A stretch of DNA of 43,105 bases from NCBI GenBank assembly GCA_003973485.1, contig QNXU01000132.1, positions 1 through 43,105 on the forward strand, given 5' to 3'. Positions 1 to 43,105 of this stretch are shown piece after piece (position 1 is the first letter of the stretch; the number at the start of each line of letters is the position of its first letter). The notes under the pieces were generated by a model that worked only from the letters and a program-made list of their open reading frames with translations, did not search any database and was not told the origin of the DNA. The stretch comes from Bacteroidota bacterium. Lineage in GTDB: Bacteria; Bacteroidota; Bacteroidia; Cytophagales; Cyclobacteriaceae. The position numbers and the translations under genes were made by a program.

Positions 1-1
1 G

Positions 2-1597
2 CAAAAAACACATGATTATGATCTTTCAGGAGTTTATTACACTTACGGATATTATTTTGGAGAAATAAGAGTAGCCACTCAAAATCCTGATATTATTTAT
101 GTGATGGGTGTTCCGATCGTGGTTTCTAGAGATGGTGGAAAGACTTTTAACAGAACAGATTCAATAGGCGATGTACATGTAGATCATCATGCAATGTGGA
201 TTAACCCTGAAGATGAGGAGCATATCATGTTGGGGAATGATGGCGGTCTTTACATCACTTATGACGGAGGAGCCACCTGGGATCATAAAAATAGCATGTC
301 GGTTGGACAATTTTACACCGTAAATGTCGATATGGAAGAGCCTTACAACATCTATGGTGGCTTGCAGGATAACGGTACCATGGTGGGAAGTTCTCGTACC
401 GTGCCCAACGTAAGAGGAAGATGGGAAAGCATATTTGGCGGTGATGGTATGTTTGTAAGTGCTGATCCTAGAAATTCAGATATTGTATATGTAGGTTATC
501 AATTCGGGAATTATTTTCGAATTAATAGGGAAACGGGAGCTAGAAATTATATCACCCCTAAGCATAATATAGGAGAGGATCGATTAAGATTCAATTGGAG
601 AACTCCAGTAGTGATGAGTCAGCACAATCCTGATATTATTTATATGGGAGCTCAGAAGGTTTATAGAAGCTTAAATCAAGGTGATAGTTGGACAACGTTG
701 ACTGAAGATTTAACCAATGGTGCTAAAGAAGGAAATGTTCCTTTTGCGACCATTACTGAAATTGCTGAATCTCCATTGAAGTTCGGGACTGTTTATGTAG
801 GTACTGATGATGGAAATGTATGGTTAATGAAAGAAGGGCAGAGCATTCAAAAAATCAATAATAACCTTCCTGCAGATTTATGGGTGAGCAGTATTCATCC
901 TTCAGAACATAATGAAGCTACCGTTTATCTTTCTATGACAGGCTATAGAAATGATAATTTTGATAATTACGTTTATAAAAGCACTGATTTCGGTAAAAAT
1001 TGGACATCAATTGCAGGTGATTTACCTCAAGAATCGGTTAATGTAATTTATGAAGACCCTAAAGTGGCTGGCTTGTTGTATATCGGAACTGATCATGGTT
1101 TATATACCAGCTTCAATGATGGTAAAAACTGGCAACACATGGGAGCTATTCCAAATGTAGCAACTTACGATTTGATAGTGCATCCAAGAGATTTGGATTT
1201 AATTGTAGGTACTCATGGCAGAAGCATTTATGTTACGGATGTGAAGCCATTGCATAAAATTTCTCAAAATAAAGAGAATAAATTAGTGACTTTCGATCTG
1301 GAAGATATTCGCTTTAGCAAAAACTGGGGAGAAAAATCGCACCCTTATTCAAAAGCCTATTTACCAAAAATGGAAGTAGCGTTTTTCTACAATTCAGATA
1401 AAAGTGCTAAAGTAAAAATTGAAGTATTGAATGAAGAAGGCAAAAGGTTAACTTCTTGGCAAGAAGAATTGTCCAAAGGCTATCAAAGTTTTACTTGGAA
1501 CTGTAAAATCAAAGATGACTTTATTTCTAAAGGAAAATATGAATTTAAATTCACGCTAGGTAAAGAAGAGCATAAGGAAGGATTTGAGGTTAAGTAA
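2..1597 (+). CDS. BNR/sortilin-VPS10-like beta-propeller glycosyl hydrolase-type protein, 5' truncated by window edge
   Basis: Frame stays open upstream of the listed ATG to the window edge (QKTHDYDLSGVYYTYGYYFGEIRVATQNPDIIYVMGVP...). Repeated BNR/Asp-box-like motifs: S.DGGKTF, YDGGATWDHK, LNQGDSWTTL, STDFGKNWTSI, FNDGKNWQHM. Confidence 0.8.
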   Translation, partial: QKTHDYDLSGVYYTYGYYFGEIRVATQNPDIIYVMGVPIVVSRDGGKTFNRTDSIGDVHVDHHAMWINPEDEEHIMLGNDGGLYITYDGGATWDHKNSMSVGQFYTVNVDMEEPYNIYGGLQDNGTMVGSSRTVPNVRGRWESIFGGDGMFVSADPRNSDIVYVGYQFGNYFRINRETGARNYITPKHNIGEDRLRFNWRTPVVMSQHNPDIIYMGAQKVYRSLNQGDSWTTLTEDLTNGAKEGNVPFATITEIAESPLKFGTVYVGTDDGNVWLMKEGQSIQKINNNLPADLWVSSIHPSEHNEATVYLSMTGYRNDNFDNYVYKSTDFGKNWTSIAGDLPQESVNVIYEDPKVAGLLYIGTDHGLYTSFNDGKNWQHMGAIPNVATYDLIVHPRDLDLIVGTHGRSIYVTDVKPLHKISQNKENKLVTFDLEDIRFSKNWGEKSHPYSKAYLPKMEVAFFYNSDKSAKVKIEVLNEEGKRLTSWQEELSKGYQSFTWNCKIKDDFISKGKYEFKFTLGKEEHKEGFEVK

Positions 1598-1664
1598 TTC
1601 AGTTAGGAAATTTTAGCAGATGGACACACGCGAAACGCGTGCGCTAGCGGAGAAATAAGTATAG

Positions 1665-1726
1665 ATTCTTAGAATACTAAAGAAATGGAGTGAGGCATTG
1701 AGAGGCTACACTCCATTTTTTATTGA
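1665..1726 (-). repeat. Degenerate copy of the sixA 3' end (direct repeat of about 3879-3945)
   Basis: Minus-strand ...AAATGGAGTGTAGCCTCTC..AATGCCTCACTCCATTTCTTTAGTATTCTAAGAATCT aligns with the 3' end of the sixA ORF (AAATGGAGTGAAGTCTCACCTAAGAATGTTTCCCTCCATTTTTTTCAGTATCCTAAGAATTT). Confidence 0.6.
1683..1720. terminator. Hairpin AAATGGAGTG...CACTCCATTTTT, terminator-like; lies in a sixA 3'-end-like fragment
   Basis: 10-bp perfect stem (1683-1692 / 1709-1718) followed by a T run, just downstream of the first CDS. Confidence 0.55.
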
Positions 1727-1827
1727 AATTGGTATAGCTATTGCATAGGAAGATGAAAAATGCTTGACTTTTCACCTTTTCAATCAAATAAATATTTAAT
1801 TATTTTATTAAGATGATACTGACATAA

Positions 1828-2985
1828 ATGAGATTAAGCCTTATATTTTTAAGTATAACCATATTACTGGGTTGTAGCGATAAAGAAAATAATAGTTCCG
1901 AAATTTACCTTGGAACATACAGAATAGCGGATCGAATGATTCCTTATCCCTATATAATCAAAGAAACAAAAGACACGCTCTATCTTTTTGATGAAAGCGG
2001 AATTTGTATTGATAAAACGACTAAGTATTCAATTAGTGAAGCTGAAGAAATTAGTTTTAAAGAAAAGCGTCTTAAAATATTAGATGAAAATGATACTAGC
2101 CTAGTAGTTTTCGATTTGCAAGACACTGTAAATTTCAGAACATTTAAAAATGGGCAACCTAATCCAAGATATGCTGCTAAATTTCAAAAATTGGCAACAG
2201 AAGATCAACTGTACCTTCAGAAAATAAAAAAAGAAGTAAGAAGTTTTATATGGAAATATGACTTTATTGAGGACGAGAATAGTAATCCTAACCAAGATTT
2301 AGATATTGAACAATTAATCAATTTTAAAAATGATAGTGTTAGCATTATTACAAATTATTACTATCAAGGCTTAAAAACAATTTCAGATTATGAAACAAAA
2401 GAATATCATATTTTTGAAATAGATGACATTTACTTTCTCTCCTTCCAAAAGGAAAGTGATAACCCTCAACCCATTTACCGCATTACCGGCTATGATTCCC
2501 AAAAAATTGAATTAGTAGATTTTTCTTCCAGAGATACCAAACGCATTAGTTTTAACAAAGACTCAATTAGCATTGATGAATTTAAGAAACAAGTTGAAGA
2601 TACTGCACCATATTCTAATTGTTATGACGGATACCAAGGAGAATACTATTATGATGATGTTACATTCAACAAGGGTAATGAATTTATAGCAAGTTATGTA
2701 AATGATAATCTCCCGAAAAACGAAAGTAAATCTGGATATATAATCATTCATTTTAATATCAACTGTTTTGGAAATGTTGGTGATTTTGGCTTGATTCAAA
2801 TGAATAGAGACTATAAAGAAACTTCATTTTCAAAAGAAATTGTAAGCCATATAATAAATAGAGTCAGTGAATTGAAAGATTTCCCTGCTTCGGAATCGCA
2901 AATAGAATGGCTTAACCACAAAGATGTTCATGCCTTTTTAATGTTTAAGCTTGATCACGGCAAAATCACAGATGTATGTCCTTAA
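1828..2985 (+). CDS. Hypothetical lipoprotein with TonB-C-like C-terminal segment
   Basis: Lipobox-like N-terminus MRLSLIFLSITILLGCSDK. C-terminus SGYIIIHFNINCFGNVGDFGL...FLMFKLDHGKITDVCP resembles the TonB-C-like fold of Bacteroidota lipoproteins (from memory). Confidence 0.7.
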   Translation: MRLSLIFLSITILLGCSDKENNSSEIYLGTYRIADRMIPYPYIIKETKDTLYLFDESGICIDKTTKYSISEAEEISFKEKRLKILDENDTSLVVFDLQDTVNFRTFKNGQPNPRYAAKFQKLATEDQLYLQKIKKEVRSFIWKYDFIEDENSNPNQDLDIEQLINFKNDSVSIITNYYYQGLKTISDYETKEYHIFEIDDIYFLSFQKESDNPQPIYRITGYDSQKIELVDFSSRDTKRISFNKDSISIDEFKKQVEDTAPYSNCYDGYQGEYYYDDVTFNKGNEFIASYVNDNLPKNESKSGYIIIHFNINCFGNVGDFGLIQMNRDYKETSFSKEIVSHIINRVSELKDFPASESQIEWLNHKDVHAFLMFKLDHGKITDVCP

Positions 2986-2987
2986 AT

Positions 2988-3848
2988 ATGAGAATAATTA
3001 GTTTTGCTATACTATTGATAGCCTTTAGTTGTAATGAAAAAACATCTAAAGATTTCTCATTATTAGATGAAAATAAAAAAGAGGAATTAGCAAATTGGTA
3101 TGATAAAATGTCAAACTCTTTTTTGCAACCATCAGAGCTACATAGAAGATTTAAAGACTCTGCTTTAATGGTACAACCTAACAATGTAGAAATAAGACAA
3201 GTACTTTCCTATTCATATAAAAAAGTTGGAGAGCACATTAAAGCAATGGAAGTTTTAAATAAGGCTGCAGAAATTGACATTGAAAATGGTAAGGCGGATG
3301 TTTTACAATATAGAGCGTGGAGCCTTCTATATTACTACAGGGATTATGAAGGTGTTGTAAGAGATGTGGATTTAATAGAGAAAATCACAAACAATCCTTA
3401 TAATTCGTGTTGGGGAGAACCTTGTGGTCTTCTTAAAGGGCAAGCATTATATAAACTGAATAAGTTTCAAAAAGCAATTGAGACATTTGAAATCGTAAAT
3501 TTAGAAGAGGAAAAATTGGGATTTGATGGTAATTTTTTGGTTTCCTTTTACATGGGAAGATGTTACGCAGAAATGGAAGATTATGACAAAGCAATACTGT
3601 ATTTTGAAGAATCAATGGGATCAGTAAAGCGATTTCCAGAAGCCTATTACCAATTAGGCTTGATTTATAGAAAACTTAATAATGATGAAAAAGCTAATGA
3701 GAATTTCAAGTTAGCAAAAGAATATATTAGATATAGCATGAACGAGCCCTATATAGAGCGTTTTGATGAAGTTTTTGAGTATATGATAGATGATGAATTG
3801 AAAGAATTGCAAAAGACTAAATACTACAAGGCAACTGCCTTCAACTAG
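2988..3848 (+). CDS. TPR-repeat lipoprotein
   Basis: ATG at 2988 (MRIISFAILLIAFSCNEKTS) gives a lipobox; the listed ATG at 2976 overlaps the upstream gene. TPR-like units AMEVLNKAAEIDIENGKAD, KAILYFEESMGSVKRFPEAYYQLGLIYRKLNNDEKA. Confidence 0.75.
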   Translation: MRIISFAILLIAFSCNEKTSKDFSLLDENKKEELANWYDKMSNSFLQPSELHRRFKDSALMVQPNNVEIRQVLSYSYKKVGEHIKAMEVLNKAAEIDIENGKADVLQYRAWSLLYYYRDYEGVVRDVDLIEKITNNPYNSCWGEPCGLLKGQALYKLNKFQKAIETFEIVNLEEEKLGFDGNFLVSFYMGRCYAEMEDYDKAILYFEESMGSVKRFPEAYYQLGLIYRKLNNDEKANENFKLAKEYIRYSMNEPYIERFDEVFEYMIDDELKELQKTKYYKATAFN

Positions 3849-3872
3849 TCTAGATGAGAGCTTCTGAAATAA

Positions 3873-4355
3873 TCACAAATTCTTAGGATACTGAAAAAAA
3901 TGGAGGGAAACATTCTTAGGTGAGACTTCACTCCATTTTTCAATATCAAATTTCAAACTTACAATCCCGGTAGTAGGGATATTTTCAGGAAAACCAGAAA
4001 GTAAATAATCAGCCAAATCATTTATTCCCGGATTATGGCTTACTAATATGAGACAATTTATATCATTATTAGTCTGCTTTATTTGATTCAATAATTTTGA
4101 TCTGCTGGCGTGATAAAGATTGTCGTCAATTTTCATAGGGACATTCAATACAGCTTGAAAAGCTATTGCTGTGTTTTTAGCTCTTTCAGCTCCGCTACTT
4201 AAAATCAAATCCGCATTGATAGCTTGTGAAGAAAGCCATTGAGCCATTTTCGGAGCGTCTCTTTTGCCTCTATCATTTAATGGTCTATCATAATCATTTA
4301 AATGTGGATAATCCCAACTTGACCTGGCATGGCGAACAATTAATAATTCCTTCAT
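3873..4355 (-). CDS. SixA-family histidine phosphatase
   Basis: MKELLIVRHARSSWDYPHLNDYDRPLNDRGKRDAPKMAQWL (RHG motif), LILSSGAERAKNTA, LVSHNPGINDLADYL. Internal Met at 4355 is the likely start. Confidence 0.85.
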   Translation of the reverse strand: MKELLIVRHARSSWDYPHLNDYDRPLNDRGKRDAPKMAQWLSSQAINADLILSSGAERAKNTAIAFQAVLNVPMKIDDNLYHASRSKLLNQIKQTNNDINCLILVSHNPGINDLADYLLSGFPENIPTTGIVSLKFDIEKWSEVSPKNVSLHFFQYPKNL

Positions 4356-4439
4356 ATAAAAATAATTTCCAACAATAGTAACAGAATAAATCAAAAAATG
4401 TATATTGCCTCAAATTTATAATTAATAACAATTTATTTT

Positions 4440-4631
4440 ATGAGTACTGGAACAGTAAAGTTCTTCAATGAAGACAAAGGATTTGGATTTATCATTGAAG
4501 ACGAAACAGAGAACGAAATTTTCGTTCACGTAAGTGGTTTGGAAGACGATATCGAGAAAAACGATAAAGTTACTTTCGAAACTACAGATGGTAAAAAAGG
4601 CTTAAATGCCATTGGTGTCAGAAGAGTATAA
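4440..4631 (+). CDS. Cold-shock domain protein
   Basis: MSTGTVKFFNEDKGFGFIIEDETENEIFVHVSGL: RNP1/RNP2-type KGFGFI and IFVH motifs. Confidence 0.93.
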   Translation: MSTGTVKFFNEDKGFGFIIEDETENEIFVHVSGLEDDIEKNDKVTFETTDGKKGLNAIGVRRV

Positions 4632-4663
4632 TTTTAAATAATTTATAGATTCTGAAGTGTAAA

Positions 4664-4694
4664 GCTGATTGGTCGCCAATCGGCTTTTTTTGTT
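4664..4694 (+). terminator. Intrinsic terminator downstream of the cold-shock gene
   Basis: GCTGATTGG-TCG-CCAATCGGC followed by TTTTTTTGTTT. Confidence 0.85.
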
Positions 4695-4710
4695 TCTAAA
4701 CACAGTATTT

Positions 4711-4915
4711 TACCCCTCAGTCCTTCGGATATCTCCCCTAAAACAGAGGAGAAGCAGAGCGTGCTAAACTTGAACTGCCTGCTAATGAAAAAGCTTAATC
4801 TTATAAAATATAGCATGGCTACAATTTTGGAATTATATTCCATCAATTTGCTCGAATTAACTCCCATCCTTAAAAATGGAGGGGTGTCCGATAGCTAGCG
4901 GACGGGGTGGTTGTA
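4711..4915. repeat. Dispersed inverted-repeat element, copy 1 (about 200 bp)
   Basis: ACCCCTCAGTCCTTCGGATATCTCCCCTAAAACAGAGGAG ... ATCAATTTGCTCGA ... GGAGGGGTGTCCGATAGCTAGCGGACGGGGTGGTTGTA; ends and an internal motif match 25229-25428. Confidence 0.75.
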
Positions 4916-5024
4916 TCTGGAAAGTTTGTTCAACTATTTTTAGTAATCCAAAACATTTCTTTTCCCTCACAATTATTGATAACTACCGAATTCAATTAAT
5001 TTTGGAAAAATTAAATAAGCTAGA

Positions 5025-6080
5025 ATGGAAAACTTTAATATAGAACTACTTTCAAAAATTTGTGAAACTCCAGGTGCCCCAGGACATGAAAAGAGAATTC
5101 GTGATTTGGTAATCAGCGAAGTAAAACCTTTGGTAGATGAGGTAGAGGTGGATAATCTTGGAAATGTACACGCTATAAAAAGAGCTAAGAGCAATCCTGA
5201 AGGCAAAAAGGTGATGGTTGCCGCTCACATGGATGAGATAGGCTTTATGGTTACACATATTGATGATAATGGTTTCCTTAGATTTACAACCCTTGGTGGT
5301 TTTGATCCTAAAACGCTAACAGCTCAACGTGTAATAGTTCATGGTAAAAAGGATGTGATAGGAGTGATGGGTTCAAAGCCCATTCATGTGATGTCAACCG
5401 AGGAAAGAAATAAAGTAAGTAAAACTACAGACTACTTTATTGATCTGGGAATGGATAAAAAGGAGGTAGAAAAGATAGTTTCAGTAGGTGATGCTGTTAC
5501 CAGAGAAAGGGGCTTAATTGAAATGGGTGACTGTGTGAATTGCAAATCTATTGATAACCGAGTGTCTGTATTTGTCTTGATTGAAGCCTTAAAGACGTTA
5601 AGAGATCATCCTTATGATGTTTATGCAGTCTTTACGGTGCAAGAGGAGGTAGGACTTAGAGGTGCAAACGTAGCTTCGCATAAAATTAATCCTGATTTTG
5701 GAATCGCTTTAGATACTACTATTGCCTTTGATTTGCCTGGAGCTCAGGAACACGAAAAAGTGACTTCTTTGGGAGCTGGAACAGCTATCAAAGTATTAGA
5801 TGCTATGACTATTTGTGATTATAGAATGGTTGAATTCATGAAACAAACAGCAGATAGAAATTCAATTAAATGGCAACCTGAGATATTAACTGCTGGCGGA
5901 ACGGATACAGCTGGCTTACAACGAATGGGTAAAAATGGAGCAATAGCAGGCGCTATTTCTATTCCTACTAGAAATTTACATCAAGTAATTGAAATGGCAC
6001 ACAAACAAGATATACTGGATTCCGTTCAATTATTGAATGCTTGTTTAGAAACTTTGGACAAGTATAATTGGGGCCATTAA
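5025..6080 (+). CDS. M42 family metallopeptidase (glutamyl aminopeptidase/endoglucanase-like)
   Basis: ETPGAPGHEKRIRD, VMVAAHMDEIGFMV, VQEEVGLRGA, LTAGGTDTAGLQ. Confidence 0.9.
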   Translation: MENFNIELLSKICETPGAPGHEKRIRDLVISEVKPLVDEVEVDNLGNVHAIKRAKSNPEGKKVMVAAHMDEIGFMVTHIDDNGFLRFTTLGGFDPKTLTAQRVIVHGKKDVIGVMGSKPIHVMSTEERNKVSKTTDYFIDLGMDKKEVEKIVSVGDAVTRERGLIEMGDCVNCKSIDNRVSVFVLIEALKTLRDHPYDVYAVFTVQEEVGLRGANVASHKINPDFGIALDTTIAFDLPGAQEHEKVTSLGAGTAIKVLDAMTICDYRMVEFMKQTADRNSIKWQPEILTAGGTDTAGLQRMGKNGAIAGAISIPTRNLHQVIEMAHKQDILDSVQLLNACLETLDKYNWGH

Positions 6081-6090
6081 AATATTAAAT

Positions 6091-6708
6091 ATGAGAAATA
6101 GTCTGGTTGTATTCATTACAGTATTTTTGTTTACTTTTTCTGCTTTTGCACAAGAAGAAAAAATAATAGAAGAGCCTATTAATATTACAGGAGTAATACT
6201 GGATGCTGAAAATATGGAGCCTGTTCCTTTTACTACCATATTGATAGGGAATGGTAAAAGTGGTACAGTAGCTGATAATTCAGGTTATTTTTCTTTTTTA
6301 GCATATCCAGGAGATACCATTACATTTAGAAGTGTTGGATATCAAAGCTCTACTTTTATAATTCCTGAATTATTGGAAGGAAAAACTTATTCTTTAATAG
6401 AATTATTGGTGCGGGAAAATGTCCTTTTAGAGGAGGTGCAAGTATATCCTTTGCCAGATGCGGATTACTTCACCAGCACTATAGTAAAAAAAGAATTAAC
6501 TGACATTCAGAAGAGACAATTAGATGATTTCAATAGGGATTTAAATAAATTATTAGAGAAGCAATACGAACAAAATCATCCTTATTATGACCAATGGAGA
6601 TATGCTCGACTTTATGAAATGACGGGTATTGTTCCTCCTAATAATTTCTTGAATCCTATGACTTGGTCTAATTTCATTAGAGATTGGAAAAAAGATAGTA
6701 AGAAATAA
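6091..6708 (+). CDS. Carboxypeptidase-regulatory-like domain secreted protein
   Basis: Signal peptide, then ITGVILDAENMEPVPFTTILIGNGKSGTVADNSGYFSFLAYPGDTITFRSVGYQ, typical CarboxypepD_reg-like. Confidence 0.8.
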   Translation: MRNSLVVFITVFLFTFSAFAQEEKIIEEPINITGVILDAENMEPVPFTTILIGNGKSGTVADNSGYFSFLAYPGDTITFRSVGYQSSTFIIPELLEGKTYSLIELLVRENVLLEEVQVYPLPDADYFTSTIVKKELTDIQKRQLDDFNRDLNKLLEKQYEQNHPYYDQWRYARLYEMTGIVPPNNFLNPMTWSNFIRDWKKDSKK

Positions 6709-6736
6709 TTCACTATGCTAAGTTCTCAAAATGAGA

Positions 6737-6770
6737 CCTTCCAGCTCCATTATAAGCTGGAAGGCTTTAA
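6737..6770 (+). terminator. Hairpin, possible terminator after the 6091-6708 gene
   Basis: CCTTCCAGCT-CCATTATA-AGCTGGAAGG, 10-bp perfect stem, followed by CTTTAAA. Confidence 0.55.
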
Positions 6771-6928
6771 ATGTACAGTCTGAAATCAGACTACATCTAT
6801 CATCCCACATCCCACACCCAACTTCAGACTTCCTACTTCTAATTCCCAACTATTGTATAAAAATTTCTTCGGTACTGACCTAAATCGAAACCTAGAAACT
6901 TCAACACCTATTCACTTCAACACCTAAA

Positions 6929-9900
6929 TTAAAGTCCTATCATTACAAATGCACCCCAATAAATTGGGTCTTTAAATTCATTTCGGATTTCTTTCTTAGC
7001 ATCAATAAAAGCTTGTCTTTTATCACCTGTTTCTAGCCATTTTTCATAAAATGATACCATCAGTTTTTGAGTAGCTTCATCTGAAACTTTAAATAAACTC
7101 ATGACAAGGGTTTTGGCACCTGCTACTAAAAAAGATCTTTGTAATCCAAATACGCCTTCGCCACCATGCACTTCTCCTAATCCTGTTTCACACGCTGATA
7201 AAACGACTAAATCTGTTTTATCTAAATTAAGGTTCATGGCTTCGTAAGCAGTTAATATCCCAGGTTCAACATTGTAGTTATAGCGAGTTTTCGCTAGTAA
7301 ATCTCCTGCGCCTTTTAACATTAAGCCAGTATTAAGCAGAGGGTTATCTGCCATGTCACTTCTCTGCACATTACCTTTGCTAGATCCTCTGTCTTCTTTC
7401 TCAGTGAAAAATCCGTGAGTTGCTATGTGGAATACTTTTGGACTTTTAATTTCTTTCACATTTTCTTCAGCAGCACTTTCGTCAGTGAAATTATTAGTTT
7501 TCCAGCCGTATTGGTTGAATAGATTGGTTAGCTCTTTTATTTCTTTTTTGGTCCCAGGTAAATCGCTAATCTGAGTGGCTCCAGATCTAAATTCACTAAT
7601 GTAATTTTGTCTGGAGGCTAAATAAAATTTAGGATTGCCAAATAATAAGGCAGTTTTCTCTTCTTGATATTGTTTATCTTTTACCTGGTTGATATATAAA
7701 TCTTTTGTATTACTCACTAATACGATATTTGAATTATCAATTAAATATTTGCCATCTCCAAGGGGGATTGCCTCTAAATTGATTTGATTGTAAACTCCAT
7801 CAGGGGATAAGTAAATTGTTTTATTTTGACCCACTTTTTCTTCAATTGGTTTCCAGAAGTTATTGTAAGAGTAAGTGTCTTCAATTCTATATTTTATGGC
7901 ATTTCTGTAATTATTGAAATACTTTGATTCCATGTCATTGCCATTTTCCATTACTACAAATTCCGGCTTACTTCGCTTTTCATTTTTAAGGATTAGCATA
8001 ATATAAATAACAGAATCTGTGATGAAATGATCGAAATGCCTAAACCGAACCATTTCTATTGCCACTTCATTTGGTTGAAGGGTGTTTTTTATTTGCTCCC
8101 AAGTATAGGTTTTTGTACTTATACCTTCACTGAATAGCTCCGATTGTTGACTTAAAGACTTTTCAATTAATTCAACATTTCTTGATAATTCATTTAGGTC
8201 AATGTTTTCAGCTTGCAATTGTTCACTGCTCATAGAAATAGCATTCGATAGCAATTCTTTTTTGTCCAGCCATTCGAAATACTGTGATTTCAAGGTGCTG
8301 TCATTGCTATTCAATATACGCTCCCTCATTTTGATTGAGCTGCTCAAGAGCAATCCTTTTATTCTTAATGCGTTATTATAAACTGTTTCAATTAATTCAG
8401 GATAACGATCGTTCATACTTAATGCTAGAGTATTGAAGTAATCGAAATCATTTTTTATAGTATTCCAATATTTCGTTTTTTCTCTTTCACTCAAGGCAGG
8501 GAAATATTCCTCAATATATTGAGTGTAATTCCCCATAACTTCTTCAATATATTGTTTTGCTCTTCTCTGATTTCCATCCATATAATAGACCTTACTTAAT
8601 CTTGAAGTGGCTTTTACATATTCAGGATGCTTGTCGTTAAAAAATTTCTCGTTGAGTTTCTGGCTATCTTTATATTCACTTTCGGCATCATTCCATTTTC
8701 TTTGCTTATAATAGATATCCCCTCTTAAAATATGAATATCAGCTGCTTTAATATTATTTCTTCTCCCAACTTTTTCTTTCCAAATATCTTCAGATTGTTG
8801 TAAGAAACTAAAGGCATCTTCAAGTTTGTCTTGTGAGATGAAGAATCTGGCCATATCTTTTAATAAATCAGCATATAAAGGGCTTTTGCTTGAAAATCTT
8901 TTGCTAATGGTGCTTTTAGCTTCAAATAAGAGCTCTTCAATTTCTTTAGGCTCTTCATTTCCTTTATAGAACATTACAATTGCTAATCTGGAAATTGAGG
9001 TGGCTACATCTACATGTGTTCTTCCAAATTGATTTTCAAGAATAGTGATTGCTCGTCTGTAAAATTCTTCTGATTTCTCGTAATCTCCTATTGTTTCGTA
9101 TAGTTCACCTAATAAGAGGATAGCAGGTGCATTTTTAGTAGAATTTTCACCAAATATTTTTTCTGAAATTTCTAAAGCTCTTCTGGCATATTCTTCAGAT
9201 TGTGTATAATCACCTTTAATTAATTGAAGTTTTCCAAAATCAACTAACGGAAGGATTAACTTTCGGCTATCATTACCATAGAGCTCTACATTTCGCTTTA
9301 TTGCTTTAATTAAAATTTCCTCTGTTTCACCATACTTACCCACCTTTAAATAAACAGAAGCTAACTCTTGTGAGGCTTTAAGTGGGTTATATTCTGCACT
9401 GGGAATAGCACTTTTAAAGAGATCTTGTGATAATGAAAGGGCATCTTCCGCCTCATCAAAAAATCCTTGGATGGAAAGTAATTTAGCGTAAGTTTCCAAT
9501 GCCATGATGTAATAAGTTACATTTTTGTCGTTGTCAAAATTTTCTAAAATGCTTAAGGCTTCTTTTATATTGCCTTCAGCCTTTTCGTATTCCCCAATTT
9601 TTATTTGTAAATCAGCTATTAAGTTTAATTCTTTACCAAAATCGATATCTCGATTGTCATATTTTTGCCTTGTAACCAGTAACGCTTCATCCAATAGGGC
9701 AGAAGCTTTTTTATAATCGTCATCAATTTGATAGGTAGTAGCTAAATGGTTTAAAAGATTTACATATCGATAATGCTTATTGCTTATTTGATTTTCAATT
9801 TTCCCGAAAAATTCATGGTTATAAATATTGACTGCCTCATCAAATTTGTCAGTGAAATCTACCCAATGGTGAGCTAAATCCAACTTGCTTAGTCCAGTTG

Positions 9901-11149
9901 TAACGCTAGTATCACCATATAATTTACTTTTTATTTTTATTATTTCTTCTAAATAATTTTCTGAATTTTGAAATTGATTTTTAGCGCCAGCTACTTTTAC
10001 CAAAGTATTCAAAAGATCAATCCTGATAGGATGATCAGCAGGTAATAGGTTTTTATCATCTGATAATTTAGCAGCTGCATCTTCTACTTTTTTAATATCT
10101 CCTTTTCTGAGATTAGATTCAAATGAAATGGTTGCCAGTTTAACAAAATGAGAGCTGTTTTTTTCAAAGTTTGATTTTAATATTTTTTCTAAATCCTTGT
10201 AAAAAGCTAAAGCTCTATTGATGTTGTTTTCATTTATAGTGTTGATAATTAATTTCTCTAAATATTCTAATGTATGTGGATGATTTTGTCCATTAGCTGA
10301 GATTGAATAAATATAAGCATCACTATAATAGCTGTATGGTAAATCTTGTGTTCCGTTTTCTTCTAACATTTGAGCAAATAGAAACAGATGATGTGCATAA
10401 TATTTATTTCGTCTGTTGAGTTTGTCTTTTATCCAATTCTCGCCAGTAGAAAATGCTGAATCTGCTCTTCTAATTTCTCCTTTATGTCTTAAAACATTAC
10501 TTTTTAAAGTGATTAACCTTGCAGCATCTTCATACCTTTTTTCTAGTTCTTTTTTGTCAAGTTTTTTATCTTTTTCTAATGTTCTTTGCAAGTAAAAAGC
10601 TTCTTCTTCATTTATTAATTTCAAAGCGCTATTATAATCTCCAATTGCAATTAGAATTTCAGCCTTCCTAAGTTTTAGGTCAGCCATATAAATTTCATCG
10701 ATGTTTGATGCACTACTAAATATTGCTATTGCTTTATTTAAATAATCATCAGCTTTTACATAATTACCATAATTCATCATGTTTTGAGCAGCATCGATTA
10801 GATTAATTCCATGGCTAATAGTGTTTTCCCCATTTAATTTTTCACTTATAGTAATAGCACTTTCATGCAATTGGTAATAGTCATTGAATTGTCCTAAAGC
10901 CCAATTATATTTTGCTCTTTTTAAATTGCCTACTGCCACAAAGCGGTTTTCTGCACCGAACTTTTTGGTGCTTTTTTTAATTAGTTTGTCAGTAAATTTT
11001 ATTGCTTTATCGTAATTTCCCTTTTCAAAATGCTTCTCTGCTTTTTCAACATACTTATTGAATTTCTTTATATTTTGAGCATGCAAATTGGATTGACCAA
11101 CAGTTAATAAAAGAAAAGTAAAATATATTAATCCTATTATCTTTCTCAC
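6929..11149 (-). CDS. Secreted TPR-repeat CHAT-domain (caspase-like) protein
   Basis: N-terminal signal peptide [25 protein letters not shown], many TPR units, C-terminal CHAT motifs [11 protein letters not shown] (His) and [32 protein letters not shown] (Cys). Confidence 0.9.
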   Translation of the reverse strand: [1406 protein letters not shown]

Positions 11150-11525
11150 AACACTTATTTTAATTAAATTATTACAATTTTTTATGAGATAAAGATAATG
11201 AAAAAAAATGAGTTCATTAATTTATTTACTAAAGTTTATATTAGATTTTGATGAGATATTTTCAGGCTATTGACAGATGGATTCTTAAAATGCCTATCAT
11301 TTAAACCATTTATAACTATATCTATCTATTATAGATTGATAATTATCTTCCCTTCATTTTTATAATTAGTTTTGTAGGATTATTCATTACTATGATATAG
11401 ATAGTTTGTTTCGGGAATTCGACTGATTGATTACCAAAAAGATTGCAAGAAATATGAATGATTGAAACTTAATAGAATCATTAGTTTTAACTCAATATTC
11501 TGTAAAATAAAATTCAATATAATTA

Positions 11526-12875
11526 ATGAAAACAACTGATTTTAGAGAGCATTTTAAGCGTAATTATCAACTAGCTTATCCAGTTGTTTTAAGTCAGTTA
11601 GGGCATGTTTTAGTGGGGACTGCCGATTCCGTAATGGTAGGAAGAGTTGGGACTGAAGAATTGGCTGCAGTTTCAGTGGCTAATGCTGTATTTAGTGTAG
11701 CCATGATGTTTGGTATTGGAGTTTCCTTTGGGTTAACCCCGTTAATTGCTCAATCGGATGGAGAAGGTGATCAAAGGGCTGGAATGCGTTTCTTAAAACA
11801 TAGTTTTGTTATTAATGTACTCTTTGGGATATTATTATTCTGCATTCTTTTGTTTGGTGGGTTTATATTAGATATTCTAAATCAACCAAAGGATGTGGTT
11901 GCTTTAGCCAAGCCTTACTTAGCGATTATTGGGTTTTCATTGTTGCCATTTATGGTTTTTCAAACCTTTAAACAATTTGCAGAGGGTTTGTCTTTGACCA
12001 AGCAAGCCATGTACATTACCTTAAGCGCAAATGTTCTAAATATTCTACTCAATTATATATTGATATTTGGTAAACTAGGTTTTGAACCTATGGGCTTAAT
12101 TGGGGCTGGTTGGGCAACATTGATTTCAAGAATAATTATGGCTGTAGCCATGGTGTTGTTTGTGCAATATTATAAAGTCTTTTCTGTTTATTGGAATTAT
12201 TTTAAAGTTACGGTTTGGAATTCAAAAACTTTCAAAAGTCTACTGAATTTGGGTGTACCTACAGGCTTTCAATATATTTTTGAAGTTGGTGCCTTTGCTT
12301 CAGCTGCAATCATGATAGGTTGGATGGGAGCAGTGCCCCTAGCTTCACATCAGGTAGCCATGAACTTGGCTTCAATTAGTTATATGATGGCAACTGGTAT
12401 CTCTGCTGCGGCCACCGTTAGAGTAGGAAATCAATTAGGTCAAAGAGATATTCCAACTATGCGTATTGCAGCTTTTACATGCTTTCTGATGGCCATATTT
12501 TTTATGGCATTCACAGGCTTAATATTTATGGTTTTCAATCATCTTTTACCTACTTTCTATACATCTGATCCAGCAGTTATTAGCATTGCTGCTTCATTAT
12601 TAATCATAGCGGCTTTATTTCAATTGTCTGATGGAATTCAAGTAGTAGGTTTAGGTGCGTTGCGTGGTATGGGAGATGTCAAATTACCTACTTTAGTGAC
12701 TTTTATGGCTTATTGGGTGATAGGTTTGCCCAGCGGATATTTATTGGCTTTTGTTCTAGATTTTGGTGAGCAAGGCGTTTGGTATGGATTATTAATAGGT
12801 TTAAGTGTTACCGCTATTATACTTTTTATCCGTTTCAATAATAAGTCTAAAAAATTAATGTCTGAATTGGTTTAA
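11526..12875 (+). CDS. MATE family efflux transporter
   Basis: YPVVLSQLGHVLVGTADSVMVGRVGTEELAAVSVANAV..., 12-TM-like hydrophobic pattern, GLGALRGMGDVKLPT. Confidence 0.92.
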   Translation: MKTTDFREHFKRNYQLAYPVVLSQLGHVLVGTADSVMVGRVGTEELAAVSVANAVFSVAMMFGIGVSFGLTPLIAQSDGEGDQRAGMRFLKHSFVINVLFGILLFCILLFGGFILDILNQPKDVVALAKPYLAIIGFSLLPFMVFQTFKQFAEGLSLTKQAMYITLSANVLNILLNYILIFGKLGFEPMGLIGAGWATLISRIIMAVAMVLFVQYYKVFSVYWNYFKVTVWNSKTFKSLLNLGVPTGFQYIFEVGAFASAAIMIGWMGAVPLASHQVAMNLASISYMMATGISAAATVRVGNQLGQRDIPTMRIAAFTCFLMAIFFMAFTGLIFMVFNHLLPTFYTSDPAVISIAASLLIIAALFQLSDGIQVVGLGALRGMGDVKLPTLVTFMAYWVIGLPSGYLLAFVLDFGEQGVWYGLLIGLSVTAIILFIRFNNKSKKLMSELV

Positions 12876-13078
12876 TTATGATAAAAGGGATTGGATCTAA
12901 TGGGTAAGATGTTATTATAAAATGAATTCTGTCATGTTTTGATTATAGTAAAAAACAAACTGAATTCATACTGGAAAATTGGGGCAACTATTATGATGGA
13001 GTCGTATCAAAATCCTAAAACCAGAAAACCATAACTTTTATCATACTTCTTGGCTTTTGCAGTAACATTTGTTACGCC

Positions 13079-13105
13079 TTTGGGAAAGGGAAGACTCTAC
13101 ATTTG
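13079..13105 (+). promoter_or_regulatory. Bacteroidota-type promoter upstream of the TauE-like gene
   Basis: TACATTTG at 13098-13105 matches TAnnTTTG; upstream TTTG at 13079-13082. Spacing (15 nt) is shorter than usual. Confidence 0.45.
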
Positions 13106-13125
13106 TCAAAAAATTGATTTATATT

Positions 13126-13944
13126 ATGACATTGATAGAGATAATAGGATTTATAAGTGCAGCCGTCATTGGCATTTCATTAGGACTGATAGGTGGGGGA
13201 GGCTCCATCTTAACTGTACCTGTTTTAGTTTATTTATTAGGTGTTAGCCCAGTTACTGCCACAGCATATTCATTATTTATTGTGGGCTTTAGTTCTTTGG
13301 TTGGCGGTTTGAGTTATGCCAAGAAAGGATTGGTTAATTATAAGACCGGGATCGTTTTTACAATTCCAGCTTTCATCTCAGTATATCTCACACGCTTACT
13401 TTTAGTGCCAGCGCTTCCTGCAACTTGGTTTACTATAGGAGGATTGGAAATTACTAAGTCCATTGGGATAATGGTAATCTTTGCCTTGCTTATGATAGCA
13501 GCTTCTTATTCGATGATTAAGGATAAAAAGAAGAAATTAAAAGCTGCTGCTGAGGAAGCTGATACAGTTCAAAAATTTAATTACCCACTTATAATTATTG
13601 AAGGAGTTGTTGTGGGTGCACTAACTGGTTTGGTGGGTGCAGGAGGAGGATTTTTAATTATTCCTGCCTTGGTTGTACTCGCTAAATTACCAATGAAGGA
13701 AGCTGTTGGAACCTCACTTTTAATCATTGCAGCAAAATCCTTAATTGGGTTTATTGGTGATGTTCAATCTGGTGGTGATATTGATTGGGTATTCTTAATG
13801 ATTTTCACAGCAATAGCTGGTGCAGGAATTTTTATTGGAACCTATCTTTCCAATCTGATTGATGGTCAGAAATTGAAAAAAGGATTTGGATGGTTTGTAT
13901 TAATCATGGGGTCATTCATGATTTATAAAGAACTGTTTATGTAG
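13126..13944 (+). CDS. TauE/SafE family sulfite exporter-like permease
   Basis: GISLGLIGGGGSILTVPVLVYLLGVSPVTATAYSLFIVG and GALTGLVGAGGGFLIIPALVVLAKLPMKEAVGTSL duplicated motif. Start set at ATG 13126. Confidence 0.9.
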   Translation: MTLIEIIGFISAAVIGISLGLIGGGGSILTVPVLVYLLGVSPVTATAYSLFIVGFSSLVGGLSYAKKGLVNYKTGIVFTIPAFISVYLTRLLLVPALPATWFTIGGLEITKSIGIMVIFALLMIAASYSMIKDKKKKLKAAAEEADTVQKFNYPLIIIEGVVVGALTGLVGAGGGFLIIPALVVLAKLPMKEAVGTSLLIIAAKSLIGFIGDVQSGGDIDWVFLMIFTAIAGAGIFIGTYLSNLIDGQKLKKGFGWFVLIMGSFMIYKELFM

Positions 13945-13970
13945 TCAAGTAGGGGAGAATCTGTATTTAG

Positions 13971-13994
13971 AGGGGCAATTCGCCCCTTTTTTAT
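13971..13994 (+). terminator. Intrinsic terminator
   Basis: AGGGGC-AATTC-GCCCCTTTTTT. Confidence 0.8.
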
Positions 13995-14105
13995 TGAATT
14001 TTAAATCGATTTGCTAATACCCTCACTTAATCTGTAACTATTGTTACCATCTTAATTTGTTCCTTTTCGTATTTAAATACACAGGAAATAAAAAAGGAAA
14101 CAACT

Positions 14106-15443
14106 ATGAATATTAAACATTTTTATGATGATGCTTTAGCTCAAGGATCTTTTGCAATCGAAAGTGAAGGGAAAGTGGCTTTAGTTGATCCATCTAGAGA
14201 TATACAGCCTTATATTGATTTTGCTAAGCAACATAATGCGGAAATTATTGCCATTTTTGAAACGCATCCCCACGCTGACTTTATAAGTAGTCATCTAGAA
14301 TTGCAAGCAAAATTTGGTGCAGCTATATATGTGAATGAAAAAGTGGGTGTGAGCTATGATTTCAAACACATTGGACATGGAGATGAAGTGAAAATCGGGA
14401 ATGTGACTTTTAAAGCGCTGTTTACTCCAGGCCATTCACCTGATCATAATTCATATTTATTATTGGATGAAAACGGAAAAGAAAAAGCAGTTTTCACTGG
14501 TGATTCTTTATTTGTAGGGGATGTTGGTCGCCCAGATTTAAGAGAAGGTGCAGGCAATATTCAAGTGAGCAGAAAAGAGTTGGCTGGAATGATGTACGAT
14601 ACAGTAAATGATGTTTTTGCTGATTTAGCAGATGATACCATTGTCTATCCTGCACACGGGCCAGGCTCATTATGCGGTAAAAATATGAGTAGTGATTTGA
14701 GCAGCACCATTGCTAATGAGAAAGCTAATAACTGGGCTTTTCAAATTAAGGATAAAGCTAAGTTTGTGGATGCATTTTTAGAGGGACAATCCTTTATTCC
14801 AAAATATTTCCCTAACAGCGTTGAGGTTAATAGAAAAGGAGCAAAAGCTTTGGAAGATGCTGTTAAAGCTGCCGATAAAAAGGATGGATTTGAAATTCCA
14901 AATGGCTCAGTAGTTATTGATACAAGAGCAAAAGAAGAATTTAAGAAAGGGCATCTAAAAGGTGCAATCAATATTCAAAACAAAGAAGCGGATAAATTCG
15001 AAACTTGGTTAGGCTCTATAGTTGGACCAAATGAGCAATATTATTTAGTGGCTGAAAATCAAAAGGAATTGGAATTTGCAATTTACAGGGCTGCTAAAAT
15101 AGGTTATGAGTCTAATTTGGTGGCAGGAGTAATAAATCCAAAAGGTGAGGTTGTTCAAGACGCTTTGATTAATATTGATGATTTTAAGAATAATCCTGAT
15201 GCGTATACAATTATAGATATCAGGAATAAATCTGAGGTTGCAGATGGTAAGTTCTTCGAATCAGCTCAAAATATTCCTTTGCCAGAATTAAGAGAAAGAG
15301 CATCGGAAGTAGATACTCAAAAGCCAGTGGTGGTACATTGTGCAGGAGGGTATCGCTCATCAGCAGGCTACAGCATAATCAAAAGCTTATTACCAAATGC
15401 TAAAGTTTATGATTTAAGCGATGCTGTAAATGATTTTAAGTAA
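14106..15443 (+). CDS. MBL-fold persulfide dioxygenase fused to two rhodanese domains (CstB-like architecture)
   Basis: ETHPHADFISSHLEL, TPGHSPDHNSYLL, GDSLFVGDVGRPDL, VYPAHGPGSLCGKNM; rhodanese 1 (VVIDTRAKEEFKKGHLKGAINI), rhodanese 2 with catalytic CAGGYRS. Confidence 0.9.
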   Translation: MNIKHFYDDALAQGSFAIESEGKVALVDPSRDIQPYIDFAKQHNAEIIAIFETHPHADFISSHLELQAKFGAAIYVNEKVGVSYDFKHIGHGDEVKIGNVTFKALFTPGHSPDHNSYLLLDENGKEKAVFTGDSLFVGDVGRPDLREGAGNIQVSRKELAGMMYDTVNDVFADLADDTIVYPAHGPGSLCGKNMSSDLSSTIANEKANNWAFQIKDKAKFVDAFLEGQSFIPKYFPNSVEVNRKGAKALEDAVKAADKKDGFEIPNGSVVIDTRAKEEFKKGHLKGAINIQNKEADKFETWLGSIVGPNEQYYLVAENQKELEFAIYRAAKIGYESNLVAGVINPKGEVVQDALINIDDFKNNPDAYTIIDIRNKSEVADGKFFESAQNIPLPELRERASEVDTQKPVVVHCAGGYRSSAGYSIIKSLLPNAKVYDLSDAVNDFK

Positions 15444-15472
15444 ATAGTGTTTTTTTAGATTGATTAATGAGA

Positions 15473-15500
15473 AGAGGTGGGCGTTTAGTCCGCCTTTTTT
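15473..15500 (+). terminator. Terminator-like hairpin with T run
   Basis: GAGGTGGGCGTTTAGTCCGCCTTTTTTT just after the rhodanese fusion gene. Confidence 0.55.
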
Positions 15501-15964
15501 TATTTATTGTCTCTAAATTTTATTTGAAGTCCATTAAGAAAATTTCTTAAATATTGATCTAAAAAAGGGCGGTACTGTGATTGCTTTGGGTTTCTTAAAA
15601 AGGCAGTCACCTCATGCCGACTAATAGGTTTGCCAGCTAATTTAAAAAGCTCTGTTATATCCTCAGTTTTTAATTTTAGCGCAATCTTCAGTTTTTTAAG
15701 AATAGTATTATTGTCGAGAATTTTTTCAGGCTTAGGTTGCTCACCTTCTCTCTTACCTCTTTTTTCATTAATTAAGCCATTCAGGAAAATAGCCAATTGA
15801 TCATCATATATTTCTTTAAATTCATCATGATCCTCATTCTTAAGCCAATCCGTTACCAACGACCTTGTCACTTTATAATCCGCACTTTCAAAAATAGCCA
15901 TCATTTGCTCATCACTATAATCAAAAATGTAGCGGATTCTTTTTATGATGTCGTTATTGGTCAT
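15500..15964 (-). CDS. DUF1456 family protein (YehS-like)
   Basis: Two repeats: MTNNDIIKRIRYIFDYSDEQMMAIFESADYKVTRSLVTDWL and LDNNTILKKLKIALKLKTEDITELFKLAGKPISRHEVTAFLRNP. Confidence 0.88.
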   Translation of the reverse strand: MTNNDIIKRIRYIFDYSDEQMMAIFESADYKVTRSLVTDWLKNEDHDEFKEIYDDQLAIFLNGLINEKRGKREGEQPKPEKILDNNTILKKLKIALKLKTEDITELFKLAGKPISRHEVTAFLRNPKQSQYRPFLDQYLRNFLNGLQIKFRDNK

Positions 15965-15993
15965 GCTCTTCTAAATTATTCTGCTAAAACTAA

Positions 15994-16061
15994 AAAAGAC
16001 TGTTTCAAAATCGATATCAAATCTTATAGATAATATATCTCAAATTTTGAAACAGTCTTTT
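15994..16061 (-). terminator. Long inverted repeat downstream of sucD (possible terminator)
   Basis: AAAAGACTGTTTCAAAAT (15994-16011) and ATTTTGAAACAGTCTTTT (16044-16061), perfect 18-bp inverted repeat. A T run follows the second arm on the minus strand (CTTTTTTAG). Confidence 0.6.
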
Positions 16062-16104
16062 ATTATAATATCTTGTCTAGATTCTAGACTCTTGACTCTA
16101 AATT

Positions 16105-16980
16105 CTATTTAGATAATGCTTTTTTCATAGTCTCGCCTATATCAGCAGGAGACTGCACAACATAAATACCACATTCGTCCATGATTTTCATTTTGGCTTC
16201 TGCAGTATCATCTTTTCCACCTATAATAGCACCGGCATGTCCCATTCTTCTCCCAGCAGGAGCGGTTTTTCCAGCTATAAATCCAACAACAGGTTTCTTA
16301 TTGCCATTTTCTTTTATCCAACGAGCAGCTTCGGCTTCATAATTACCACCAATTTCACCTATCATTACAATAGCATCAGTTTCATCATCCTCCATTAGCA
16401 TTTTTACCGCTTCTTTTGTTGGAGTTCCAATGATTGGATCACCACCAATACCAATTGCAGTAGAAATGCCTAAACCAGCTTTTACGATTTGGTCAGCTGC
16501 TTCGTAAGTTAAAGTTCCTGATTTAGAAACAATACCAATTTTACCTTTCTTGAAAACAAAACCTGGCATGATACCTACTTTAGCCTCACCTGGAGTGATA
16601 ACACCTGGGCAATTTGGGCCTATAAGGGTTAAATCTTTATCCTGAATATAAGTTTTTGCTTTCATCATATCTTTTACAGGAATTCCTTCTGTGATAGTGA
16701 TGATAACTTTGATACCTGCATCAGCAGCCTCCATAATGGCGTCTGCAGCGAAAGCAGGTGGAACAAAAATGATGGATACATTTGCACCAGCTTCTTTTAC
16801 AGCATCTTCGACAGTATTGAATACGGGTCTGTCTAAATGTTTCTGACCTCCTTTTCCTGGAGTTACACCACCCACTACATTGGTGCCGTATTCTATCATT
16901 TGCTCAGCATGGAATGTTCCTTCTGAACCTGTGAAACCTTGTACAATTACTTTAGAATCTTTATTTACTAAAACGCTCAT
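16105..16980 (-). CDS. sucD: Succinate-CoA ligase subunit alpha
   Basis: [75 protein letters not shown]. Confidence 0.97.
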
Positions 16981-17129
16981 TATGCTCTGTTTAAAGTTTT
17001 TGCAAAAATAGAAGAAAAGGCTTCATTCACAAAGTAATTTCGTGCTTGTTTCCGAATTAGTTACAGATTGCTAACTCAAACATTCTTTAAACTCATTGAT
17101 TTTTGATGGTAAAGAACTGTTTTTCCATT

Positions 17130-17282
17130 ATGCCAAAAATGATTAGAAAAAGTGAATTGCCTTCCAAAGTTTGTCTAGTGTGTAATAGATCGTTTAGCTG
17201 GAGGAGAAAATGGAAAAAGGATTGGGAGAACGTGAAATACTGTAGCCAAAAATGCAGTAAATTGGCAAAATCAATCCTTTAA
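17130..17282 (+). CDS. DUF2256-type small zinc-ribbon-like protein (50 aa; below ORF-track cutoff)
   Basis: My translation: MPKMIRKSELPSKVCLVCNRSFSWRRKWKKDWENVKYCSQKCSKLAKSIL*. Two Cys pairs (CxxC, CxxxC) and a WRRKWKKDWENVKYCS core. Confidence 0.85.
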   Translation: MPKMIRKSELPSKVCLVCNRSFSWRRKWKKDWENVKYCSQKCSKLAKSIL

Positions 17283-17325
17283 TTAAAAATCTGGATATTA
17301 ATCTCATTTTGCTTATCTTACTTTT

Positions 17326-18819
17326 ATGAAGATTCTAAATGTAAATCAAATACGAGAAGCTGATCAATATACCATCAAAAATGAGCCGATAGCTAGTATT
17401 GATTTGATGGAAAGAGCTAGTCGAGAAGTAGTGAATTGGATTTGTAATCATTTCTCAAATGAATATGAAGTGGTTGTTTTGGCTGGTTCTGGTAATAACG
17501 CTGGGGATGGATTGGCTATTGCCAGATTACTTTCACATCATAATTATAATGTAAGGGTACTTTTAGTAATGGGCGAATCTGGTTCAGAAGACTTCGAACA
17601 AAATTTAAATAGATTAAAGTCTCTTCATGAAGTTAAAATAACTGATGATTTCGACTTCTTAAATTCTACAAATAAAACCATTTTCATTGATGCAATCTTC
17701 GGTTCAGGACTTTCTCGTCCTATTGAAGGAAAAATTGCTAATTACATTCAAAAAGTAAATGATGCGAAGGGAGTGAAGATAGCCGTTGATATTCCTTCTG
17801 GTCTTTTTACTGATGAACCTAGCCCAGGTACTGTAATCTTTAAAGCTGACTATACATTAAGTTTTCAAGTGCCTAAGCTTGCATTTATGATGGCAGAAAA
17901 TCAGCAATATATTGGTGAATTTGAGATTTTGGACATTAGTTTATCAAATGAATTCATAAATAAATGCTTAAGCGATTATACAATTTATTCGGTAACAGAT
18001 GAAGTTAAGTTACTACTAAAAGTAGAAAGCACTGCACATAAAGGTAACAGAGGGCGAGCAGCTATTGTAGCAGGGGGACATGCTAAAATGGGTGCGGCAA
18101 TTATTGCGGCAAAAGGTGCGCTTCATTCTGGAATAGGTTTGTTATCAGTTCAATCTTGTCCGCATTGTATTAATATTATTCAAATTCAAATCCCAGAGGC
18201 TTTAATTCTTGAGGATGAAAATGAATATGTTTTAGGAAGTTTTCTGAATTATGAGAATCAGGATGTTCTAGTTTTTGGTCCAGCAGTAGGTTTTTCCAAT
18301 AAGACAGTAAATCTATTTGAAGAGCTTTTAAAAAGCTATAAAGGTCAATTGATTTTGGATGCAGACGCCATAACAATTTTAGCCGAAAACAGAGAATTAT
18401 TGCAATTATTACCAAAGGGAACTATCCTAAGCCCTCATCATGGAGAGTTTAAAAGGTTGGTTGGAAATTATTCAAATAATTTTGAGGCTTTGATGCAACT
18501 AAAGTCCTTCTGTAAGCATCATAAGGTTGTGGTTATTTTAAAAGGGAAATATGCTGCAGTTTGTAATGAAGATGGACAAGTAAGTTTCAATACAACGGGT
18601 AATCCGGGCATGGCAAAAGGAGGGAGTGGAGATTTATTATGTGGAATATTAGCAGGGATTGCACCAAGAGTGAAAAATCCTTTTGAGGTGGCAAAACTGG
18701 CAGTATATTTGCATGGACTTGCAGGAGATTTAAGTCTTGAAGAGTTTGGTGAGAATTACATGACGCCAACTACAATGATTGTTAATCTAAGCAAGGCATT
18801 CAAAAGTATAGAAAAGTAA
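17326..18819 (+). CDS. nnr: Bifunctional NAD(P)H-hydrate epimerase / ADP-dependent dehydratase
   Basis: N-terminal VVLAGSGNNAGDGLAIARLL; C-terminal HKGNRGRAAIVAGGHAKMGAAIIAAKGAL, TTGNPGMAKGGSGDLLCGILAG. Confidence 0.95.
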   Translation: MKILNVNQIREADQYTIKNEPIASIDLMERASREVVNWICNHFSNEYEVVVLAGSGNNAGDGLAIARLLSHHNYNVRVLLVMGESGSEDFEQNLNRLKSLHEVKITDDFDFLNSTNKTIFIDAIFGSGLSRPIEGKIANYIQKVNDAKGVKIAVDIPSGLFTDEPSPGTVIFKADYTLSFQVPKLAFMMAENQQYIGEFEILDISLSNEFINKCLSDYTIYSVTDEVKLLLKVESTAHKGNRGRAAIVAGGHAKMGAAIIAAKGALHSGIGLLSVQSCPHCINIIQIQIPEALILEDENEYVLGSFLNYENQDVLVFGPAVGFSNKTVNLFEELLKSYKGQLILDADAITILAENRELLQLLPKGTILSPHHGEFKRLVGNYSNNFEALMQLKSFCKHHKVVVILKGKYAAVCNEDGQVSFNTTGNPGMAKGGSGDLLCGILAGIAPRVKNPFEVAKLAVYLHGLAGDLSLEEFGENYMTPTTMIVNLSKAFKSIEK

Positions 18820-18830
18820 AAAACTTTAAC

Positions 18831-18843
18831 CGAACAATGTTCG
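18831..18843. promoter_or_regulatory. Perfect dyad CGAACA-A-TGTTCG (possible operator)
   Basis: 6-bp perfect inverted repeat in the 38-nt gap between nnr and the T9SS sorting-domain gene. Confidence 0.35.
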
Positions 18844-18857
18844 TATAGATTTTAAGT

Positions 18858-19226
18858 ATGAAAAACGCATTATCCATATTAATTATTTCTTTTATTATAC
18901 TTACTCTAAGCAGTGGTGTAAGGGCTAAAGATGCCAATAAAGAAATAGTGACTAAGGATGCAGCGGTTGCAGAAATATTAAACAAAGCAGATGTTTACCC
19001 TAACCCTGCTGAAGATCATATTTTTTTGAAAATTAGCGAGTTTGAGTCTATTTCAAATATTAAAATAGAAGTAATGAGTATCATTGGCACAAAAATGAAA
19101 GTAACTCATGAAAAAATAGATTCAGGTCTCTTTAAAATTGACTTGTCTGACATACCTACAGGTCATTATTACCTTCTACTCACTGTTGATTCCGAAAAAT
19201 CTTTAAAGAAATTTTTAAAGAAGTAA
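18858..19226 (+). CDS. Small secreted protein consisting mainly of a T9SS type A sorting domain
   Basis: Signal peptide, then VYPNPAEDHIFLKI...IKIEVMSIIGTKM...IDLSDIPTGHYYLLLTVDSEKSLKKFLKK, a Por-type C-terminal domain. Confidence 0.85.
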   Translation: MKNALSILIISFIILTLSSGVRAKDANKEIVTKDAAVAEILNKADVYPNPAEDHIFLKISEFESISNIKIEVMSIIGTKMKVTHEKIDSGLFKIDLSDIPTGHYYLLLTVDSEKSLKKFLKK

Positions 19227-19319
19227 TTACCAATTTTTTGAAGGTATAATTCAAATACTTTAATGATATTCTCTTTTTTTATAGACCAATATTGATTACT
19301 TTTCGATAAACAGACGAAA

Positions 19320-19991
19320 ATGAATCTCAAATTGTATTTTTATTGGATTGTGGCTGTGGTTGAAATTATATCTTTGGCTTTTGAAATTGATATTCTTCAT
19401 CAAATTGCAAAGCCTCTTTTAATGATTTCACTTCTAATCTATTTTTGGGATAAATCGGATAAACGAAAAAATGAAAAATGGGTAAGTTTTGTCACTTTAG
19501 CATTAGTTTTTAGCTGGATTGGTGACATAATGTTACTTTTTACTTTTAAACATTTCATGTTCTTTTTTGCAGGGCTTAGTGCGTTTTTGATTGCCCACCT
19601 GGTGTTTATTATAGCCTATAAAAAAGCAACTTTTAAAGATAGGTTGAATGTTAAATGGACATTTTTTCCTCTTGTAGTTTTAGCCTATATTTTACTAATG
19701 GCATATTTAACCCTGCCTTATGTAGATAGCGTAATTCAAGTACCATTAGTTTTTTATGGGATTGTTTTATGTTTAATGATTTTAGCGGCTTGGTACAGGA
19801 AAGGACAAACTACAGATGAAAGTTTTCAATTAGTAGTTTTAGGTGCTGCTTTATTTATTATTTCTGATTCTATTTTAGCTATTAATAGATTCTCCCATAC
19901 TATTCCATTTGCAGGCGTGGCTATAATGAGTACTTATATAATTGCTCAATGGTTAATAGTCAATGGTTTGCTCAAGCATCAAAATGACTAG
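19320..19991 (+). CDS. YhhN/TMEM86-like lysoplasmalogenase family membrane protein
   Basis: Multi-TM; KPLLMISLLIYFW, FSWIGDIMLLF, FFAGLSAFLIAHLVFIIAY, GAALFIISDSILAINRF. Confidence 0.85.
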   Translation: MNLKLYFYWIVAVVEIISLAFEIDILHQIAKPLLMISLLIYFWDKSDKRKNEKWVSFVTLALVFSWIGDIMLLFTFKHFMFFFAGLSAFLIAHLVFIIAYKKATFKDRLNVKWTFFPLVVLAYILLMAYLTLPYVDSVIQVPLVFYGIVLCLMILAAWYRKGQTTDESFQLVVLGAALFIISDSILAINRFSHTIPFAGVAIMSTYIIAQWLIVNGLLKHQND

Positions 19992-20092
19992 GAAGATATA
20001 TCCAAATAATATATTGTATTTTCTTATTAATAAAGTATTATATATCGTTTAAAAATTAATATCAAAATATATGATTTTTATTTGTCTTTGAA

Positions 20093-20125
20093 TTTGTTTT
20101 ATTCAAAAAGGTTTTTCTACATTTG
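20093..20125 (+). promoter_or_regulatory. Bacteroidota-type promoter of the met operon leader
   Basis: TTTG at 20093-20096, 21-nt spacer, TACATTTG (TAnnTTTG) at 20118-20125. Confidence 0.65.
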
Positions 20126-20139
20126 AAGTGTTATTTCGG

Positions 20140-20230
20140 TAAACAATTTATAACGAAGAGGTAAGAGACAGGCTCGTTGACCCTCTGGCAACCTGAATCA
20201 AGGTGCCAAATCCTGCCCGATTTTGGGAAA
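20140..20230 (+). ncRNA. SAM-I-clan-like (S-box-like) riboswitch upstream of metY
   Basis: GAGACAGGCTCGTTGACCCTCTGGCAACCTGAATCAAGGTGCCAAATCCTGCCCG contains the S-box-like core GAC.GGC...GCAACC...GGTGCCAA.TCCTGC, upstream of O-acetylhomoserine sulfhydrylase. Boundaries approximate. Confidence 0.8.
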
Positions 20231-20245
20231 TATAAATTAATAATT

Positions 20246-20392
20246 ATGAACAACTTACATTTCTTCGGTTTTAGCGACCAATTCAATTCAGCCAGCTCGG
20301 CTAAAATCTCAGCATCAACAAATAAAGCTTCTAAGCTTTATCCCATTCTTTCAATTGCATACATGCGAATGTGTATGTGCTGTTGTTGCTAA
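20246..20392 (+). CDS. Candidate Cys/Met-rich leader peptide (48 aa)
   Basis: MNNLHFFGFSDQFNSASSAKISASTNKASKLYPILSIAYMRMCMCCCC*; last codons TAC ATG CGA ATG TGT ATG TGC TGT TGT TGC TAA. Lies between the riboswitch and metY. Confidence 0.72.
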   Translation: MNNLHFFGFSDQFNSASSAKISASTNKASKLYPILSIAYMRMCMCCCC

Positions 20393-20400
20393 TCAACAAC
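20382..20400 (+). promoter_or_regulatory. Hairpin over the leader Cys codons and stop codon
   Basis: GTTGTTG-CTAAT-CAACAAC, perfect 7-bp stem with the stop codon in the loop. Confidence 0.6.
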
Positions 20401-20431
20401 TCAATTCTATTTGGATTCATTTCGATAATCT

Positions 20432-20460
20432 AAAGGGAAAACTACACCCTTTTCAGTTTT
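20432..20460 (+). terminator. Weak terminator-like hairpin in the met leader
   Basis: AAAGGG-AAAACTACA-CCCTTT followed by TCAGTTTT; 6-bp stem, so weak. Confidence 0.35.
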
Positions 20461-20539
20461 AAGATTCCTTTCGAAACATTTTTAACCCATTCAAAATCAA
20501 TTTGTTATAAATTTTTAGTGATTCAGTCAGATAGTCTGA

Positions 20540-22917
<2,378 letters not shown>

Positions 22918-22931
<14 letters not shown>

Positions 22932-24117
22932 AGCAGGCTTATTCGGATTGGGAGTAGTAGGCTCTGGAGTTTATAAAGCTTTACTACAAAATGAAAAATA
23001 CGGTATTTCTATTGAAAAAATTGCCGTGAAAAATATTGATAAACAGAGAGATTTAGAATTACCCAATGGAATCCTCACCACTGAGGAAGATGAACTTCTT
23101 GAAAATACAGATCTAGATTTTATTATAGAATTAATCAATGATCCTGAAGAGGCTTTTAGCATTGTGAAAAAGGCTTTTGAAAATGGGAAGTCTGTAGTGA
23201 GTGCCAATAAAAAAATGATAGCGCTATATCATAAGGAAATTCTCGAATTGCGAGAAAAATTTGATGTTAAATTCTTTTATGAAGGAGCTGTTTGTGGTAG
23301 TGTTCCCATTTTAAGATTGCTGGATCAGCATTACAAATCAGATCAGCTTAAGTCTATAAAAGCCATTGCAAACGGAACCTGTAATTTTATATTATCAAAA
23401 ATGGTAAGTGAAAATCAGGATTATAATTCCGCATTGAAGGATGCTCAAGAGTTAGGCTTTGCGGAATTAGACCCTTATTCTGATGTGAGCGGAGAAGACA
23501 CTCGTTTTAAATTATCTATCATGATTTATCATGCTTTTGGAGTATTTGTGCATCCTAATAAAATTCCTTTGCAAGGAATCAATTTCTTGGATGAACACAT
23601 TAAAGATTTTGCTCAAAAACATCATTTAAAAATTAAATTGATTGGGGAAGTTCAGGAAGTAGAGGGTGAAATCACTGCTAAAGTTGAACCACAATTGGTA
23701 AATGATAAGGATGATTTCTATACAATTGAAAATGAATTTAATGGTATTTTAGTGGATGCAGAATTCACAGGTGAGCAATTTGTGAAGGGTAAAGGGGCAG
23801 GCAGTTTTCCTACAGCTTTAGCTGTATTATCTAATTTGATAGATTTGAAATATGATCTGGCAATTGCTAAAGTATCTGATAAAGAAGTCAAGACTTATGC
23901 TAAAAAGTCAGAAGCTCGAATTTATTTTATAGCTGGTTTACACGATGAATATATTTTTAACGATTTAGAAGTTCTGAACAAAGAGAGGAATTATGTTATT
24001 GCAAAAAGCGAATTCCATCAATTAGAAAAATTAAAGAAGGATAATCCTAACTTATATTGGGTTCAACTTTCAGGAAATTTTTTAAAAGAAACTATAAAAC
24101 AGGATGCATTGGTTTAG
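22918..24117 (+). CDS. hom: Homoserine dehydrogenase
   Basis: [83 protein letters not shown]. Confidence 0.93.
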
Positions 24118-24167
24118 GGATACCATCTTTTTTAGTTTACTTTGGCTTTGTAAAAATAAAATCCAAA

Positions 24168-25079
24168 ATGAAAATTGCAGTTCTTTCAAGAAACCCGAAT
24201 TTATACTCCACCAAAAGATTAGTTGAAGCCATTGAGCAGAAAGGTCATGAGGCGCTCCGGCTTGATCACATGCATTGTGATATTATTATGGATGAGGCGG
24301 GTCCTTCTATTTATTATCATGGCGAAAAATTAGAAAAAATAGATGCTATTATCCCTAGAATTGGAGCTTCTGTTACTTTTTATGGTACAGCAGTTGTCCG
24401 ACAGTTTGAAATGATGAAAACGTTCAGTGCAGTAGATTCTTTAGCTATTACCCGTTCTAGAGATAAACTGAGAAGTTTACAGATTTTGTCTCGTTCTGGT
24501 TTGGCAATGCCACGAACTGCTTTTACGAATCGATCTGAGAATGCTGGGGAATATATTTTGGAGCATTTAGGTAAAGCTCCAGTGGTTTTGAAATTATTAG
24601 AAGGTACTCAAGGCTTAGGGGTTGTTTTGGCTGAAACCAGAAAAGCAGCCGTTTCAGTAATCGAAGCTTTTGAAGGTTTGAAAGCGAGGATTATTATGCA
24701 AGAATTCATTAAAGAAGCTGGTGGTGCAGATATTCGTGTTTTTGTAGTGGATGGTGAAGTGGTTGGTGCTATGAAGCGTCAAGGTAAAGAAGGAGAATTT
24801 CGCTCTAATTTACATAGAGGAGGTTCTGCAAATGTCATCAAATTAAGTCGTGCTGAAAAAGCTGCGGCACTTAAAGCTGCAAAAGCCATGGGCTTAGCCA
24901 TTGCAGGTGTTGACATGCTGCAATCATCTAGAGGCCCTTTGATTTTGGAAGTGAATTCTTCACCAGGTCTGGAGGGTATAGAAAAAGCAACTGGAAAAGA
25001 TATTGCGCTAAGGATTGTTGAATATATTGAAAGAGGGCTAGATAAAAAGCGTTTGCCGAAGGATAAGGTGAAGGCTTGA
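24168..25079 (+). CDS. rimK: RimK-family ATP-grasp ligase (ribosomal protein S6 glutamate ligase-like)
   Basis: [84 protein letters not shown]. Start ATG 24168. Confidence 0.92.
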
Positions 25080-25228
25080 TGCTTTGGATCAAGTCCTCAT
25101 AGTATCTCTAACCAGAAGTTGGTCAGCCTTTGACTAAGAACAAAACTTTAATAGAGATAACTGGACTTTTACAATAGTAGAAAATAGTGATGATTTTTAA
25201 AGTTTTCTATTAAATTAAATCTGTGCGA

Positions 25229-25428
25229 CTACCCCTCAGTCCTCCGGACAGCTCCCCTAAAACAGGGGAGCAGCTGGTCTGTGCTAAATATTAGCAATAT
25301 GCTTAATTAAAACCTTTAAATGGAAAATCAACTTAAGGATTCAGTAAGTGAAATTAAATAAATCAATTTGCTCGAAGCAGTTCCCCTGCTTAAAAAAGGA
25401 GAGGTGTCCGAAGGACGGGGTGGTTGTA
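25229..25428. repeat. Dispersed inverted-repeat element, copy 2 (about 200 bp)
   Basis: CTACCCCTCAGTCCTCCGGACAGCTCCCCTAAAACAGGGGAG ... ATCAATTTGCTCGA ... GGAGAGGTGTCCGAAGGACGGGGTGGTTGTA; matches copy 1 at 4711-4915. Confidence 0.75.
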
Positions 25429-25518
25429 AATAATTAAGTTTTTCTCCCCAGATTTATCCGATGCTTATACAGATGTATCAGAAACATTTTGCTTAAGAAT
25501 TTGTGGAGATATTGAACA

Positions 25519-25553
25519 AAAAAGAGGATTTATCTAATGGTAAATCCTCTTTT
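25519..25553. terminator. Bidirectional terminator between rimK and clpX
   Basis: AAAAGAGGATTTA-TCTAATGG-TAAATCCTCTTTT. Confidence 0.8.
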
Positions 25554-25602
25554 CTATTTTATACCAGAATCTAGCTACTTGATACTAAATACTAGCTACT
25601 GG

Positions 25603-26841
25603 CTAAGCTACTCTTAAATTCTTATATTTCGATTTCTCGAATTTAGAAGCAGCATATTTTTCATCAATAATCAATTCAGTTCCAGATGACTCCCCATCAA
25701 ATTCGAACATGGCATCTGTCATGATTACTTCACAAATAGATCTTAAGCCTCTTGCTCCTAATTTGAATTCCACTGCTTTTTGAACAATATAGTCTAAAGC
25801 AGAATCTTCAATTACCAACTTAATACCTTCCATATCAAACAATTTGTTGTATTGTTTGACCAGAGCATTTTTAGGCTCAGTTAGAATTAATTTTAAAGTG
25901 TCTTTGCTTAAAGGATCCAAATGTGTAAGCACAGGCAATCTACCAATCAGTTCAGGAATTAACCCGAAATTTTTCAAATCCTGAGCTGTGATGTATTGCA
26001 GAAGGTTTTCCTTGTCAATCTCTTCTTCTTTGGTATCTGCTTTAGCAAACCCTAAAGGAGTAGTGTTTAATCTGGAAGCTATACTTCTACTAATTCCATC
26101 AAAAGCGCCACCGCAAATGAAAAGGATGTTTTCGGTATCCACATTAATCATTTTCTGGTCAGGATGCTTTCTTCCTCCTTGTGGCGGAACATTCACTGAA
26201 GTTCCCTCCAATAATTTCAACATAGCTTGCTGTACACCTTCACCACTTACATCTCTTGTAATAGATGGATTATCCGATTTACGAGCAATTTTATCTATCT
26301 CATCAATGTAAACAATACCTCTTTGGGCAGCTTCAACATTATAATCAGCGGATTGTAATAATCTAGTCAGAATACTTTCGACATCTTCACCTACATAACC
26401 TGCTTCAGTCAAAACAGTAGCATCAGCAATACAAAACGGAACCTGTAAAATCTTTGCTAAAGTTTTAGCTAGATAAGTTTTACCAGTACCAGTTTCTCCA
26501 ACCATTATGATATTTGATTTTTCAATCGTAACATCATCTTTTGAAGATTTTTGCATCAATCTTTTATAATGATTGTAAACTGCAACTGACATGACCTTTT
26601 TAGCCTCATCCTGACCTACAACATATTGATCCAAATGATTTTTCATTTCAATCGGGCGAATCAAGTTAAATTTCGGGTCTTTAGAGGATGATTTTGTTTT
26701 TACTTCCTCTTGTAGAATTTGCTGAGCTTGAGCTATACATTTATCGCAAATATGCGCATGTATCCCTGATATCATCAAATCAACATCTTTCTTGTTGCGT
26801 CCACAAAAGGAACAGGTTACTTGTGTTTTGTCTTCTGCCAT
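25603..26841 (-). CDS. clpX: ATP-dependent Clp protease ATP-binding subunit ClpX
   Basis: Zinc finger [11 protein letters not shown]...CDKC, Walker [30 protein letters not shown]. Confidence 0.98.
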
Positions 26842-26842
26842 A

Positions 26843-27511
26843 TTACTTTCTCACTAATACTTCATCAATCAATCCATATTCCTTGGCTTCTGAAGCTCTC
26901 ATCCAGAAGTCTCTGTCAGAATCTTTTTCTACTTGCTTGTATGATTTTCCGCTATGTTTAGAAAGGATATTGTATAAATCTTCCTTTACAGACAATGTTT
27001 GTTTTAAGGAAATCTCCATGTCAGAAGCTTGTCCTTGCATTCCACTCATCGGTTGGTGAATCATAATTCTTGCATGAGGCAATGCTGATCTTTTCTTTTC
27101 AGCTCCACCTGCTAATAAAACAGCTCCCATACTTGCAGCCAATCCTGTACAAATAGTTCCTACATCAGGAGAAATGTAATGCATGGTGTCGTAAATACCT
27201 AAACCAGCATAAACAGAACCTCCAGGGCTGTTGATGTAAAGACTGATGTCCTTTTTAGCATCAACTGACTGTAAGAATAATAATTGAGCGGTAATTACAT
27301 TGGCAATATTATCATCCACTTGCATTCCCAAGAAGATAATTCTATCCATGATTAAACGGGAAAAAACATCTATTTCCCTGAAATTGGTGGGGCGTTCTTC
27401 AATTACAGCTCTGGTCATGTTTTCAACCTGCTGCACGTATGAATCCACCATACTACCTGATAAGCCTTCGCCTTTAACGGCAAATTTCCTAAATTCCTCT
27501 TTATTAATCAT
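26843..27511 (-). CDS. clpP: ATP-dependent Clp protease proteolytic subunit ClpP
   Basis: [68 protein letters not shown]. Confidence 0.98.
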
Positions 27512-27542
27512 TTAAATCTTTTGTTATAAGTACAAATTTAAA

Positions 27543-27570
27543 AAAAAAGTCCTTCTTTAAAAGGACTTTT
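27543..27570 (-). terminator. Terminator-like hairpin between tig and clpP
   Basis: AAAAGTCCTTCTTTAAAAGGACTTTT flanked by an A run on + (T run on minus). Confidence 0.7.
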
Positions 27571-27592
27571 CGATTAACGGTAAAAATAGCTT

Positions 27593-28936
27593 TTAGTTCT
27601 TATCGACAGCCTTTTTAAAGCCATCTAAGTCAACTTTCTTTTCTTTGATTGTAATTTTGTCCTTAATAAAGTCCAAAACTCTTTTGTTCAGCATCTCTTC
27701 ATAGACTTTACGGTAGTTTTCACCATTTTCACCTTGAAGATAATTTTGAGCGAAACTATCCATGTTTTCACCTAACTGATCCGCCATTCCATAAGCACCA
27801 AATTGCTCAGCAATCATTTTTTTGGTGTAATCCATCACGTCAGTATGCTCAACTTTGATGTCTTCCTGATTTGCTTCTGCAATTTTGTTTTTAATCAAAT
27901 TGAAACGCAAATCTTTAGTATATAAATCATACTCTTTATCGATTTGCTCTTGAGTGATTTTTCCTTCATTGCTTAGGAGTAACCAGTTTTTCAAGAATTC
28001 ATCAGGTAATTCAAATTTGGTTTTTTCTACCAAACTATCTACCAAGTCTCTATTTAAAAGGTTTTCAGTTTCTCTATCGTAATTTTCTGCGATAGTTTCT
28101 TTTACCTTTTTATCAAATTCTTCTCTGGTTTTCACCGCATCTTTTCCGAATACTTTATCGAACAATTCCTGATTGATTTCAGCAGGCTTTGTTCTCTTAA
28201 TGTCTGATACAGTCAAAATATATTCACCAGAAGCTGCTTCAGCATCTGTTTCATTCTGTCCTAATAATCTTGATTTTGCTTCCGCAGATTTGAAAGTTTT
28301 TTCGATATCAAATTTGATTTCATCACCCTTCTTTACACCCACGAATTGTTTTTGAGCTTTTTTCTCTGCATCCTCTATCGGAAGAACAACTTTTTCCTGA
28401 ACTTCTCCATCAGCAGTACTTAATTTACCTTCTAAAGTATCTTCTGCCTTGCTTTCCTCTACAGATTCAGTGTCACCATGTTGCTTGGTTAAGTTGTCCA
28501 TGGTTTCTTTCATTACCTTCTCGGTAACTTCGATAACATATTTCTCTACTTTGAATTTATCATCTAATTTGATGTCAAATTCATCTACCAAACCTAAAGT
28601 ATATTCAAACTCAAAATCTTTTTGGTTATCCCAATCAATTTTAGCTGCATCTTCCTGATTAGGAATTGGCTCACCCAAAATCTTTAAATCATTTTCCTTT
28701 ATATAGTCAGTTAATGATTTTGACAACATGCTATTGATTTCTTCAACCAATATGCTCTTCCCATATAATTTTTTTATGTAAGAAGCAGGCACCTTTCCAG
28801 GACGAAAACCTTTAATATTAGCATTTTTCCTGTACTCTTTGATTTTTTGTTCAACATTAGGTTGATAATCAGCTTCATTTAATATAATTTTAATAGAAGC
28901 ATTAGTGTTGTCCTTTTTGTTGAGTGTAATGTCCAA
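27593..28936 (-). CDS. tig: Trigger factor
   Basis: IKGFRPGKVPASYIKKLYGKSILVEEI; immediately upstream of clpP-clpX on the same strand. Confidence 0.95.
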   Translation of the reverse strand: MDITLNKKDNTNASIKIILNEADYQPNVEQKIKEYRKNANIKGFRPGKVPASYIKKLYGKSILVEEINSMLSKSLTDYIKENDLKILGEPIPNQEDAAKIDWDNQKDFEFEYTLGLVDEFDIKLDDKFKVEKYVIEVTEKVMKETMDNLTKQHGDTESVEESKAEDTLEGKLSTADGEVQEKVVLPIEDAEKKAQKQFVGVKKGDEIKFDIEKTFKSAEAKSRLLGQNETDAEAASGEYILTVSDIKRTKPAEINQELFDKVFGKDAVKTREEFDKKVKETIAENYDRETENLLNRDLVDSLVEKTKFELPDEFLKNWLLLSNEGKITQEQIDKEYDLYTKDLRFNLIKNKIAEANQEDIKVEHTDVMDYTKKMIAEQFGAYGMADQLGENMDSFAQNYLQGENGENYRKVYEEMLNKRVLDFIKDKITIKEKKVDLDGFKKAVDKN

Positions 28937-28972
28937 AACAATTAAATTTTATAGTGTTATCAATATACAAAA

Positions 28973-29014
28973 AAACCCTTCACTCCCGTATTACTTTACT
29001 GGAACTAAGGGTTT
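28973..29014 (-). terminator. Terminator of tRNA-Leu (minus strand)
   Basis: Minus strand AAACCCTT...AAGGGTTTTTTTGT. Confidence 0.6.
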
Positions 29015-29022
29015 GAGTAGTG

Positions 29023-29104
29023 TGCGGATGAAGGGACTCGAACCCCCATGCCGTGAGGCGCTAGATCCTAAGTCTAGTGCGTCTACCAATTTCGCCACAT
29101 CCGC
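29023..29104 (-). tRNA. tRNA-Leu (anticodon UAG)
   Basis: Minus strand GCGGATGTGGCGAAATTGGTAGACGCACTAGACTTAGGATCTAGCGCC...GGTTCGAGTCCCTTCATCCGCA; anticodon stem-loop CTAGA-CTTAGGA-TCTAG. Confidence 0.95.
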
Positions 29105-29205
29105 ATTCATTAATTTGAAGGGCAAAGGTACGGAAAAATATTTTTACTGCAAGTCGGAGAAATGTTTTTTTATTGGTTATTTTGAATTTTAGTTTTAAAG
29201 CATTT

Positions 29206-31416
29206 ATGCAGAATATAGATTTAGAAGAAGAACGTAAAGTCATCCTTAGAGAATACCGGAAACTGCTAAGGAAATCAAAACCATTTTTAAAAGATGGTGA
29301 TGCTAAATTGATTAAAAAAGCTTTCACAACCTCTATGGAGGCCCATAAGGAAATGAGAAGGAAATCAGGTGAACCCTATATCCTTCATCCTATTGCAGTG
29401 GCTACTATTTGTGTTGAAGAAATAGGTCTGGGTACAACTTCCATAATTTCTGCACTTTTGCATGATGTAGTGGAAGATACGGACTGGGAGCTGGAAGATA
29501 TTGAAAGAGAATTTGGACCAAAAGTAGCCCCAATTATTGATGGCTTAACCAAAATTTCAGGGGTTTTTGATTATGGAACTTCTCAACAAGCGGAAAATTT
29601 CAGGAAAATGCTTCTTACTCTTTCTAAAGATGTAAGGGTAATTCTTATCAAACTAGCTGATCGTTTGCATAATATGCGGACTCTGGAAAGCATGCCGAGA
29701 AATAAGCAATTGAAAATTGCTTCCGAAACCATTTATCTTTATGCACCATTGGCTCACCGATTAGGACTTTATGCAATAAAGTCAGAACTAGAGGATCTGC
29801 ATCTAAAATATACCGAGTCAGAGGTTTATCGAGATATTGCTAATAAAATCAATAATACTAAAGCCGCAAGGAAACGCTTTATCAATCATTTCATCTCGCC
29901 TATTGAAGGGGAGTTGGATAAATTGAAATGGAACTATTACATAAAAGGAAGACCAAAATCAATTTATTCGATATGGAGTAAAATGAAAAAACAAAACATC
30001 CCTTTTGAACAGGTGTACGATTTGTTTGCCATTAGAATTATCATTGATGCCCCTGATGAACATGAAAAAGCAGCTTGTTGGGAAGTTTATTCCATAGTTA
30101 CTGATTTTTACAAACCTAACCCTGACAGGCTGAGAGATTGGATATCAACCCCAAAAGCGAATGGTTATGAATCATTGCATACTACAGTAATGAGTGATAA
30201 TGGAAGTTGGGTAGAAGTGCAAATTAGAACGAGCAGAATGGATGAAATAGCTGAAAAAGGCTATGCCGCTCATTGGAAATATAAAGACTATTATACCAAG
30301 CCAGAGGAAACTCGATTAGAACAGTGGATTGCAAGGGTTCGTGAAATGTTAGAATCAAATGACACTAATGCAATTGAATTTTTGGATGATTTCCGATCAA
30401 ATTTATTCTCTGATGAGGTATTTGTATTTACGCCTAAAGGTGAATTAAAAACCTTGCCGAATGGTGCCACTGCTTTGGATTTTGCATTTGATATACACAC
30501 AGAAGTTGGAGCTAAATGTTTGGGTGCTAAAGTAAATAATAAACTAGTCCCGCTCAATTATGAGCTAAAAAATGGAGATCAGGTGGAAATTTTGACTTCC
30601 AATAAACAAAAGCCAAGTGAGGATTGGCTGCGATTTGTGGTCAGCTCTAAAGCTAAATCCAAAATAAAGGATGTATTAAAAGAGGATAAAAAATATGCTG
30701 CGGTTGAAGGTAAAGAAATTGTCTATCGAAAGCTGAAGCAAATGAAGATTACACCTTCTGATGAGGTGATTAATAAAATTAGAGCTTATTTTGAAGAGAA
30801 AACTCCACTTGATTTATATTATGGAATAGCAACTGGAAAACACGATCCGAAAAACATTAAAAAATTCCAGGATGAAGTGCTGGAAGGTCCCCAGAAAAAT
30901 AATAAACGCATAAGATCTTCTGCAGATGCCAAATCTTTTGAGCAGGAATTGAAAAAAGCCAAAGGGGAAGACATGTTGTTGATAGGGGAGGATATGGATG
31001 TGGTCGATTACGTAATAGCGGCTTGCTGTAATCCGATTCCTGGAGATGAAGTATTCGGTTTTGTAACTGTGAATGAAGGCATTAAAATCCATAGAACTTC
31101 TTGCCCTAATGCACCAGAACTGCTTTCCAATCATGGCAATAGAGTGATTAAAGCTAGATGGACTTCCCAGCAGGAAATTGCTTTTCTAGCTGGATTGCAA
31201 ATTATTGGAACGGATAGAGTAGGTTTGATCAGCGATGTGACTCAAATTATATCCAGTGAATTGGAAGTAAATATGCAGTCCATTTCCGTTGATACCAAAG
31301 ACGGGATTTTCGAAGGAAAAATTCACCTTTTTGTACAGAATACTAAGCATTTAGAGCAATTGATAGAAAAATTGAAAGCCGTTCGTGGGATAGTCAAGGT
31401 GAACCGCTATGATTAA
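29206..31416 (+). CDS. RelA/SpoT family (p)ppGpp synthetase/hydrolase
   Basis: HD domain (YILHPIAVATIC...ALLHDVVEDTDW), synthetase (YDLFAIRIIID...GYESLHTTV), TGS (EVFVFTPKGELKTLPNGATALDFAFDIHTEVG), ACT domain. Confidence 0.96.
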   Translation: MQNIDLEEERKVILREYRKLLRKSKPFLKDGDAKLIKKAFTTSMEAHKEMRRKSGEPYILHPIAVATICVEEIGLGTTSIISALLHDVVEDTDWELEDIEREFGPKVAPIIDGLTKISGVFDYGTSQQAENFRKMLLTLSKDVRVILIKLADRLHNMRTLESMPRNKQLKIASETIYLYAPLAHRLGLYAIKSELEDLHLKYTESEVYRDIANKINNTKAARKRFINHFISPIEGELDKLKWNYYIKGRPKSIYSIWSKMKKQNIPFEQVYDLFAIRIIIDAPDEHEKAACWEVYSIVTDFYKPNPDRLRDWISTPKANGYESLHTTVMSDNGSWVEVQIRTSRMDEIAEKGYAAHWKYKDYYTKPEETRLEQWIARVREMLESNDTNAIEFLDDFRSNLFSDEVFVFTPKGELKTLPNGATALDFAFDIHTEVGAKCLGAKVNNKLVPLNYELKNGDQVEILTSNKQKPSEDWLRFVVSSKAKSKIKDVLKEDKKYAAVEGKEIVYRKLKQMKITPSDEVINKIRAYFEEKTPLDLYYGIATGKHDPKNIKKFQDEVLEGPQKNNKRIRSSADAKSFEQELKKAKGEDMLLIGEDMDVVDYVIAACCNPIPGDEVFGFVTVNEGIKIHRTSCPNAPELLSNHGNRVIKARWTSQQEIAFLAGLQIIGTDRVGLISDVTQIISSELEVNMQSISVDTKDGIFEGKIHLFVQNTKHLEQLIEKLKAVRGIVKVNRYD

Positions 31417-31463
31417 TTGTAGATTTCCTATATTTGCGACTGAAGAAGGGAGATGAATAAATT

Positions 31464-31937
31464 ATGGCATTGAACGAGAAGGTTTATAAAGAAGTAAAAC
31501 AAATTTTCACGGCTTATTTAGAGAATAAAGGATTGAGAAAAACGCCTGAGCGTTATGCAATTCTTGAGGAAATTTATACCCGAACGGGGCATTTTGATGT
31601 GGAATCACTTTACATCAGCATGAAGAATAAAAACTACAGAGTAAGCCGTGCTACTGTTTACAATACTTTGGATTTATTAGTAGAGTGTGACTTGGTGAGC
31701 AAGCACCAATTCGGTAGAAACTTAGCTCAGTATGAAAAGTCTTATGGGTACAAACAGCATGATCATGTTATCTGTGCGGAGTGTCATAAGGTGGTGGAGT
31801 TTTGTGATCCGAGAATCCAAAATATTAAAACCATGATAGGAGATTTATTGAATTTCAAAATCATGCATCACTCCTTAAATTTATACGGAATTTGTGGAGA
31901 TTGTCAAGCAAAGCAAAAAGCCGAAGAGCAAGAATAA
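31464..31937 (+). CDS. Fur family transcriptional regulator
   Basis: [63 protein letters not shown]. Confidence 0.95.
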
Positions 31938-31957
31938 TTTTTTAATAAAGAGATAAA

Positions 31958-32296
31958 ATGGATTACAAAAAAGAAGTCGTTGATAATATTCTTAATTTAG
32001 AAATTTCAGGTGACCTAATAGGAGAAAATAATGGACCAGGATTGGTTGAATTATTGAATGATCATATTAATAAAGGCATCACAAAATGCATCATTGACAT
32101 CTCAGGTGTCCGCTACATGAATAGTAGTGGAATTGGAGTATTGATTACCATTTTAACCAAATTGAGAAATAAGGATGGAGAGGTTGTGTTAATAAACCCA
32201 TCTGAACAAGTGAAAAAATTATTAGTAATCACCAAGCTTAATAATATTTTCACCATCTACGACACTAAAGAAGAGGCAATTGCGAGCTTGAAATAA
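31958..32296 (+). CDS. STAS domain anti-sigma factor antagonist-like protein
   Basis: LEISGDLIGENNGPGLVELL, CIIDISGVRYMNSSGIGVLITILTKLR. Confidence 0.93.
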   Translation: MDYKKEVVDNILNLEISGDLIGENNGPGLVELLNDHINKGITKCIIDISGVRYMNSSGIGVLITILTKLRNKDGEVVLINPSEQVKKLLVITKLNNIFTIYDTKEEAIASLK

Positions 32297-32385
32297 GTGG
32301 TAGAAGTACTAGAAATAATTAATTCATAAATTTATCAGATTCAGTCTTTATCCTAAAAGGCTGTCATAATTTAAAATCATAAAAA

Positions 32386-33654
32386 ATGAAAATGGATGTT
32401 TTGTTGGGTTTGCAATGGGGGGATGAAGGAAAAGGAAAAGTAGTAGATGTTTTAGCGCCCAAATACAATACAGTGGCTAGGTTTCAGGGTGGTCCAAATG
32501 CTGGTCATACCTTAGAATTTGATGGTATTAAACATGTGTTGCATCAAATCCCTAGTGGAATATTTAGAAGCTCTATAAAAAATGTAATTGGAAATGGAGT
32601 GGTGCTAGACCCTGTTATTTTTAGAAATGAAATCAAAAAATTAGACCCATTTAACATCAATTTCAAGGATAATTTATGGATTTCTAATAAAGCGCAGTTG
32701 ATATTGCCTACTCATCGTCTTTTGGATGCTGCTTATGAGAAATCAAAAGGAAATGAAAAGATTGGATCTACTTTAAAAGGAATAGGACCTACTTATCAGG
32801 ATAAAATAGCCCGATTAGGCTTAAGAGTTGGTGATATTTTTTATGATAATTTCAAGGAAAAATACCAGAAATTGGTAGATGCTCATAAAACGATTCTTGA
32901 GTTTTATAAACATGATTATGAATTGGAAGAAGCTGAAAAGACATTTTTCGAAGCAATTGAATACCTGAAAACTTTCAATGTTAGCTCAACGGAGTATTTG
33001 ATCAATAAAGAGTTGAAAGCAGGCAAATCTGTTTTGGCTGAAGGTGCTCAAGGTTCATTATTGGATGTTGATTTTGGTAGTTATCCTTTCGTAACCAGCT
33101 CAAATACCATGACTGCTGGGGTCTGCACTGGATTAGGCGTGGCTCCCAATAGTATTCAAAAAGTTTATGGGATATTTAAGGCTTATTGTACGAGAGTAGG
33201 CGGTGGACCTTTCCCAACTGAGCTTCATGATGAAAATGGTAAAGAACTACAGAAAGTCGGAAATGAATTTGGAGCTACTACAGGTCGCCCAAGAAGATGC
33301 GGATGGTTGGATATTCCTGCACTGAAATATGTAGTAATGATAAACGGAGTGACAGAATTGTTTATGATGAAAGCGGATGTTTTATCTGGTTTTGAAAAGA
33401 TAAAAGTCTGTACTCAATATGAATTGGAAGATGGCACCATTACAGATGAATTTCCTTATGATATTGTAGATACTGAAGTTAAACCAATCTACGAAGAATT
33501 AGAAGGCTGGAATTGTAGTTTAGATAATATTGATTCCTTTGATGCTATGCCTAAGCCATTGAAAGATTATATCACCTACATTGAAGAGAAATTAGGAGTG
33601 CCTATCAATTTGGTTTCAGTTGGGCCAGATAGGACTCAAACTATATTGAGATAA
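32386..33654 (+). CDS. purA: Adenylosuccinate synthase
   Basis: VLLGLQWGDEGKGKVVDVLAPKY, RFQGGPNAGHTL, AEGAQGSLLDVDFGSYPFVTSSNT, GRPRRCGWLD. Confidence 0.97.
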   Translation: MKMDVLLGLQWGDEGKGKVVDVLAPKYNTVARFQGGPNAGHTLEFDGIKHVLHQIPSGIFRSSIKNVIGNGVVLDPVIFRNEIKKLDPFNINFKDNLWISNKAQLILPTHRLLDAAYEKSKGNEKIGSTLKGIGPTYQDKIARLGLRVGDIFYDNFKEKYQKLVDAHKTILEFYKHDYELEEAEKTFFEAIEYLKTFNVSSTEYLINKELKAGKSVLAEGAQGSLLDVDFGSYPFVTSSNTMTAGVCTGLGVAPNSIQKVYGIFKAYCTRVGGGPFPTELHDENGKELQKVGNEFGATTGRPRRCGWLDIPALKYVVMINGVTELFMMKADVLSGFEKIKVCTQYELEDGTITDEFPYDIVDTEVKPIYEELEGWNCSLDNIDSFDAMPKPLKDYITYIEEKLGVPINLVSVGPDRTQTILR

Positions 33655-33682
33655 ATACTAATAATTAATATGTTTTGAATTA

Positions 33683-33712
33683 GGAAGCTGAGTGATTGGC
33701 TTCCTTTTTTTT
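33683..33712 (+). terminator. purA intrinsic terminator
   Basis: GGAAGC-TGAGTGATTG-GCTTCC-TTTTTTTT. Confidence 0.85.
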
Positions 33713-33718
33713 AATAAA

Positions 33719-34384
33719 TTACTTGTCAAGTAAACTCAAAATTTCCCTTATTTCTTCTTCTGAATAATCAGATTCAGAAATCGATTCTAATTCAAAATGA
33801 GTAATGGTCTTTGAGCCTTCTTTGGTTAATTTACTAAATATGACTCCTGAATGGTAAAGCGGGAATATGTTACTCTTGCCACCATATATCTCACTGATAA
33901 TCCTGTATTTATTGGGTAGTTCCAACTCTTTCAAAAAAAAGACATGGCTTATTAATGGGGTGCTTCCAAAGTCATTTTCTTTTGTGGTTAAAAAATATTG
34001 ATAGGTTTCCCCGTTGATAGCACTATCCTTCTGATTCATGATTGAATGTGGATCACTACTAAATCTCACTGGTGGAGTGGTATCATGTATCGTCTTTGAT
34101 TCTGGTTTATATTCATATACAGACTGGTCTCTTATATCTAGAATTTGAATTATGGGTTCTTTGAAAAATTTATTAAGACCAGCACCTGTCCACTGTTGCA
34201 CAATATAATTTCCAACGAAATCATACTCCATGCTTTCTATTGCACTCTCAATTTGAGATTTATAAGTTAGCTTAAAGTTTGAACTATTATTTATCTGAAA
34301 TTGAGCAAAGACATAATTCAAATTAAATAAAGTGCAGATTAAGATTGCAAATGAGCTATTAAGCAGTGGTTTTTTAAGAATCAT
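33719..34384 (-). CDS. Hypothetical secreted protein
   Basis: N-terminal signal peptide (MILKKPLLNSSFAILICTLFNLNYVFAQ); otherwise not recognised. Confidence 0.6.
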   Translation of the reverse strand: MILKKPLLNSSFAILICTLFNLNYVFAQFQINNSSNFKLTYKSQIESAIESMEYDFVGNYIVQQWTGAGLNKFFKEPIIQILDIRDQSVYEYKPESKTIHDTTPPVRFSSDPHSIMNQKDSAINGETYQYFLTTKENDFGSTPLISHVFFLKELELPNKYRIISEIYGGKSNIFPLYHSGVIFSKLTKEGSKTITHFELESISESDYSEEEIREILSLLDK

Positions 34385-34397
34385 AGTTATGGTTTTA

Positions 34398-34985
34398 TTA
34401 ATCTAAAGCTATATTATTTTGCTTAGCATACTTTTCAATTTTAGGCAGTCCCACTTTTCTCCTTCTCTTATTAACATTTGCAAAATCTTCAATTTCATTA
34501 AGTCTGAAAGAAGCTGATTTTTCATCGTAATAATATTGAGTGCCGTAAATTTGGGGTAAGTCATTGTAAACTTTCAGTCTATCAATGTAAAGAGCATAAT
34601 TTCTTTTTTCTATTTTATTTTCTAGATAAGCTTTTTCCACTATCTCTTTAAAGCTTTCCATTTCCTCTTTTGAGGAATGCTGAATGGCTAAGAATAGCCC
34701 CATATTAGCAAGTTCGCCTATTTCTTTTTTGCTTTTCCAGCCATATTCATTGAGGAAAATGGTCACTTTATGTAAAAGGGTTGAATCAAGAACTTTCATC
34801 TCTTTGATCAACTCTTGATCTTCTGATTCAGGATTTACTTGCTGCCTAATTTTCAGGGATTGGATTGTGAGTTCCTCTATTGCTTTTGCTTCTTCTTTAA
34901 AATTATTTTCAGATTGATTTTGGGAATAGGAAGGAATTGAAACAATAAAGTAGATTGAAAGGATAAGGATTAAATAGTTTCTCAT
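34398..34985 (-). CDS. Secreted DUF6624-like protein
   Basis: LYIDRLKVYNDLPQIYGTQYYYDE...FANVNKRRRKVGLPKIEKYAK resembles the DUF6624 C-terminal signature (from memory). Confidence 0.65.
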   Translation of the reverse strand: MRNYLILILSIYFIVSIPSYSQNQSENNFKEEAKAIEELTIQSLKIRQQVNPESEDQELIKEMKVLDSTLLHKVTIFLNEYGWKSKKEIGELANMGLFLAIQHSSKEEMESFKEIVEKAYLENKIEKRNYALYIDRLKVYNDLPQIYGTQYYYDEKSASFRLNEIEDFANVNKRRRKVGLPKIEKYAKQNNIALD

Positions 34986-35066
34986 CTAAATGTAGGTTAA
35001 TAGTTTAGCAATTTTAAAACGAACTGAGGAAAAGATTAATTATAATCAAAGTAAATTATTTGGACT

Positions 35067-36071
35067 TTATAACTCACTGTCCAAACTCTCCCCTTCAAAT
35101 TGAGTATCTAAACTAATGGCATTTAAGCCTTGTTCCTGCAAGTATTTCGTAAAAGCATTCGAATAGCCATGAGTAGAATAAACTGTTTCCGCTTCAGACA
35201 ATTTTACAGCTTCTAGTAATCCATTCCAGTCGGCATGGTCGGAAAGCACAAATCCTCTATCAGCAGCTTTTCTTCTTCTGGTGCCTCTAAGCATCATCCA
35301 GCCAGAGGCAATACCAGTGCTATAAGGCGCTAGTTTTTTCATCCAAGCTGTCCCGATGGAAGCAGGAGTTGCTATCACCAAATTTCCTTGATAATCTTTT
35401 TTAGGAATTTCATTCGTGATTTTAAGGGTTTCAGGTAGCTGTAATCCTGTTCTTCTTAGGGCTTCTGTTGCATTTTCTACAGCCCCATGCGTATAGATTT
35501 TACCAATTTCTGAATCCACATTTTTCATGATTCGCTGGGCCTTTCCCAAGGCATAGGCAAAAATCACAGAGGTTTTTTCATTTTCTTTATTTTGCTTCCA
35601 CCATTTATTGATTTCGTTGAAAATCTCAACCTGTGGTTTCCACTGATAAATGGGTAAGCCAAAAGTGGTTTCAGTTACGAATTCATGGCATTTTACAGGT
35701 TCGAAGGCTGTAGATAAGCCATCATCTTCTAATTTATAATCTCCAGAAACGACTGCTATTCTCCCTTTAAATTCTAACCTGATTTGTGCAGAACCGGGGA
35801 TATGGCCTGCAGGGTGGAAGCTGGCTTTAACGCCATTTATATTGATGCTTTTACCGTATTCTGTGGTTTCTATTTGAATATCATCACCCAATCTTTGTCG
35901 CATGATATTTTCGGAATGATGGTGTGCTAAATAATGCTGATGCCCTGACCGAGAATGATCAGCGTGAGCATGGGTGATTAAGGCTTTCTTAACTGGTCGC
36001 CATGGATCAATGTAAAATTTACCTTCCGGACAGTAAATTCCTTTATTTGTAAATTGTAGAATAGATTCCAT
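35067..36071 (-). CDS. MBL-fold ligase-associated DNA damage response exonuclease-like protein
   Basis: FYIDPWRPVKKALITHAHADHSRSGHQHYLAH, FHPAGHIPGSAQIRLEFKGRIAVVSGDYKLEDDGLSTAFEPVKCHEFVTETTFGLP, FVLSDHADWNGLLEAV. Confidence 0.88.
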   Translation of the reverse strand: MESILQFTNKGIYCPEGKFYIDPWRPVKKALITHAHADHSRSGHQHYLAHHHSENIMRQRLGDDIQIETTEYGKSININGVKASFHPAGHIPGSAQIRLEFKGRIAVVSGDYKLEDDGLSTAFEPVKCHEFVTETTFGLPIYQWKPQVEIFNEINKWWKQNKENEKTSVIFAYALGKAQRIMKNVDSEIGKIYTHGAVENATEALRRTGLQLPETLKITNEIPKKDYQGNLVIATPASIGTAWMKKLAPYSTGIASGWMMLRGTRRRKAADRGFVLSDHADWNGLLEAVKLSEAETVYSTHGYSNAFTKYLQEQGLNAISLDTQFEGESLDSEL

Positions 36072-36090
36072 GTTGGATTAACTTCAAGCA

Positions 36091-36546
36091 TTAGTCTTTG
36101 TTTTGATTTACTTTGGAGATAATTCGGGAGAGTTCTGCTATTTCTTCTTCGGTTAATACTCCGAAAAATTCATCCATTTTTTGCTTAATAATAGGTTCTA
36201 TTCGGTCAATTAATTTAGCCCCTTCACTATTGATTGAAATCGCAGAATTCCTCTTATCATCTGCTTGACGTGCTCTATTAATTAATCTTTTTTCTACTAA
36301 TCTTTGTACTATGCGAGATATGTCAGGAACATTTTCTCTTAAATGGCTTTTAACCATATTCAAATTCATAGGCTTTCCTGCATTATCATTGAGGATGGCT
36401 AGTACTTCATATTGCTGACGTGTTATGCCAAATGTCTTCATTTCTTTCGAGATATTGTAAGACAATTTCTGTTGGCAATTCAGCAGTATGGAAAATGTTT
36501 CGCCTATTAATGGATTTGAATTGTTTTTATCCTTCTTACTCTGCAT
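36091..36546 (-). CDS. MarR family transcriptional regulator
   Basis: FGITRQQYEVLAILND...VPDISRIVQRLVEKRLINRARQADDKRNSAISINSEGAKLI. Confidence 0.92.
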   Translation of the reverse strand: MQSKKDKNNSNPLIGETFSILLNCQQKLSYNISKEMKTFGITRQQYEVLAILNDNAGKPMNLNMVKSHLRENVPDISRIVQRLVEKRLINRARQADDKRNSAISINSEGAKLIDRIEPIIKQKMDEFFGVLTEEEIAELSRIISKVNQNKD

Positions 36547-36608
36547 TCCTTTGATTCGATTAATATTAATTAATCTTCGATTAACTTATCAAAAGTAAGG
36601 ATTAAAAT

Positions 36609-37871
36609 CTATATTCCGAAGATTATATTCGACAAAACCTTACATTTCATCTCAGTTTCTTCCCATTCTTTTTCAGCTTTCGAATCTTCCGTAATCCCAG
36701 CCCCAGCATAAAAGGTAACAGATTGGTTATTGATTTGGCAACATCTTAGATTTACAAACAAATGACTTAAGCCATCCATGTGAACTGGCCCTAAAAACCC
36801 ACTAAAGTAGCTTCGGTTATGTTTTTCTTCATTAGTTAAGAAATTTAAGGCAGGTTCTTTTGGCATCCCACAAACTGCAGAGGTAGGGTGCAATAACTTA
36901 AGCATAACAGAACCTAATTCAGGGAAATTAACAGATTCAGTATGTACTTTGAATGTAGTTTTTAGATGTAAAAGATTCCCAGCTTGAACAGTTTTAGGGC
37001 CAATTTCATCAAAGTCTCTCAATCTAATTTTCTTAAAACAATTGATTACGTATCGTGAAACATAAGCTTGCTCTTCAATTTCTTTCTGAGTCCAGGTAGT
37101 TTCTGCAATGCTTTTTTCTGACTTTGCTTGCGTACCAGCTAAAGCCATTGTTTTAAAATATTCTCCCCTCTTATCTTCAATTAAGGTTTCTGGACTTGCA
37201 CCAAACCATAATCCAGTTTTGGCAGAGTATGTTAAGTTAACAAATGCGTTAGGATACTTTTCACAAGCATTAATAAAAGCCTGTCCTAAATTAATATCAT
37301 TTTTGCTTTCAATGTTTTTGATTTTGGAAGGTACAACCTTATAAAATTCTTCTCTTTTTATAAGTTGAATTCCTTTTTCCACCATCGCGATATAATCGGA
37401 AGCTAAAGTCGATTTATTATTTAATCCTTTTTCTAATAAAGTGAAATCAAAATCGGTGTTTGTATTTTCAATTTTCTTCTCGATTTCATCACTGGGAGAT
37501 TTTTGCCATTCCAACGAATGTGATTGATTACTCCTTTTGTTTTCTCTGTTAAGATTGATTTCTGCTATTATCTCTGCTTCAAAATGTACGATTTTATCTT
37601 CTTCTGTTTGAAAAGGATGAAGTAAAAAACCAGAAGAAAGGTCTTCTAAATTAAAATCATCAATGGCCTTACCTCCTGATAAATCACACAGAATCTGTAA
37701 TTTTGAGTCATTTGGAAGTCTGTAGATAGCAAGTGCAGCGCTATGTTGTTGTGCAAATGCTAAAAGTTTATTGAGATGAGCCTCAGCGGTTAGCTGAGTA
37801 TGTTTTATATCTTGAGTTTCTTTTTCCAAAATTATTTCTTCACTACTGCCATTGTAATACGACTTACACAT
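36609..37871 (-). CDS. menF: Isochorismate synthase (chorismate-binding family)
   Basis: REEFYKVVPSKI, GLWFGASPETLIE, FKTMALAGTQ, LHPTSAVCGMPKEPALNFL, RSYFSGFLGPVHMDG, FYAGAGITEDSKAEKEWEETEMK. Confidence 0.88.
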   Translation of the reverse strand: MCKSYYNGSSEEIILEKETQDIKHTQLTAEAHLNKLLAFAQQHSAALAIYRLPNDSKLQILCDLSGGKAIDDFNLEDLSSGFLLHPFQTEEDKIVHFEAEIIAEINLNRENKRSNQSHSLEWQKSPSDEIEKKIENTNTDFDFTLLEKGLNNKSTLASDYIAMVEKGIQLIKREEFYKVVPSKIKNIESKNDINLGQAFINACEKYPNAFVNLTYSAKTGLWFGASPETLIEDKRGEYFKTMALAGTQAKSEKSIAETTWTQKEIEEQAYVSRYVINCFKKIRLRDFDEIGPKTVQAGNLLHLKTTFKVHTESVNFPELGSVMLKLLHPTSAVCGMPKEPALNFLTNEEKHNRSYFSGFLGPVHMDGLSHLFVNLRCCQINNQSVTFYAGAGITEDSKAEKEWEETEMKCKVLSNIIFGI

Positions 37872-38257
37872 ATCAATTGTTCACGCTCGTTCTTAATTTC
37901 TATTTGCCAAACTTGTGTGGTTCTCCCTACATGAACCGGAGTGGTTTTTCCATAAACCCATCCTTCTTTAATTCCTCGTATGTGGTTGGCATTGATTTCT
38001 AATCCAACGCAATAAAATTTATCTGGGTCAACCATTAGCATAGCTGCTACACTGCCTAAAGTTTCCGCTAAAACCACCGAAGCACCACCGTGCAACAGGC
38101 CATAAGGCTGATGGGTTCTTTTATCTACTGGCATTTTTGCAATTAAATAATTATCCCCAATTTCTGTAAAGCTCATGCCTAACACCTCAGAAATCGTATT
38201 TTTGCCCAATTTATTGAGCTCTTCTACGCTTGGTTTTTGAAGAAATTTCCTATCCAT
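37832..38257 (-). CDS. PaaI-like hotdog thioesterase (possible DHNA-CoA thioesterase)
   Basis: THQPYGLLHGGASVVLAETLGSVAAML, HIRGIKEGWVYGKTTPVHVGRTTQVWQIEIKNE; next to menF. Start Met at 38257 preferred. Confidence 0.85.
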   Translation of the reverse strand: MDRKFLQKPSVEELNKLGKNTISEVLGMSFTEIGDNYLIAKMPVDKRTHQPYGLLHGGASVVLAETLGSVAAMLMVDPDKFYCVGLEINANHIRGIKEGWVYGKTTPVHVGRTTQVWQIEIKNEREQLICVSRITMAVVKK

Positions 38258-38361
38258 AGTAATTGCACTAAATCTGTTTTGTAATTTCGAGCCGAAAATT
38301 ACGGATTCACATTCAATTTTGAACAATATTTCTTGAAATTGATTGATTTTGAAAAATTGAT

Positions 38362-38982
38362 ATGGTCAAAGATATATACATAGTGCGCCACGGGCAGACG
38401 GATTACAACCTTAAAGGAATTGTCCAGGGCAGTGGAGTGGATGCTTCTTTAAACGATAATGGAAGAAAACAAGCCGTTGATTTTTTTAATGCTTATGGCG
38501 ATTTTCCTTTTGATAAATTGTATGTATCTAATTTAAAAAGGACGCAAGAATCAGTTCAGGGTTTTATTGACAAAGGTCTGCCTTATGAAAAACTTTCTGG
38601 ATTGAATGAAATCAGTTGGGGAACTAGAGAAGGACAGCCTTTTACGCCAGAAGAAAATAAATATTACTTTGCCATGCTGGATAGATGGAAGCAAGGGGAA
38701 ACTTCCTTGCCCGTTGAAGGTGGTGAATCTCCTGATCAGGTTGCCATGCGGCAGTTGGATGCCATGAAATATATCATGAGCAGAGAGGATGAACAAAAAG
38801 TTTTGATTTGCATGCACGGCAGAGCCATGAGAATTCTGCTGGCTCAGTTATTCAATTATCCGCTTTACGATATGGATATCTTTGAGCATTCAAATTTAGC
38901 TTTATATCATATCAGAGCCACGAAGAATATGTTTCAGTTGGTGAAGTATAATGATAAGGGGCATTTGAGTGGGGATTTTTAA
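38362..38982 (+). CDS. Histidine phosphatase family protein (phosphoglycerate-mutase-like)
   Basis: MVKDIYIVRHGQTDYNLKGIVQGSGVDASLNDNGRKQA, SNLKRTQESV, VLICMHGRAMRILL. Confidence 0.92.
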   Translation: MVKDIYIVRHGQTDYNLKGIVQGSGVDASLNDNGRKQAVDFFNAYGDFPFDKLYVSNLKRTQESVQGFIDKGLPYEKLSGLNEISWGTREGQPFTPEENKYYFAMLDRWKQGETSLPVEGGESPDQVAMRQLDAMKYIMSREDEQKVLICMHGRAMRILLAQLFNYPLYDMDIFEHSNLALYHIRATKNMFQLVKYNDKGHLSGDF

Positions 38983-39049
38983 AAGATTTAATATCTCTAG
39001 AGGTAATGTTTTCTGCTTTCATTTTTCTTTCCTTCTTTTTGCTGCTATA

Positions 39050-39270
39050 TAACAAGATTGACCGAAGGCGTCTTTGACGCGAAAAATGTCTCGCAAAGCC
39101 GCGAAGTCGCAAAGTTTTCGCAAAGGAAAATTTTTGTCATGTTCTTTGAAGTTCAGTTTAAAGACCGCGAATACTTGAAAAAAAGAAACAAAAATTCAAG
39201 ACAAAACTTCCGTCCACAAGCCCCCGCTGGCCCGCTGTTTTGTCCTCCATCCCGCACGCACGGAATAACT
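39050..39270. repeat. GC-richer intergenic repeat-like segment with CGCAAAG units
   Basis: TCTCGCAAAGCCGCGAAGTCGCAAAGTTTTCGCAAAGG, then CCGTCCACAAGCCCCCGCTGGCCCGCTG; compositionally unlike its surroundings. Confidence 0.5.
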
Positions 39271-39306
39271 TAAATCAAAATTTACAAAACTGTTAATTTG
39301 AGCAAG

Positions 39307-40647
39307 CTAATAAACCAACAAACCTCCAATAAATATCAAACTACCCAAAAGCAAAGCAAATAGACTGTAAGGCAAAATATCCTTTGCTTTCAATTGTGTA
39401 ATGCCTAGAAGTGGTAAAGCCCAGAATGGCTGTAACATATTGGTAATTTGATCGCCATAAGATAATGCCATTACAATTTTCGGAATAGGAATATTTAAAG
39501 CTTGTGCCGCTTCAACCACTATTGGTCCTTGCACAGCCCATTGTCCGCCACCTGATGGGACGAAAAAGTTAACCAAACCTGCACTGAAAAATGTTAAAAT
39601 TGGGAATGATGTGGCTGTAGAAATGGAAACAAAAAAATCAGAAATTAATATCACCAATCCTGAATATTTCATAATACCCATTATTCCAGAGTATAGAGGA
39701 AACTGAATTACGATTCCACTCACGCCCTGAATACCAGAATTCACAGCTGCCATAAATTTCGCCAGGCTGCCATGCAATAAAATCCCAAAAGTAAGGAATA
39801 AGAAATTGACAAAGTTCAAATCCATAAAAGCCTGATTGGATTGCCATTTATCCACTGCAAACAGGATTGCACTTAAGAGCATGACTCCTCCTAATGCATA
39901 AGCTATCCAAGTCTTATTTTCACTGTCATTTGGTTGGATTTCTTCAACTTTTTCTTCTTTTTGAGTTAGTATTGATTGATAATCAGAGTTTGACTTGAAA
40001 TATTTTCCTAGTATGTAGAACAAACTTGGGACAGCAATCAAAAGCACAATACTTATGACAATATTCATGGTAGAAAATAGCGTTTCAGAAATGCTGATTA
40101 CGCCTATTTTATCTACTAAAAAATGTTTTGCTTCTGCCACTTTCAAGGGTGCTGATGCTGAAAGTCCACCATGCCAAACCATCATACCGGAATAACCTGC
40201 TGCCCCTAATATTCCATAATTGAAGGCTTTGTTTTGAGCAGTGAAATTTTCCCCAATCCTTCTACTAAGAATGGCACCAAAAACCAGACATAATCCCCAG
40301 TTCAGAAAACTCATGATAATGGTGAAAAAACTGATTAAAAATCCTGCTTGAGCAGTATTTTTTGGGATAGAGGCTATTTTGTGAATGATTTTGGAAAAGA
40401 AAGGAGTTAAGGCTAGCGTATGACCTAAAAGCAAAATGAGCACCATTTGCATGGTGAAAGCCAATAACTCCCAAAAACCAGTTTGCCAATAACCTAAAAT
40501 GCTTTGAGATTGCTTGAAAATACTTCCTTCTTGCTCTGTAAAAATTAAAGCGAGTAAAAAGGTAATCCCGCTTAAAAGAATGGCGATTACAAAAGGAGAG
40601 GGAAGAAATCTTTCTACTAATTTGATGTATTGCCTTGAGAATGACAT
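39307..40647 (-). CDS. Short-chain fatty acid transporter (AtoE-like)
   Basis: RFLPSPFVIAILLSGITF, NWGLCLVFGAILSRRIG, GHTLALTPF, FVPSGGGQWAVQGPIVVEAA, YGDQITNMLQPFWALPLLGI. Confidence 0.92.
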   Translation of the reverse strand: MSFSRQYIKLVERFLPSPFVIAILLSGITFLLALIFTEQEGSIFKQSQSILGYWQTGFWELLAFTMQMVLILLLGHTLALTPFFSKIIHKIASIPKNTAQAGFLISFFTIIMSFLNWGLCLVFGAILSRRIGENFTAQNKAFNYGILGAAGYSGMMVWHGGLSASAPLKVAEAKHFLVDKIGVISISETLFSTMNIVISIVLLIAVPSLFYILGKYFKSNSDYQSILTQKEEKVEEIQPNDSENKTWIAYALGGVMLLSAILFAVDKWQSNQAFMDLNFVNFLFLTFGILLHGSLAKFMAAVNSGIQGVSGIVIQFPLYSGIMGIMKYSGLVILISDFFVSISTATSFPILTFFSAGLVNFFVPSGGGQWAVQGPIVVEAAQALNIPIPKIVMALSYGDQITNMLQPFWALPLLGITQLKAKDILPYSLFALLLGSLIFIGGLLVY

Positions 40648-40878
40648 TTTTTAATTACGAATTATCAATTAAGAATTACGAAATATTTTAGCTCACAAAG
40701 TACAAAAGAAAATTTCCGAATTATATACTTCAAGAATTTTTGTTGCTGTTTCCGGTCGGACCTTCGGTACTGACCTAATTTCCTCTTCTCGGATATTTAG
40801 GTTTACATCCATCACCCCTTCATCCCAGATCTAACTATAAACTTGAGAGAATCAAGCTTAAGAATCAGGATATTTATA

Positions 40879-41883
40879 CTATTTTAATTGGGACAAAAAC
40901 TCCAAAGTATCCACTCCATCTGCATAATCCCAAAGTTCGGGCTGTTGGGCTTTTCCAGGTTCAATTTCAGCACCTTTTTTTACCACGCATTGGATTTGCT
41001 CTTCCTGTTTTGATAATTTATCTTCTAGCTCTTTTTCATTTTTGTAAAATTCATAAAACAATACTGAAATAGGAGAGACCAATGCATCATCTTCTTTCAT
41101 CAAGAAAAAACCTGAATCCAAATGCGGTTCTTCATTTACTAGATATATGGACTTATTGTAATCGTAATTATTCACCCATTTGTGGTGATCGGCTACCCAC
41201 TTAAAATCTTCCAAAGCTTTAATGAAAGGTGAAAAGTCAAAACCGGCAGGCACTAAAAGCTTACTAACGTTTCTACATCCCAATCCGTAATATTGGAAAA
41301 TATCTTTTCCTAATTCTTGAATTTCTTCCTCCGATTCTTTGCCAGTGAGAACTGCTACTGAACTTCTGTTTTTTCGAATAATATTAGGATACTTCCCAAA
41401 GTATTGCTCAAAATATCTTGCGGAATTATTACTTCCTGTTGCAATAACTCCATCGAATCCACCAATAGTTTCTTGGGTAAGTTCGATTCTATTTTCGAAT
41501 GAAGGTTCAATTTCTAAAAGCAATTTGACCACTTCCTTTAAAAGGTAAGGGTCTTGGGAACTTAATTTTGCAATCACTTTATGTCCAGAAATCAACACGG
41601 ATAAAAAATCATGAAAGCCCACTAGTGGGATATTTCCAGCCATGATGACGGCAACTTTTTTATCGCTCTTTTCCGCTAAATCATATTCAGAAATCCACTT
41701 CTCCAATTTATCAGCATCGAGCATTTTTCCCAATGCTTTTACAGCATGTACAACATTTTCTCGGGTGAACCAATTATTATAGGCTGTGGCACGAAAATAC
41801 CACTCATCTAATTCTTGCTCACTAAGGTTCCTTAATTGATTGCCTAATTCCTTAAAGGCATCTAATCTTTGCTGTAAATGCAT
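40879..41883 (-). CDS. LuxC-like acyl-CoA reductase
   Basis: VAVIMAGNIPLVGFHDFLSVLISGHKVIAKLSSQDPYLL, GVIATGSNNSARYFEQYF, YYGLGCRNVSKLLVP. Confidence 0.85.
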   Translation of the reverse strand: MHLQQRLDAFKELGNQLRNLSEQELDEWYFRATAYNNWFTRENVVHAVKALGKMLDADKLEKWISEYDLAEKSDKKVAVIMAGNIPLVGFHDFLSVLISGHKVIAKLSSQDPYLLKEVVKLLLEIEPSFENRIELTQETIGGFDGVIATGSNNSARYFEQYFGKYPNIIRKNRSSVAVLTGKESEEEIQELGKDIFQYYGLGCRNVSKLLVPAGFDFSPFIKALEDFKWVADHHKWVNNYDYNKSIYLVNEEPHLDSGFFLMKEDDALVSPISVLFYEFYKNEKELEDKLSKQEEQIQCVVKKGAEIEPGKAQQPELWDYADGVDTLEFLSQLK

Positions 41884-42132
41884 GAAATACGAAAGGTTTG
41901 AAAATTGAAATGCAAAATTAAGCTTTTTAGGTCAGAATTGAAAGCCCCCTTGCCCCCAAAGGGGGGATTTGGATTGTGCTATTTTGCTAGCAGGATTCAT
42001 TTAATCACTGATTTTGCCTAACCGAGGAATTAGTACACTAATGAGGTAAATAGAACTCTATTCATCATTCTTATTGGTAGTCTTCTCATGTATCATTGAG
42101 AGTTGATTTGCTATGCTTTCAATTACTAAATT

Positions 42133-42804
42133 TCAACTAATGGACTCATCCAAAAGATAAAAGTCAATAAATTCCCTAACGCATCCTTGGCCTCCTTTGG
42201 TTTGTAAAACCAAATCCACGGTTTCTTTCACTTTTAAAACCGCATCTGCAGGACAAGCAGAAAAACCTACTGCTTTCATTACTGCTAAATCGTTGATATC
42301 ATCACCGATAATAGCGACTTCGGATAATTTAATTTCTAATTTCTCGCACCAATCTACTAGAATATCCAATTTTGGATCACCCCCTACATATAGATGCTTT
42401 ATATTCAGCATTTCGGCACGGACTTTTACCATTTGGATTTTATGAGCGGAAGAAATTATACCGGCTTGAATCCCAAAGCGTTCGAGTGCTTTGATTGCCA
42501 TGCCATCCTTTGCATTGTACTTTTTGAATTGGTCTCCGCTTTCGGTAAAAAACATTCCTGCATCAGTCATCACGCCATCCACATCCAAAATCAAAAGTTT
42601 AATGTTTTTTAATTTAGATTTATCAACAAACATAGGTCTGCACAGCATATTGGCATAATCTAGTTCATTTTCAGCACAGAAAAGCTTGAAATCTCCCAAT
42701 GATAGTTGATCTAATCTGTGAATATTGAAGTCAGTGAAAAAATCGGCTAGGGATTTATTTTCTCTAGCTAAAAATGCTTCAATGTTTCTTTTTAATAAAT
42801 CCAT
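42133..42804 (-). CDS. KdsC-like HAD hydrolase with N-terminal extension
   Basis: KLLILDVDGVMTDAGMFFTESGDQFKKYNAKDGMAIKAL, GIISSAHKIQMV, VAIIGDDINDLAVMKAVGFSACPADA, GGQGCVREFIDF; about 65 aa precede the HAD core. Confidence 0.9.
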   Translation of the reverse strand: MDLLKRNIEAFLARENKSLADFFTDFNIHRLDQLSLGDFKLFCAENELDYANMLCRPMFVDKSKLKNIKLLILDVDGVMTDAGMFFTESGDQFKKYNAKDGMAIKALERFGIQAGIISSAHKIQMVKVRAEMLNIKHLYVGGDPKLDILVDWCEKLEIKLSEVAIIGDDINDLAVMKAVGFSACPADAVLKVKETVDLVLQTKGGQGCVREFIDFYLLDESIS

Positions 42805-42882
42805 TTTTCAATTTTAGTTGATAGCATAAAAGTAGCAATTCTTATTTGCTTTCTTTTTATATCTAGAAATAGTATTCAATTT

Positions 42883-43104
42883 TCAATCCCTAAGATTCCA
42901 ACTTTCAATAATCTTCTCTTCTGAAATACCACCTAAAAATAACTGATACTGACGAATTAATTGAGCTTTATACATGGCGCTACCCGGAATGAATTCGATA
43001 TTATTTTCCTCGCAATAAGATTTCAAATAATTAGGTTGATTGTCTTTTTCAGGCATATTATGACTAAAAAGCATTTTACAATTCTCTAATAATTCCGCAA
43101 AACC
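42883..43104 (-). CDS. C-terminal part of an unidentified protein, truncated by window edge
   Basis: Frame stays open upstream of the listed ATG to the edge (GFAELLENCKMLFSHNMPEKDNQ...EKIIESWNLRD*); 3' end at 42883. Confidence 0.6.
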   Translation of the reverse strand, partial: GFAELLENCKMLFSHNMPEKDNQPNYLKSYCEENNIEFIPGSAMYKAQLIRQYQLFLGGISEEKIIESWNLRD

Positions 43105-43105
43105 T

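Follow-up and report, generated by a model that had tools for sequence, protein, structure and literature searches.

Actinobacterial cys genes can be preceded by leader ORFs that have a string of Cys codons close to their stop and lack an obvious terminator, and Rho was suggested for these leaders in 2005 (PMC1262725). The polycysteine small ORFs (sORFs) of mycobacteria are reported to act in Cys-responsive attenuation (Canestrari et al. 2020, as cited in PMC9094748). Ribosome-mediated attenuation is also predicted for the uORFC-8-2 motif upstream of cysS in Rhodobacterales, where two tandem Cys codons (14-15) are combined with a two-stem structure that ends in a U-run, an intrinsic terminator, and with no riboswitch (PMC8632094). 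For Flavobacterium psychrophilum, leader-peptide attenuation has been proposed for amino-acid operons, including pheA and hisG, in a paper whose main text mentions neither a SAM riboswitch nor a Cys leader (PMC9723704).

Riboswitches, too, can be coupled to short ORFs. The Mbox-pe20 and B12 riboswitch-ppe2/metE elements of Mycobacterium tuberculosis directly control a small upstream ORF (uORF), although they bind other ligands, and the available parts of the two papers report neither a regulatory codon run nor a second amino-acid sensor (PMC12810186, PMC11260477). The Mbox readout includes Rho-dependent termination (PMC12810186). Two signals meet on one met mRNA leader at Bacillus clausii metE, where SAM-I and AdoCbl riboswitches stand in tandem, but there the two aptamers independently control transcription termination and a translated sensor is absent (PMC2258182).

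Here we describe a locus in a 43,105-nt stretch of Bacteroidota DNA (the window) that resembles both groups. Like the actinobacterial and mycobacterial leaders, it has a stop-adjacent Cys run upstream of sulfur genes. It differs from the actinobacterial leaders in its phylum and in the Met codons that are added in met operons, and from the mycobacterial sORFs, which are leaderless, in that the ORF lies behind a 94-nt SAM-I aptamer. With trp- and his-type attenuators it shares a cluster of pathway-product codons within a short ORF, but not the intrinsic terminator. As at the M. tuberculosis Mbox, the closing stem of the riboswitch adjoins the uORF start. Two known devices, the Cys leader and the riboswitch-gated uORF, are here joined into one, a combination that we did not find reported: our literature search, with subscription papers mostly outside it, returned no SAM riboswitch with a Cys leader and no Bacteroidota Cys leader. 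With a probability of roughly 70%, we read the locus as a SAM-gated, Cys-codon-sensing leader that would allow expression when levels of both SAM and Cys are low.

Features of the leader region and the genes that follow it, in window coordinates
Feature	Coordinates	Strand	Description
SAM-I (S-box) riboswitch aptamer	20145..20238	+	Rfam RF00162; covariance-model score 73.2 bits, above the gathering score of 44.4; E 2e-15
P1 stem	20145-20152 with 20231-20238	+	AATTTATA with TATAAATT; eight A-U pairs
AT-rich linker, P1 to leader ATG	20239..20245	+	AATAATT, 7 nt
Leader ORF	20246..20392	+	48 codons, ATG start, TAA stop, end ...YMRMCMCCCC-TAA; peptide MNNLHFFGFSDQFNSASSAKISASTNKASKLYPILSIAYMRMCMCCCC*; from sequence and ORF list
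Cys/Met regulatory codon run (putative)	20363..20389	+	ATG CGA ATG TGT ATG TGC TGT TGT TGC
Small hairpin, Cys codons with sequence past stop	20382..20400	+	GTTGTTG/CAACAAC; Marivirga group, not general
Long imperfect hairpin 3' of leader stop	20412..20489	+	TGGATT..TTTCGA..AAAGGG / CCCTTT..TCGAAA..AACCCA; from fold of window and alignments
Second hairpin 5' of metY	20518..20548	+	GTGATTCAGTCAGATAGTCTGATTGGCTCAC
metY, first structural gene	20600..21928	+	O-acetylhomoserine sulfhydrylase-type PLP enzyme; Pfam Cys_Met_Meta_PP, 455 bits
metX	21906..22931	+	homoserine acetyltransferase-like, alpha/beta hydrolase fold; ORF reaches upstream to 21861
hom	22918..24117	+	homoserine dehydrogenase; Pfam Homoserine_dh

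A preliminary description of this DNA had proposed an ATG-initiated 48-codon ORF with five Cys and three Met codons at its end, which the sequence matches exactly. The last nine sense codons comprise three Met, one Arg and five Cys, and the rest of the ORF is free of Cys, again as described. The AT-rich context that had been pointed out upstream of the ATG is present (TAATAATTATG), the ORF does lie between a SAM-I riboswitch identified by Rfam and metY-metX-hom (Pfam assignments for metY and hom), and 207 nt separate it from the metY ATG. That description had, however, treated the riboswitch as a mere neighbour, a part of it that we would revise, since the P1 stem abuts the leader start and the riboswitch therefore appears to be part of the leader device. 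After hom, the window contains a RimK-like ATP-grasp gene (24165-25079).

We surveyed 111 SAM-I riboswitch loci from the window genome and its relatives (59 genomes searched), taking nearly all of their surroundings and classifying the first gene of each. We counted an ORF as a Cys-tailed leader if 3 or more of its last 10 codons were for Cys, and such an ORF, of 22-53 codons, follows 46 of the 111 riboswitches. The first gene behind it is metY (23 of 33 such loci), OsmC-metY (4/4), a cystathionine-lyase/synthase-like gene (CGL-type, 7/14), a ferredoxin operon (4/4), sulfite reductase (2/2), an ATP-grasp enzyme (2/2), a TonB-dependent transporter (2/3), an NhaC-type transporter (1/1) or, once, unassigned. 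No Cys-tailed leader precedes metH (0/39), metX (0/4) or hom (0/1). Sulfur-acquisition genes thus have the leader at 45 of 64 loci versus 0 of 44 for metH, metX and hom (Fisher p 2e-15; loci of related species are not independent, and p-values are therefore indicative). Around the same 111 riboswitches, the sense strand gave 46 such ORFs, the antisense strand 1 and a gene-internal window 2. An ORF ending RCSCCCC at G138/L137 was rejected as a chance match, being antisense to a long sulfatase-like ORF. A clear Cys tail is missing at 10 of the 33 metY and 7 of the 14 CGL-type loci, and throughout one genus, g51. The window genome's other SAM-I riboswitch (L001, G000:C62:2105-2228) stands before metH, without a Cys leader.

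The position of the ORF relative to the riboswitch is also constrained. Measured from the end of the riboswitch, the ATG of the ORF falls at -7 to +15 nt (median 9) for 45 of the 46 leaders, while most metH genes start at a distance of 39-83 nt. At 44 of 45 leader loci P1 retains 7-8 of its 8 pairs, nearly all of them A-U, with the 3' arm (e.g. TATAAATT) beside the start codon. Given that the leader ATG is a median of 9 nt past an A/U-rich P1, SAM binding should block initiation on the leader. A riboswitch-adjacent ORF is kept even at sulfur loci without a Cys tail (14 of 19, versus 7 of 39 metH loci, p 8e-5). In genus g51 (L266-L289), all 19 readable metY leaders have a riboswitch-adjacent ATG at the usual spacing and none of the 19 has the Cys tail. 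Genus g51 is, as far as sequence can tell, a natural experiment that splits SAM gating from Cys sensing. In our reading, SAM controls leader initiation and the Cys run forms a second, losable module; together, riboswitch and leader appear to make up one device.

From these comparisons we infer translation of the leader, SAM control of its initiation, stalling at Cys and Met codons, the direction of the response and the involvement of Rho. The 455 nt upstream of metY would then be a two-input RNA regulator. When SAM is plentiful, the geometry suggests that the all-A/U P1 closes 7 nt before the leader ATG and blocks ribosome entry. When SAM is low, the leader would be translated and, judging from codon content and conservation, the ribosome would reach the Met and Cys codons before the stop. 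If Cys-tRNA is scarce (or, in met operons, Met-tRNA too), the ribosome may stall at the codon run; otherwise it would finish and leave. In the least certain step, a ribosome stalled near the stop would set a downstream RNA state that allows transcription into metY-metX-hom, and a leader that is untranslated, or translated and released, would lead to premature termination, possibly Rho-dependent. The operon would thus be on only if SAM and Cys are both low. At metH the SAM signal may suffice, which would account for a riboswitch without a Cys leader.

If true, a small-molecule riboswitch and a tRNA-charging sensor are built into one leader. The gene-wise use would fit metabolic logic, with the Cys input where new sulfur enters, Met codons mainly in met operons and neither at metH. 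It also suggests how SAM-I riboswitches may act in Bacteroidota without terminators or Shine-Dalgarno-type sites at the gene. Whether all parts hold across the lineage we regard as an even bet: in this wider form, a Bacteroidota logic element would have SAM-I regulate a leader ORF that senses Cys-tRNA (and Met-tRNA), with a Rho-dependent readout, turning sulfur-assimilation operons on when SAM and Cys are short and leaving metH to a plain riboswitch.

How the signal is read out bears on two unlikely alternatives that we rate alike. One is a classical trp-type attenuator, in which competing antiterminator and intrinsic terminator hairpins surround the Cys codons and SAM control is separate. The spacer between leader stop and gene is indeed more structured than its shuffles (mean z -1.7, p 8e-14), as this would lead one to expect, a property that the leader body and gene start do not share. 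In the Marivirga group, the Cys codons pair with the sequence immediately past the stop, and a few loci, such as L115, have a convincing intrinsic terminator. However, there is no terminator-like site in the leader region of the window, and spacer hairpins have no U-tract: across 81 of them, T is no more frequent after the hairpin than before it (3.07 versus 3.11 of 8, p 0.96). We therefore rejected the intrinsic terminator as a general feature, given this lack of T enrichment and the few positive loci. Pairing between Cys codons and spacer is likewise not above shuffles across loci. The long hairpin 3' of the window's leader stop is similar in close relatives and has no strong U-tract; RNAalifold supports only part of it (weak support for the Marivirga spacer), and an outer stem can be seen by eye in six species. 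The preliminary description had seen the hallmark of ribosome-mediated attenuation here, of which the terminal Cys-codon cluster stands, whereas a trp-type terminator and competing hairpins are not seen in general.

The other alternative, which we consider just as improbable, is translational control, in which stalling or termination on the leader alters how accessible the metY start is, or ribosomes reach metY by reinitiation after the leader. Riboswitch control of a uORF with reinitiation is known for M. tuberculosis ppe2 (PMC11260477), and the spacer contains hairpins. Against it, predicted folds do not sequester the gene start (unpaired 0.607; with a shuffled spacer, 0.591), and the distance from leader stop to gene, 71-260 nt (5th to 95th percentile), is long for reinitiation.

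We favour a Rho-dependent readout of the SAM-gated leader because intrinsic terminators are not generally present and because the leader RNA, rich in C and poor in G, is unstructured. Such a composition is compatible with Rho-dependent termination of untranslated leaders without proving it. Leader bodies have a C/G ratio of 1.87, against 1.16 for SAM 5' UTRs that lack a leader in other Bacteroidota, and C exceeds G in 99% of them; Gly, Asp, Glu and Trp codons are scarce in these bodies. C also exceeds G in 82% of first-gene coding starts and 78% of metH spacers, and as evidence for Rho the bias is weak. With neither a general terminator nor general Cys-codon pairing, the switching step itself has no direct sequence support.

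Leader anatomy was compared over 75 loci: 45 of the 46 above, with one outlier set aside, to which loci from named genomes and close relatives were added. Leaders at these loci are 22-53 codons long, and their tails differ sharply from their bodies. Cys reaches a frequency of 0.47 over the last 12 codons, as against 0.008 in the rest of the ORF, and the last Cys codon is flush with the stop in 62 of the 75 leaders. Cys codons are mixed (275 TGT, 163 TGC), which is expected if selection acts on the amino acid and not on the nucleotide string. Met occurs in the tails of 31 of 41 non-redundant metY leaders versus 9 of 24 others (p 0.0036), and its frequency in bodies shows no difference between the two (0.009 and 0.011). 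The Met input that had been offered as a "perhaps" thus gains support, mainly before metY. A Met-Arg-Met 9-mer with the Arg codon CGA (ATGCGAATG) occurs at 20363-20371 in the window and at 13 other leader loci from several families, just before or inside the Cys run. CGA accounts for 18 of 32 Arg codons in tails versus 6 of 58 in bodies; codon-level pausing or local RNA structure may lie behind this.

Conservation follows the same division. In the Marivirga group, orthologues of the window's leader lie at the same position and are 44-75% identical in protein sequence, and two genomes from another family of the order have an ORF ending RMCCCCCCC. Among four close relatives with equal-length (48-codon) leaders, the 10-codon tail shows 6 synonymous and 0 nonsynonymous differences, counted pairwise and hence not independent, and the 37-codon body 22 and 89. 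The body is thus under hardly any constraint, in contrast to the frame and tail. A leader profile search of 292 genomes of the order found matches in the close family only, since the bodies of more distant leaders are not homologous; those leaders were reached by starting from the riboswitch. The notion of a cysteine translation sensor controlling metY, which the preliminary description had advanced, withstands this comparison, in that relatives keep the position of the ORF and its terminal Cys codons as the rest diverges.

Alternatively, the product could be a functional small protein, or a nascent Cys cluster that binds a metal or thiol reagent, so that the peptide and not Cys-tRNA would be the sensor. 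Metal binding or a reaction with oxidants is conceivable for long Cys runs, and the ORFs of these relatives all end in Cys-rich tails. We nonetheless consider this very unlikely: bodies are mostly unrelated in sequence and vary freely while the Cys run recurs, Cys spacing differs by locus (CCCNNCCC, CCMCCCC, CCCYCCCCC), in most leaders the run extends right up to the stop, inside the ribosome tunnel, and Met codons join it before metY. Short ORFs are common in any sequence, but a chance ORF in the 5' UTR is refuted by the comparative data: the Cys4-stop motif TGYTGYTGYTGYTRA is found a single time in the window and in none of 100 dinucleotide shuffles, the Met-Cys4-stop motif ATGTGYTGYTGYTGYTAA has 7 occurrences across 24 whole genomes, always at the metY leader and once in each of seven Marivirga-group genomes, and the ORF is sense-strand specific across the 111 riboswitches.

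To place the SAM-gated Cys leader phylogenetically, we drew on a pattern scan of one genome per species (84,980 species), and the statements here rest on the matches listed. Among those matches, a SAM core together with an adjacent Cys leader was found in Bacteroidota only: in Cytophagales (Marivirga, other Cyclobacteriaceae, Flammeovirgaceae, Nafulsella, Pontibacter, Thermoflexibacter and Microscillaceae), and further in Mucilaginibacter, Chitinophagales and the Saprospira-like Lewinella and Membranihabitans. CysH (PAPS reductase) appears as a further target among the matches listed. Pattern matches in Streptococcus, Mollicutes and others were rejected as unrelated sequence, with no SAM core beside the matching ORF. 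SAM-I riboswitches are present in 209 of 248 sampled Bacteroidota genomes. At 70 SAM-I loci from other Bacteroidota families, which probably include Bacteroidales and Flavobacteriales, we saw no clear Cys leader, and most of the closing stems belong to another type; one of the 70, L344, has a CC-containing ORF.

The Cys-tail pattern may also help to recognise sulfur genes, among them unassigned TonB-dependent transporters, an NhaC-type transporter and an ATP-grasp enzyme. TonB-dependent transporter genes lie behind a SAM riboswitch and Cys leader at L125, L140, L183 and L200, and are candidates for the uptake of sulfur compounds (methionine, cysteine, thiols). An ATP-grasp enzyme (...KPIAIFYEHxEWFKPLF...), perhaps a thiol or peptide ligase, is found in the same setting at L107, L114 and L226. 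At three loci a second Cys-tailed ORF follows the first leader in series: it ends ...HHWATCCCCCCLN at L104 and ...NAHCCMCCVCCCML at L115, both before sulfite reductase, and ...YMRMRMRSCCC at L189, before the NhaC-type transporter.
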